From positions 310,001 to 374,000 of the forward strand of contig JADILM010000008.1 of assembly GCA_016617785.1 (NCBI GenBank): DNA of 64,000 nt. The letters run 5' to 3'. Source of the stretch: Sporobolomyces roseus (lineage: Eukaryota; Basidiomycota; Microbotryomycetes; Sporidiobolales; Sporidiobolaceae). Every line of letters starts with the position of its first letter. Position 1 is the first letter of the stretch. Positions 1 to 64,000 of the stretch are shown here, piece after piece. The notes below the pieces were generated by a model. It ran no database searches and was not told the origin of the DNA. It saw only the letters and a program-made list of their open reading frames with translations. Both the position numbers and the translations under genes were made by a program.

Positions 1-1843
1 ACTCGTCAAAACGACATCGTACTTCTCCAATTCCTTTGCTTTCGTAATTCTATTCTGACCGTGAAAGACGAGCACCTTGAACCCTTCCGTGAACTTCTCA
101 ATCTCGTTCTTCCATTGAATGATGGCGACTGTAGGAGCTAGAACGAGTGTCGAACCTTTCGGGTGCGAGGGAGACCAGTCGGAGAGAATGAGTGAAATCG
201 TTTGAATCGTCTTCCCCATCCTATCGATCTCAATATCGCATCAGTATCAGAGCATAGGAAAGAGGAGGTAGGAGTAGGCTTACCCCATCTCGTCGCAGAG
301 GAATCCACCTTTGAAAGGACCTTGTTCTTGTTTCACCATCCAATTCAAACCTTCCAATTGGAAAGGTAAGAGCTTCTGAGTGAGTCCGGTGGGTTGAATA
401 GCTTTCTCGACGGCAGTGAGCGGTACTTTGCGAAGTTCGTCCCAGACACCTCGGAGGTCTTCGTGATTCGCGTTGAGGTAGAATGAGGTACGTTCGAACT
501 GTAGAAAGGGAACCTTTGATTAGCTCGTGAACGAGAACGACTGATCAAACGGAACCCAAACTCACATTCGTGAAATCCTTCATCATTTTCTTGTCATGTT
601 TCGAAATATGAGCTCCTTTCCTCAGCGGAACCTTGACCCTCTCCTTCTTCTGCCTCGCCTTCTCTTCTTTAACCTCTTTCGTATCCTTCTCCCTCCCACC
701 CGTAGTTTTTTTCTTCTTCTTCGGGGCCTCCTCTTCATCCTCTACGATACTCATTTTCTCATCTTCACTTTCCTCCTCTTCCTTGATGTGATCCGATTCC
801 TCCGCTTCGACTTCCTCTTCATCATACTCGTCTTCCTCCTCATCGTCTGATCCATCGGCGGTAGGAGGAGCGAAATCCGAAACGTCGTCTTCATCACTAC
901 TTGAATCATCCCTGATTACTCTAGCTTTCCCTTTCCCTTTGCCCGCTCTACTCGGAGTAGACCTTCCGCTGCCCGATACCGACTCGGCAGCTTTCCCTTT
1001 CCCTTTGAGCGCACGACTTACACTCTTCGCAACTTCTTTCCCATCCAAAGCTTTTCCCTTCCCCTTCCCTCCACCTTTACTCAATTTCCCTTTCAACCCT
1101 TTAGCTAAAGCCCTAGCTCTCGCAACTCCAGGATCACTAGTCTCTTCATCCAAATCCATTTCTACATCGTCCTCTGCACTCAATTCCTCGAGTTCTTGTA
1201 ATCCAACTTTGAATTCCTCTTGATCAGAAACTTCAGATTCAATAATCATTTTCCCTTTCCCTTTTCCTTTGTTCCTACTTCCACCACTTGACCTCGTGAC
1301 GGGTTCTTCAGAATCGGAAGCAGTGTCGGATAATTCGAGGAATTGATTCGCAGAGGAATTGGCGGATTCATTGAGTTTCTTCGTTGCTGCCATACTCGCT
1401 GACCTTCGAGGAGTACTACGAGATCTGTAGTATTTGAAGCGAGTCGTTTAGGGCGAGATTTGAATGAAGTTGCGAAAAAGATAGGAGAGAGTACGAAAGA
1501 GACGTCAGTGAGCATACACTCAACCCGCACTAACAAAACTCTAGAGGGTGAATAGATAGACCTACCCAGATCTACTACCCAAAGTAGGCCTCTTTGGTTT
1601 CTGTTCCTGATGCTTGATGTTCAACTCATCTTCCGCTGGATCTTCTGAATCACTGATCACTAATTCCTCTTCACTAGGTTTGCCAGATTCATTCTTGATA
1701 CTAGTTGGTGCGGTTGAAGGTACTCTAGCAGAGCGTGATGAGGAGTTGAATCGATTGGGAGGAGTTGGAAGAACTGATTCTGAATCGGATTCAACTGGTG
1801 AAGGGGAACCGGAGGAAGGGGCAATACGACGGCGAGGAGGCAT
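1..1843 (-). CDS. RAD16: Rad16-type SNF2 helicase, N-terminal part (runs off the left edge)
   Basis: This is a SWI/SNF2 ATPase of global-genome nucleotide excision repair; yeast Rad16 works with Rad7 as a DNA translocase and ubiquitin ligase in the nucleus. The start is the ATG at 1841-1843 (MPPRRRIAP); the GTG before it is not needed. Four exons are visible, with introns near 1565-1425, 566-500 and 282-220. The first ~370 residues are low-complexity and charged, with many GKGK runs and long Asp/Glu stretches. The Rad16 core follows: a segment with LPFQLEGLNWMVKQEQ, then DEMGMGKTIQTI (Walker A), split by an intron after DEMG, then LVLAPTVAIIQWKNEIEKF. The RING and C-terminal helicase domains lie outside the window. 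A detached copy of this family's C-terminus occurs at 44.4-44.9 kb. The family call is firm; the long acidic N-terminus is unusual. Confidence 0.9.
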
Positions 1844-1967
1844 CACTCTTTCCTATTGAGCGGAGAGCGGGACTCGAGCGTGAGGTGAAGAGCGAAGGAG
1901 CGAGAAAGCAAATTGCCACTCTCTCCCTTCGCGACCTCGCATTTTTTGCAACGTCAAAATGGAATTC

Positions 1968-4072
1968 TCATTTCGCTTCAAACATCCCTTGACAAGTAGC
2001 TTCAACGTCCTCTATCTCCTTGGGTGCATTCGCGCTCAATACTATTGAATCGGCATGATCAGATCCGATATGAACTTCGTCCTCTATTCGAACTGAGAGG
2101 TTGTGGAATCCTTTCGGGAAGTGAGAGAGCGGTGGGATGTAAAGGCCTGGTTCAATCGTCTGTACATATAGTCATCAAGTCAGCGAGAGAAAGAGGAACC
2201 GAGAGAGAGAGAGAAACTCACGATAACCATTCCAGGTTTCAACCTGAATTCGCAAAACCAAGAACTCGATCAGTCACTCCTTGCGCTCTCGATCAAAAGA
2301 AAAGAAAGTTTGTGCGTACTTCTCATCCCTCCCAAAACTCATCGTATCATGCAAATCGACCCCCAGAGGATGTCCAACGAAATGTGGATAAACGATTCTC
2401 TCCAACTCTCCTCCCTTGAGATTGAATCCAAGGTTCCTCAGTTCCTCTCTTGTCAAGTCTACAGAGATCTTGTGAAGTTGTTCCAAGGTTAGGTCGGAGG
2501 ATTTCGAGGGGTCTAGGCAGAGCGAGAGGAGGTGTCTGTGGATTCGAAGGACGGCGGAATAGAGGGATGATTGAGCGGTGGAGAACTTGCCGGACGAGGG
2601 GAAAGTACCTGTGTAATCGGCGAGGGTGAGTGCGAGCTGGGGAGAGTGAGGAGGGAGAACGTACGAGTGATATCACTTGCATAACCTCCATATTCACACC
2701 CTGCATCGAGCATGACTAAATCTCCTTCTTTCACAGGTTGATTGTTTGCGATGTAGTGTATTGTGAGAGCGTTTTGACCGGAAGCACAGACGGGTACATA
2801 GGCGGGTCGAGGGGAACCGAGAGAGGAAGTCGTGTGTTCGAATTGGGAGACTAGGGAGTTCTCAGTCAAGTTCCGTGATCGTTGCCCCCCTTCTCTGAAT
2901 GATGTGCCACATAATCTCATGACCTGTACGGAGATACTTCGTCAACTGGTCTCCAACGTACGGGAGATAAGCGAACGGTTTCTCATACGTCGGAATGACC
3001 TTGACAGCTAATATCGGCAGCTCTCTTCATAACCCTAACTTCCGCCTCACTCTTGATCAGTCTCAATCTCTCCACTTCCCTCGCCCCATTCCTCGCATCT
3101 TTCTTGCCCAAAATCTTCAGGATCCCATCTATATCATCCCCTTTCGACGTCGAGGGCAGTGAGAAGTAGTCAAAGAGTGATTTAGATGATGAAGAAGTCG
3201 AGGAAGTGCGAGTGCGACGAGATGAAAGGGAAGAAGCGGAGATGTTGGGGAGATCGATATAGATTGGTCCGCGAGTGATGTTGAGGAGGTCTTCGAGTCG
3301 TGAAGAGAACCATGCGATATCACAAGCCTACAAACATCGTCACTTGAACGTGAGTGTGTTGTTACAAGGAATCGAGACAGCAACGCACATCGTCCGCACC
3401 GAATACTTCGCAAACTCCATCAGTTCCCGATCTCGGTCCATTCCAGCTCTCATCGTAAGGATCTTTCGGTCGGACAAACATGGTCATCTTGTATCCCTTC
3501 GATGAACTCGTCTTTTCTAATTGAGCGGAACGAGAGTTTTGGGTCAGTTTTCAATAGTTTGCGTTTCAGAGTCGAGGGCAAAGAAGGAACGAACGCAAGA
3601 CGAGGACTGATTCTGGTTCCTCCCACCCTGTCAGATACCACAGATTCGATCGTTGTCTAAACTTGTAGCTATGCAGGACGACGAACAGCGAGAAGTCAGT
3701 TTCGAAAGCCAAAAAAGCGAATTCGCTCACATCTCATCGCTCGTCTCGTCCCAAATCCACGACATGCTTGACTTACAAGATGTTCTGGCTCATATATTGT
3801 ACTTTCCCACCTGCAATAACCACGATGGCACCCTCTTCCAATCCACTCATCAATTTCCTCCTCCTCTCTTCATACTCTTTCGCCTGAATACCGGGTGTCA
3901 ACTCTCCCTGACTGAGTAGATGTGGATGAGTTGAAGGTAAAGGTTGACCGTATTGTTTAATTGGAGGGATGTAACCTGGTCGAGGTGGAGTTGAGGGATG
4001 TAATAATGGTAGAGGAACTGAAGAGAAACATCGATGAGATCGTAGAGCTGTTCGTAGAGGTATTCGCTGCAT
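1968..4072 (-). CDS. ICP55: Mitochondrial intermediate-cleaving Xaa-Pro aminopeptidase (Icp55), M24 family
   Basis: Icp55 removes one N-terminal residue from proteins already cut by the mitochondrial processing peptidase and so stabilises them. The start at 4072 gives an Arg-rich, acid-free leader (MQRIPLRTALRSHRCFSS) typical of mitochondrial targeting. The aminopeptidase-P N-domain follows, with GQPLPSTHPHLL, GELTPGIQAKEYEERR and, after an intron, WYLTGWEEPESVLVL. The M24 metal ligands are all visible across later exons: the Asp pair in LDAGCEYGGYASDIT, His in GHPLGVDLHD, Glu in IEPGLYIP and Glu in VRIEDEV. The stop is at 1968-1970. There are at least six introns. It lies on the same strand as RAD16, leaving only ~124 bp for RAD16's promoter. 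Intron borders between 2900 and 3300 were not all resolved. Confidence 0.9.
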
Positions 4073-4177
4073 CTCTAGTGCAGTCTACGGTGAATCAGAG
4101 CGAGGTAGAGTGAGAGGTAAGAGTCGAAGATTGACTTCCTCCCTCTTTGGCCTTTATCCAACAGCTCTCTAGTCAAG

Positions 4178-5105
4178 ATGAACAACCTAATGATCCCATT
4201 ATCAGAGCAATCAGAACAAGATCTAGCATTCATGGATGCAGCAATCGTCATGGTCCGTCTCTTCTATCCCTCTGTTTCTCTTCCTCATCTAATTCTCGGT
4301 CTCTCTCCTTCCTCACCCCTCCCTGTCCTCGCTCACCAGGCAGAAGAAGCTTTCACAGCCTCAGAGATCCCAGTAGGCTGTGTCCTAGTCCACGAAGGCC
4401 GCATCATCGCAAAAGGACGAAATCGAACCAACGAAGGTCGAAACGCAACCTTACACGCAGAGTTCGACGCACTCCGACACCTCCTACCAGATCGATCACA
4501 TGTAGTCACTCCACAACTCACTCGACCTTTCACGCCTCAAGAAGGGGAGAGGAAAGTTTGGGAGACTCCGTTAGAGGGTGTTGTACTTTATGTGACGGTA
4601 GAACCTTGTATCATGTGTGCGGCGGCGATGAGACAGGTAGGAATAGAGAAAGTCATTTATGGGTGCGGGAACGATAGGTTTGGTGGAACTGGTGGTGTAC
4701 AATCTATTCATTCAGAGTTAGTTTCCCAGCTGTCTCTCGCTTTCTTGATTGGCTTACTCATTATTCTCTCTTTCAATGATTGTAGTACTCGATTACTGTA
4801 CTCTCCACCTTATCCAGCTTACGGCAACTATCGACGAGAAGAAGCGATCATGTTACTCCGACGATTCTACTTGACTGAAAACACATCAGGTACTCTCTCT
4901 TCTCTTCTCCTGTCGCCCCTCTTCCTCACTGACCAGCCTCTTACTATCGACAGCGCCGAAACCGAAGAACAAGAAGAATCGAGTACTGAAGGAAGATATC
5001 GAATCTGTTTCATCGACACCATTGACCTCGGATACACGGTCACCTGTCGCTACGCCCCCAATGCGATCACCATCAACTGGCTCACTCGCAGCTATACCGA
5101 CCTAG
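4178..5105 (+). CDS. TAD2: tRNA-specific adenosine-34 deaminase catalytic subunit (Tad2/ADAT2)
   Basis: The product deaminates A34 to inosine in tRNA anticodons as a heterodimer with Tad3. The zinc site of the cytidine/deoxycytidylate deaminase fold is intact: HAE (in NATLHAEFDAL) with the proton-shuttling Glu, and PCIMC (VEPCIMCAAAMRQ) with both Cys ligands. IPVGCVLV and GRNRTNEGRNATLHAE are family signatures. Three introns were placed. The first has a GTCCGT donor and joins ..AAIVM to AEEAFTASEIPVG. The second follows SIHSE. The third precedes a Lys-rich, Ser/Pro-rich tail (KPKKKNR...). Splicing of the last intron gives a TAG at 5103-5105; the unspliced frame would run to about 5368. It is divergent from ICP55, with ~105 bp between the two start codons. 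Confidence 0.9.
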
Positions 5106-5727
5106 GGATCAAGGGCGAGGTGGAAAAGTTAGAAAACGTAGTCAGTGCGAAACGTTTATCGACCATTTCCTCAGACTCCTTCTTCGTCTGGCTTCTCTCT
5201 TTACGCTTTGGCCCACTCGCTCTCGCATTCTTGCTCATGTCCAGCTCTCTCGCTCTCGGAGTCGGCGTCGGCGTGGCGCTCTGGATGAGTTGTTCTCTGA
5301 TAATCCGATCTTTCTCTCGTATTCTCTCGTTCTCCGAAACCGAGCATGTCGAGCCAGGAGTGTCTTGATCACGCGGAGGAGGTGGCCGGGTGAATTGTCG
5401 CTCAGGATGAGGAACGGAGATGGAGCTGTTTGCGCAAGGTGAGCTGATCACTCGATTCTTCAATCGCGATTGTAAACTGACGACTCCCGCACTTTGACAG
5501 TGAGTATCGATGAGTACAAGTTGCGAGCTATTGAGACAAGCCGTGAGTCTTCCTCAATTTTCGATCACTTCGCCGATAACGGGTTCAGACGAACCTTGTC
5601 CGGTTACGCCGCGGTCTTGATGCAGCTCCCCTTGCAACTCCTTCCTCCTCCCTTCCTTTCTCTCTTCTCTTTGCCCACCACCTCATCCCTTTCTCCCTCC
5701 TCCTTCTCGATTAATAGGTCGCAAACC

Positions 5728-7253
5728 ATGAAGAGAGCGTCGCTTCACCGTTCAAGCGAAGATCCGGCTATTCATCAGCTCAGAGGGATGTATGCCGACT
5801 TGTCAAACGCAAGAACTCATCGTGAGCTATCCGCTTGAATCCGAGTCACCGTAGATCACTGACCTTTCCGACGAATCTAGAGGAAAAACATACGGCTTTG
5901 TGGCATCTGGCTCGCCAACAGTCACTCGACAATTACTACGAAGATAATGGATACCATCCGGCTGCGAGAGATCCTTTTATGCAAGGAAAGACGGTTGAAT
6001 GCGTGCTTGAGGATCTCAGGCGATGCGCTGACGCGGAGCTCGTATTGATCGGTCTGTCCTCTTCTGATTACTCCCAGATCTCCCGGTGCTTACCATTGCG
6101 ATCGCGCTGCAGTCAAGGGAAAAGGGAGCGGCGCTGCTCAAGAGAATATCATCAATCGATACGTTCATCTTGTGAGACCCGCAGGAGAGGAGTGCTTCTT
6201 CCATGAAAAGGAGGTCGACGACGGCGTAGGTTATGCTCTCCTCTTTCGAGTTTTCCAGCTCTCAAGTGAAGCTAATTCCGAGAATATATAGATCATGGAG
6301 GTTTTCATCAAGGAGATGGAGTTGAAAGAGTTCGTACTCGATCACATTGCAAACTTCCTGCCCACAAGAGAGTCTGCCGGTGCAAGACCAGAGCTGGACA
6401 AGTTGGGCCTCTGGCCAACGCCGGGTGAGCCCCCTTTTTGGGTCTCCTGTAAGCTCCCTCCTTCCGTCGTCACCGTGTGCGTCTCGCTAAGGACCAGATA
6501 ATTTATATCCGCAGTGGGCAGAGGTGAGCTCACGTATCACAGCCTCTTTCGCTCCGAGACCGCAAGCTCACCTCACCCTCGTTTGCGCGTCTCAGCTTGT
6601 CGGGATTTCATCAACCGTTTGGACTCATCGAAATGTGCACATTTTTTGATTAACGAGACTTTGTGGAAACATTACTCGACGTTACAAGAAATCGATTGTG
6701 AGCCGGCGATTTCTATTCAAAGAGTTTGTTGGTCTTGACGATTCTTTTGCCAGCGTCAACTTGGACTTCTGATGATAGGCTTCCTTTTACCAAGCAGGAA
6801 ATTATAATGTCGATATCACATTATGGCAGAGATTTACTCCGATCAATTGAAAAGATTCAGCGTATTGTGCGTTCTTCTTCGCAACTGTTACAGAAGAATC
6901 AATCTGACTTGTCCAATGCCCGTGATTAGGTTGACGCAAGTCATTCACAGTCTGAAGACGCCTCTGACCATTCTGAGCTTGCTCGTCGCACCGGCTCGAC
7001 TCGGACTGGTCGCGAGACGAAACCACCGACTCGTTTTTGGAATGACCCCGGGGCAATCTTGAAACTACCAGACAATCTCTGTCCTCGCCATCCAAATCTC
7101 ATTCAGGCAATCAGACAAGTCGCTCAGAAGTACGGAACGCTCCTTGATCTCGAACACGACGAGAACGAAGGCTCTCCAGAATCCCACTTACTCAAGCGCT
7201 CTCACTCACCTGACGGTGTAACAGACCGTAAGAAGCATTTGTACCATACCTGA
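5728..7253 (+). CDS. Unrecognised helical protein, copy A of a tandem pair (352 aa)
   Basis: I do not recognise this family. Eight exons join without a stop into 352 codons: 5728-5821, 5881-6051, 6113-6225, 6292-6424, 6515-6523, 6596-6697, 6754-6866 and 6930-7253. Exon 5 is a 9-nt microexon. The model is supported by the neighbour at 7683-9147, which shares NIINRYVHL/LLIQRYQHF, VGRACRDF/LGRACKSF, an identical phase-0 splice after a codon for Ile, and AIRQVAQKYGTLLDL/AIQQVATNYGKLLKF followed by TDRKK-LY/TDRKERLY. Composition suggests a soluble, mostly alpha-helical protein; no signal peptide or membrane segment is seen. An upstream ATG at 5347 opens only a short frame. It follows TAD2 by ~620 bp on the same strand; that gap shows no gene I can support. 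Confidence 0.6.
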
Positions 7254-7682
7254 ACACCTGTACTTCATCTTCCTCTGTCTCTCGTTGTCGATTCTTGTGC
7301 TTTTTGTATTTTCGCAACTTCTTCCGAAATTTACATCTTTGTTGCGGATTTGCGAGGCGAGGCCGGTGACCGCTCGTAACGTGGAATGAGTAACGACTTT
7401 GACGGCGTCAAATTGCTGGAGTTGTCCTCGAATGGACACGAAATCTTGCCTTCGCAACTCCGGTTAAAGACGCGAGGGGAAAAGTGGGATCAGCTGGAAG
7501 AGGAGGTTTAATCGATAGGCCCGTGCAATTGTAAGAAGCGTGAGCACTTTCGGTCAAGTCGGACGTTGACCGTAAGGTTTGCTGCCGTCTCTTACCGCTA
7601 TTCTCTTTCCTCATACTCTATCTTCGCTGCTTTCTCCCACTTCATTCACTATCGCCTGCCGACTCGTACATTTATTGTACTC
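7254..7682. other. Intergenic spacer between the tandem unknown genes
   Basis: This 429-bp stretch should hold the 3' end of copy A's transcript and the promoter of copy B. No reading frame here matches either paralogue or a known protein, and no RNA gene or repeat was seen. Confidence 0.5.
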
Positions 7683-9147
7683 ATGAGTAGCTCCAACGAA
7701 GAACACATTCTACAGGCGAGTCTTGCGAAGGACATCAAGAAAGTAAGCTCATTGAGGGAAAAAAGTAAGCGCTCCCCGTTGATTTTTCGACGAGTTATGT
7801 ACTGATAGAGTGAGTGACTGAATAGTGTATACTCGTAAGTGACTGACCAGCCCGAGTCTCTCGGATGTCGCTGACGGACTCATTTCGTCTCGCGAATCCA
7901 GACGGTGAAGCATTCGAGCGGATTGAACGCGAGCAGTTCGACGAGCATCATACTGTCCTTGACGAACTTCAGTCGATCAGAGATCGAGCCCAGGAATTGG
8001 CTCCTACGTTGTGCTGTGGGTAAAATGAACTCGAGCATGGAGTCATCGATTGATCGCGATTCTTGATCCAGTGAGCAATAGGAAGCTTTCTGCAAGCGAC
8101 GAGCACAAGTGTGAGCTTCTCATCCAACGTTATCAACACTTCCTCGGTACGAGTCAAGGACAATCTTATAGGCAAAGTTTGGTCGAATTTGACAAAGCCG
8201 TGATTTCGCACTCTGTCTCGTCGCTTTTACAGGTCTTCTGACGACGTCATACCCTACAGGAGCTCACTTACCTTCGTAAAAGCTTTCACGTCGAACACAA
8301 GCGCGACATACTCGAGCAGAAGAGACCCACTTACAACTTTCGACAGCTTTTTACCGAAGGACCTGGCGAAAGCTTCTGGGATCAGCGTGAGTTAGAATTC
8401 CCCATATCTCCCACTTGTAGCTGTTGATCATTTCCTTCTTTCATATGCAGTCGGTCGTGCTTGCAAAAGCTTCCTCGATGGCCCGCAGGACGATATCGAG
8501 GAGGATCAAGAAGTTTACTCCAAGTTGATGGAGAAGGACAAGTTAGCCTCGAATACTCCGCGTACTCAATACATTGCCATCTTCAACGCTTGTGAGCATC
8601 CCTCACCCCTGAATCTCAATCGCTGATACATCACTGAAAAACGCATTGCCGCTAGTTGAGCTGTTGAACCGATATCTCAGTGTCAACAAGCGAGAACCCT
8701 CTGGCACGCTCAAAAATCAAGTGCTATCCTTGTCTCATGCCGGTCGTCACTTGATAGACTACTACATTCTGATCGAAGGAATTGTGAGTCGAGCTTTCAA
8801 GCTTTCGCTATTTTCGAGCGATGTTTTGAGGCTCAAAGATTCTTCTGCTTTATACGAACCAGGTCAAAGCTGCTCCAGAGCCAGAGTTGGACGGGAAGAG
8901 GTACCCTATCATCAATCACCCTGACGACTTCCTTCGATTGGATGTGGAAAAAGCGCAGCTCAGACGCCGCCCCGATTGGGCGCATGCGATTCAACAGGTC
9001 GCTACAAACTACGGGAAGTTGCTCAAATTCGATGCCTCAAGTAATGTCGTGCCTATGATCGAGCTTCCTCGACTCACGGATCGCAAAGAACGACTCTACC
9101 GCTCTCGCTCAAATTCTCCTTCGCGTTCGGCCGCAGAATTGCAGTAG
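7683..9147 (+). CDS. Unrecognised helical protein, copy B of a tandem pair (343 aa)
   Basis: This is the paralogue of the gene at 5728-7253, and its function is unknown. Seven exons (7683-7764, 7902-8019, 8082-8232, 8260-8386, 8451-8591, 8656-8783, 8863-9147) give 343 codons with consistent phases. The intron at 8233-8259 would be only 27 nt, yet it has GT, CTGAC and AG, and removing it bypasses an in-frame TGA. The product starts MSSSNEEHILQ, is charged and helical, and ends with a Ser/Arg-rich tail after TDRKERLYRSRS. Sequence identity to copy A is patchy, strongest in the last third (AIQQVATNYGKLL). The first intron (7765-7901) is the least certain. The pair looks like an old tandem duplication that has diverged quickly. 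Confidence 0.6.
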
Positions 9148-9444
9148 ATATGTCTAGTCCTTCTCTTTGTAAATCCAGATGCTGCCCCTTCCCTCTGTAG
9201 TTCCTGATCCTCCTAGTTGCGCTTCATTTTGTTCCGTTTCTGCAAATTGACTCGTTTTATCCGTGCCATCAGCACCTGCCATTCTCTTTGTCGACCAAAC
9301 TGTCGAAGAGGAGAGTTTCGGTAGCGCTGATGCGAAACTCTCGCGAAGCTGTGAGCGGTCGAGCTGGACGGATCAAACATTATCCTCCGTAAAGAGCTAT
9401 AATTGACACTCACCTACGACCGAGATCGCTGCACTTTGATCGCA

Positions 9445-10073
9445 TCATTGTATACACTCCTTGACCATCTCCATAACCTGGCTAAACGTTTCCCTCTCAT
9501 CCATACTAATCCCGCTTTCCTCCTCGTCCTCCCTCTCGAGATCCCGCGATCGTTTCAATCCAATTCCGAGCACAACCGGTTTCACTTCCATCCCTTGTGT
9601 TTCTCTTGTCATCTTTTCGAAGAGGATTGCTGCTATTTGAGAGGCGTAGAGGTCGTGGAGAGCTGAGACGTGAGGAGAGGGAGGAACGCCAAAGAGAGGG
9701 GAAAGGGTCGAGGAGGGATGAGGTGGTGGTAAGGAGGAGAGGGATGAAGATTCGGAAGGAGAGGAGTAAGAAGGTAGAGCAGCGGGAAGTGTGGAAGGAG
9801 GAGGGGAAACTTGAATCTGCGAAACGAAAGAGGATTCGACTCGGTTTCCAAACATGACGGAATGAGAGCGAGACGTACCATACAACCTATTCTTCCCAAT
9901 TGTGTCAAGATGACTAGGATCCTGTCGTTGAATGATTGAATCATGAGATATGTTTGAATTGAATGAATCAACCTGACTCGTTGAGCTGTTGGAACGCCTT
10001 GAAGCTGCGGTGTTGGAGGTTCAATGGGTTGTTGTCCTGGTTCTAGGTTCGCTACATCCAATAAGCTAGCCAT
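9445..10073 (-). CDS. PAC3: Proteasome assembly chaperone 3 (PAC3/Poc3-like)
   Basis: PAC3 with PAC4 guides alpha-ring assembly of the 20S proteasome in the cytosol. The ATG at 10071-10073 opens MASLLDVANLEPG. The family core follows: GVPTAQRVRLIHSIQTYLMI then FNDRILVILTQLGRIGCM, which matches the beta strands of PAC3 around its ILVLVTQFGKMG segment. One intron (donor GTACGT after the Met codon, acceptor near 9825) joins GCM to IQVSPPPS. After a Ser/Pro-rich linker comes an aliphatic strand (VVLGIGLKR), and the last helix is FSQVMEMVKECIQ, as in PAC3. The linker between the halves is longer than in the human protein. Its start codon lies only 82 bp from that of KAE1 on the other strand. Confidence 0.75.
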
Positions 10074-10155
10074 AGTTGTGAGAAGTGAAAGGTTTGAAGC
10101 CAACTTTGGAATTCTTCATCTTTGATTCCGACTCTCACCTCGACAACAACTCAAG
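10074..10155. promoter_or_regulatory. Compact bidirectional promoter PAC3-KAE1
   Basis: Only 82 bp separate two divergent start codons, so both core promoters and 5' leaders must lie here or overlap the coding regions. No TATA box is obvious. This is inference from spacing. Confidence 0.45.
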
Positions 10156-11902
10156 ATGGTCAGCCGAAGAAGGAAACAACTCGCACCTTGTCCCTTGCAA
10201 CCACCAACTGGAAAGGGTCTACTCGCTTTGGGATTGGAAGGATCAGCAAACAAACTTGGAGTTGGATTAATCCTCCACTCTCCCTCTTCAGATACAGCTA
10301 TGAATGCGACAGGAGATCCGGGAACAGTTTCAATCTTGTCAAATATCAGGCATACCTATGTGACTCCACCGGGAGAGGGATTCTTACCGAGTGATACGGC
10401 GAGGCATCACAAACGATGGATTAACGAGGTAGTCGACAAGGCATTGAAGCAGGGTGGTGTCACGATGGAAGATGTAGATGTCGTTTGCTTCACGAAAGGT
10501 GAGTTCGATGAGATGCGAAATCAATCGGATCGATATTGATTAGCTATCCTCTCCTCTCGCAGGTCCCGGAATGGGCGCGCCCCTACAGACGGTAGCTCTC
10601 GTAGCTCGAACTCTCGCTCTCATGTACAACAAGCCAATGGTAGGCGTCAATCACTGCGTCGGTCGTGAGTTTCCCCCCCTCCCTCTCATTTCGCTTCCCT
10701 TCGTTGCTCATTCCTTCCCCTCTTCCATAGATATCGAGACAGGACGATTGATCACGAACTCACCATCACCAATCGTACTCTACGTCTCGGGAGGAAACAC
10801 CCAAGTGATCGCTTACTCTCAACAACGGTATCGAATCTTTGGAGAAACTCTCGATATCGCGGTTGGGAATTGTTTGGATCGGTACGGTCTTCCTACCAAC
10901 GAATTTACTGTCGTAAACACTGAGTTCGTTGTCCGAACAAGTGGTACAGATTCGCGAGGATCATCGGTCTGAGTAACGATCCCTCTCCTGGACAAAATAT
11001 CGAGAACGAAGCTAAAAAGTGAGCTACTCTGCCCCTTCCCTTCTTTCCCGACGGCTTGACTGACTTCATTCTCGACTTGATAGGGGAAAGCGACTGCTAC
11101 CTTTACCTTACGCGACGAAAGGGATGGATATCATGTTAGGAGGAATTCTTCATGCCGTCGAAGCCTTCACACGAGATCCACGATTCCGACCAAACGGCTC
11201 GACATCATCGAACACAACACAGAAGAAGACGAAAGAGAATGGAGAGATGGTTGGACAAGAAGAGAGACGGAGGAGGGCAGAGGGAGAGGGACCTCAAGCT
11301 GCTTTACAAGATATTGGATTGTCACTCGATAAATCCACTTCGATCACTCCCACATCTTCGTCTCTCCCTTCCGCTACTTCCTCGACCGAATCAACAATAA
11401 TGAAGGAGGAAGGGGAAGCGGATATCATTACTCCCGCCGATTTGTGTTTCTCATTACAAGAACACATCTTCTCGATGCTGGTGGAGATCACGGAACGAGC
11501 GATGGCACATGCTGGAGGGAAGGAAGTGCTGATTGTTGGAGGAGTAGGTTGTAACAAGCGATTGCAGGAGATGATGGGAATCATGGCGGGAGAAAGAGGA
11601 GGAAGTATCTTTGCTACGGATGAAAGGTGAGTCTCGAACTTTCTTCAATCTTTCGTATACGGCGAGATACTGAACATCGGCTCGGAGATTCAGGTTCTGT
11701 ATCGATAACGGTATCATGATCGCTCATGCTGGATTATTGAGTTTCAGAATGGGTTACGAGACTCCTCTCAATGAGACCGCTTGCACGCAGAGGTACGCAT
11801 CGCTCTTCTCTGTCTGTGTGTCAGACCGGGAACTTACGCTCGATGCCGTTGAAACTATGTAGATTTCGAACAGACGAAGTTTTAGTCAATTGGCGTGCTT
11901 AG
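10156..11902 (+). CDS. KAE1: Kae1/OSGEP, tRNA N6-threonylcarbamoyladenosine transferase (KEOPS)
   Basis: Kae1 is the catalytic subunit of the KEOPS complex and transfers the threonylcarbamoyl group to A37 of ANN-reading tRNAs. The ASKHA-fold signatures are present: [46 protein letters not shown], and the metal-binding pair HCVGH (split by an intron). [30 protein letters not shown] and PYATKGMDI follow. The last exons give [29 protein letters not shown] and the end [11 protein letters not shown] with TAG at 11900-11902. Six introns were placed. An Asn/Ser/Thr- and charge-rich stretch of roughly 85 residues (about 11180-11440) separates AFTRDPRF from [11 protein letters not shown], where relatives have a much shorter link. 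The start at 10156 has a short basic leader before LLALGLEGS, as in yeast. Confidence 0.93.
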
Positions 11903-12328
11903 CTCGATGACCTGCAAGACCTCGATCGACCCCTAATGACTCGAGTTGAAACTCGAGGCTTCATAGGGAGCATGGAGAAGAGAGTGCTCGCGAGAGTTCG
12001 ATGTTGAGTCACGTGACAAATTAAGCGCGTCCTCCTTCCCTCCTTCCCCCCTTCCCTTCCTCCCCTTCAACTCGCCGGACTCCGCTGCAGAGCACTGGTT
12101 GTCTTCTCGCACTTTACTACGCTCACCTTCACCGCCGCGGTTTCACTCAACTCGTTTTCTCCACACGAACGGTGAGGAGCGGACGCGATTGACGCTAAAA
12201 AGGGGGGGACCGTTACACCTTCTCCTGAGCTAGTGGACCTGGAGACAAGAGCCTCATAAACAATCCTCTGTTTGCTTCTCTCTTCCTCCTCTCGTCTCGT
12301 TGCGTTTCTCTCCTCAACCACCTTGAAA
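11903..12328. other. Intergenic region KAE1-aspartic protease
   Basis: These 426 bp hold the KAE1 3' region and the protease promoter. C-rich tracts (about 12030-12065, repeated CCTTCC) and a GGGGGG run near 12200 are visible. I see no gene. Confidence 0.4.
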
Positions 12329-14387
12329 ATGATTCTCTCGGCTTCTCCTTCCACCTCAAGTCACTCGTTCAGTTTATCAGTATACGTCACTCTTTTCGCC
12401 GCTCTATCAGCAACTACTACACTCGCTTCAACTCATCAACCCAACTCTCAACACTCTTCTCAACCTTCTCGTTTCGCTAAACCTGCTGGCAAACCTTTCA
12501 ACCCCAAAATCCCACTCACTCAACGAGGGAGCTACTTCAGAAGATTGAGGCAAGATGATGGAGTTGTCGATTTGTCTTCATTGAACTCGCAAGTAACTGT
12601 CGCTCGCAAGTGAGTTCAATCCAAATTCTCTTTTATATCGAATCGTATCTCTCGCTGACTCGCAAAGGGCTTATAAATGATACAACAGCAAGATGCAAAC
12701 TGGAGCTTACAAGTACTTCCATCGTCAACATCATCGTTTACCAGGTTTCCACATCGCCGCTTCGACTGAAAGTTTCCTCGATTCCGTTTGGCACGAGATC
12801 AGTAACTCGAACGACGATCTCAAGTTGAACCTCAAGCGTCAACAGAACCCTTTGACCAACTACGACGATGGAGCGTAAGCTTTATTCCCTTCGTTTCCTA
12901 CTTTGCTTCTCTTGAGCGTTGTTCGATCGATTTCTGCCGGTCACTTTCGCAAGGTGCTGATCATATCGATTCTTGCAACAGGTTGTGGGCTGGTTCAATC
13001 TCAGTTGGAACCCCTCCTCAAGAGGTGACCGTCTGCTTCGATACTGGATCCGCCGATTTCTGGGTCGCAGATTCTTCTGTCGACGCTGGACTCTCGACCT
13101 ACAACGTCAACGCTTCTTCGACCTCTCAGCCTACAGACGATCGTTTCGGCGTTCTTTATGGTGATGGAAGTAGTGTCATGGGTCCGCTCTTCCAGGATAC
13201 AGTCAATGTCGCTGGACTCAAAGTCGAGAATGCTTGTAAGCTCCCTTGCTCCTCCTCGTTGTGGTCTCGAACAACGAACTCACAGATTCGATTACGCTTA
13301 GACGTCGCTGCTGCCACGACCGTCTCTCCTCAATTCTACAACGGAGATATCGACGGAATTGTCGGTCTCGCTTTCCCTGCGATCAGCAACTCTGGAGAAG
13401 ATACCTTGTTCCAATCGCTTCAACGACAAAAGCTCGTCGATGGAAACCTCTACTCGTTCGAACTTGGCGATTCTGATGAAGGAGAACTTTACCTCGGAGG
13501 AACGGATCCTTCGCGATACGAAGGAGAGATCAACTATTCTCCCGTTACTCAGTTCGCTTGTGAGCTTCTCGCTCTCGCTCTTCTCACGATCTCGCACTCA
13601 TCTCTTTCCCTTCTTCACAGACTGGACGGTCGAGGGTAACGTCGGAGTCAACGGCAAAATCTCGAATACTGGCGCTCCGATGATCATGGATACCGGAACG
13701 ACTCTCGTCATCGCACCTCCTGAACAAGCTGCCGAATTCTACAAGAACGTGCCGTCTGCGAAGAAATGGAAAGATTCCTTCTACATCTACAAGTGCTCGG
13801 AAGAATGGGAAGCGACTTTCGAATTCAACGGTCAACAGTTCACTGTGCCCAGCAAGTACACCAACCTCGGACTCACTGCGAAAGGTTCGGAATGGTGTGT
13901 TTCTGGAATCGCTTCGCAAGATATGGGTCTCGGCGATAACTGGCTCGTTGGAGGAGTCTTCTTGAGGTACGCTACTCTCTCGCTTTCGTTCTCGCCGCGC
14001 TGTCGCTGACGGCGAGCTATCATATTCGACAGAACCGTCTACTCTGTCTTCAACTTGGACAAGAACGCTGTCGGTTTCGCACCTCTCAAGGGTCGATCTT
14101 ATGCCCCTTCGATTAGTTCATCTGCTGCCACCTCGTCGACTGCCGCCTCGACCTCTTCTACTTCCTCGTCCTCTACCTCGATCGCTGCCTCGACTTCCTC
14201 AACTTCGATCAGCTCCTCCGTCAAAAGCTCCGATCCGATTTCTTCTTCGACCAGCTCGTCGGTTCCATCCTCCTCGATCTCAGCTATTCCGACGGTTTCT
14301 CCAACTCGTTCGACTACCACGCAAAGATCGACTACGACCTCTCGCACTCGTCGTGGATCTCCCCGACCAAAGTTCTCTCGAACGTAA
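12329..14387 (+). CDS. Secreted pepsin-type aspartic protease with Ser/Thr-rich tail
   Basis: This is a family A1 aspartic endopeptidase. The N-terminus at 12329 has a hydrophobic signal segment ending near LFAALSATTTLAS, then a propeptide. Catalytic Asp 1 is in CFDTGSADFWV and catalytic Asp 2 in MIMDTGTTLVIAP. The flap-region tyrosine is in VLYGDGSS, and the C-terminal core has DNWLVGGVFLR and YSVFNLDKNAVGFAPL. Six exons join in frame: introns near 12612-12690, 12877-12981, 13236-13301, 13561-13620 and 13966-14031. After the catalytic domain comes an ~100-residue Ser/Thr tail, a likely O-glycosylated stalk, ending PRPKFSRT. There is no hydrophobic C-terminus, so a GPI anchor is not supported. 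The role is probably extracellular nutrition or wall remodelling, which is inferred. Confidence 0.9.
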
Positions 14388-14792
14388 ACCTCTCTTTCGC
14401 CTTCCTCAACTCCTAACCCTAGCACTGTTATCTAGAAAATTCGGATAGATTTCTTTATCACTTTCTCGACTTATTCCCTCCTTAGACACTATACCCAGCT
14501 CTCGACCTGCGCTGGTCGCTTTCTCTGATCTCCTCTTCTCGCTTTCTTGTTTATAATTTTCTTTGCTCTTTCTTCAGTAGGAACGGAACGACCTCCCCTT
14601 CGCGCTCTCAGAAGCTGCAAAACAACATCGGACTGTCCACTTTTTTCGAGAGATCGAGAGAGGCCGGGAGTCTCGCGAAGAAAATATTCGATGGGTTTGC
14701 GAACGAGAGTAAAGATTGTGTTATTTGCGATATCTATGCTACAAAGTGATGTGAGGGTAGTGATGGTGTAATCGAGACTTGCAAGGATAAGT
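14388..14792. other. Convergent intergenic region
   Basis: These 405 bp lie between the 3' ends of the aspartic protease and the helicase gene. The sequence is pyrimidine-rich next to the protease stop, as expected for a 3' UTR. No gene was seen. Confidence 0.4.
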
Positions 14793-17700
14793 CTAGTGAG
14801 CAGCAGTCAAGGAGATCTTGACGGGTTCTCGAGTCCTTTTCTTTTCCTCCTCCTCTTGCTTCTTCGGGCTCTCGAGCGCTTCCAGCAAGAGTTCAAGCCA
14901 TTGTTGCTGACCTTCGAGAGGCGCAGATGGGTCAACCATCTTCTTCTTGAAGAAAGCTTGCCATTGTTGACGGAGGATTTTCATCGCGATCGAAGTTTTT
15001 GGTTCGAGGCGAGTTTTGATTTTGCGATCGATTGATAACGAGTGTGCGGCGAGCTGCGAGGTCGAGTTGGATCAGTTCGAATTGACACTTCGGCTGATCG
15101 AGTGAGAGACTCACCTGGAAATCAGCGTTTCCGCAAAGAAGGTAGACAGCTCGTTCGTCGACACTTCCAGATTCCCAAACATCTGTTCGAGCAGCGAGAG
15201 TCAGCAAGAGGTATCGAATCTGAAATGATAGATGAGTAACGTACAAAGTTTTTTCGTATGCATGGCAGTGAAGAAAGCGACGAATCGAGTATTCGCTCCA
15301 AAGTCGATCCTGCGACCCGGCGCGAAATTGACACTCGAAGGATGAATAGCGGCGGGAGCGCTGTTTGCGAGTGTACGCATCGATCCATTCTGAGGGTCGA
15401 TGACGAGAAGTTTGGGATACATTGATGCAGCGAGACAAGCCATGACTGCTCGAGGGTCTTTCGAGTTGGCGTCAAGGTCGTCCGGAACTCGAACGAAACG
15501 AGTTCGAGATTTGCCGTACTTCGTAGAGACGAGTTGACGACGTTCGGAATCCGTTATTGAGATGAAACCGGCATCGACGAGGAAAGAGAAGAATTGTTGA
15601 CGAAGTTCCTCGATTTGTTGCAAGTTTTGTTGTGAGAGGAAGTTTTTCTGTGAGTGTGACAGAAGAAACCGATCAGACACTTCCAATTGTGATGGGTGAT
15701 GGTTAAACGACCACACTCACCCTGGTGAACTCTCGCTCGTAACCATTTGCTGATGCTTCTCGCCAGCAGCAGTAAGCGTTGTAAGTCGTGAGGAAATCAC
15801 TGTTCTCGATCTTGAAGTTGCGTTTGACAGCATCGGCTTCAGCTTCACGACCGAACGGGGTAAGCCAAGGGGATTTCGAGTTGAGTGCAGCCTAGACGAG
15901 AAAGGATTAGTGCTTTGCGGTTTCGAGTGAGCAGGAGCGAGTATGCTCACAGTGATGGCGAGAGCAGCGTCGAGACATCCAAAGATGCAAGACATGATGA
16001 GGAAGTGACCGAGGTGAACATCCATAGGTAATTTGGCGAGATGTCGACCGAGAGGAGTAATCTCTTCTGTGGTCGTAAGCGCTTTGACCTGTGCGGATTT
16101 CTCCAGATCAACAGCTGAGCAGCACACAAGAAGCTGATGAGAAGAATGCGCACCTCGATGAGAGACGAAACCGCTCTTTGAATGTTGACGACGAGAGGAG
16201 GATCGAGAGCCTTGAGTAGCGTCTCTTCGATAGCACCGGTACCAATCTTCATGATCTTGATACGAAGAGCGAGATCTTGTAGCGAGAGACGGGTCATCTC
16301 GGGTTGAGGGTGTTCAGCCATCTGTTCGAACGATGAGGTCAGCTTGAGGAGGCGATGAGGGAAGCGAGTCAGAACTCACATAGGTATCATGACGATGTTT
16401 CGTGAAGAGATGGAAAGCGACACCTTCGCGAACACGACCAGCACGTCCACGACGTTGAGCGGCGTTCGATTGAGCAACGAAAGTTTCGACCAGTCGACTA
16501 ATTTGACGTTTCTCGTCGAATCTCATCTCTCGATGTTTACCAGTATCGATGACAGCAGTGATATCGGGAATCGTGACACCAGTTTCGGCGATGTTGCTGT
16601 GAGGTGAGAGCGAGTCAGTTTCAGCGAATTGGGAGGGGAAAGAGCGAAAGACAGAACTTACGTCGAGATAACGATCTTGCGGATCCCAGGACGAGGAACG
16701 TTGAAGACGAGGCCTTGACTCTCGTTCGAGATGGTCGAGTGGAGAGGGAGAACAAGGAATTGGTTGGTTCCGAAAGCGAGATGAGCTTCGAGAGTATCGG
16801 TCAACCTCCTGATCGATTCGAGTGAAGGGAGGAAGATGAGGATAGCGCTTGAGAAAGGGATGAGGTTCTGATTGTAGAAGCAGATTTGCTCGAGAAGCAT
16901 GATGATCAAGTCATAATTGATCGCATGGTGATCCATACAGTCGAGAGTGATGCGAGATTGTTTCGAGAGAGGAGCGGAGGAAAGGTCGGACATATCGGCA
17001 GGAGTATCGAGTTCGTCGTCATCGTCGAGAGGGATGTCGTCACTTCTCCTTTGTCGAGCTCCATAACCTCGCTTGCTTCGAGCAACGAATTGCGAATCCG
17101 AGTGAGGGTCGAGTCGATATCGGGTCAATTCGACGACATCTTCGAGGTAGTATGGTGTGACGGGATGTGTTCGACCTGGAACTCGGACGACTGGACATCC
17201 TCCCATGTAGTCGGCAATCTTCTCAGCGCTGTAAGAAGATGAACCGGAGTGAGAAACAAATAGCGTCGAGAGGCACAGTGAGAGAAAGAGCTCACTCGAC
17301 AGTCGCAGACATGAGGATGACCCTGAAGAGCAGGAGAGCAAGACGAAGTCAGTCGTAGCCCTGTTGTACAGGAGAGCGAGCGACGCACTTGAGATCCTTT
17401 CGAACTTCCAAGATTTCCCTCAATACGATCAACAGGAAATCACTGTCGATCGAACGTTCGTGCACCTCATCGATGATGATGTGAGTGATATCGGCGAGGG
17501 ATTCTTTGCCCTCGAGCATTCGGAGAACGATACCCTGCAAATGGACACGAGATCAGTCAGTTTATCGTCTCCTCGTTCGGTCCGAAGCGAACTCACGGTC
17601 GTAGCGTAGATGATCCTGGTAGCAGCCGAAACGGCAGAATCCAATCGAATTGAGTAACCGACAAGCGAGTTCCTCGTTCCGCAAGCATTCGTTCCTTCTC

Positions 17701-20531
17701 CGAGTTCTGATGAAACACGTTGAGCGAGAGAAATGGCACTGATTCGTCGAGGTTCGGTACAGTAGATCTTGACGGGTCGTCCGAGCCTCATATCGTGTTC
17801 GAGAATGAATGATGGAACTTGAGTAGATTTACCACTGGGAAGTGAGGGAGAAAGTAAGATTCATTTCGAATGAAGTGCGAGGAATTCAAAGACTTACCAT
17901 CCAGTCTCTCCGCACAGCACGATACATTGAGAGTCTTCAATAGTATTCATAATCTCGGTGCGGTAAGCAGCAATCGGAAGGTTCGCTCGTTGACGCTGTG
18001 AGAAAGGAACTCCGAATCGATTAGTTCATGCAGGACAATCGAGCGAAGAGGTCACTCACGAGCATGTCCTGATACGAAGGCCAAGTCTGACGAGCGAGAA
18101 TCTCTTGTTGTATCCTCTGAGAAGCTTCGGGCGAGATCTCGGTAGGCATAGCGATCTCATGCTCTTCATCATTCGTTGTCTTCTCTCCCTTCCCAGCTCG
18201 AGCGTCCTAGAATTACGCGAGGAGAGTCAGCGAGAGTGTCAGACGTTGTGCGAGGATATAAGACGTACCTTGTTCCCTTGTTCTTGCATTCGCGGTTCTG
18301 CGATCTTCTTGTACAACTTCAACTTCTCCCTATACGCATCCTCATCTTCCTCCTTCTTCTTCGCGACCAACTCATCCCACAAATCTCTGAAGACAGTCGG
18401 TAGTTGCTTGTTGACAGCAGTTTGACCCGCAACTGCAAAGAGAGCGATAGTAGCGATATAATTGTAAGCTTGAGGTTGATCCCAACACGCAATATCATTC
18501 ATCTCATGCGCTTGAACTCTTCCGTCACTCCATTTGATCGTGACATTCGCTCGAACCGCTCGGGATCGACTCGTGACGTTGAATTTGACAGTAGCGGGTT
18601 TGTCGAGTTTACGAACGGTTTCTTCGAGGGAAGCTTTGGGAGTTTTGCCAGAGAAGTGTTTCGGGAGAGAAAGGTTGCGGATAGGGATCGTCGTTCCTTC
18701 TTCGGTAGTCTCCTCCTCCGCAGGCATTTCCTCGAGTAAACCACCAAAGAATCCCTCTTCTCCTCCATTCCCACCTTCTCCTCCTTCTCCTGTTGAGGCA
18801 CCATTGACGAGACTCGGTGAAGGGGGTGAAGAAGCGGTAGTAGTGCCGTTCGTAGCAGGAGTTGAAGGTTCCTCCGAGTTCGAAACGGGAGTCGCGATTG
18901 AAGTAGGGAATTCTGGTACGGAGGATTCGAGAGTTGTTCCATTGAGTCTCGCGGAGAGTTGAGCAGCGTCCAATTTCGTCCTCTCCTCCCTATACAACTT
19001 CTCAGCGTCCGTTTTCCTGAACGTGTAATCCCCTTCGATATCCTTGATCTTCTTCCTCAACCCTTCGGCTTGTCCCTCAATGAATTCCTCCTGCTCTTTA
19101 GACATCGCAACTCCTCCTTTCCGATCTCCTTTACCTTTGCCCGCTCTCTTACTCGCCCCTTGAGCTCGTTGAATCTCGGAAAGTTGGAGTTTGATCGATG
19201 CGTAACGAGCATTCGAGTCGACTGAGAGATCGTGCTCCTCCTCCTCCTCGTCTTCGATTTCAGGTTCGGAAGCAGGAGTAGAAGGAGTAGGTTCCTTAGT
19301 CGAAGAAATCGTACGATCTTCTTCTTCGTCAGAGGAGGAAGAGGCGGAGGATGAAACGGGAGAAGGAGAGGACTCGGTCGAAGCATCGACCCTGAGAGAT
19401 CGTTTCTTCTTCTTCTTGTCGTTCTTCTTCTCCTCTGCTGCGAGGATGCGAGCTCTTAAGTCGGCGAAGGTCGAAGCTACTTCTTTGTTCGGAACTGGAG
19501 CTTGAGTGGGAGCAGGGGTGAGAGCAGTCGAGTTCGAGGAGGTGACTGTGCGAGAGCGAGGTTGACGAGGTGAAGTAGGGTTATTCGTGGGCAGAGGAGG
19601 GAAGGAAGTGGTAGAAAGAGATCGTTTCGAATGGTTGTCTTTCGAAGTGGGAGAAGGAGGGGAAGAAGCAGCAGCTGATTCTGCTACACCTGGAGTACCT
19701 CCATTCGTCGTAGTAGTAGTCGTGGTTAGAGGCGATGGATTATCGAATTCGTCAGATGGTTTCGTGATGATCGGTCCTTCGCACGCCAGCTCTTCTGCAT
19801 CGCAATGCAAGAACATCCAATCCAAGCAATCGTCCAATTCCATGATCTTGACTTTCTCGAGACACTCTTGAATTCGAGTTGAGGTGAAACCGAGTTGTTC
19901 GAGGATTCCGAACAGAGTTGCAACTTTTGAGATGACTTTCTCTTCGAGTTCGTGGATGGGTTGAGGGAGGTCGTCTGCAGTATCTTGTATGGCGAGATCG
20001 ATAATTCGTCGTTGCTGAGCACGATAAAAGCGAACTCAGCGAAATTATCTTTAGGAAGCAGTGAAGAAATGTGGGAGTTACGAGATCTTGTTCAGTCCAA
20101 GCATATCCTGACAATGCTTTCGATTGACGACGTTCGTAATCGATGACCTGTGAAATGGTGGATCGAGTACGAATTCAGTAGGAACTCTATTGAATTCGTC
20201 GATCTCCGTCCCTCACCTTTACGATCCTATTAATCTCCTTATCACACCCCGGCCTGATCCGCTCTGAGAGATTCTGTAATTCCCTCTTCTCTACCTCTAC
20301 GGGATCATCCCAACTCCCCTCCTCCTTCGTGCCATCCACTTTCTTCTCCTCTCCCTCTTTCCCTCCTTTCACTTCCTCCTCAGCTACTTCAACAGTTGAT
20401 CCTTCCTCTGGAGTAGGCTCGGGTTCTTCAGCGATGGGATCCTTCTTGCGTGGTACTGAAACTGTCCCGTAGCCTCGAACTGGTCCCGCTGCCTTTTTCT
20501 TCTTTGAATTGTTCGACTTTTTCGGTGGCAT
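14793..20531 (-). CDS. DHX29-type DEAH/RHA RNA helicase
   Basis: This is a large superfamily 2 RNA helicase. Metazoan DHX29 promotes 40S scanning on structured mRNAs; the fungal relatives include yeast YLR419W. The N-terminus at 20531 is very Lys-rich (MPPKKSNNSKKKKAAG). A UBA-like segment (ELDDCLDWMFLH) and a long acidic, Ser-rich region follow. A fungal DHX29 domain contains KPATVKFNVT and YNYIATIALF. The helicase core is complete. Walker A is GETGCGKSTQVP, split by an intron near 17830-17890. Motif II is the DEVH variant in IIIDEVHERSIDSDFLL, and motif VI is AAQRRGRAGRV. HA2 and OB-fold regions follow, with LPMDVHLGHFLI and FAPGRRIDFG. The stop is at 14793-14795. At least 12 introns interrupt it. 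The DEVH box favours DHX29 over DHX57 or DHX36. Confidence 0.88.
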
Positions 20532-21111
20532 CTTCTGAGTACTTTAGCCTTGTGTGTGGGTGAACCGGTTCGGAGTGTGGGAAGTTGAAAGAGTCGCTGT
20601 TCTCGCTGACGTCCTGAATGAAATGTGGGAGTTTTCTGAGTTTTCTTGTACCCTTATCCTGCTAAAATTCCCTTCTATCTATCTGAACCCAACTATATCT
20701 GCTGTAACCTTATCCCTGACTATATGAACTGACTTGTTGAGGTTGAAGCGACTCCCCGAAATTTACTGCCTGACTCGATTTCTGAACTGTTTCACTGCTG
20801 CCTGCTGTTGTATCGATCTGATAGTCGTGTGTTTCGTTATCCTCTGGACTGATTGATCGTGTATCTCGAGTGTGTGGGATGCGAAGTTTGGTTGATCAAG
20901 TTTTTGGAGAGGAAAGGAGAGGAAGCGGGAAGGAAGCGGAGAGGAGAGTGGAAGACGCTCTAGTATGCGACAGTGTATCTTGTAGTACTATCGATATCTG
21001 AATAGCTGTATCGATGAGTCTTGGTGGAGAGCAAGAGCAAGAGATTGTTCGATTGTTCGGTTCATCTCTTGACTTCCCTCCCTTCACTCTACTACTAGCT
21101 TTGGACCTGTT
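20532..21111. promoter_or_regulatory. Divergent intergenic region, helicase-IES1
   Basis: This is 580 bp between two divergent start codons and must contain both promoters. I see no conserved site I can name, and the short open frames here have no recognisable similarity. Confidence 0.45.
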
Positions 21112-22993
21112 ATGCCACCCAAGAAGACACCAGAAGAGCTACATGCACTCAGTAGATCAAAACGTTCATTCAAAGAGGTCAACTGGGTCAGTCTCCTTTC
21201 CCTCCTTTCTCATCTCCCCTCATTTCACATTGAACACGATCGTACACTCCTCTAGGCAATCAAGAAGTTAGACTCTGAACCTATCTTACGACATGACATT
21301 CAATGGCAAGTATTAGACGACATTTTCGCAGATCGTTCCTTCCGATTCACCGCACCCGTCGACCAAAACTCTCCCCCTTCTCCACCAGTCTACCTAAACT
21401 TTGATCAACTCTACCTCGAAGCGATCCTATCCTCGATGAAGACGACCGCCAACACTCGACAAAAACTCATCTCGAATCCAGAGTTCGCAATCAATTATTG
21501 TAAATTGTGTTTGTTGATCAATGTTGGCAGGGTCAATACGACTTTGGCTTTCTATCCTCAAATGAAGACTGCTTTGAGGACGTACCATCCAGTACCGAGT
21601 TTACAAACGGAGGAAGTCAGCAGGAGAGAAATGTCGGACGCTCCAAGGATCAAAGCGATGTTGAAAATGGCGTTCTTGGATTGGGAGGTTAATAACGCTC
21701 CTACTACCCTCAAGGCCGTTGCGGAGAAAGCAAATGATCCACATTTGACGAGAGGTCCTCCTACAACTATCATCGAAGCTATTTTTCTCGTATTCCAAGA
21801 AACTGGTGTGAGTCTCCCTTCCTCTCTCACTTGACTAGCCTGATCATTGGCTGACCTCTTTCAATGTGCTCGCAGTGGGTCAGCGAGAAATATTTCCCGA
21901 AAGGTTTCGACATCTGGGATATCTTCTTCCCCTCCGAGTCAGTCTCCCTCTCCTCTCTCCCCCTCGAGATCCCGCTAACTCGCTCTCCTCATACAGTATG
22001 CCCTCACAACCTCGCGCCCGAGCATTCCTTACCCTGATGCATCACATCCTCGAATCCAAATCTTTCCTTTCCGATTTCCACCCGTCCTCCACTTCTCCCG
22101 TTCCCCTCTCCCCTCCCATCTCGATGACTCGCGATCCACCTCAAATCAAGGAGAACGTCGATTCACCTTCCGAGTTGGAATTCGCGAAAGAAATGAGAGA
22201 GTTGAGGAGTGGAGTAGTGAAAACAGTTCCTGCTATTCAAAAGAAGGAAGAAGAAGCGAGGGAGAAATTGCAGAGACAGAAAGAGAGGGAAGATGTTTTG
22301 GCTGCTGGAGCTGCGGGGGTCAGTGTGAGTGTAGAGGGAACGGCGGGAGGAGGAGGGGGAAAGAGGAGGAAGTTAGAGAAGAAGAAAATTAGTTATGCCA
22401 AGTTCTCTCATCGACAACAGATTATGGGGGTTACACCAGGTGAGTGAACTTTGCATTACATCTACTCTGAGATCGAGTACTGATGTTTGCGCGAGCGAGC
22501 TCACAGAGATCCTTCCACAAGGTTGGGAGAAAGAAGATTGGAGCGGTGATGTGCCAACGAAATCTTCTCTACCTCGTACGTCTCATCGCCTTGATTCGCA
22601 TCATCTCTTCCCTTGGCTGATGCGTCAGCGATCTCCTTGATGTACAGTAACTTGGTTCGGGATCAAACGAGATTTGTATTCGAATCGAGATCCAGATTAT
22701 GATTCCGATGAAGAAGAAGCATGGTCCTACGATTTACTACGTGCGTTTCCTTCTCTCTATCTACAGTCAATTCTCGTTCTGATTGTATTGAATGTCGAGG
22801 TCCCACAGTGAATAGGAAGCATTTGAAAACTCTGAATCCCGCGACTGGAGTATTGGATCGACCGCAGAACATCAAAGAGTATGAGGAATGGGTCAGGACG
22901 AATGGGGAGGACGCGAATGGAGTCAAGGACGAGGATGAGGAGGGGAGTGTGATGGGAGGGGGAGGAGGAGGAAGCGAGGATGGTGATGAGTAA
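21112..22993 (+). CDS. IES1: INO80 complex subunit Ies1-like
   Basis: Ies1 is a fungal-specific subunit of the INO80 chromatin remodeller in the nucleus. The start is at 21112 (MPPKKTPEELHALSRSKRS). The first intron has a GTCAGT donor. The family core has LDSEPILRHDIQWQVLDDIF, a Phe-rich strand, then LCLLINVGRVNTTLAFYPQM and LRTYHPVPSLQ. Next come DAPRIKAMLK, the SQPRARAFLTLMHHILES block and the ENVDSPSELEFAKEM block. These occur in this order in filamentous-fungal Ies1. Later exons give LPQGWEKEDW, TWFGIKRDLYSNRDPDYDSDEEEAWSYDLL in pieces, and a Gly- and acid-rich tail ending GGGSEDGDE, with the stop at 22991-22993. It is divergent from the helicase gene. The assignment rests on my memory of the family pattern. 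Confidence 0.8.
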
Positions 22994-23170
22994 AGGGATC
23001 GCTTGCTTGATGTTGGGAAGAGTGTATAGAGTTGTTCAGTACCGTTTCTGTTTCGTTTCTTTTGTCATGTACTCTACTCGTAGTTGCAATCTCTCAGTAC
23101 TGTCCGTCGCTGACAAAGCGATAACGATGCGAGATATATAGTTTCTTCTAAATGCGTTCGACATCTATAT

Positions 23171-24017
23171 CTACAATTCCTCTCGAGCGATCAGAAACCG
23201 ACCAAGTTCCTCTAGTGCTTCCCATTTACCCTCCCTCCAGCTCTCAAGCGCAAGGAACGCAGCGTCTTCTGCCACCCTTTCCAGCATTTCTCCCTGTTCT
23301 TTCAATCCCGAGAACACTAAATCCGGTAACTTCCTCACGACCTCCCCTCCCAGTAGACTCGCCAGTGTATTCCTCAAGTTCTTCCCCAAGATCAAACTCC
23401 ACCCATCTATTCCTAACCAGATACTCAACCAAACCAACGCTATCGATCCTCCCAACCCCGCTCCCGCTAACACTTGCGCTTTCGTGTGATGACCCAATCT
23501 CACTCTGCTCCAACAGACACTCGAGGATCCAAATATGAAGAATGAAGCGAGTGATAATCGGACAATTCGTTCGAGAGGATGAGAAGTGAGGTGATAATCG
23601 TAGAGAGAGGTTGCCGAATGAGTGAGGGGGACGTATTGATCGTAGAGAGGGATGAGGGAGGTGAGACGAGGGTGTAGAGGTAGGAGGAGGGAGGATAAGG
23701 AGAGGTAGACTCCGAAGAAAGCGATTGAAGAAGAATGAGTCGAGGGCATTCCATATGTTTTCTCGAATTTCTTTGCTCCCGTAGGTCGAGGTTGCTTGAT
23801 ACATTTCTTCAGGAGTTTAGCTGTGGATCTGAGTGCGTCAGTGAGAAGTAGAAAGGGGGGAAGAGAGGAGGGACGAACCAGTGAATGCTGCAACGAGCGT
23901 TCCAGCTCCGAAATATAGAGAGTGGCTCGTTCGAATCCGTAAGATAAAGAATGCGGTCAATCCTGTCACTACGAATTGCGTATTCGAGAGGATGAAGAGC
24001 CATAATCGCTTGATCAT
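23171..24017 (-). CDS. PAP2-family membrane lipid phosphatase (dolichyldiphosphatase-like)
   Basis: This is a PAP2-fold integral membrane phosphatase. All three catalytic motifs are present: KKCIKQPRP (K-x6-RP), GMPSTHSS (the PSGH position, here PSTH) and SRVRLGHH (SR-x4-H, about residue 150). Several hydrophobic segments surround them, including FFILRI, LASFFIFGSS and SIALVWLSIWLGI. One intron (about 23882-23830) joins AAFT to AKLLKKCIKQPRP. The ATG at 24017 gives a short cytosolic leader before the first membrane segment; an upstream exon cannot be excluded because the frame is open further 5'. Family members remove pyrophosphate from dolichyl diphosphate or act on sphingoid or phosphatidate substrates. 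The motif spacing resembles the Cax4/DOLPP1 group, but the substrate is inferred. Confidence 0.72.
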
Positions 24018-24577
24018 TTTGGGGAAGTTGAGTGAGAAAGTGTCGGTCGACGGCTGGAGTTGGAGGACCTTTGGATCGTTCCCAATGATCCTATACTGGT
24101 CTTAAATCGTACGAGAGGGCTACTGGCGATTCTAAGGTGAGTGGTCGAGAGTGACCTCAGAAACCGTTTCGATTTTGCTCTTCCTTTCCTACATTTCCCC
24201 TCGATTCTTGCTTCGTGCTCTGGCGGACTCGTAGACTCTGGAATTGCTCCGTTGAAGTTGTAAGGGAGTGGAAGGAAATTCGCGTGGGTCGTCGTCTCTT
24301 TCCGAATCTTGAGTCTCCTGTCGACCTTTTCGGAGATGCTGTGAATGGCGGGAATAGACCTACTTATCTCCTATTCCCACTATTCAATGCGTCAGATCGA
24401 TCCGGAGATGGACGATCAAGCTCGTCAAGTTTTTGCCCTTCCTCTCTTTTCCCCCCCTCAGAGTTTCGTCTTCACGATACTCGCTCGACCGCTTCTCTCA
24501 ATTCACTAGTCAGCAACATACCTTCACAGCGCAACCTCCGTCGCTCTCGTCAGCCTCCTCGACCCTCCACTGTCAAG
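24018..24577. promoter_or_regulatory. Divergent intergenic region, phosphatase-dynamin 1
   Basis: These 560 bp probably hold both promoters and the long leader of the dynamin-like gene. Open frames here overlap the leader and show no similarity. Nothing else was seen. Confidence 0.4.
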
Positions 24578-27425
24578 ATGGTTCAGTCTCAACCCACTTC
24601 TCTTCCCAATGCCAAAGCTGCGGCTGGAATCAGCGCTTCACGCTTCGCGAAGGACAGCAAGGATCTCATTAGTCTCATGAACAACATGCGAGCTGCTGGA
24701 GTTGGCACGGAACTTGATCTACCGAGAAGTAAGCACTTCGAACTCAGCTTGATTATTCCAACTGACCTTTGGCTCGCTCTAGTTGCCATCATTGGTGAGT
24801 TCAGGCGACATCGTCGCTCGTTTCGTATTGTTCATTGCTGACACTTCCTTCTTTCTCACAGGTAACCAATCCGCAGGCAAATCTTCTCTCGTAGAAGCCA
24901 TCAGCAGTGTGAGTCGTTTTTGATCTTTCTCCCACCCTCAGCTTTCAATAGTGCCAAGCTGACTTAGCCTTTCCCTCCCCGTCTTAGATCAAAGTCCCCC
25001 GAGACGCTGGTACCTGCACCAGGTGTCCTTTCGAAATACGCTTACAACACTCGGACGATACTTGGAAGTGCAAGATCTCGGTTCGTTTCGAAACCGGAGA
25101 CAACGGACGCCCTTTGGAGACAATCAGGGAGGAACCTTTCGGTGAACCCTTGCGAACGCTTGATGGAATCGAAGCTGCACTCCGTCGAGCTCAACTCGCG
25201 ATCTTGAACCCCTCTGTCTCCCCGAAAGTCTGGGCTAAGGCTACCGACGCCGACGTTCAGAAGGCCAAAGAAGGGCCTCTCGCTCTAGGATCAAAGAAAC
25301 AGTTCTCGTTCTCGACCAACCTCGTCTGTATCGATATCTCCGGTCCTGACGTGACTGACCTCGCTTTCCTCGATTTACCTGTGAGTTCAATCGTCGCTTT
25401 TTGTGTCGCTTTGCGCTGAATCAGCTCTGTCCTCGTGATAGGGTATCATCTCGAACGTCGAAGAAGGAGAAGACCCCGCCAACATCGATCTCATCAAGGG
25501 TATGGTCGACAAGGTCATCGAAGGGAATTGTCTCATTCTTTTGACACTCTCGATGAAAGACGACATCGAGAATCAGAGTGCGATGCTTCACGCCCGTAAA
25601 GCTGATCCAGAGGGAAAGAGGACTATCGGTACGTTGCATCGATTCGCTCGTCGTCTCGCTTCGTCGAGCTAACTCCTCCTTTTCGCAGGCGTTCTCACGA
25701 AAGCTGATACTCTTCAGGAGGGTGAACATTCGAAATGGCTTCAAGTTCTGCTTGGACAAAGACACAAGCTCTCGAACAACTACTTCGCCACTCGTCTACC
25801 CGGTACCGCCGATCTCGGAAGGAATCTCACCTTCGAGGCCGCCCGAGATGCTGAGAGGAACTTCTTCAGCTCGACCGTCCCCTGGTCAACCGTCTCTTCA
25901 GACGTTCGTCGTCGTCTTGGTATCCCCCACCTTACCGCCTATCTTTCAGAGAAACTGTCCGCTTACATCCGATCGAAGTGAGTCCCACTCAAACGTCAAT
26001 CTCCTTCTCTTCTTTCTCACTCTTGTCCTGAACTACAGGCTTCCGGAACTCCGACAGGTTGTCGTCGACGGTCTGAAGGCCGCTCAAGTCCAGGTCGACG
26101 AATTGCCTCCTCCTCCCTCCGAAGATCCGCTCAGCGAGCTTCTTCAGATTCTCCAAGCTTTCCGTACCAACATCGACGCATATGTCGTTGGCAGTCAAGA
26201 TTACGAGAGTCTCATCAAGGAGAAGAACAGGATTGAGGACGTCTTCGTCGATAACATCAAGTCGACTCGTCCAATCCTTCACCCTTACGACTCGGTCGAT
26301 TCACGACTAGGGCCATGTCGTCAAGACTTGATCAAGAATGGACCACCGTTTGTCGACTGCAACGACGTCGAAGGTCACGGTCGCCTCTGTCTCGAAGGTA
26401 CGGAGGAGTACCAGCGCTATGTGCTCGAGATGAACTTGACGGAAATCCACACCCACATCAAGCAGTAAGCCGGATTAAACGACTCGATTCACTTCGAGCA
26501 CGATGGTAACGCTGACTTGATTCTCGAATAGGCGCAAAACGCGAGAGACGCCGCTGTGCGTCCCTTTCGCCTCAAAGTCTTCCTTGATGGTGGAAGCGAC
26601 GAAAGGATGGGAAGACCTTGTTTCGAATGCTGTCGACGCGTTAGAAACTCCTGTACTCGAAGTACTCGCTGAGCTCGTCGCGAAGCATTTCGGTCGATAT
26701 CAAGAGTCAGGTCTGTCAGACACCGCAAAGTGAGTTCGTTTCGTTGTCTTGAGCTGTTCCCCTCACTCTACTGACGCCTTACGCTTCAAGGGATATCGTG
26801 ATCACTGTCGCCGGTGACCTCAACACTCGCACCAAATCCATTCTCGCCGATCTCCTCAGTCTCGAGAAAACACCGTTCACTCGCAACAACTCATACTTTG
26901 AAAGCACTCACGAAAAGGTTCTTCTCGAGCTGAAGGAAAGGCGAAAGTCAGAAGAAGATGGATCGTCTGACGGTGGAGGAAGCGAAGATGACACGAAGAG
27001 CTCCGACGATGAGTATGCTGATGAGCTCGACGTTGCTGCTCACGTTGTCGCCAAATGGACTGTACGTTTCTTCTCCCGACAATCGCTCTTCCTCGACTCT
27101 AGGCTAAGTTTCGCTCTTTTCCGCAGGTCGCTTACAAAGTATTTCGCTCTCCTTTCTCTGTTCTCTGTACTCGTCTGACACCATCTCTCACCGACAGCGC
27201 ATTATCGACAACGTCCCTCGACTCCTCGACTTTCACATCCTTCAGAAACTCCCCGCCGCGATCTCTCAAGCGTTCTACACCCAGCTCGCTGGCAGCGGCA
27301 GGGATGCAGCCGCTCAGTATCTCTCAGAAGGTTTCGAGCTTCAAGAGCAACGAGCTGAGTTGCAGAAGAAGATCACTCGAATTGGCGAAGCGAAGCAACT
27401 TCTCGCATCTTTCGGAAGATACTAG
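24578..27425 (+). CDS. Mx/dynamin-like GTPase, copy 1 of a tandem pair
   Basis: This is a dynamin-superfamily large GTPase. The G1 P-loop is GNQSAGKSSLVEAIS, G2 lies in TCTRCPFEIRL (Thr after KVPRDAG), G3 is DLPGIISN (split by an intron) and G4 is LTKADTL. The middle/stalk domain follows (LPELRQVV, DPLSELLQIL, DYESLIKEKNR). A GED starts at about YADELDVAAHVVAKW and ends EAKQLLASFGRY with TAG at 27423-27425. There is no PH or Pro-rich domain, so the layout is that of Mx proteins and Vps1/Dnm1 rather than classical dynamin. The loop between stalk and GED is short and acidic (RRKSEEDGSSDGGG...). Ten or so introns were placed; one, just before the P-loop strand (AIIGNQ), is absent from copy 2. 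The cellular role is not known: Mx-like defence or membrane remodelling are possibilities. Confidence 0.88.
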
Positions 27426-28286
27426 TTTCTCCCCTCCTCTTTCGTGGCTAGTCCACTCCATAGACGTCTCTGTGTCCCCTTCCCTTTGCTCCGTTTCCTT
27501 TCCGTAACCTATCTGTGCCCTCTTCTCCGTAACCCAAAACTTTTTCCGTTCCTTTGCGAATTTCTTTGCGACGAGAGAATCGGCTTCGAAGGGAGCTGAT
27601 CTTGACAAGAGACTCGAAGCGATGCTGAGACGAGGATGTGGAAGATGAGGGAGGGAGGGAGGGAGGGAGCAGTCGAGCGATTTTGACGGGAGGTCGAGTT
27701 GCGAAAAGTTGGCAAACGTCTCGCCTGAAGCGCTGAAAGCCGCTAGCTAGGCAGACAGACCTTCTCCCTCAATACCCTGTACGCTACTAAAAGATCTCGT
27801 CCCTCGAGAGCTAGAACTTTCCCCCTCATCTTGATTTCGCTGTTGAGTGTGAGATTCGGATCGGAAGAGCTGGAAGGCAGTCGGTGCCGGCTGTGTATCG
27901 CTCTGTACTTGCTTCGAGGTAGTTTCGAGCTGTTTGAAAGTCGGCAGTGAATAGTAGGAAGTCAACTTCTCAAGGAAAAATGGCTGAACAACCTCTTCCT
28001 CCTACCTTCACCAGATACTCCACTCATATCCTCGATACTCTTCTGATCTACTCATCCAGCTCTGCCGACCTCAATCAGCGCTTCAAACTCTCTCGCTCTT
28101 CCAATTCGCTCTTCCTTTGTTTCACTCAACAACAAAGCAACTCGAGAAGCAGGCTCGCAATTCGAGACGTAGACCTCGCCAGGAACTGATCATAGGAGTA
28201 GAAAGTAAGCTGCTTACTCTCGGTTCGCTCGAGGGGGACCTGACCACCTTCGTTCGTAGCACTTTATCCCACTTCGCTCTCTCGCC
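27426..28286 (+). other. Spacer between the tandem dynamin-like genes
   Basis: This 861-bp spacer contains a GGGA repeat (about 27648-27666). It also has an ATG-initiated 70-codon frame at 27980-28189 (MAEQPLPPTFTRYSTHILD...) that ends about 100 bp before copy 2. That frame has no family I recognise; it could be a small gene or an upstream frame in copy 2's leader. No remnant of a third GTPase copy was seen. Confidence 0.35.
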
Positions 28287-31254
28287 ATGTCCGATGCGAA
28301 TTCGAAAGCTGCTATCGGCATTCATCAGTCAAGATATGCTAGAGATCGACGGGAGCTGATCTCGTTGATGGATCGAATGAGGTCAGCGGGAGTTTCAAGT
28401 GAAATTGATATTCCGCGCATCGCTATCATTGGTGAGTCCTGTTCACCTCTATCGCTGTTCGAGGCGGATACAGGATGGCCGACAATTCAGATCGACTGAC
28501 GCCGCCTTGATTGTTGTAGGTAATCAATCTGCGGGAAAGAGTTCGCTCGTCGAGGCAATCTCAGGAGTGAGCTTTCGAACGTCCTTTCTTCCCAAAGCGT
28601 TCGTTAACCCCAACTCGCGCGCAGATCAAAGTTCCACGAGATAGCGGCACCTGCACTCGATGCCCTTTCGAGGTGCGAATTCGACAAACGGACGAACCTT
28701 GGAACTGTCAAATCTTCCTTCGCTTCGAGACCGGAACAGACGGCCGTCCTCTCGACAGAATCAGCGAGACACGATTCGGCAAAGCCCTTCACTCGCCGGA
28801 CGAGGTGGAGGCTGCTTTACGTCGAGCTCAACTAGCGATCCTCAACCCCTCAGTTTCTCCCAGTAGCTGGGCGAAGGCTTCCGACGACGATGTCAAATCA
28901 GCGAAGGAAGGAAACTACGTTCTCGGATCCTCTGAACAGCTGTCGTTCTCGACGAACCTCGTCTGTATCGACATCTCGGGACCTGAAGTTACTGATCTCG
29001 CTTTCCTCGATTTACCCGTGAGGCCGATCAATTCCGTTGTTTCCCTTCTTCCCCTACGCTGACTCAACACTTTACTCGGGATAGGGTATCATCTCAAATG
29101 TTGAAGAGGGAGAGGATCCCGGCAACATTGATCTCATCAAGGGAATGGTCGACAAAGTCATTACCGGGAACTGCTTAATCCTCTTGACTTTATCGATGCG
29201 GGACGATATCGAGAACCAGAGCGCGATGCGACATGCTCGTACTGCTGATCCGGAAGGGAAGAGGACGATCGGTGAGCTGCACTCGATCTACCTCGATCCT
29301 TGTTTGTTTAAGCTGACCTGATTCCCAAGGCAGGTGTGCTCACGAAAGCGGATACATTGCAAGAGGGAGAGCATCAGAGATGGATTCAGATTCTTCAGGG
29401 TCAACGAGCGAAACTTTCGAACGGTTATTTCGCAACCCGCCTGCCTGGTGCAGCGGATCTCGGCAAGAACCTCACTTTTGACGCTGCTCGAGTAGCCGAA
29501 AAGGACTTCTTCAACTCTACTGCCCCTTGGTCAACCATTCCTACGGAGCTTCGTCGTCGTCTCGGAATCCCAAATCTCACTACTTACCTTTCGGAAAAGC
29601 TCTCCTCCTACATCAAGTCAAAGTAAGCATCTTTCGATACGCACTTCTCGCGCTTTTTCTCGCATTGCTGACTCTGTCGATCGATAGACTTCCGGAAATT
29701 CGCAAGGTCGTAAACGAAGGATTCCTCGAAACTCAAACTCGCATCGATGATCTTCCACCTCCTCCTTCGACCGATCCCCTCAGCGAGATGATGCAGCTCC
29801 TACAAGCGTATCGATCCGATCTCGATGCCTACGTCGCTGGCTCTCAAGGTTTTGAATCACTCATCAAGGACAAGAATCGGATTCAAGCCGTATTCGCCGA
29901 CAACATTCGGGAGACACGCCCTCGTCTCTATCCGTTCACTGAGGAGCATGTTTCGCAGCTTCCGAAAGACTTGATCCAGAAGTCGCCTGTCCTCATCGAT
30001 TGCAGCGATTCATCGAGCCTTTACTCATCTGAGAAAATCAACGACTTCGTTCTCACCTTGAACCTGAACGATGTGACGGAGCGTATCGAGAGGTACTCTT
30101 CACTTAGTTAGCTCGCTGCTCGGAATCCGTTGCTGACGCTTCCCCTCTACAGGCTCAAGACTCGAGAATTGCCGGTCAATGTCCCTTTTCGAAGTAAATC
30201 ATCTCTGATGGTCGAGAGCACGAAAGGCTGGAGTACCATCACTACGAATGCCTTGGACGCCCTTCGAAACCCGGTGCTCAGCGTCTTGAACGATCTAGTC
30301 GAGGAGTACTTCGGTCGTTACGCAGAATCTGGGTTGACAGCAGCGGCCAAGTAACTTTATTCTCCTTCTTCAACACGATGACTACTGACTCAGTAGCTTT
30401 GATAGGGACATCACCGACTCAGTGTCAGCTCAACTCTTCGCTGAAACCGAATCTCGACTCAGGCACCTCATCGAACTCGAGAATATCCCTTTCACACTCA
30501 ATAATCACTACTACGAGGCGACACTCGACAAGTCTCGAGCGCATCTCAAGCACCAGCGGCAAGAGTCGGAGAAGATTGCGCCCATCGCGAAGAAAGCCAA
30601 ATCGACAGCGGAAGGAGCAGCGAAAGCGAAACAACCTCAAGCTCAGCCTCAAACTCAACCTGCGCCGTTGTTCCCGCCGGCAGCTACCGCTGTTCCCGAT
30701 TCAGCCTCTTCCTTCGGCTTCAGCTTCCAAACAGCTTCTGTAGAACCACAGAATGCGTTTCAGCAAGTTGCAGCAGCACCGGTAAAAACGAAAAGTAAGC
30801 AGCAGGAGGAGAAGGAGAAGATGCAGGCGGCTCTCGCAGCTCTAGCGTCACTCGGTTACAACGTGACGGAGGAGGACTTGCCGAAGCTACTTCCTCCCGA
30901 CAAGTATGCCGACGAGCTCGATGTCATGAGTCACGTTATGGCGAATTGGAAGGTACGTCTCCTTTTCGACTGTCTCTCCTCCGACGCTGCAGCTAACGCT
31001 ATCTACACTCTTTGCAGGTCGCTTACAAACGAATCATCGACAACGTTCCTCGTTTCGTCGATTACGACGTCCTTCAGAAACTTCCTCTCGCCGTCTCGAC
31101 CGCTTTCGCTCAACTCGCTTCGGGAGGATCAACAGGAGCAGCACACTACCTTCGAGAAGGACTCGAGGTGCAAGAGCTGAGGGCGGAGTTGACGACGAAG
31201 CTTACTCGGATCACGGAGGCGAAGCAGTTATTGAGCGCATTCGGGAGGCACTGA
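28287..31254 (+). CDS. Mx/dynamin-like GTPase, copy 2 of a tandem pair
   Basis: This is a full-length paralogue of the preceding gene. The start at 28287 (MSDANSKAAIGIHQSRYARD) aligns with the copy-1 N-terminus. P-loop GNQSAGKSSLVEAISG, switch DLPGIISNVEEGEDP, LTKADTL, the stalk (LPEIRKVV, DPLSEMMQLLQAY) and the GED (YADELDVMSHVMANW to EAKQLLSAFGRH) are all intact. The main difference is the segment between stalk and GED: after KSRAHLKHQRQ there are roughly 110 Gln/Pro/Ala-rich residues (PQAQPQTQPAPLFPP, Phe-Gly-rich FGFSFQ) and a Lys/Glu helix, where copy 1 has about 35. In animal Mx this position is loop L4, which sets antiviral target range; carrying that meaning over to a fungus is speculation. 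Intron positions mostly match copy 1. Confidence 0.88.
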
Positions 31255-31439
31255 GAGCGATTTTGGTAGTTTCAGTTTTCTCTCGTTTGTATCTAGCTTA
31301 TTTGTGCACTCGTCGTACCGCTCTCCGCGAAACGAGAGGAGAGAAAAGCGGGAAATTACATTTCGATTTCGTTTTCTGTTCTGAAAAAATGGTAAAGCTA
31401 TTCTTCTTCCTATTTTCACTTCCACTGCCTCGGAAGATC

Positions 31440-32587
31440 TCAAGCTTTCTTCCTTTTCTCTCCTATCATCCTTCTCCAGAAATCACTCGAGATCCAAGCA
31501 TCCGACATCCACGAACCTGGTTGCTCTTCTCGCACGATCTCGACCCCTTTCTCGCCACAAACTCTGGTCAACCGCCGTAATTCATCCTTGAGATTTCCAC
31601 TGCTCCAGTCAAGATTTGTGTCTGGGAGGTAGAGCAGTCGATGCGACGAAAGGGCGTTCTGAAGCAGCGAATCTGAGATGAATTCGAATGTCTGCGCAAG
31701 CCCGCGGTGATGCTCGACTCCGATGATCCGAATGTTACAGACGATTGGTAGAGACTCGGTATTGGCGTCGAGATCGAATAAGGTGAATTCGTTGATCGCT
31801 CGCAGCGTTTCCTCCGGGAGCTCGGAAATCATCTCAGCATCGAGAGACAGAGCATCGAGCTGAGGCGTTAGCACGTCGAGCGCTTGGGTCAAGGTTCCGT
31901 CCGCGTCGGCGTCTTCATCCGAGTAGCTGAAGACTCGGAGACCGGGGAACGCCTTTGGGGTCAGAATCCGATTCGGAGAGTCAACTGCATAGACTCGCAG
32001 GAGTTGTAGTTCGACGATTGTAGGTAGCTGCTCATCGTGGGTATTCTCGATGGAGACGTCGGAGAGGCGCAGGACTTCGAGGTCTATTCGAGTCAATGAT
32101 TCAGTTTCGACTCGAGATGCACAAGGGCGAAAATCATGCTAGACTCACTCGGAAGAAGAGCTAATACACAGAGATCCATCACATGCGGTGATCCATCGAC
32201 AGCGAGGAGTCTGAGTGACGGATACTGAATGATCGAAGGATCGACAACTCGCCCGACCTCGATGTTACTCGCGACGAGCTCTACTGGACGTCTCGCCTCC
32301 TCCTCAGTCGGGTTTTGGGCCAGCCAGCTGTCCATAGCGCGCCGGTTTGGAACGTGTACAATGCTATAGAGGAGTGGGCTTGCGATTCGTCGAAAGAGTC
32401 GAGAGACGAGACAGAGAGAGCGAAGAGTAGCTTGTCGGGTTGTGTAGGTGGTCGAGTGGTAGTGATGGGTTACTGTAGATTCGATGATGGTCTGAATGAG
32501 TTCGTTGGGGAGGTTAGAGAAGGGTCGATAAGGCGAGGAAGGGGAGGAAGAATCGGGAGAAGTGGGAGGAGAGAGCGAATTTGACAT
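31440..32587 (-). CDS. F-box-like/LRR protein, paralogue 1
   Basis: This is a probable F-box-type adaptor for SCF ubiquitin ligases with a repeat-like C-terminus, a common expanded class in basidiomycetes. The start at 32587 (MSNSLSPPTSPDSSS) is chosen because the paralogue at 45.1-46.2 kb starts at the same place. The F-box-like motif is FSNLPNELIQTIIESTV, followed by LRSLCLVSRLFRRIASPLLYSIVH. One intron (near 32148-32085) joins LLP to NLEVLRLSDVSIE. The C-terminal half has leucine-rich strands and ends with REEQPGSWMSDAWISSDFW. The paralogue ends with REEQPISWMSDSGISQDFW. The target is unknown. Confidence 0.65.
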
Positions 32588-32933
32588 GTTGATGGATCTG
32601 TGAGGCATATACGAGGTAGATCAGCATCTCATAGGAGGATACATATAACTTGTGGGACATTCAGGAGCGTGAGAGTCTGAACAGGGGAGCTGTTCCGAGA
32701 TGGAAGAGTGGGAGGGGAAGGAAAGGAAGCTAAACTCACGAGGAAGTACCCTGGTCACCTATTTATGATTCTGTATTGATCTTGAGTATCTACCGAGCTG
32801 TCTTGGTCGATCGAGTGAGTTGTAGGAGTGAGAGCGTCAACGAGTTCAACTCCTCTCTTTCTTACCTTTACTTCTCTAGCTTGGGATCGCTCGAATCGAC
32901 TCGAATACACTCGCAAAGAGTCTCGAATATACT
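32588..32933. promoter_or_regulatory. Divergent promoter region between F-box-like genes
   Basis: This is 346 bp between divergent start codons. It is purine-rich near 32700 and has repeats of TCGAATC(G/A)ACTCGAATACACTC type at 32890-32930. No gene was seen. Confidence 0.4.
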
Positions 32934-34296
32934 ATGAGTGAATCCAAGGCGAGTCTAAAGCTATCCCCCCTTCTGCTCTCGATTCTTTGCTGACCTCGCT
33001 TCTCCACGACAGAATTACTTCTCCCTTCTCCCTCCCAAAGTCACGCAAGATATCTTCGGCTATGTTCAAGCGCAAGAGAAGCCGATCCTCGATCCCCTCT
33101 CGAAACATCTTCTCCCTTTCCAACAGAAACCTCTCTTCCATCACATCGTTCTCGATTCCTACGAAGAATTGGAGATGCTCTGCGATATGACGCGAAGAAG
33201 ATCGGCATTGGCGACGTACATCGATCATCTCCACATCAACATCGATTTCACTTTCGTCCCTCATCAAGAAGTTCCAACGGAATCAAAAGATCCTCTCGTC
33301 CCATCCTCTGATCAACTTCAGGACTTGTTCCACGCTCTCACAGTAATCACAACTCTCTCCACCTCTGGATCGTACCGTCTCGCTACCTCGATCCTCACTC
33401 AAGAGATGACTCGCGACTGTTTTCCGAAGCTCGTTAAACTTTCTCTCACCTCGAGTTTCCCACAGTTCGAAGATCCTTTCGACCCAGCACACTACACCGT
33501 TCTCTCCAGTTTCATGAAGCTTGAAGCCTTCCTCTTGTCTGTCTTTCGGGACCCTTCCACGATCCATCCGAACCTTCAAACATCTCCGCCTGTTCCTCTC
33601 TCAATTCAACTTGAAAGCCTTCGTCTCGTTGGACCTCTCACGTCGAGCGCATCATCAACAAAGCATCTCGTCGGGTCCTCCACTTCAATCACTACTCTTA
33701 TCCTCATCGATACCTCCGGACAGTCGCCAGTCACTGAACTCCTCGAGGGCTTGCAACACAGCGACAAGCTTCTCGACCTCGAGCTCAATCGATCACCTGC
33801 ACACGATCCAATCTCAACCTCGTCTCTCGTTGGAGCCTTGTCTCGATGCCCTAATCTACAATCGATTACTCTCGGAGGAAGCTGTTCATCTACTTCTCCC
33901 TCGGTTTACTCTGCTCTCATCGCCCTCCCAATCCAGACTCTCACTTTCGGCTACAAAGCTCAAGTCTCCCTCGATCAACTCACGAAACTCGTTATCGGCT
34001 CGACCAAGCACGGTACTCTCCGTTCGATCACGCTCGACAATGTCATTGGAGGTATCGGAACGACGATTGAAGAAGCTGGAGAACCTTACGTGGGACCTGA
34101 TGGAGATACATGGGAAGTCTATCCCGATTGGAGACTACCTGAATGGACCGATACTTTCACGAGGAGAGGTCTGGCCGAATTCTTGAGAATTGTCGAATTT
34201 GAGGGAGTAGAGGTGGATGGAACTGCTTTGGAAGCTGTCAGAGTCGAGAGGGAATTCGAGAAAGAGTTGGAAAGAGTTGAAGATTGGAGTGAATGA
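32934..34296 (+). CDS. F-box/LRR-like protein with a GC-AG first intron
   Basis: The short first exon, MSESK, is joined over a GC-AG intron (32949-33012, 64 nt, donor AAG|GCGAGT, branch CTGAC) to NYFSLLPPKVTQDIFGYVQ. That is an F-box-like opening, followed by LLPFQQKPLFHHIVLDSYEE, a pattern typical of basidiomycete F-box/LRR proteins. The rest has irregular leucine-rich segments (LPKLVKLSL, LESLRLVG, LLDLELN, NLQSITLGG, LRSITLDN). The stop is at 34294-34296. Without the GC-AG splice the frame could begin only at internal Met 33169, losing the F-box region. It is not a close paralogue of the two other F-box-like genes here. It is likely a substrate adaptor; partners are unknown. Confidence 0.62.
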
Positions 34297-34422
34297 AGAA
34301 TCACGGAAGGAAGGAGAGAAATGAAGTAATGGAGAAGTTTGCTTGATTAGTTTTTCGAGATCGAAGGAATGCAACGATTTCTATTGAGCAGTGCTCTCAC
34401 TTATTGCAAACAAAGAGATGAT

Positions 34423-35619
34423 CTAACGCTCAGCGACAATTCCAAGCTTGTTTCGCACCAATTCCATCCTCGACCATTCGTCCATCGTTCGACCGATCAA
34501 TCCTGCGAGCCCGGAAATCAAGTTCCCTTCATCGAGGCCTCGCCAGTTCTTCCTACGACGGGCGAGGGCGTGAAGTATGAAGTCCTCGGAAGGATCGTCC
34601 TCCTTTGGAGTGAAGAATTTGATGATTGTTTCCTTCGTACGATGATCTCCAAAGTCGAGAAAGACGACGTGAGGATCGGACTCCGTTGTCGTGTTGAGGA
34701 CAAGGATGTCTCTGATATCGAAGCCGAAGTCGACTAGTTCGCTATCTTGCAAGCGACGCTGAGTTCCCAACATTCGACAAACCTTCATCAATCGCTTCGA
34801 GTCCTAGTCAGCTCACTTTAACCGCAAAGAAAGCAGAGTAAACAACTTACGATAGGATCTATCCCTTCAACAGTGAGCTGTCCATGTTTCGCCAGATTGA
34901 ACTTGTAGCAATCTTCGAAAGTCACTGCAATCTTCGGGTCGCTCAGATCCTCCAAGACGATGCCGACAACGTCTTCTCCCCAAGGCACTCGGAAGCAATA
35001 GAAGCCGTAGCAGATAGGAACGTCTCGACCTTGTAAATTGCGAAAAGCAGCGTATCTAAAAGCAAAGAATGCGAAAATATCAGTTCAGTCACCGAGTCAA
35101 TTGAGAGACGTCGACGATGAGGACTCACGCTCGAGCTTCTCGCGATTCGAACCATTTTGCTGACCACCAATCGAATACCTCGACTTCTTCAGCGACCCAA
35201 CTTCCGTCAGGAAATGGATAAAGTGATTCGACGAGCAATTTGACGACGACCTTTCCATAGACCTTTCCTTCTCCTTCGACCGTAGCTGTCCAGACTTGCG
35301 ACCACTTGTCGACTCCCGACTGTAACGTTTTGAGTAGCTTGATTTCGAGATTCGAGGGGGATTGTTCGAGTCGATAAAGGAGGGATTCGTTTACTGGTCG
35401 AAGAGGGTTCGGCGAAGGATGATCGGGTTCATTGAGTACAGCGACATCGACTGTGCTCGCTGGGTGTAGATTGAAGGAGGTGAAGGGGAGCTTGACTGTC
35501 GATCCAAGCGGACTTTCAACGGCGATTGCGCGTCGACGTTCGAGAGGTGCGAGTTGACGCTCTGTAACGGGCTCAAGATAGCGATCCGGGAGGTCGTAGA
35601 CCAATGGGGAGGGCAACAT
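34423..35619 (-). CDS. Kinase-like (aminoglycoside-phosphotransferase-type) protein, paralogue 1
   Basis: This is a kinase-fold-like protein of a basidiomycete-expanded class; activity and substrate are unknown. The start at 35619 gives MLPSPLVYDLPDRYLEP. The N-lobe has WSQVWTATVEGEG and VYGKVVVKLLVESLYP (candidate ATP-binding Lys). A Glu-rich helix with VAEEVEVFDWWSAKWFESREARA follows, then GRDVPICYGFY and the hinge GIVLEDLSD. The C-lobe has LVDFGFDIRDILVL where the HxD loop would be and VVFLDFGDHRT, an apparent DFG. The two introns split it after REARA and after GIDPI. The paralogue at 62.6-63.8 kb shares the order WSQVW, VVVKL, GRDVPICYGF, LEDL. The catalytic loop lacks a clear His-x-Asp, so activity is uncertain. 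Confidence 0.6.
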
Positions 35620-35768
35620 GGTATGAGTACAGGAGGAGAGTCACCAAATGACTGGCTCCTTGCTCCCAGCATCCGATCCGCGGCCTTTTCGGAGTTCCGG
35701 TCTCCCCTCTCTCCCTTCTCTCTTTCTTCATCCTCTCTCCCAGAGCATATTCGAATCTTGAATCTAGG

Positions 35769-38700
35769 ATGCTACAATTCCTAAGCCCGACTGAAGACTT
35801 GATCCGCCGGTTCAACCCCTTCGCACCCACCGCTCGTCGAACAGCAGATCCAAGCCCCAAGGTTCATGTCTACCACATGTTGGGTTTACCTGGTCAGATA
35901 GTTCACAGAATACCACGTCAACCTGAGCCAGCAAGTCTTCTAGGCGGTCCTCAGATGTTTCACCCTCGTTCGGTACGAGAGCGCGCGAGCCTTTTCTTTC
36001 TGCTAGTCCCAGCTGACTCGTTCCTTTCGATACCCCTTACAGTATGCGGCGTGGACAATGCTTACAGAAAGACTGGTTTATTGTCCTTCTCTCCCCTCCG
36101 GAGACCCCACCAGAACTACAGCAAAAGCAGCAAAGGATCTCAAACCTACGAAGCTCACTCGAGTTGGCTGGCAGTCCTTATATCCGCCTGAACTAGCGAC
36201 TGCATACTTGAAGAGTATGATCCAAGGCTCCTCCCGCGTGCACTACATCCCGCAGCAGCAACGACTGCTCGAAACCGAGGGAGACGTCGGGTATGCTAGG
36301 ATTACCTAGCTCATGTTCCGCTGTTAAGTCTTCTTTCGCTCTTTCTGTTCGCTCGAATCGAATCTAAGCTTCTCTTCATCGCTTAGACTTCATTCTCGCT
36401 ATCGGACTGGAATTTGGTGAAATGGAAAATTGGCCCCGAATCGTCTGCCATTCGTGACCAAAGTCTGGATTGTTCAGTCAACTTGTTGTAGATCTATTCT
36501 ATTCTTTTATTCTTTCTTCTTCTTTACCTATCTCTACTCTCATCACCACTCTCGTTAGGAATATAACTCAGTTCATTGTTATTGCCTTGACTCGAGAGTC
36601 CAACAACTACCTTCACCGTCCGCCTTCGACTCCTCCTCGTCGACCTCTCTCCAAAAGCTCGAACTCTGAACTCGCCCTCCAGCTGAAGATCGGTAGTTCC
36701 TGCACTTTTTTAACAATACCAGAGTAGTTCAACACCCCAACTATTCAACCTACGCCCACCATTCCTTCCTCTCCATCCTCAACTCATTCTTCCGATCACT
36801 CAACATCTCTTTCTTCGGTCCATCCATCTCAGCTCTCCAACTCCTCTAACGCCCTATCCGATTCCTCAGAACCTATCTTACCACCTCTCCGCCGTTCCGC
36901 CCGTACCCGTAACCTCGCTCCTACTCACTCACCTTCCGATCTCGATACCTTCCTCACCGCTCACCAGCACTCAGTCCGATTCGCTACTACCACCATGTCC
37001 GAACCCAATCTACCCACCACTCTCTCCGATATCAACAACGCTTGGAACTCCGACATCATTCCTCGTCCACCTGCTCCTCATTCAACTTCCTCTCACCAGT
37101 CAGTTGGATCGGTCAAGAGGAGACAAGCTATGGAGGAGGAGCTACTTAAGTTTCGGGAGAAACAGCGTATGGAAGCGGAGGAGTTCATGAGGAATTCGGA
37201 GGAGAATTTGCTTCTCGCTGATGAAAGGTCTGCCAAGGGTGAAGTTCTCAAGGAACAATCTACTCGCACCGGTCCTTCGCTTTCAGCAAAGGATGCGGAG
37301 ATCGGAGTAGTACTACGTGCACTCGAAGAGTTGGAGTTGAGGAAGAAGTCGCTTCAGGATATTTTGGGTGCGAAAGAAGGAGGAGGATCCATTTCCGTCA
37401 AGTCTCAAGACTTCAACACTCCCAAAGTCGCTCAGGTGACTCACAAGCTCAAGGTTACGCCTCCTGACAAGTGGGAAGGCGAGTGGGATCGTGTGAAGCT
37501 GGAGACTTGGATTAAGGCGGCTCAAGGCTACCTTGATGGGATTGGGATTGGAGAGAATGATCTTCTCCTTGAGTCTTCCCCTCTCGTTATTCACACTATC
37601 CGCTCGCTCTTCTCGAGCAAAGAGACTACTGAAGGTGTTTCTCCTCAATCCTGGTTCAACACTCGTCAGGAGCGATTCCCCTTCACCTCGGTTTCACAAG
37701 TCTTCGAGGAGATGCGCAAGTACTGGTACGACGATACGGCCGCTGAGAAGGCTTACGAGAAGTACCGTTCGGTTAAACAAGGCACCTTACGAGCTCGCGA
37801 GTTTGGTGCTCGAGTTGAAATCCTCGCGAACGCGTGCTTCGACCGAGTCCTTGATGACGCTGATCGTATCTCGACCTTCGAACGTGGACTCAACACCAAC
37901 TATCGCGACCACCTCAAGTTCGTTCGTTCGATGGCTCGTTTGGGAGGATCCGTACCTTCGACTTTCGATTCGAATGTCGAAATGGCCGCTGTCGCCGATA
38001 GTCTCGACGCTTTCAAGAATCCTCTTAAGCGCACTTCCTCTACTCTCCCTTCTACATCATCCCCTCTCGCGAAGAAGTCTGAATCGACTAACTCTTCTTC
38101 GTCTCGATCAGCTTCTTCCGCAGGTTCGGACTCGACTTGGGTCAAGGATGCTCAGAACTTCCAATCGAACTTCGCGTTATCGGACCGAGATACTTGGTTC
38201 CGAGCCGATGGTCAGAAACCCTCGTCGAGTCTTCGCTGGAACTGTGGGAACAAAGGGGAGCATTATTCGCAATCCTGCCCGAATCCTCGCAAGGATCCTA
38301 CGAAGATAAAGTTGGCACGCATCGCAAAGCTAAGTCCCGTCTCTTCTTCTTCTCCTTCGTCGAAGATTGAGGAGGAAACTAGGAGTTCGGAGTCGGGAAA
38401 AGGCAGCGACGAGTAAGAACTGACGGTTCTTATTCGTCGACTCGTAATTCGTCACCACCGCTTCTCAAGCGAACCGAAGATGAAGTGACAGCCTCTGTTT
38501 CAAGGAACAATCGATTCTCGATTTGTATCTGCGAAGACTTAGTAACAAGGTGTCTTTCTGAGGGCATTGTGGTTCCAACAACAGAGGAGTTGTTCAGTCT
38601 CGTGTGTTCAACGCTGACCGACCCTCTCATTGAAGAAACAGAATCTTCTCAACTCGACCTCGACGACTCGATTTTGGATTCGGATAGGATTCAGCAAGTC

Positions 38701-41700
38701 GCTTCGGCTTCTTGCGCGGCGGGTTTCACTCCCGTCGTTTCCTCGATGGTCTCATCTCGTACTGAAGAGGTCATGGTTCCAGAGGTTCCTTCTGAAACTG
38801 CAATGTCGTCAACTCCGTCGGTTCCCGCTCAGGATCTTTCTCTCGAGTGCCCGCCGAGAGAAAAGGAAGCTGCTTCTAAGCGCAAGCGCAAGCGAAAGCG
38901 GGCTTCAGTTAAGTCTCCCGAACCTACTATCGCTATCGACCCTCTGTCTGCAGACATCGAGATTGCAGGAACGAAAGCTCACGCTCTTTTCGATTCTGGT
39001 TCACAGGCGGACGTCATGAGCTCTTCCTTCGCTCATCGTCTTGGCCTCAACTTCCATCGACTCATTGCTCCGGTTCATGCTGAACTCGGAGCTGACGGAC
39101 ACGAGGTTCGTTTATCGATTTTTACCTCATCCTCGTGTTCGGCTGGCAATCTCTCGTTTCCGCAGAGATCGTTCTTCGTCGCTCCTCTCCCTGCTGGAGT
39201 CGACGTCATCCTTGGAGTGCCATGGCTCAAGGATACAAACTCGGCGGTCTCAGTCAAGAAAGTCTTCGTCGTTCCTCAAGGTCCTTCGGAGGATGTGATC
39301 GATTTCGAATCCGGTCGTTTCGCGATTCAACCTCAACGTAACCTGGACGATCTCGGGTTCGTCAATCGTCCAATGTCGTCTGATGAATCTCATCGATTCG
39401 CGCTGTGTGCGATTGCTGCTAATATTCCAGGTATCGACGATTACGTTGATTACGAGGAGCACAACCCTCTCCTCGACGTTGAGGATGAACTCGAAGGTCT
39501 GACGGACCTGACTCTGGAGGAAGCGGAGGAGCGGATAAAGGAACTTTTGGAACGGTTTTCCGATGTTCTCGTCGACGATCTTCCAGACCGACTTCCGCCA
39601 CTTCGACCTATCAACCACGAGATCGATCTCGATGAGGACTTCAAGCAGCACGCTCGACCGATTCCGATGCCGACTCGTTACGAAAAGCAGTGGGCTGCTC
39701 ATCTTCGCAAGTTCGTCGATACCGGTTATTGGTCGCCTGAAGCTCTCGATTCCGCCTGCGCCATGTTTGCCGTTCCGAAACATGACAAGACTCAAGCTCG
39801 TTTCGTCATCAATCTCAAACCGAGGAATCAACGGACGACTCGACGAGTTTCTCCGATTCCCGATATGCGTCAAGCTCTTGGACGTGTCGCCTCTCACAAG
39901 ATCCGTACGAAGCTGGACTTCAAGAAGGCTTACGAACAGGTCCGAGTCGCATTGGAGTCGATCCACAAGACAGGTTTCGTCACGAAAAGTGGTACTTTCG
40001 TTTCTCGAGTCATGCAACAAGGCGACTGCAACGCTCCCGACACGATGCATCGTGTATGCTACATGATGTTCAACAAGGCGATCGGTCGGTTCGTCGATGT
40101 CTTCTACGACGATGTCTTCGTCTACTCAAATTCGTATCGGGATCACCTTTGACACCTCGAAATCGTTTTCGAGACTCTTCGACACTACAAGTTCTACCTC
40201 GCTCGCGACAAGGTGCAACTCATGGCTGACTCGGTCGACGCTCTCAGTGCCGTGATTACTGACGAAGGAATCTCGGTCGATCCTTCGAAATGGGAGTCGA
40301 TTCGAAATTGGCCAACTCCTCGGAACCCTAAAGACGTCCTTCGCTTTATGGGTACGGTGCAGTGGTTAGCTGATCATCTTCCTCGACTCAGTGAACTAGC
40401 AGCTCCTCTCACCCACCTTACCGGAAAAGTCGACTGGAATTGGACTCCCGAATGCGACGTTGCGTTTGAAGCTATCAAGTCGGAGGTTCCTCGTACTCTT
40501 CGAACTCTCGATCTCAAGACCATCGACTCGGGCGAGGAGCGACTGTTCCTATTCACTGATGCGTCGATTTACGGTTGTGGAGGTTGGCTCGGACAAGGAA
40601 CATCTCGACACGACGCTCGTCCGATTCGTTTCGTTTCCGCCAAGTTCAACCCTGCTCAATACAACTACACCACGACGGATCAAGAACTTCTAGCTGTCCT
40701 TCACTGTTGCGTCAAGATGGCCGACTACTTGCGAGGAGTTCACTTTACGGTCGTTTCGGATCATATGCCGTTGCGAACCTACTGGCAGCAAGACCCAAAA
40801 CTGACTCGCAGGCACATTCGAATGTGGGAGACGCTTGCTGAGTACAATTTCGACTGGGAGTTCATTCCTGGAAAGGAAAACGACTTGGCGGATTCGCTTT
40901 CTCGACTCGCAGAATTGGGTTCGACGGTTGAGAATCTCTCTCTTCCCGTGGCTACTGAACCTTCTCCCGCAGACGATGACGATGCGCCATTCCCGGAGCG
41001 TCCCTCTCCTCGAATGACTGTCACCGTCGCCGCTCTCATTTCTGCTATCGCTGCTAAGTCTCCTTCCTCTTCATCTTCTCAGGTTCGTTCGGTTCTGACG
41101 GCGTTTCCTGATTCATTCGAAACAGGATTGCGCTCGGCTCTTCCGAACGATACTCTTGCGAAGAAGGTGTTGGCGAATCCGAGCGCATTCCCTTCGTTCG
41201 CGGTGGAGGATGGTCTCGTTTTCGTTTCGGACGACTCTGGTCTTCGACTGGTCGTCCCTCAAGGTCGTTGTTCGGAGGAGGAGGAGGTCGAAGTCACTCC
41301 AAGTCTCGTCGAATACGTGATACGGTACGCTCATCTTGTTCTCGGTCACTTTGGAGCGGCGAAAACGCTTGCGTATGTTCGTCGCTTCTTCTGGTGGCCG
41401 CAGATGCATCGTGACGTATACGATTACTGTCGTTCGTGCGAGATTTGCTGTCGAAACAAGCCCTCGTCGTCGAAACCATTCGGACAACTTCACCCTCTCG
41501 ACACTCCTTCTCGACCTTGGTCAACCGCATCCCTCGACTTCGTCGTTGGTCTTCCTCCCGTTACGCTTAACGGTGTCGTCGTCAATTCGATCCTTTCAGT
41601 CACGGACTTGCTCAGCAAGATGGTGGTCTTGATTCCCTTATCGACGACGGCGACTGCCGCTGAAGTAGCTGAGTCTTTCTTCCTTTTCGTCTATCGTCGC

Positions 41701-44152
41701 TTTGGCCTCCCTGATGCTCTCGTATCGGACAGAGACCCGAAGTTCACGTCGGCGTTTTGGAAAGCACTTTGTGCGAAGATCAATATCAAGTTGAAAATGT
41801 CAACTTCTAACCATCCTCAGACTGACGGTCGATCGGAGGTTACGAACAAGATTGTTGGAACAATTCTCAAGTGCTACTGTGAGGATTCGCCTCGCGATTG
41901 GGCAACTCGACTCTCGGAGGTGGAATTCGCGATCAACTCGGCTCCCTCGTCTGCAACCTCAACCTCTCCTTTCGAACTCGTTCTTGGCTACCTACCTTCC
42001 CCATTCCCTACCGACTCGTGGACAAGTGCTCCCGTCGACTCTGTCAACGAGCGAACGGAGGAAGCTCATCGCTCCTGGCTGAAGGCTACGGATGCTTTGA
42101 TCGCTTCTCGAGTGGATATGGTACACGAGGGTAACAAACATCGTCGTAAAGACGATGAGTCTATCTTCGCAATTGGTGGCAAAGCTTACGTTTCGACTTC
42201 AGGTTTGCGTTTTCCAGATTCTATATCCGGCAAATTCATCCCTCGCTACATCGGTCCCTTTCCCATCATCGACGCTGATCACAGCAAATCGACCTACGTT
42301 CTCACTTTCCCTCCCCATCTTCGGCTTCACCCTCGTATCCATGCTTCCAAACTTCGCCCTCATTTCGACAACGACGATTCCCGATTCCCTTCTCGCTCCC
42401 TCTCTCAGCCCGGTCCCGCTCTCTCGGCCTCCGACGCAGCTCAAGAGGAATGGTACGTTGAGAAGATAGTCGGAGATCGAATGAGGAGAGGAAAGAAGGA
42501 GTACAAGGTTCGATACGAGGGTTATTCAGCTGGAGATGATCAATGGAGACCTGGATCGGAGATCGAGTCGACCGCTCCCGACGCGCTCGAGGAGTACCTG
42601 CAGGCGCAGACCGTCGGCGCTCGACGTCTCCCTGGTCGTCGTTCGAAGAAAGTCGCAGCTTTCTTCTCGTCGATTCCCTCTCTTTTTTCGAAACCGTTGG
42701 TTTCGTCTTTAGGGGGGGTGGGTGCTAGGATTACCTAGCTCATGTTCCGCTGTTAAGTCTTCTTTCGCTCTTTCTGTTCGCTCGAATCGAATCTAAGCTT
42801 CTCTTCATCGCTTAGACTTCATTCTCGCTATCGGACTGGAATTTGGTGAAATGGAAAATTGGCCCCGAATCGTCTGCCATTCGTGACCAAAGTCTGGATT
42901 GTTCAGTCAACTTGTTGTAGATCTATTCTATTCTTTTATTCTTTCTTCTTCTTTACCTATCTCTACTCTCATCACCACTCTCGTTAGGAATATAACTCAG
43001 TTCATTGTTATTGCCTTGACTCGAGAGTCCAACAACTACCTTCACCGTCCGCCTTCGACTCCTCCTCGTCGACCTCTCTCCAAAAGCTCGAACTCTGAAC
43101 TCGCCCTCCAGCTGAAGATCGGTAGTTCCTGCAGGGTACAAACATTTCTTCGCAAATTGTGGACAACACTGCTGACGCTGAACCCGTTCTGTAGCGACTC
43201 TGTCATGTACAATATACTCGCGCCACTCGTCGATATGCTCAATCAGCTCATAGCGCCGCAGTTCCGTCCTTACGTTCTGATTGGTATTCAGCATCAAACG
43301 AGCGTAAAGCCGCTACGCCACCGTCAGTGATATGCCCGTCTCTTACAAAAAAATCAGCTCAAGAATATCGTAACAGCTGTCATCGCGCTCGATCATGTTC
43401 TCACACTGCTCGATCGTCGAGGCTTTACATCGCACACTGCAGCCGACTATCGACGTTCCCGCATTCAACTTGTGATAGTAGAAGAGAAGGTTAGCTCACT
43501 AGCACTGTGACACGGATAACGCGACTCAGTTTTTCATGCACAGAAAGCGGGATATGTTCGACCGGACGGATGGGATTTCTCTTTTCGTGAAGAGAACGCT
43601 GAGAAATTGCTCCCGCAGGTCATGATGTGCTTCTACCGTCCTTTCAGCTTCTATCATAGCCAGCAGGTCAACTGAAGCCCTCGATAAGTGCAGGTACGCT
43701 CGTTGGTTCGACTGTCAGCGCTTCATCTTGACAGATTACGAGCAAGCTATCGCCGTACATCTTAGGAAACAAACGCGAGCCACCGACCCTCTGTTCACGG
43801 CGACACACACCTGCTATCATCCTCGAGGAGGCTACGCTGACCCTGCCGACGCTATGTACAACCCGATGAGCATGGGCTTGCGAAATTCGATTTCGTTCAT
43901 GGCGATTTCAGCGCTCAACGAACTCGGCATTCTCGATTACACCGTGAGTCGCACTTTTGACTACTCTCAATCTTGAGTTCCAGTGAAGAGCTATTCGCCC
44001 CATGCATTGCAGAAGATGCTCATTCCACGATACCTTGTTCAGCAAGTTGTAGATGTGAGCATGCGATCTCAAACTTCCGACTCTTTAGATCTCAGCACTG
44101 ATAGCTTGACATCTGTTTCCAGTCAAGAGTAACGGCTATCATGAACGCTTGA
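35769..44152 (+). CDS. Unrecognised 370-aa protein whose second intron holds a complete retrotransposon
   Basis: Eight exons join without a stop into 370 codons: 35769-35972, 36043-36290, 43195-43322, 43377-43489, 43544-43666, 43719-43943, 44013-44054 and 44123-44152. Exon 2 ends in phase 2 at GG; intron 2 is 36291-43194 (6,904 nt) and contains a 6,840-bp Ty3 element inserted 3 nt inside the intron. Before insertion the intron was about 59 nt, with CTGAC and TAG near its end. Conserved-looking segments include KVHVYHMLGLPGQIVHRIPR, YAAWTMLTERLVYCPSLPS, LVDMLNQLIAPQFRPYVLIG, RFILTDYEQAIAVHLRKQT and MGLRNSISFMAISALNELG. RFILTDYEQAI-type strings also occur in basidiomycete kinase-like families, but I do not assign a function. 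Exon 4 and 5 borders rest on phase consistency. Whether the giant intron is spliced is unknown. Confidence 0.6.
36289..36293 (+). repeat. Target-site duplication, left copy (GGGTA)
   Basis: This 5-bp direct repeat is matched at 43134-43138, the usual length for Ty3/gypsy integrases. It spans the exon 2/intron 2 junction (GG|GTA) of the host gene. Confidence 0.93.
36294..36704 (+). repeat. 5' LTR
   Basis: This 411-bp direct repeat matches 42723-43133 throughout, as far as can be read by eye. It begins TGCTAGGATTACC and ends GGTAGTTCCTGCA. It should carry the element's promoter and polyadenylation signals. An open frame from 36470 (MFSQLVVDLFYSF) runs through the LTR to a TAG at 36725-36727. 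Confidence 0.97.
36705..36994 (+). other. Leader between 5' LTR and gag
   Basis: This 290-bp leader has no TGG-initiated tRNA primer-binding site directly next to the LTR; the LTR is followed by CTTTTTTAACAATACC. After a TAG at 36725-36727 the gag frame is open all the way to the gag ATG, encoding a Ser/Pro/Thr-rich stretch with PPLRRSARTRNLAP. Either translation starts upstream at a non-AUG codon or this stretch is leader only. Confidence 0.5.
36995..38416 (+). CDS. gag: gag of the Ty3/gypsy element
   Basis: This structural polyprotein has 473 residues from the ATG at 36995 to the TAA at 38414-38416. Its N-terminal third is charged and helical (MEEELLKFREKQRMEAEEF). The central capsid-like region contains DKWEGEWDRVKLETWIKAAQ, then FEEMRKYWYDD and GTLRAREFGARVEILANAC, the usual gag core of fungal Ty3 elements. 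Near the end is a zinc knuckle whose second to fourth ligands are present (WNCGNKGEHYSQSC), but the expected first Cys is Arg (codon CGC where TGC would be expected). The stop lies inside the hairpin of the frameshift signal. Gag is made by normal termination and Gag-Pol by -1 frameshifting. Confidence 0.9.
   Translation: MSEPNLPTTLSDINNAWNSDIIPRPPAPHSTSSHQSVGSVKRRQAMEEELLKFREKQRMEAEEFMRNSEENLLLADERSAKGEVLKEQSTRTGPSLSAKDAEIGVVLRALEELELRKKSLQDILGAKEGGGSISVKSQDFNTPKVAQVTHKLKVTPPDKWEGEWDRVKLETWIKAAQGYLDGIGIGENDLLLESSPLVIHTIRSLFSSKETTEGVSPQSWFNTRQERFPFTSVSQVFEEMRKYWYDDTAAEKAYEKYRSVKQGTLRAREFGARVEILANACFDRVLDDADRISTFERGLNTNYRDHLKFVRSMARLGGSVPSTFDSNVEMAAVADSLDAFKNPLKRTSSTLPSTSSPLAKKSESTNSSSSRSASSAGSDSTWVKDAQNFQSNFALSDRDTWFRADGQKPSSSLRWNCGNKGEHYSQSCPNPRKDPTKIKLARIAKLSPVSSSSPSSKIEEETRSSESGKGSDE
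38395..38439 (+). promoter_or_regulatory. -1 ribosomal frameshift signal: GGGAAAA slippery site plus hairpin
   Basis: The heptamer GGGAAAA (38395-38401) is in the gag frame as G GGA AAA, a classic X XXY YYZ slippery site. After a 5-nt spacer (38402-38406) comes a stem of 14 base pairs: 38407-38420 pairs with 38426-38439, all Watson-Crick except one G-U (38413-38433), closed by a 5-nt loop TGACG. The gag TAA (38414-38416) is within the 5' arm. A -1 shift here enters exactly the frame that encodes protease and reverse transcriptase. Spacing and stem match known -1 frameshift signals; use in vivo is inferred. Confidence 0.85.
38401..42738 (+). pseudogene. pol: pol (PR-RT-RH-IN-chromodomain), interrupted by one TGA
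   Basis: This is the -1 frame after the slippery site, open to 40150-40152 (TGA) and then open in the same frame to a TAG at 42736-42738. Protease: ALFDSGSQADVMS (active site DSG). Reverse transcriptase: SACAMFAVPKHD, LDFKKAYEQVRV, VMQQGDCNAP and VFYDDVFVYS with the catalytic Asp pair. The TGA falls just after that motif (YRDHL-stop-HLEIVFETLR). RNase H: LFTDASIYGCGGWL, TTDQELLAVLHC and VVSDHMPLR. Integrase: an HHCC zinc finger (AHLVLGH, CRSCEICC) and the D,D-35-E core (SLDFVVGL, VSDRDPKFTSAFW, HPQTDGRSEVTNK). The C-terminus is a chromodomain (EWYVEKIVGDR, YKVRYEGYS, DQWRPG). The lone stop makes this copy defective unless it is read through. Confidence 0.92.
42710..42722 (+). other. Polypurine tract before the 3' LTR
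   Basis: The purine-rich run AGGGGGGGTGGG abuts the 3' LTR and is the expected primer site for plus-strand synthesis. It overlaps the end of the pol reading frame. Confidence 0.75.
42723..43133 (+). repeat. 3' LTR
   Basis: This is the second 411-bp copy, preceded by a purine run. The last codons and the TAG of pol (42736-42738) lie inside this LTR. It is followed directly by the target-site duplication. Confidence 0.97.
43134..43138 (+). repeat. Target-site duplication, right copy (GGGTA)
   Basis: This is the right-hand copy of the 5-bp duplication, directly after the terminal CA of the 3' LTR. It is followed by the rest of the original host intron (43139-43194). Confidence 0.93.
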
Positions 44153-44424
44153 CCAGCTGTAGATCTTGCGAATGAAACACCTGGTTTCCTCAGCCGGAGT
44201 TGAATGGTGGTCCAATTGCTCCTTCCGCCCTGCCTTGCAAAGCTGAACGATATTTTCCGATACCTTACTCACACGTCGTCGAGTGCCTCTGAGAACCACC
44301 TTACTTCCAACATTGTTTCTTTCGAAAGTACTACACGAGAAAGAGACAGAGACAGAGAACAGAGGAGAGTACGTAAAAGAGAGAGAGCAACATACAGCAC
44401 GACTAGCACACAACGACGAGAAGA
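44153..44424. other. Spacer between the split host gene and the RAD16-like fragment
   Basis: These 272 bp are purine-rich (GAGA repeats at 44335-44390). No gene was recognised. Confidence 0.4.
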
Positions 44425-45000
44425 TTACAAGCTGAACAAGAAAGCGAGATCTTCGGGAGAGAGACGTCCCATCGCTTTATCGTCGTCTCCCAAAGCCGAT
44501 GCAGCGAGATTCTCCTTCTTCTTCTGGAGTTCTAGGATACGAGATTCAATACTCTTCTCGATGACGAGGCGAGTGACTTTGATCGGGCGATCTATAGAGG
44601 AAAAGGGGAAATCAGTTGTGAGAACTTGCGAAACGACGACGACGACAATGTGGTGGAGAGGAGGAAAGGTAGAAGTCTGATCTAGCGAGTCTCTCTTTTG
44701 GAATCCAACTATTCTCTCATCTATCTCTCTCTCTCTCTCGTGAGGAACGCCGGACAGAACCATTCCATCATAACAATCTTCCTCCACCCATCTCTTCTAC
44801 TTCCTGTGCGACAGAGATGGAGAGAGTAGGCTTACGTTGTCCGAGTCGATGGCAACGATCCATAGCTTGTAGTTCGACAGCAGCTAGAAAAGAGAAAACG
44901 GGAAAACGGGAAAATCACAAGTTCAAGTCAGTTTCAACATCAGTGATCGATGAGCGACTCGATGCTCACGGTTCCACCGGGTCAAGCAGCGCACCTCGAG
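44425..45000 (-). pseudogene. Orphan 3' fragment of a RAD16-like gene
   Basis: Reading leftwards, an exon ending near 44881 encodes AVELQAMDRCHRLGQ, the helicase motif VI region of Rad16. After an intron of roughly 235 nt comes HRPIKVTRLVIEKS, then IESRILELQKKKENLAA and GRLSPEDLAFLFSL with a TAA at 44425, the Rad16 C-terminus. Upstream (about 44972-45000) a splice donor and the sequence CTTGACCCGGTGGAACC resemble a codon run for LDPWWNP that has lost 2 nt. Further upstream the Rad16 pattern is gone and the 3' end of an F-box-like gene begins at 45089 on the same strand. So the N-terminus, ATPase core and RING are missing. It is a partial duplicate or relic; the 5' part of a RAD16 gene lies at 1-1843. 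Confidence 0.75.
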
Positions 45001-45088
45001 AACTCCCTCGTGCTCCAACATCGTCGTCGTCGAGAACCACCGCTCGAGGTGTCCCCTCGCAAAGTCGAATTCGAGTGGCGATGCTTCA

Positions 45089-46242
45089 TCAATCCAATCC
45101 AATCTTTCGCCTCTTCATCCTATTCCAGAAATCTTGTGAGATACCCGAATCCGACATCCATGAAATCGGTTGTTCTTCTCGAACAACTTCGACGTTCTTC
45201 TTGTGACATGCGAGTGATAATCGGTGGAGGGCGAATTCGAACCTATCAGAGGAGGTAGGGTTGGCGAGAGAGCTGAGAGGAAGGTAGAAGAGTGTAGGAA
45301 CGGAAGAAGAGGGTCGCCACGAGAGATTGTGAGCGAGATCTTCGAGTACGTCGACAGCTTCCAAATCGTTCCGATCCAGCATCAAGCGTACATTCCTTCC
45401 CTCGGGAAGCTCAGCGGCTTCCACGGTAACGTCGAAGAGAGTGAACGAATTGACGGTACGAACGAAGTCCTCCGGTAGTTTCGAAATGATGTCCAAGTCG
45501 AGAGACAGCATTTCTAGCTGAGGAGTGATACCAGAGAGCGCCAGAGAGAGGACCTGAGAGGCGGGGCGACCCTGTGACGAATACAGTAGAGCGCGAAGGT
45601 TGGGGAGAGACTCCGGAAGCATGATTCTTTCTGCATTGTTCACCCACAAGAGCTGCATCTCTGCGAGTTTGGGTAGAGAGAGGCGACCAGATTGCGACAT
45701 TGTGAGCGATGCGAGTCGTAGGGTCCGTAGGTCTGTGAAGGTTTCGAAAAAGAATGAGTACGGCCGGCGGCAGGCCTCGAAGAGAAGAATAGCTTACTGC
45801 TGAGCGGGGACAGATCCGCTAGATCTAGACTCCCCTTGAACTCCCAAATCGTGAGAGAGCGTATCCCGCTGTACTCGACGCTGAGTGCTCCCGGGGCAGG
45901 AACGACGAAATCGAAGCGAAGGAAAACAAGGTCCTCCGCTGGAAACGCTTCGTCGCAGTCCCTACAGTATCGCTGATCCCATGCGGCTCGGTCAAGTCGA
46001 TTCGTATACCTGGCTACGGCGAAGAGGAGAGGTTGAGCGACCTCTCGAAACAGGCGAGAGACTCCGCAGAGAGAGCGAAGGATGCTTTGCCGCTCCTCAT
46101 AGGTAGTCGAGTTGTAGTGATGTGGTGCTGTAGATTCGATGATCGCTTGAACGAGTTCGAAAGGGAGGTAAGAGAAGGGACGATAGGATGAGGAAGGGGA
46201 GGGAGAATCGGGGGAAACGGGAGGAGGTAGTGAGGATGACAT
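45089..46242 (-). CDS. F-box-like/LRR protein, paralogue 2
   Basis: This is the paralogue of the gene at 31440-32587, and its function is unknown beyond the F-box-like fold. The start at 46242 (MSSSLPPPVSPDSPSPSSS) is followed by FSYLPFELVQAIIESTA and ILRSLCGVSRLFREVAQPLLFAVA. One intron (near 45800-45736) joins LS to NLRTLRLASLTMS. The leucine-rich C-terminal half has LPNLRALLYS, LEMLSLDLDIISKLPEDFV and FTLFDVTVEAAELPEG. It ends VREEQPISWMSDSGISQDFW then a basic tail. The two copies lie ~13 kb apart on the same strand, on either side of the retrotransposon, so this is dispersed rather than tandem duplication. The F-box half differs more between the copies than the C-terminal motif does. Confidence 0.66.
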
Positions 46243-46512
46243 GTTATGGATCTGTCAAGCATGCAGACGGTATATCAGTACATCTACCTACTGTAGAGAG
46301 AGCTGTGTCACCTCTGTTGAGCGAGATGAGCGCAAGAGAGCTGTTCCGAGATGAAAGAGGTTGGAGGAAGGAGCGCACCTTCTGATCGATTGCCTGTGTA
46401 CTATATTCCTACGAGTCTTTCTCCAGTCCTATCGTCACACCCTTGGCGAAATCTCGTAGAGCGATGAAGGGTAACAAGCGAAGAAGATTCGCTGTCCCCT
46501 TCCCTCCTCACC

Positions 46513-49009
46513 ATGCCTCGCGCAAGTCTCGCCGGACCCGTTCCCTCCGCCAGCAAGTCAGTAGACTGCTTCGACACCCTACAAGACCTCGCCAAGTATT
46601 CAGCAGCTCGTCCTCGTCAAAATCGCTCTTCTCCACAAATTCCGATTCCGAAGGAGAATCAAGAGGTCAAGGACAAACGAGGAAGACTGCTAGTCTGTCA
46701 CGATTACAAGGTATGTCCAAAGCTACCTCCCGAGTAGTCAAGAGAACTGATCGTTGCGAGTAGGGTGGATACAGTGAGCGAGACGACGAGAGGGGATACA
46801 CATTTCAGTTCTGGCATCTCTGTGATACCTACATCTAGTGAGTACAATCGAACACACTCAGATGCGACCAACGAAGCTGAAAGGTTTGCGTCGACAGCTT
46901 CTCTCATCATCGAATTTCGACCCCGCCTCCTTCCTGGACTCGCACAGCTCACCGGCACGGCACTCGGATCCTCGGTACTCTGATCTTGGAATGGGATGCA
47001 GGTCGGGAAGATATCGTCGAACTCGTCGATCCAGGAGGGAACGAACGAACAACAACTTTCGATAAACTCGATTTTCGATATGCAGATTTGCTGGTCGATC
47101 TCGCGGTCGAGAAGGGCTTCGACGGATGGTTGGTCAATGTGGAAGTTGAATTAGGAGGGGAAAGAGACGAAGCGGGAAGTAGGAGAGGATCAGAGAAGCA
47201 TGCGAAGCTGTTGATTGCTTGGTTGACTTATTTCACGAGAGAGATGCATAGGCGGATACCAGAGAGTGAGGTCATGTGGTGCGTTACAACCATCGCTGAA
47301 GATGTGCTGAATGCTGATCGATTCTTCTGCAGGTATGATGCCGTGACTACGAAAGGTGAGTCTCGAATCCGATCTCTGACTCCGACCAAGTCTGATTCCG
47401 ATGTCGCGATACAGGAAAGCTTCAATGGCAGAACATGTTGAATGAGAAGAACACTCCATTCCTCACCGCATGCGATTCGATCTTTCTCAACTATTTCTGG
47501 ACTCCAGCTCAAGTCGCCTCAACTCTCATGGTTCTTTCAGACATCAAAGGAGTCAACGAGAACCAAGTCTACTTCGGGATCGATATCTTCGGGAGAGGCT
47601 CGTATGGAGGAGGAGGATTCGAGAGTTGGCGAGCTCTCGAAGCGATTTGTCGATCAAGATCCGACGAGGAGGGTCTTTCAGTCGCTCTCTTCGCACCTGG
47701 ATGGACGGTCGAATCTTCGGATCTCAAGCACTCGCTCTCGACGAACGAAGATCATAAGAGATGGTTCGAAGACGAGTTATACCTCTGGCAGAACGGTCCA
47801 GAAACTCCGAGTGTCCCTCTCGAAGCCGCTCGAATGCGCAAACTCCGTCAAGATCAAGCCGGAATTCAACGCGCCCGAACACTCGCCGCCGCCCTGTATC
47901 GCGATCCTCGCATCCCTTTCTCCTTCCGACCACCTCTCGAACCTCTCGAGTTCAATCTGAAAGCTCTCCCTGATCCTCCCGACAACTTTCGCTCAATCTG
48001 TCAATTCGTCCCCGCTCCTCGACCAGTACCTGCGATAGGCGATACGTTCTACACCAACTTCTCATCGGGTGATGGTCATTCGTTTTGCATCAAGGGAGGG
48101 GAGGTCGAGAAAAGCAAGAACGGGTGGACCGATGTCGATTACACTTTCCCGTTCCCTTCCTCTCTATTACATCGATCGATCGAAGGCGTCAAGGTGGAAT
48201 TTGTGGATGGGCCGAAAGAAGTGTGGGAAGGGAGTCGAGCGGTCAAGGTTGAGGTGGAGAAGATGCCTGAATCAGGTGTCATCCCGTTGATCGCTGTCGA
48301 TTATCCGATCCGGGAAGGGCGCTTCTACCGTACAAAGGTCAAGTACCGACCTTTGAAGGGTGAGTGGCCCGATTATACACCTCAGATTCGGGTTCATTAC
48401 GATGTCAATGGTGAGGAGGAAAAAAAAGACGGGTACGAAGGGGGTCCAGTGCGGAGTGATATGGTCATGGATGGTCCGCCGTACGCCGATGAGGAGGAAG
48501 AGTACGTCGTCGACGAATCAAATGGTCGCACTGTAGACGAATGGACGGAAACCACTGCAGTTTTCGAGGCGCCCTATACGAGCCGAATTACTCAACTCTC
48601 AATGCTATTCTTCGAGGTACCGATTTCGGTCATCATTGGATCAGTCTCGATCTACCCAGCACCCACTACCGATGGACCTCAACCCAGCCTCTCTGAACTA
48701 CGCTACTCAAATTCGACATCTTCACTCGTCTGGTCAACTTCACTCACTCACCCTCCTCCGGTAAAAGAGGACTTCATGGGCCACCTCATCCCTTCCGACC
48801 CTCAGCATGTAATCATCCCTTCTTTCGTTCAGTACTATCTCTATCGCAGGAAAGGAGCGGGAGGAAAGGAGGAATACTTGGGAACGACGAGGGAAACTGA
48901 ATTTTCGATCGAACGGGACAGACTGAAAGATCACGAGGTTGTCGTCAGAGGAGTCAAAGGAGATGGATCAGAAGTAGAGGCTGTATTGTCGTTCGTAACT
49001 GAATCTTGA
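46513..49009 (+). CDS. GH85 endo-beta-N-acetylglucosaminidase (ENGase)
   Basis: ENGase cuts between the two core GlcNAc residues of N-glycans, releasing oligosaccharides from misfolded glycoproteins in the cytosol. The start at 46513 (MPRASLAGPVPSASKSVDCF) shows no signal peptide, which fits a cytosolic enzyme. The GH85 signatures, across five introns, are LLVCHDYKGGYSERDDERGY (two exons), FQFWHLCDTYIYFSHHR, TAHRHGTRILGTLILEW, then GFDGWLVNVEVEL with the Asn-x-Glu catalytic pair. WYDAVTTKGKLQWQNMLNEK and IFLNYFW follow, then VYFGIDIFGRGSYGGGGF. C-terminal beta-rich domains run to 49009. The tight donor/acceptor matches make the model good, apart from the first ~20 residues. Its promoter is shared with the divergent F-box-like gene (270 bp apart). 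Confidence 0.9.
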
Positions 49010-49239
49010 AAACGTCGTTTCGTCGTCGTCGTTTGTCGTTGCCGAGGTATTCGAACTTTTTCTTCTTTGCTCTGTCGATTTCGCTCGTCCCACAGACAAT
49101 ACAAGACTGTTAGAATGCTCATAGAACAATGCCGAGAATCAGCTGTTCTTTCTGCGAAATTCGTCCAAGAGATTTCGGACGAATGATTCATTTCTGTTTC
49201 CTTCCCTTCACTTTCAACTTTCCACTTCTCGACTCGACG

Positions 49240-51274
49240 ATGGTATTGTCTCTACGGACTCGTAAGGATGAGTTGAGCATAGCTTTCCTCGAGGACACTA
49301 TCTACCTAACACCACCGACTCCATCTCCATCCTTCGGCTCCTCCCCCTCGTCCTCTTCTACCCCACCTCCCTCGAACGCTCCTTCAACCTCACCATCAGA
49401 AGAATACCTGCCAGAAGCAGACCTGAACGCTTCTCAATCTGAACCTTCAAATGACCCAATTTTGCGCGGCCAAGTCACGTTAATCAATCATGCACCAAGG
49501 AAAGCAAAGAAGATCAGGGTACAATTGATAGGAAGGAGTGCTGCACATGGTGGAGACGGGTCAACATCTTATGAGGCTACCAACACGATAGAGAAGACTT
49601 TGGAGATTGATTTGAAGGGAGAAAGGTTAGAGAAAGGTACTCATTCGTAAGTCTACACACCCGTCTCTCTAGCTCTCCTGATCACTCGCAGGTCTGTCCA
49701 TGAGCTCCTATGAGCATTTGAAGCGCAAGAATCACCTCTTTCCTCCCCGCCGTCATCCGATTCGGTCCCAGAAATATTTCATTTGAATCTCTCGGCTGCG
49801 AGCTGACGCTTCTGTCGTTTCCTAAACAGGTGGGACTTTAGCTTCATCATTCCTTCGACAACTGCTGTCGGTGAACGATCAGTGTATGGAAGTGTGAGAC
49901 ACTCAGTTCGAGCGACATTGTTCGGCGCTGGAAACACTCGAGATCTCTCGTCAATGGTTCAACCTCTTTGGTTGATCGCGAATCCTTCACCTGAGGGAGA
50001 ACTCCCTTCTGGGTTGGAGATTGACGTGCGAAACAATGGACGACTACGAGCGCTGGACAATCAAGATAGCGACATCAATCTCGGACCGATATCACTTCAT
50101 GTCTCGAGTCCTCATCTTACCGTCGCCTCCCTACTCTTCCTGAGCATCACCTTCGAACGTCCTCCTGAAGGTCTCAAGATCATGTCGGTCTCGGCCCACA
50201 TCTTGCAATCGTTCGATATCTCTTTTACCGACAAGACGATTCAACCAGTCAAGCCAACTCCTCAGAAGAAGCTTTTGTTCTGGGTGGATTCGTGAGTTCA
50301 AAGCGATATTTCACCTATCGAGTTAGTGCTGACGTCTTTGTGGTTACAGTACCTCACCTATTGCTGAATCTTCAGAAGATCTTCTCGACAAGCCGAATCT
50401 CAGTCGCGGTACTCTCCCACCTCTCGCTTTCGAACGTCGAGCACTCCTCGCCCAGCCTCTCGCACGACTCGAAGGAGGACAAGAATGGACCTATGCTCGA
50501 GTCAGTCGAGTACCCGATGATGACGCAGTTCGTCCGAGTACTCTGCCCGGAACCAAGACGCCCATTCGAGTCAAACATAAACTCGTCGTTCAAGTCAAGT
50601 ACCGTTTCAAAGGGAGCAAGAAAGATCTCGTACTCGAAATGAGTAGCGTCGTTACTATCGCCTCAGTGAGTTCTCTTCCCCGCGCTAAGACCTCGGAGCT
50701 TGACTGATCGAAACGTCCCCTCTGACAGTGCTGCTGCCTCACCTCCTCCCTTCTCCTCCCTCGCTACCGATCCCAACTCTCCGCTACTCACCACGCCTCT
50801 CATCACGGCCATCAATCCGTACTCACTCCCTCAGACGGCTCGAATTCCTCTGGGTTCCTTCCCACCGATGGACCTCTCACTCCTTTCCACCGCCGTTGTC
50901 TCTGCAACACACCGCTCCAAGCCCTCGTAGATCAAGAAGGAGAAGCTCTAGCCGGTGCCGCAGAAATGAGGAGTCGTTCTCGTTCCAACTCGCATTCAAG
51001 ATCACAATCTCGAGCGAGGGGAACTAGTGGATTCTCTTTCGGTGAGGATATCGACGAGAGGGGCAGAGGATGGCAGAGGAAAGCTGGGGAAGCTTACCCC
51101 GTCAATCCTCCTTCCTATCGGGAGAATCCGTTGAGTGAACCCGAGTTTGGAGGGCAGAGTTGGGAAACTCAGGGAATGAACCTTAATGCCGCACCCGGTC
51201 CTTCTTCCTCGTCAAGGGTCGGATCAAGTTTAGGTCGAATTGGGAGGCAGGAAAGGAACGATACTCTCGTCTGA
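49240..51274 (+). CDS. Alpha-arrestin-like trafficking adaptor
   Basis: This is an arrestin-fold protein of the fungal alpha-arrestin (ART) type, which links membrane transporters to Rsp5-class ubiquitin ligases. The start at 49240 (MVLSLRTRKDELSIAFLED) begins the first beta strand. The N-domain has ILRGQVTLINHAPRKAKKIRVQLIGRS in pieces and WDFSFIIPSTTA. The C-domain has LEIDVRNNGRLRALD, SVSAHILQSFDISF, RVKHKLVVQVKY and LEMSSVVTIAS. The last exon is a disordered Ser/Arg-rich tail with NPPSYRENP, a PPxY-like motif (PPSY) of the kind that binds WW domains. Three introns were placed (near 49649-49830, 50296-50350, 50668-50729). An in-frame ATG at 49129 exists, but the extra residues are not arrestin-like. 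Confidence 0.8.
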
Positions 51275-51563
51275 GGAACTCGCAAAATGAAAAACCCCGA
51301 GCCTTTTTACTCTCGCACTCGCATCACTCTCCTCTCGATTGTACCTACTATCTCTTATCGCAGTACTTCCCTCGCAGTTACTTTTGTTGATATTCCTTCC
51401 CCTCGCAATCTGTGCTGTTCTTTTGTAGTCGGATTCGTCAAATGCATTCAAAATCGATCTGTTATCCTTCCTCCTCGCTAGAGAGCGTCTCTGAGCAATC
51501 GGAAATATGGGGTATTGCACAAAACAATATCTCGAAAAAAACACAGCGCAATCCGCAAAACTT

Positions 51564-53755
51564 TTATACCTCTTTCCATTCCATCCTCTTGTCTGAAATT
51601 CCAGGAGTCATAACCTCGAAATCGTTTCCCCCGTTCTCATCCGCGAAAGGATCTGCAAACGGATCGTCCTCTTCCTCTTGTGCCAACAACCCTTTGCCCT
51701 TCCCACCGACTCGATCATCGTCTTGAACGTAAGCTGCATAGTTTCTCGCATCTGAGGAGGTTGAAGTAGGTTGACGTGAGTAATGAGCGTCGTCTTCTGC
51801 GTCCGAGGAATCGTAGTCGGAGTAATCGGAGAGGGAACCATGACGATAGGTATCTTCGGCTGAACGAGGTTGAATCGGAGGAGGTAGAGCGCTGTGAATC
51901 GAGTCCCATCGGTCAGTTCGTCTCCCGAGAGAGGTTTGCTGACCCCTGAATTCGACTCACGAAGAACCAGTCGAGCCAAATGCGAGATCATGTAAATCTG
52001 GGTGAACCCCTTGACCCTGACCTTGAGTACTCCTATAACTTAAATGCCTATCTAACCTCCTCCTCTGCTGGTTCTGCAATTTATCGACTTCCCTCTCTTG
52101 CATATCGAACGCTGATAACCGACTTCTGATACTCTGTGTATCGTCGTCGTGGGCATGTGCTGGAGTTGCTGAAGAGGGGACAGAGAGTCCTTGTTGTGTA
52201 GCTAGTTTCTTCGCTTCTTCTATAGCTTCATCATCGGAATCGAGTTCGACTGGTTTAGACATTCGATCGTAGAGTTGAACAGCGTTGACGATCTACGGTT
52301 CAATCTCCTGTATCAGTCCAGTCAAGAGTGATAGAAGACAATCGAAAGCGTACCTGTTCGTTGGTAGCGATCAAACTTCCAATGAAATCTCCAGTCGTAT
52401 CTACATCCGGTACGAGTTGAATGTAGCGAACAACAGCTTTCCTATCCGCTTTCGCCTTTTCAAGACATTCCATCACCCTCAAATTGGTCGTGACTGATTC
52501 TTTCTCTCGATTGACATGTTGAAGAGCGTTGATGAGCCTATCGTCTCCCAACTTCCCCATCAGCTCTCCATTCACCATAAAGAGCGAGAAAGTAGATTGA
52601 ACTTACGCTTGAGCAGATTGAGTACCTTGACCAACCGAAGCAAGGATTTTTGGTTTCTCCTGTTCGAAATTGAACGGAGGTCTCCTCACTCGATTCCCTT
52701 GTTGTTTCCTCTTCTGTTTATCGAGTTTCTCTTGAGCCAATCTATCCTTCTCTGCTTGACGCGCTCGTTGTTCTGACGCTTTACGTTCGGCTCGTTCCGC
52801 CGCTTCTCGTTCATACCTCGCTTGTTCCCTTTCATAAGCTTCAGTAGCCGCTGATCGTTGTTGTTGCTGTGGATTTCCGCCTCCCCACTCATCAATATCT
52901 TTGAAATAAGATAGATAGTAATGAAAAGAAGGAAACTCACAGCAGCTCTGGCAGCACCCAATCCACAACTCTTGTACATTCCAGCAACCAATTGCATTCT
53001 CGGATCATCCTTGAATTGTCGATGCCAACTCGCGAGGACACTAGCAATCTTCTTCTTCACTCGTTCGTCCGTGTTTGGATCTCCAGCTGAAACTTTGATT
53101 CGTTCGACTAAGCGTTCGTTGGCGAAAGTAGCTGTACATCGACACGATTTATCGAGATCAGCTTTTGAATGGGAGTGAGCTCGATATGAAACTGTGCGAC
53201 GTACATTGGAAACGAGGACCACAGTTCTCTACGAGTGCTTTGAGGATAGTAAGAGCTCGAAGTTGTCCATGAACATCGCTGTACTTGAGCTGTGCGTCGA
53301 AGGACCACCTAGTCAGTACACGTTGATGACTAGGTAGCTCTCATCGACTCACTTTTTTACGAATAGCTCTCGAAGCTTCCGCCGGTCTAAACATCCCTCT
53401 CAAATCGATCAGCTTCCCCGTTTCTTCTGAAACTCAAGGAAGTGAGTTGACTTACCCAGTATCCTGAATATTAATACTCTCGACAATCTCTGTGATTCCT
53501 TCATAAGAGTCCTCTTCATACTTGTCCAAACACAAGATGTCGATCAAAGCCGAAACTGAACTCCTAGGTTTCTCATTCAACCCACTCAGTCCTCCACCTG
53601 CTTCAAAATTCTGGTAGAGCTTCTTTGCGGCTAGGAGAGAGAGGAGTGAGGGAGGAAGGGAAAAGAGGAAAGGAAAGTGACGCATTTAGTGGGGAAAGAT
53701 AAGAGCAGGGGAAGAGAGATGAGGCGAGAGAGTGGACGTACCTCCTACAAACATT
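51564..53755 (-). CDS. LSB5: LSB5-type VHS/GAT-domain protein
   Basis: Lsb5 is a ubiquitin-binding VHS-GAT adaptor that links endocytic cargo and the actin machinery (binding to Las17). The short first exon MFVG at 53755 joins to AAKKLYQNFEAGGG; a different first exon is possible. The VHS domain has VSALIDILCLDKYEE, AIRKKLKYSDVHGQLRALTI and KALVENCG. A Lys/Arg/Glu-rich coiled coil follows (AEKDRLAQEKLDKQKRKQQ). The GAT domain has DDRLINALQHVNREKES and DFIGSLIATNEQIVNAVQLYD. The acidic C-terminal tail contains GSLSDYSDYDSSDAEDD and a DPFADPF repeat, an AP-2 or EH-binding type motif, ending with TAA at 51564-51566. About eight introns. The call is supported by domain order rather than by close identity. 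Confidence 0.8.
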
Positions 53756-54092
53756 GCTTGTGTATAGAGCGAGGAAGAGACAGAAGCGAAGAGCTGGAGA
53801 GGTCAAGGGGAAGAAAGAAGAAACTCGATCGCATCTCAAATTCCCACAAGTCCAACTTTTCATTTCCTGAATCGTCTAGCTCGCAAAAATAATTGGGATA
53901 TAAACGTAGGCTTGAAGCAGTGCCGTCGAGAGAGAATCAAAGAGAAATGCTCGAGGTACGATTTCGCAACCCAAACTTTTCGCAATCTCATTTCCCCGTT
54001 CTCCTCTCGAAACTTCTTCTGTCCCAAACATGAGTTTTACATGCGATACTATGAAGATGACCCTTTCTTCCTTGCTAGCGCTACAAGATGCC
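53756..54092. other. Intergenic region LSB5-GT8
   Basis: This 337-bp stretch between two minus-strand genes holds the LSB5 promoter and the GT8 3' end. No gene was seen. Confidence 0.4.
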
Positions 54093-55253
54093 TCACGGTT
54101 TCTTAACTTCACGATTCACAGTAGATTCAATCAATTCCCAACCTGGTGTATCTCCCCACTGTTGTTCCATCTCCTCGAATGCATCCCACCACCTAATACT
54201 CGACGGTCTAATCAGTATTCGAATTTCGAGAGAGAGAGAGAGAGAGAGAGTAGAAGGAAGAGAGAACATACCATTTATGAGTTTCGTAATCCTGATCCTC
54301 CTCCGGTAATCGATTATACCAAGGTTTCTTCAAGATCAAATGAACATTTTTCACATCCTCATCCCTCCACATCTCCTTGTGACAATACCTCAAAGTTTTC
54401 AACGCATTGTATCGATAACTGAGGGGCAAGAATTTCCCTTTGAAAAAATCTGCGAGGAGGTCTTGATCGGGGAATCCGTAGGTCGAGACTCGAGGGTCGG
54501 TGTAGAGGAAATCTAGGATTGAGGAGAAGGTTGAGGTTGAGGGTTGGAGTACTACGAGACCTGAGTTGAGGCGGTCGTGAGTTGATCGGGTGAATTTCGT
54601 TGGGGGAAGAGGGGTAGTGAAGACTGCTTGAGTGTGACCACAATTCTCGGGAACCCTATAGAGAGAGCGGAATCAGTGATGCTTGAAAGGTGGGGAAAGG
54701 GAGAGCAAAATGAAAATGTGTGGGACTCACCAATCTGAAGGGTAATGAGATAGTTTCTTTGGGTTACAGGTGCAAGCGTGAGCAGCTGCGATCCATCCTG
54801 GTTCTAAAGGCATCTCCATCAATTCATCCATGTTTCTCACGACCAACATATCACTATCCAACATTACGACTCTCTACTCATCCCTCTCTTTTGTTCATGA
54901 TCAGCTCAGCCCCATAGCCTAGAGTACCAAATGATGAAACTCACCTCGTATTCAGCCATTTCAAAGCATCTCAATTTCGTCCAAGTATCGTGAAACCTCT
55001 GATCATGTTCATCCAGTTCCTTCCCACTCTTCGGTGGATCAATATACTTGATATCCCTCACTCTGATCCCTTTGTGTCCCAAGATGACTCGTGCTTCCTC
55101 TGGTAAGGTAGGAGTTGCGAATACTACCAATGGATATTTTGATTGAACTCGTTCGAGCGAATGATGCAAGACTAGACAGCCTTGAAGGTAGGATGTCTTG
55201 GTGAGGAGCGTAACCCAAGCTTTGCCGCTGTCCTTTGTTGTAGGGTCGATCAT
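54093..55253 (-). CDS. GT8-family glycosyltransferase (glycogenin/galactinol-synthase-like)
   Basis: This is a GT8 retaining glycosyltransferase using a nucleotide sugar and Mn2+. The start at 55253 (MIDPTTKDSGKAWVTLLT) matches the usual fungal N-terminus; an in-frame ATG at 55382 would add a Val-rich segment, possibly a membrane anchor. The nucleotide-binding region is KAWVTLLTKTSYLQGCLVLH and YPLVVFATPTLPEEAR. The DxD metal motif is in VVMLDSDMLVVRNMDEL, bridging an intron. Later parts are IAAAHACTCNPKKLSHYPSDW, FNSGLVVLQP-like NSGLVVLQPS, and GFPDQDLLADFFKG, both GT8 hallmarks. The last exon is WWDAFEEMEQQWGDTPGW, with the stop at 54093-54095. The final intron carries a (CT/GA)n tract at 54229-54251. 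Specific substrate not determined; a role in glycogen priming is less likely, since no self-glucosylation tail is seen. Confidence 0.85.
54229..54251. repeat. GA/CT microsatellite in a GT8 intron
   Basis: About 23 nt of alternating GA lies within the last intron of the GT8 gene, reading as a CT-rich pyrimidine tract on the coding strand. Confidence 0.8.
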
Positions 55254-55402
55254 TTGAGAGTGCGTTGAAAGGAGAGAGCAATCGATGATGAAAACTTTCA
55301 GAGATCTTCGATTTCCGAATGTCTCATGTTGAACGACAACGACAACGACGACGAGGATCAAGTGTAGACAGCAAGTTCTCATTGTGTACGCGGTATGAGA
55401 AT

Positions 55403-58087
55403 CTACTCGATAACTTCGATAGTTTCTGAAACGACTTCCACGATCTCTTCCTCGACTTCTTCAGTTTCCTTCTCGGCTTCTTCCGCTCTCTTCAAAGCCT
55501 TCTTGACCTCCTTACCCATTTCCTTCCTCCTCCTCTCAATCTCCTCCGAACATTCCTTCCTCCAAGCGTTCCACTCATCGATCAATCGTTTCCTCATCTC
55601 GACCACCTCCGTGTTCAAGTTGGCAGCTTCCAATTGATCTTGTTCCTCAAACTGTCGAGAGTAATCCCTCAAGTTCTTTCGAATCTTCTTTTGATCATCT
55701 CGAGACAAGAGAGTAGGAGGTCGAGGTCGCCATAAGAGTTGCTTGAATCGATCCAATTTGTTCTCTTGAACTAACTGTCCCTTGAAATCCCAAATACTGT
55801 AACCAGCTTCCATCTGTAAATCCATTTCAACCCTTCATCAGTTATCTCCTCGCGTCGAATGATGGGAGAGTGAGAAAAAGACAAACGGTAGACATCCACA
55901 TCGAACCATAAGTAGCGACATACCTTCCACTCGGATCCCATTCGATATCGGTCAATCCATAATGTTCAACCGTAGTAACCAACCTAATACCCGCACCCAA
56001 ATCCTGTTCATTCGTTTTAATCCCATCATCCCGATCCAAATCCAAATCGAAGAAATCGATATCGAATTTACTCGACGATCCCAAAGTCGCGAGGAGGACG
56101 TGTCTTCCTTTAGGGGACCAGTAAACGTTGTTCGAAGTCTTGGTGTCAAAGTTTTCTACACTCACTCAAGAATGTTAGGGTTAGTTGGAGAGGTGATGAG
56201 GAAAGGGGGGAGGAAGGGAAGACGAAACTGAGTAAAAGGAAATCTCCTTTTCGTGCATCGAATCCATAGAATGCTACAGAGGTCTTGAGCATGACACCGG
56301 GCATGGGTTCAGCAGCTTTGGGATCGTTCGTAGTGATCAGAGTGAACCTTGATCCTTGAGGTTCCCATGCGAAAGCGGTAACGGTGTCTATTTCATTCCC
56401 AATCTCGTTAACTCAAACTCGGGGAGTACGGGAGAAAGGAAAAGGAGAGCTTACCTTTGGTCTCGATGACTTGAACGGGGATGTCCTTGTCTCGGAGACG
56501 GAACAGTTCGAGGTTGCAGTAACGAGTTTTACCGGTCTTGGTGTGTCGGTCAACTTTGACACAAAAGTAATCTCCGTTTGATTGCCAATGAAGTTTACAC
56601 TGCGATCGTATTCGAGAGTAATCAGTGAAGGGTACGATAGAGAAAGAGACAGAGCGAGAAAAGAAGACTCACATCGTGAACGTTGAACAAATTCTTCGAT
56701 CTCAAGATAGTCCTCGAAGGAAGAGCCATCAAGGAAACCCTAGCAGGTTGATTCGTAATCTCAGGAGTCCAGAACGCGATCTTGTTCTCCCTAATCGACG
56801 ATCCAGGTTTCGCTAATCCATTCTTCTCGGCCTCCAACGCTTCCCTTTCCTTATCGTTCATCGGGGACCACTCGAAATCAACGACACCTTCAATCTTGAT
56901 CGACTTCTTTCCCAACATTCCAAGGGAAGGAGTTTCGTAAACTGAAATTTGTTGACCTGGAGTGACTCGAGCTAGGTATTTCTCGTCCGGGGACCATTTG
57001 AACATGGGCCACATGATGGATTTGTTCATGGTTGAATCACCGACCATTGGGAAAGTCCTGACGAGGTTTCCAGTGACGACGTCCCAAACTGCGACATTGT
57101 TTCCTTCGTCTTCTTCGGTGAAAGGTGACATTGAACGAGGGTCGGGGGAAGCTTCGATGGGTCGAGGAGACCAAGTTACGAGGTAGCGTTCGTAGGGTGA
57201 GAAATCGATGAGTTTGACTTCGGGGTGAGCGAATCGGTTGATACGTTCGAATGAAGCTCCTCCCCAAAGTGCGACTCCTTGAAGATGGATAGTAGCGAGG
57301 TAGGTACCTTGGGGTGACCATTGAGTGAAGAGATCGGTCCATTTCTACGTGCGCGGGTGGATGTGAGTCGAAGCGAGAGAGGGAAAGGAGAGAAAAGACT
57401 TACTGATCGTTCGTGAGCGATCTCGGTTACTCCAGTCTTTCCGGCCCAACCAACTCGAAGGTCATCACCTTGGTACAAGATCATTTGATCACGCCCAGCG
57501 GGATCGGCGAGCCAGGCTCGGAAGTGCTCCTGAAGAAACAGAAACGAGTTAATTTCAGTTGAAAGGAAAGGATTCGAAAAAAATTGAGCGTACTCGAGGA
57601 GCCCATTCCTCAGCTTCAGGTTCCTTGTACTCCTCGGTGAGTTCAGTATACGAGTCGACCTCAGTAAATGGTACGACGGAGAAAGTGTGTCTCTTGTCGA
57701 AAGCGAGTCCATGCATAGTTCTTTGGAAAGCGTTCGCTTCGGTCGGGTTGTTGAGTGAGATGAACATGTAACCCTTCGAGTTTCCTGCCTCATCGGTAGG
57801 CATTTCGATTTGACTCGTGTTGAGGGAAACTGCTCCTTCCTTTTGAGCGGATTTGGTGATGGCTTTCAATAATCGTTCTGCCTTGTCGTGGCCAACTACG
57901 GGTGCTCCATCGAGGATGACTACCGAATCTAATGGTGATACATATTCTGATGCGTATCTGTTCGTACTCGTCGAGGTGTGTCAGCGAGTGTGAGAGCGAG
58001 TTGATGAAAAGTGATGGGACATGGACTTTACCTTTGTTCGAGATCAGAGTAATCGATATCCTCGTCTTCGTAGAAATTGTTGCTCAT
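55403..58087 (-). CDS. PRT1: Translation initiation factor eIF3 subunit b (Prt1)
   Basis: eIF3b is a scaffold of the eIF3 complex on the 40S subunit. The start at 58087 is MSNNFYEDEDIDYSDLEQR. The N-terminal RRM has SVVILDGAPVVG and GYMFISLNNPTEANAFQR. The nine-bladed beta-propeller follows: EHFRAWLADPAGRDQM, WSPQGTYLATIHLQGVALWGG, VKLIDFSPYERYLVTWSP and FKWSPDEKYLARVTPGQQISVYETPS. Next are [31 protein letters not shown] and VYWSPKGRHVLLATLGS. The C-terminus has YSIWDFKGQLVQENKLDRFKQ and a long Glu/Lys coiled coil ending VSETIEVIE with the stop at 55403. Seven or eight introns. Strong match throughout, no anomalies. Its start is ~287 bp from the divergent ARMH3-like gene. Confidence 0.95.
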
Positions 58088-58374
58088 CCTTGCTGTACTG
58101 AATGCGCGTCTATTTGGGAGTAGGTGAGGTGAGGTGGAGGTGAGATGTTGCTCTCTCACAATTTCTTGAATCTTCTCACAAAAAAGATGGAGTGGGCTCT
58201 TCTTCTCCAAATACTCGGGTTACTCGCTACCGTCTGCTACTTTGAACACTCCGATGCTCGGCTTCTGCTCGCTCTCTCTGCCTCTTCTTATCGGGACTTC
58301 TTTCTCCTCTTCTCTTTCTCCTCTTTCTCTCTCTTCCTCTCTCCACCTCGTTCAACTTCCAATCCTTTGACTGG
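58088..58374. promoter_or_regulatory. Divergent promoter region PRT1-ARMH3
   Basis: These 287 bp lie between divergent start codons. A CTCTTTCTC-type pyrimidine tract (about 58300-58345) precedes the right-hand start, as in several basidiomycete promoters. No gene was seen. Confidence 0.4.
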
Positions 58375-61300
58375 ATGACCACCTCTGTTCCTCTCGCATC
58401 TCCTCTACGTAGAGTCAACACTCCCGGTTTATATCCTAAATCGAAACTCGCTTCAGAATGGGAGAGATGGTCCACTACTCCAAACTACTTCTCTGGCTCT
58501 GAACCACCTCTAGATCCAGTCAGATATTATCAAGAGTTCTTTTGCTTGACTCCAAACGACAAGGTACAAGAGGAGGCGCTCGAGAGGTTGGGTCGGGAAG
58601 CTCTACTCGGAGATTACAATGTCAGTTCAAACTTTGTTTTGATCTCTCCAATTGCGTGCTGACTCTGTGGTTGCTTTCCCTGAACAGGAGAACGTATCTT
58701 CATTGTTCATCAACGCCGTCAAGATCTTGAAAGAGGCAACAACCCCACGAGATTCTCCTCGTGTCAACATCATTCAGGTTCGCAGCGACTTCCTTTTTCG
58801 ACTCATCGACCTCCTTCAGTGACACTCCTCTCTTTCTCGCCTGATTGTAGACATTGACAGTACTCTTCAAGGATCTCTTGACTCGAGACTACGACAATGC
58901 TTCGCAAGATCTCGTTCTGATCCTCGTTGGCGAATCGAGCAAAACTGATCAGGTCTTCACCGTGAGCTGGACTGGGCTACTACCTTTCTCTTGCTCGGCA
59001 TGTCGTAACAATCCATGCATCTCACAGGATCTCGTCGCGTCCCTCGACTCGATCATACAAGACTCAACAATCTCGGGTGAGCAGCCCTCGGATTCAGATT
59101 CTCCAACCTGTACTAACCAATCCAACCTTCACTTCAGCTTCCCTCCGACACTCGACTCTTCGACTAACTCTATTACTCGTCACTCATCTCGGCTCATCCT
59201 CTCTAATCACCTACTTCCTACGTCGCGACCTCTTTTCGTCCTTGATCGGTTTCATCTCGGACGACGGCACGAAGCCACACGCTCACGAAGCTATTGTTCT
59301 GATCGGACTACTAGCGGGCCACAGAACTGATGGAAAGAATCCCTACGCAACGAGGATACAAGACTTTGTCGAGGAGGGAATCATGACGGTTCGCCCTCTT
59401 CCTCCCTTTCGTCGCTTCCCATCTGTATTGACTGACACCATTCGCAAGTACAGAGAATCATTGAACTCATCGCTTCCTCCCTCATACACTCTCGAGACAA
59501 CCACCTCTCGATTCAGGACGACACTCCTCCATCTCTCGTTTCTTCCCTCACCTCGATGGTTTTCAGCCTGAACAAGCTCCTCTACCTTCCAAACCCATTC
59601 ACCTGGAATCATCCTCCTCCACCTCCCGCTTACTCTCCACCTCGACTCGACGAGAAGATCGAGCTATTACCTCACGCAGCCGAGAAACGACCTGATCTCA
59701 AAGGGAAACGTCGAGCGACAGAGGAAGAGATCGCTCAATCTCATACACTCGAGCCTTCGACCACAGCTCCAACTACTCCGGGAGAAGCTCCTTCACCACC
59801 AGGTTCAATCAACAGTTTCAACTCTTCCCATCCATCTATTCCTCCGAGAACACCAACGAAATCACCTTCGCAACGACCTCTACTCAAACGTAGCGCTTCC
59901 AGTAAGAGCTTGGATCCTTTCACAAAGATGCCGCCACAAAGTCTAGCGATTTTGGTCAGTTTGTGGGAGTTTTGGAAAGCGAATAAAACTTTCAGTTCGT
60001 TGGTCTTCTCATGCGAACCGGATCAAGGTATGTTCAGCTCTTCTCACTGAATCGCTTGATCGATGAGAGCTGATCATCATGCCTTCGATCTAGCAGCTCC
60101 AATCTTGCCATCCACCTTGATCTCCCTCTCTTCCTACATTTTCTCTCACGCTTTCCTCTCACCACGATCCCGGATCTACTCTCGACTAACCCTCAACCTC
60201 TTGACACTCCTTATCGAAGATGCGGGAGATGGAAAGCTCTGCCATATTGGCGATGAGCAAGAAGGAGGCGAGAAAGAATTGAAAGAACCTCAAATCAGGA
60301 TCTGTCGTCAGGTTCGTCACAAGGTCAATTCAAACTCTGTTCCCTCAATCACTGACCGAGTAGGATAACTATGTCGGGAATAGCGCCATCCTATGCTGCA
60401 GAATCAGAACGTTGAGGGAAAGAGACCGATGGTTGCGAGTTTGATCGATTCCGTTCTGCTGTTCTTGAGGCACAATATCAAGAAGAACCTTGATGTCGAA
60501 TCCTATGTGTGCGTCCAGAGGGTCCTCCCATCCTCCTTTCAATACTGATGGAGGATGAAGTTTCGTTTGCACAGAATCGCGCTCCGATTATTCCAGCGAA
60601 TCATGCAGCAACTCAAGACAGAAAAAGTCAAACTCGAATACGAATGGAGCGGCATGTGGAGGTCAATCTTGACCTTTTCAAGCTTCATCGTCGAGCATGT
60701 CAAGGAGTTGAGGATGATTAGTGAGAAAGTCGATAATCTGATCTCACAGGCACGTTACGTTTTAGCTCGCCGACTTCGACTTGTTGGAGCTGACGTCGCG
60801 AGAACCTTCGGATGTACAGATCTTCGTCACTCTCGCCTACGCTGCCTACTGGGGAGAACAACTTCTGGCCTCTCAACACGAACAAGCTTTACTGTACTTC
60901 GAACTGCTCAATTCCGATTCAACCCTCTCCTCCCTCTCCGACCTGCTCGGTATCACTACTCTCGCCTCGAATCTCCCATCGCCTCTCCCGGCCGCATTCG
61001 ATCTCACCGCTTCGCCCCCTCAATTGCGAGGTGTCGACCCCTTATCTCCTCTCCCTCGATTCTATTTCCCCATGCCCCCAACTACAACCAACAACGGTTC
61101 GGTCTCACCGACCTACTCAGTCCGCTCAGTGACGCATTACGGGGAAGGAGCAACAGGAGCAGGAGCTGGATTCGTCGCGACAGAGTGTATCTCGAATATT
61201 CGATCGACTCTGACTTACTTCCAGAACTTGATCGCTCAACATGCGTTCTCATTGGAGGATGAAAGCGAGGATCCGTTGGAATCGGATGAGATCTTGAGTA

Positions 61301-61476
61301 TCATCGAGAGGAATTTGGGAGGGGTCGAAATGATTGAGAGTAATGCGATGGGGGATTTACCGAGGTTTGCGGGCGGGCGGGAAAAGGACAGGGAGGCGTT
61401 TGAGCGGGAGCTGACCGATGTCGTAAGGGAGGATATGAAGAGGTTGTTGGAGACGGATTTCAAGGGTTTGAGGTAG
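58375..61476 (+). CDS. Armadillo-like helical protein, ARMH3/UPF0588 family
   Basis: This is a homologue of ARMH3 (C10orf76), which in animals binds GBF1 and PI4KB at the Golgi. The start at 58375 (MTTSVPLASPLRRVNTPGLY) is followed by conserved helices: YYQEFFCLTPNDKVQEEALE, NAVKILKEATTP, TLTVLFKDLLTRDYDNAS, RLTLLLVTHLGSSSLITYFL, and DLFSSLIGFISDDGTKPHAH with HEAIVLIGLLAGHRTDGKNPY. A Ser/Pro-rich insert follows (about 59650-59900). The UPF0588 core has ICRQNQNVEGKRPMVASLID, LRHNIKKNLDVESYVIAL and WSGMWRSILTFSSFIVEHV. The last part, DFDLLELTSREPSDVQIFVT to VREDMKRLLETDFKGLR, is in another frame. The join between 60715 and 60770 could not be resolved with ordinary GT-AG phases, so one splice site there is uncertain. 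About nine introns. Confidence 0.78.
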
Positions 61477-61712
61477 AATGGAGGACTAATGTTCGATTCC
61501 CTTTCGTTTCCTTCCCTCGTCCTCCCTGCTCATTTCTCACCTCGTTGCTTCATCGAGCTTCATTGCCTGCGGCTCCTGTCTGCTGGCTTCTTTCTGGCTT
61601 CTTTTAGCTGCTCCGGTTTCTCCGCGGTCATCTCAAATCGAGACGCTTGTGATCGCCTCTCCTTCTTCTTTCTACCTTCCTCCGCCACGCCAGGGGCAGC
61701 TCCGAGTCAAGT

Positions 61713-62455
61713 GATGTTTCAAGGTGGAGGACAGCAGCCGTTCGGGAGCAAATGCAAGAGTTTACCTGGTACTCCTCGAGGAGGTGAGTTCGCTTCCTCC
61801 CTGACCCGCTTCTTTCCAACCATGGAGACTGATCAGAAGTAGTATTGGCTCCACAGTCTCACCAGCTCGCAACACTGAGCCTTTCCCCTTGTACCCTCGC
61901 TCGACTTCGCACCTTCGCACTCTTTCCTCAACTTCGCTCAATCGCGCTTCTCCTCCTCTCCGCTTCACTCCCTCTACGTCTCCATCGCCACATCACTCTC
62001 GTGCACCCTCTCCTCATCGCTCTCGTCCTCCTTCTCCTTCCCGCTCACCGACCCACTCTCGCTCGACCTCAAGCTCAAGCGTTCGCTTCACTGGTCGTCT
62101 TGAACTACCTCTCGTTTCGCCTTCCGATAGTCACGAGAAAACGATGCAACAGCTTACAGCGAGATTGGTGGAGTTGGAAAGAGGGTATCAGGAATTGGAA
62201 AGGGCTTATGAGATCGTCAAGAAGGAGAGGGATTTCTTTCGAGAATTGGTGAATCCTTCAAGGAATCACTCGGTACGCCTTGAAACTTGTCTTGATTCAG
62301 AGTTGGTATACTTGAGATCTGTTCGGCTGCTGACGCTCGAGTGTTCAATACAGCCTCAAGGTCTTCCTCATCGTTCGCCTTCATCCTCGGGACCCGCGTC
62401 GCCCGCTCGTAACACTCCGGCAAACAGACACAATTGGCATCTGGACGCTAGGTAG
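61713..62455 (+). CDS. Small Ser/Pro/Arg-rich coiled-coil protein
   Basis: I do not recognise this gene. The first exon, MFQGGGQQPFGSKCKSLPGTP, has its donor near 61783. The acceptor near 61857 gives VSPARNTEPFPLYPRSTSH, followed by repeated SP/RS dipeptides (HRSRPPSPSRSPTHSRSTSS), likely disordered and phosphorylated. A helix of about 45 residues then has heptad-like spacing: MQQLTARLVELERGYQELER and AYEIVKKERDFFRELVNP. After the second intron (near 62275-62353) it ends SPARNTPANRHNWHLDAR. Two SPARNT motifs, one at each end, bracket the coil. The hydrophobic frame at 61845-62252 is its shadow. Confidence 0.6.
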
Positions 62456-62578
62456 ATGATAGAAGATGGATTTCGTAACAATCAAGGCGGGAGGCATCGA
62501 GCTATATTGATCCGGGAAAGGTACGAGTCTCGCAAGAAAGAAGAAAAGTAGATAGCGAGTCTGTACATCCCGAAACGT

Positions 62579-63802
62579 CTAGACAAATGTAAAGAGCTCT
62601 ATTTCCCTCCATTCCCACGCAACTGAGCGGCCGAAAATGCGTTCGACTGTCATGCTCATTTGCCTTTCTGCACTCACTCGAAAATCGGTGCGAATTTGCT
62701 GAGCGACTTTTTCCCCATGCTCTCTGCTTGCATCCTGGCGGAGAATGTTCAACCCTGCTTCTATCGCGGACTGGGTTCCCGTGTGCGCGAATCCAAGGAA
62801 GGTGAAGTGTGGGTTGTCAAGGGTGGACGAATTCAGAACGAAAATGTTTGATCCTTGGCGTGAGCTGACTCCATGCGAGAGCGAGTGAAGACGTCGCAGA
62901 GACTCGTAGAGCCGTAAGATCTGCAGAGACGAGTGAGCTGATAACGGGCGCTACGTAAAGGCTTAGTTGGACTCACGAAGATTTTGAGCTTCTTTGCCTT
63001 ACGACGAGCTAGGTCTTGATCTGTCGCCGACTCGATTGTCTCGCTGGGGCCGGGCCTCGAGTCATCTCCCGACTCGTCGTCTGAGTCTCGCTCTTCGAAT
63101 CCGTCGCCAGTGTGAGTGAAGTTTCGTCCGAAAATTGGAAGAGGGAGGGCAATCTTGGTGAGGTCTTCGAGAATGACTCCTTTGACGGCCTTGTTCCAGG
63201 GCATCGTAACGTTGAAGAAGCCGTAACAGATCGGAACGTCTCTGCCTTGAGTTGATCGGAATGATTGATATCTGCGAAAGAATTCCTTCAGTCTGCGATG
63301 ACTGATCGGAAGTGACCTCAGATATAAGATATAGAGCTCACGCGTCTGCTTCCCTCTTACATAGCTCTTCTCCGCTTTGCCATTCACCGTCGATCGGATG
63401 AACAGGGATTGGGAACAGTGATTCTGCGTACAACTTGACGACAACTTTTCTCTTTCTTCCCTCTACATCGATCTCAGCTCTCCAGACCTGCGACCAGGCT
63501 CCAGCTCCTTTCACAATCCCCTTTGTGAGCTTGAGAGCGAGAGGACGAGGAGAAGTACCGCTCAAGAGGTTGAGAAGTGATTGACTGGCTTGTCGAAGAG
63601 GGTTTGGCGATTGAGGGAAGGACATGGTAGAGTCGTAGACTGATTCAGGATAGAGTGAAGGGAGAGAGAATGGGAGAAGGGTGTTCTTGCGCAAAGGGGA
63701 GGCTTTCGCGATTTGTTGACGCTCTTTGAACCGATCAATCTCTTGTTCTGAGAAGCGAGGCGGCTTGTAGTCGCCACCGACAGTCCATCCAGGTGGCATC
63801 AT
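62579..63802 (-). CDS. Kinase-like protein, paralogue 2, with degenerate catalytic motifs
   Basis: This is the paralogue of the gene at 34423-35619. The start is placed at the ATG pair near 63797-63802 (MMPPGWTVGGDYKPPRFSEQE); an in-frame upstream ATG at 63967 would add low-quality sequence. The N-lobe has GAGAWSQVWRAEIDVEG and RKRKVVVKLYAESLFPIP (candidate Lys). After an intron come YQSFRSTQGRDVPICYGFF, then GVILEDLTKIALPL and a long acidic insert (ERDSDDESGDDSRPGPSETIE). The last exon, ILRLYESLRRLHSLSHGVSS, has SSRQGSNIFVLN where HGD-type catalytic residues and Asn would be, and FTFLGFAHTGT where DFG would be. The stop is at 62579-62581. The likely catalytic Asp and DFG Asp are missing, so it is probably a pseudokinase or non-catalytic relative. 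Confidence 0.62.
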
Positions 63803-64000
63803 ACTCTGATGAAGATGGGGGAAGAAGGGAGGAAAGGGAAGAAGGAATGAGTGAAGTCCTCTTTTTTTGCGCACGACCCCCTCATTTTCCCAACACCGCG
63901 GCCTTCTTCGGAGAACTGCCAACCCTTTTGGCCCCTCTCTCTCCTGGACTTCATCCTTACTCACCATTGACGATGACTAGCTTCCAACCGTCTCCACGTC
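63803..64000. other. Right edge
   Basis: No gene can be supported in the last ~200 bp. A minus-strand frame with an ATG at 63967 is continuous with the kinase-like gene but looks like leader sequence. Confidence 0.35.

What the first reader, a model, noticed from the sequence alone, without database searches (positions are those of the whole stretch)
36289..43194. Retrotransposon landed 3 nt inside an intron, exactly on the 5' splice site, and the host frame survived
The target duplication GGGTA covers the exon-intron border GG|GTA. The original donor GTACAA was replaced by GTATGC, made from the duplication plus the first LTR bases, which is arguably a better donor. Outside the 6,904-nt intron all eight exons join into 370 codons without a stop. 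The element may therefore be tolerated as a giant intron in a genome of ~60-nt introns, or its LTR may end transcription and knock the gene out.
Basis: partly seen in the sequence, partly recalled or inferred. Interest (0 to 1): 0.82.

Follow-up and report, generated by a model that had tools for sequence, protein, structure and literature searches.

The report
Jumping gene sitting on splice site
In a red yeast, a recently moved 6.8-kb jumping element landed by chance on the start of a small intron and happened to rebuild a usable splice signal there, but it most likely still cripples the host gene, much as a similar insertion has been shown to do in an insect.

Summary
A complete chromodomain Ty3/gypsy LTR element (36294-43133; two identical 411-nt LTRs, target duplication GGGTA) lies in sense orientation 3 nt inside intron 2 of a host gene. 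The donor GTACAA has become GTATGC, which scores better against this genome's own introns. Three paralogs carry the same intron at the same position and phase, 58-60 nt long, so the gene model at the junction is sound. The genome matches the published Sporobolomyces roseus CGMCC 2.4355 assembly. 'Tolerated as a giant intron' is not supported. The longest of 229 confidently predicted introns is 285 nt (lengths to 1,500 allowed). The native donor stands again behind the element, so the old 59-nt intron can be spliced alone. Reading or splicing into the LTR truncates the protein. The intact frame proves nothing, because the LTRs are too young for decay. Best explanation: a recent chance insertion that abolishes or strongly reduces full-length product; this RNA step is inferred. 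A near-exact precedent exists: Yaoer in fall armyworm chitin synthase 2, where correctly spliced transcript was 12 times less abundant. RNA-seq made by the assembly's authors would settle it. New member of a known kind.

The parts
35769..35972 (+). host gene exon 1
   Evidence: start ATG, open frame; the paralog at C8:304-306 kb also starts MLQ; predicted ab initio
36043..36290 (+). host gene exon 2, ends ...GACGTCGG, phase 2
   Evidence: three paralogs end this exon at the same codon ('EGDVG' / 'EGDIG') and phase; this end is chosen ab initio, while reads on to a stop at 36309
36289..36293 (+). target site duplication, copy 1: GG (exon) + GTA (intron)
   Evidence: sequence
36291..36296 (+). 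hybrid 5' splice site GTATGC (GTA from the duplication, TGC from the LTR)
   Evidence: score 3.17, 20 of 219 introns lower
36294..36704 (+). 5' LTR, 411 nt
   Evidence: identical to the 3' LTR, 0 of 411 differences
36377..36386 (+). candidate acceptor inside the LTR (would give a 96-nt intron 36291-36386)
   Evidence: ab initio choice, where introns were capped at 160 nt; not chosen; score at the 14th percentile; 1468 of 3000 random positions have an equally good acceptor nearby, so ordinary
36995..38416 (+). gag (473 aa)
   Evidence: Retrotrans_gag PF03732, E 5.7e-05, 23.7 bits, just under the cut-off 24.1
38485..40152 (+). pol part 1: protease and reverse transcriptase, ends at a stop inside the RT
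   Evidence: gag-asp_proteas, RVT_1; the copy on C1 is open over 1451 codons
40213..42738 (+). pol part 2: RNase H, integrase, SH3 (Tf2-1-like), chromodomain; same frame as part 1
   Evidence: RT_RNaseH, Integrase_H2C2, rve, SH3_Tf2-1, Chromo, all above curated cut-offs
42723..43133 (+). 3' LTR, 411 nt
43134..43138 (+). target site duplication, copy 2
43136..43194 (+). the original 59-nt intron 2, complete, with its own donor GTACAA and acceptor CTGTAG
   Evidence: sequence; native acceptor at the 50th percentile of 219 introns, native donor with 1 of 219 lower
43195..43322 (+). host gene exon 3
   Evidence: paralogs and ab initio; one search ended it at 43303
43377..43489 (+). host gene exon 4
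   Evidence: paralogs and ab initio
43544..43626 (+). host gene exon 5
   Evidence: paralogs and ab initio
43694..43943 (+). host gene exon 6
   Evidence: paralogs and ab initio
44013..44054 (+). host gene exon 7
   Evidence: ab initio; frame
44123..44152 (+). host gene exon 8 with stop
   Evidence: ab initio (differs); frame; least certain exon

Best explanation
A chromodomain Ty3/gypsy LTR element of a low-copy, recently active family inserted by chance, in sense orientation, three bases inside intron 2 of a gene of the red yeast Sporobolomyces roseus. Its 5-bp duplication happened to rebuild a usable donor at exon 2 and to leave the complete old intron downstream of the element. (Shown: anatomy, duplication, donors, age class, conserved intron.) The gene's transcripts then mostly do one of three things. 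They end in the sense-oriented LTR, or stay unspliced at exon 2, or splice exon 2 to an LTR acceptor, while the old 59-nt intron can be removed on its own. The product then stops after 156-243 residues and lacks everything encoded beyond exon 2 (the normal protein has 365). Correct joining of exon 2 to exon 3 over 6.9 kb is at most a minor event, so the allele is null or leaky. (Inferred: all RNA-level steps.)
For: Element and duplication. Intron position and phase shared with three paralogs, 58, 60 and 59 nt there. Short-intron genome: 222 of 229 confident introns are at most 100 nt, longest 285, none over 500 (lengths over 1,500 could not be seen); published mean 86.54 bp (PMC8643702, passage). 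Truncated products of 156, 161 and 243 aa. Recent: identical LTRs here and in the C1 copy, copies 0.94% apart, and a solo LTR on C5 that matches the 207-nt LTR stretch of the query exactly. No sign of splice-site preference: the three other readable duplications are CTTCG, AGATT and CATTG in the element's sense. The other full-length copy appears to lie inside a coding exon in sense orientation (open frame only), so gene-breaking insertions seem to persist in this strain. Precedent: Yaoer at the exon 21/intron 21 border of SfCHS2, with correctly spliced transcript 12 times less abundant (PMC11249258, section 9 read).
Against: No RNA data were examined. No AATAAA or ATTAAA lies in the LTR, so its 3'-end activity rests on the general LTR life cycle. 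The new donor is better than the native one. The rebuilt native donor is very weak, so separate removal of the 59-nt intron may be inefficient. The native acceptor (7.19) outscores all 17 AGs scored in the first 450 nt of the giant intron (best 6.31). The LTR acceptor is of chance quality (1468 of 3000 random positions as good).
Confidence: 0.75

Rival explanations
1. Tolerated giant intron: the spliceosome pairs GTATGC at 36291 with the native acceptor at 43194 efficiently, and the gene still works.
For: All eight exons are intact. The donor improved from 1 of 219 to 20 of 219 introns scoring lower. The native acceptor is average (50th percentile) and only 10 of 347 upstream AGs score as high. 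In soybean FT2a an intron with a 6.2-kb LTR element is spliced out, although expression is reduced (PMC4719747, passages).
Against: The intron would be 24 times longer than the longest of 229 sampled (cap 1,500). Two sense LTRs must be transcribed through. The intact frame is expected at this age anyway. In the closest precedent correctly spliced transcript was 12 times less abundant.
Confidence: 0.1
2. The gene was already weakly expressed or dispensable before the insertion, so the element changed little.
For: The native intron 2 donor has 1 of 219 introns below it and the exon 5 donor 4 of 219. The profile search returned two proteins at E up to 0.1 (of 7,069 candidates): an S. roseus JCM5353 protein that is the orthologue of another paralog (68% to the one at C8:374 kb) and a Rhodotorula protein 40% identical to the host protein over 213 residues. 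No close orthologue of the host gene was among them.
Against: The exons carry no stop or frameshift over 365 codons, and 24 columns are invariant over all six aligned family members, the host included. The paralog at C8:304-306 kb also has weak donors, so weak donors may be normal here. The protein search sees only predicted proteins of 0.55 to 1.75 times the length.
Confidence: 0.1
3. Split gene: the 5' LTR ends an N-terminal message and the 3' LTR starts a second message that gives the C-terminal half from an ATG in exon 3.
For: An in-frame ATG lies at 43205 in exon 3, and only two short upstream ATG frames (4 and 11 codons) precede it from the 3' LTR start.
Against: No promoter evidence in the LTR was obtained. 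The fragments would divide the conserved core. Nothing shows that the halves act.
Confidence: 0.04
4. The element targets splice donors or introns.
For: One insertion exactly on a donor.
Against: The three other readable duplications are CTTCG, AGATT and CATTG, and the C1 copy appears exonic. A donor hit has about 0.9% chance per insertion. The sample is small.
Confidence: 0.01

Closest known systems
Yaoer LTR retrotransposon in Spodoptera frugiperda SfCHS2 (PMC11249258)
   Same: A 6,427-bp LTR element with a 5-bp duplication across an exon-intron border. A donor GT arises at the first duplication (there from intron G plus LTR T), the original donor is restored after the second LTR, and an in-frame stop lies in the LTR (section 9 read; supplement legend passages).
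   Different: Insect host, and transcripts were measured. There the duplication holds 4 exon bases and 1 intron base; here it holds 2 and 3. Here no RNA was measured, and the host is a yeast with a median confident intron of 66 nt.
Chromoviruses (chromodomain Ty3/gypsy elements) of fungi, with relatives in Sporobolomyces and Rhodosporidiobolus
   Same: LTRs, gag, protease-RT-RNase H-integrase order, Tf2-1-like SH3 and chromodomain. A protein 99% identical over the 841 residues searched exists in an ENA contig; named relatives include S. johnsonii (57-59% for its best three) and R. odoratus (55-57% for its best three) (83 hits at E up to 1e-50 among the 7,992 candidates scored). An earlier survey counted 6 gypsy copies in S. 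roseus (PMC2864245, passage).
   Different: Clade within the chromoviruses not determined. This copy has a stop inside the RT.
SORE-1 copia element in intron 1 of soybean FT2a (PMC4719747)
   Same: A 6,224-bp LTR element inside an intron (passages).
   Different: Inside the intron, not described in the passages seen as on the splice site. The intron is still spliced out, and expression falls through transcriptional repression.
Introners (PMC9860276)
   Same: Some recruit a splice site from the target duplication (passages).
   Different: Introners are many copies that create introns; here an old intron is enlarged by one full element.

Membership tests
Chromovirus (Ty3/gypsy LTR element) | two long terminal repeats with TG...CA and a short target duplication | tested here: met
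   411 nt, 0 differences, GGGTA on both sides
Chromovirus (Ty3/gypsy LTR element) | pol order protease-RT-RNase H-integrase | tested here: met
   Pfam matches in that order over 38485-42738
Chromovirus (Ty3/gypsy LTR element) | chromodomain at the C-terminus of integrase | tested here: met
   PF00385, E 4.4e-10, residues 749-797 of 841
Chromovirus (Ty3/gypsy LTR element) | primer binding site next to the 5' LTR | not tested
   no obvious tRNA-type TGG site read by eye after 36704; self-priming not tested
Splice-site insertion of the Yaoer type | target duplication spans the exon-intron border and gives a donor on both sides of the element | tested here: met
   GG|GTA twice; GTATGC at 36291 and GTACAA at 43136
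Splice-site insertion of the Yaoer type | mixed transcripts with strongly reduced correct splicing | not testable with these tools
   no reads held here
Introner | creates a new intron at a formerly intronless site | tested here: not met
   the same intron exists in three paralogs at 58-60 nt
Introner | many copies of the same sequence as introns | tested here: not met
   seven LTR matches at five places in the genome (a lower bound by the tool's own note); the other full-length copy appears exonic

The most novel reading that the evidence does not exclude
The 6.9-kb intron with an entire sense-oriented LTR element, two LTRs included, is spliced out accurately in a yeast whose confident introns have a median of 66 nt, because the insertion improved the donor. 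Intron-defined splicing and LTR 3'-end formation would then both be overridden, and the insertion would have strengthened a weak splice site.
Probability: 0.08. Interest if true: 0.65.

Novelty: new member of a known kind. Interest (0 to 1): 0.3.

Why it matters
It is a clean natural test of how a short-intron yeast treats a very long intron. The weak native donor, the improved hybrid donor and the intact short intron compete in one transcript, three paralogs show the unoccupied form of the intron, and transcriptome reads of the strain were generated by the assembly's authors. If the giant intron were spliced, limits on intron length in such fungi would need revision. If not, it is one more insertional mutation.

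Tried and rejected
My first exon model (360 aa) placed two 41-nt introns after exon 5 and other borders for exons 3 and 4. Comparison with paralogs showed these to be wrong and they were replaced. The searches used that model; one search found nothing at E up to 1 among 2,872 candidates, one search found the paralogs, and only the profile found relatives elsewhere. In one search the first exon of the paralog at C8:304-306 kb was one base too long, so its printed translation is out of frame; one search has it right.

Of the four paralog places, three were modelled (the one at C4 only looked at). The models of the 374-kb and 421-kb paralogs lack the N-terminus. The 421-kb one showed an in-frame stop early in its first modelled exon, and that part was cut off before alignments A1 and A2 (248 of 294 residues used).

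The first run of the gene finder made introns too cheap (3,503 in two 'genes') and was discarded. One search used a higher intron cost and a cap of 160 nt (760 introns; the unfiltered lengths reach the cap, 95th percentile 133). One search kept 219 of those 760. One search allowed lengths up to 1,500 and kept 229 of 630. Host-gene and element introns were left out of those two sets. No annotation or RNA was at hand to check the predictions.

A special acceptor in the LTR was rejected as special: 1468 of 3000 random positions have one as good within 45-110 nt. A splice-site preference of the element was rejected on a small sample. Pfam and PDB gave no family for the host protein (the only Pfam line, Epiplasmin, is far below its cut-off). 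Rfam and ARAGORN found nothing in the window. Paper searches for such a case: (no paper), listings only unless stated. I saw no fungal case in the titles and abstract starts listed, but the lists were capped, and the library lacks most subscription journals.

Full report
WHAT IS THERE. The window lies at C8:310001-374000 of a genome of 22,396,975 bases in 15 contigs. Total size, contig number, longest contig (4,742,556) and the length of C4 (2,126,566) equal the figures published for Sporobolomyces roseus CGMCC 2.4355 (table size, scaffold count, longest scaffold, N50; PMC8643702, passages), a carotenoid-forming basidiomycete yeast. Between 36294 and 43133 lies a 6,840-nt LTR element. Its LTRs are 411 nt with no difference, it is flanked by GGGTA on both sides, and gag (just under the Pfam cut-off), protease, RT, RNase H, integrase, a Tf2-1-like SH3 and a chromodomain follow in order. 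It is a chromovirus. Pol is interrupted by one stop at 40150-40152. The other full-length copy found, on C1, is open over 1,451 codons, differs at 64 of 6,838 aligned positions and also has identical LTRs.

THE HOST GENE. Exons 1-2 lie upstream and exons 3-8 downstream, all on the element's strand. Three of the four paralog places found (C8:304-306 kb, 374 kb and 421 kb) were modelled by hand, two of them without their N-terminus. All three have an intron at the same residue (after 'EGD[VI]G') and phase as the hit intron; it is 58, 60 and 59 nt there. The introns after exons 3, 4 and 5 are shared too. The fourth, weak relative on C4 also seems to have an intron there by eye (not modelled). A gene finder trained only on this genome, window included, returned the same exons 3-8 without knowledge of the paralogs, and ended the upstream gene at a stop in the LTR; it linked exons 3-8 to part of pol by a 742-nt intron, which I take for an artefact. 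The deposited S. roseus JCM5353 protein, 68% identical to the 374-kb paralog, runs straight through this junction. The protein has no Pfam or PDB relative. Its only relatives in 5.8 billion proteins at E up to 0.1 were that protein and one of Rhodotorula kratochvilovae (2 of 7,069 candidates).

THE SPLICE SITE. Of 219 confident introns, 97% have G at +5. The native donor GTACAA lacks it and has one intron below it; the hybrid GTATGC has it and has 20 below. Two of the paralogs use GTGAGT (173 of 219 lower) and the third the weak GCGAGT (4 of 219 lower). The second copy of the duplication rebuilds the native donor at 43136, so the old intron stands complete behind the element.

WHAT IT PROBABLY DOES. 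Of 229 confident introns, 222 are at most 100 nt, 5 are 101-160, 2 are 161-500 (242 and 285) and none is longer (nothing above 1,500 could be seen). The published mean is 86.54 bp. The transcript offers a 6,904-nt intron, a 59-nt intron with a poor donor, and LTR acceptors of ordinary quality (one 96 nt away at the 14th percentile, the best of 17 within 450 nt at 201 nt and the 28th). Retention or LTR splicing ends the protein at 156 or 161 residues, or 243 if a second LTR intron is used. The LTR lies in sense orientation. Because the family has moved recently, the same 411-nt sequence should be able to form 3' ends in the 3' position; that it does so in the 5' position for a transcript starting upstream is inference from general LTR biology (recalled), and no AATAAA was found. 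I therefore expect a null or leaky allele.

WHY THE INTACT FRAME IS SILENT. Zero differences in 411 LTR sites put a 95% upper bound of 0.0036 substitutions per site per lineage. That means at most 4 substitutions and 0.16 new stops in the 1,098-nt coding sequence since insertion. A dead gene would look the same.

WHY THE PLACE IS CHANCE. With 8,124 genes and 5.98 introns each, about 0.9% of random insertions would have a 5-nt duplication that contains a donor GT. Other duplications in the family, in the element's sense, are CTTCG (C1), AGATT (C5) and CATTG (C9; by eye); the C4 remnant showed none by eye. The C1 copy appears to interrupt a coding exon in sense orientation: a long open frame runs across the empty site; no homology search was made there.

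KNOWN CASES. The Yaoer element in the fall armyworm is nearly the same event, on the exon 21/intron 21 border of SfCHS2. It makes a donor GT from the duplication and the LTR, restores the original donor behind the element, and gives both correct and element-bearing transcripts; the correct one was 12 times less abundant than in the susceptible strain (section 9; legend passages). An LTR element in soybean FT2a intron 1 is spliced out (passages). The reference list in PMC2586383 has the 412 element in an exon of Drosophila vermilion as spliced from the precursor (title seen there), and that of PMC4719747 has retrotransposons in maize waxy (title seen there). The principle is therefore known; new here are the yeast host with tiny introns and the paralogs as comparison.

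VERDICT. The most likely effect is strong loss of full-length product. It is ordinary in kind, neat in detail and directly testable with transcriptome reads reported for this strain.

Noticed in passing
C1:2614-2621 kb (L020): The second full-length copy of the element appears to interrupt a coding exon of a membrane-protein-like gene (by eye; not searched), in the gene's sense; an open frame is continuous across the empty site.
   Followed up: partly
whole genome: The published repeat table for this assembly gives only 930 bp of LTR sequence, whereas at least two 6.8-kb copies of this family and four RT-RNase H loci are present.
   Followed up: partly
C8:304-306 kb, 345-354 kb, 374 kb, 421 kb: A dispersed gene family of unknown function, relatives found only in Sporobolomyces and Rhodotorula (2 hits); a weaker match on C4:1662656-1662871.
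   Followed up: partly
L018 (C8:418.5-423.5 kb): The 421-kb paralog shows an in-frame stop early in my first modelled exon; a pseudogene, a missed intron or a wrong model.
   Followed up: no
window 44298-45625: The segment just downstream of the host gene has 92-95% identical stretches on both sides of the paralog at C8:304-306 kb, in opposite orientations (L016).
   Followed up: no
L016 (C8:303-309 kb): The paralog's version of the same intron has a GC-AG donor (GCGAGT), which suggests that this junction tolerates poor donors.
   Followed up: no
window 40150-40152: Single stop inside the RT of a copy whose LTRs are still identical; the other copy is open there, and a protein of 1,389 aa, 99% identical over the 841 residues searched, exists in an ENA contig.
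   Followed up: partly
C5:941155-941361 (L003): Solo LTR (412 nt between its end motifs) whose 207 nt covered by the query are 100% identical to this element, with the same 5 bases on both sides: a recent LTR-LTR recombination is likely.
   Followed up: partly
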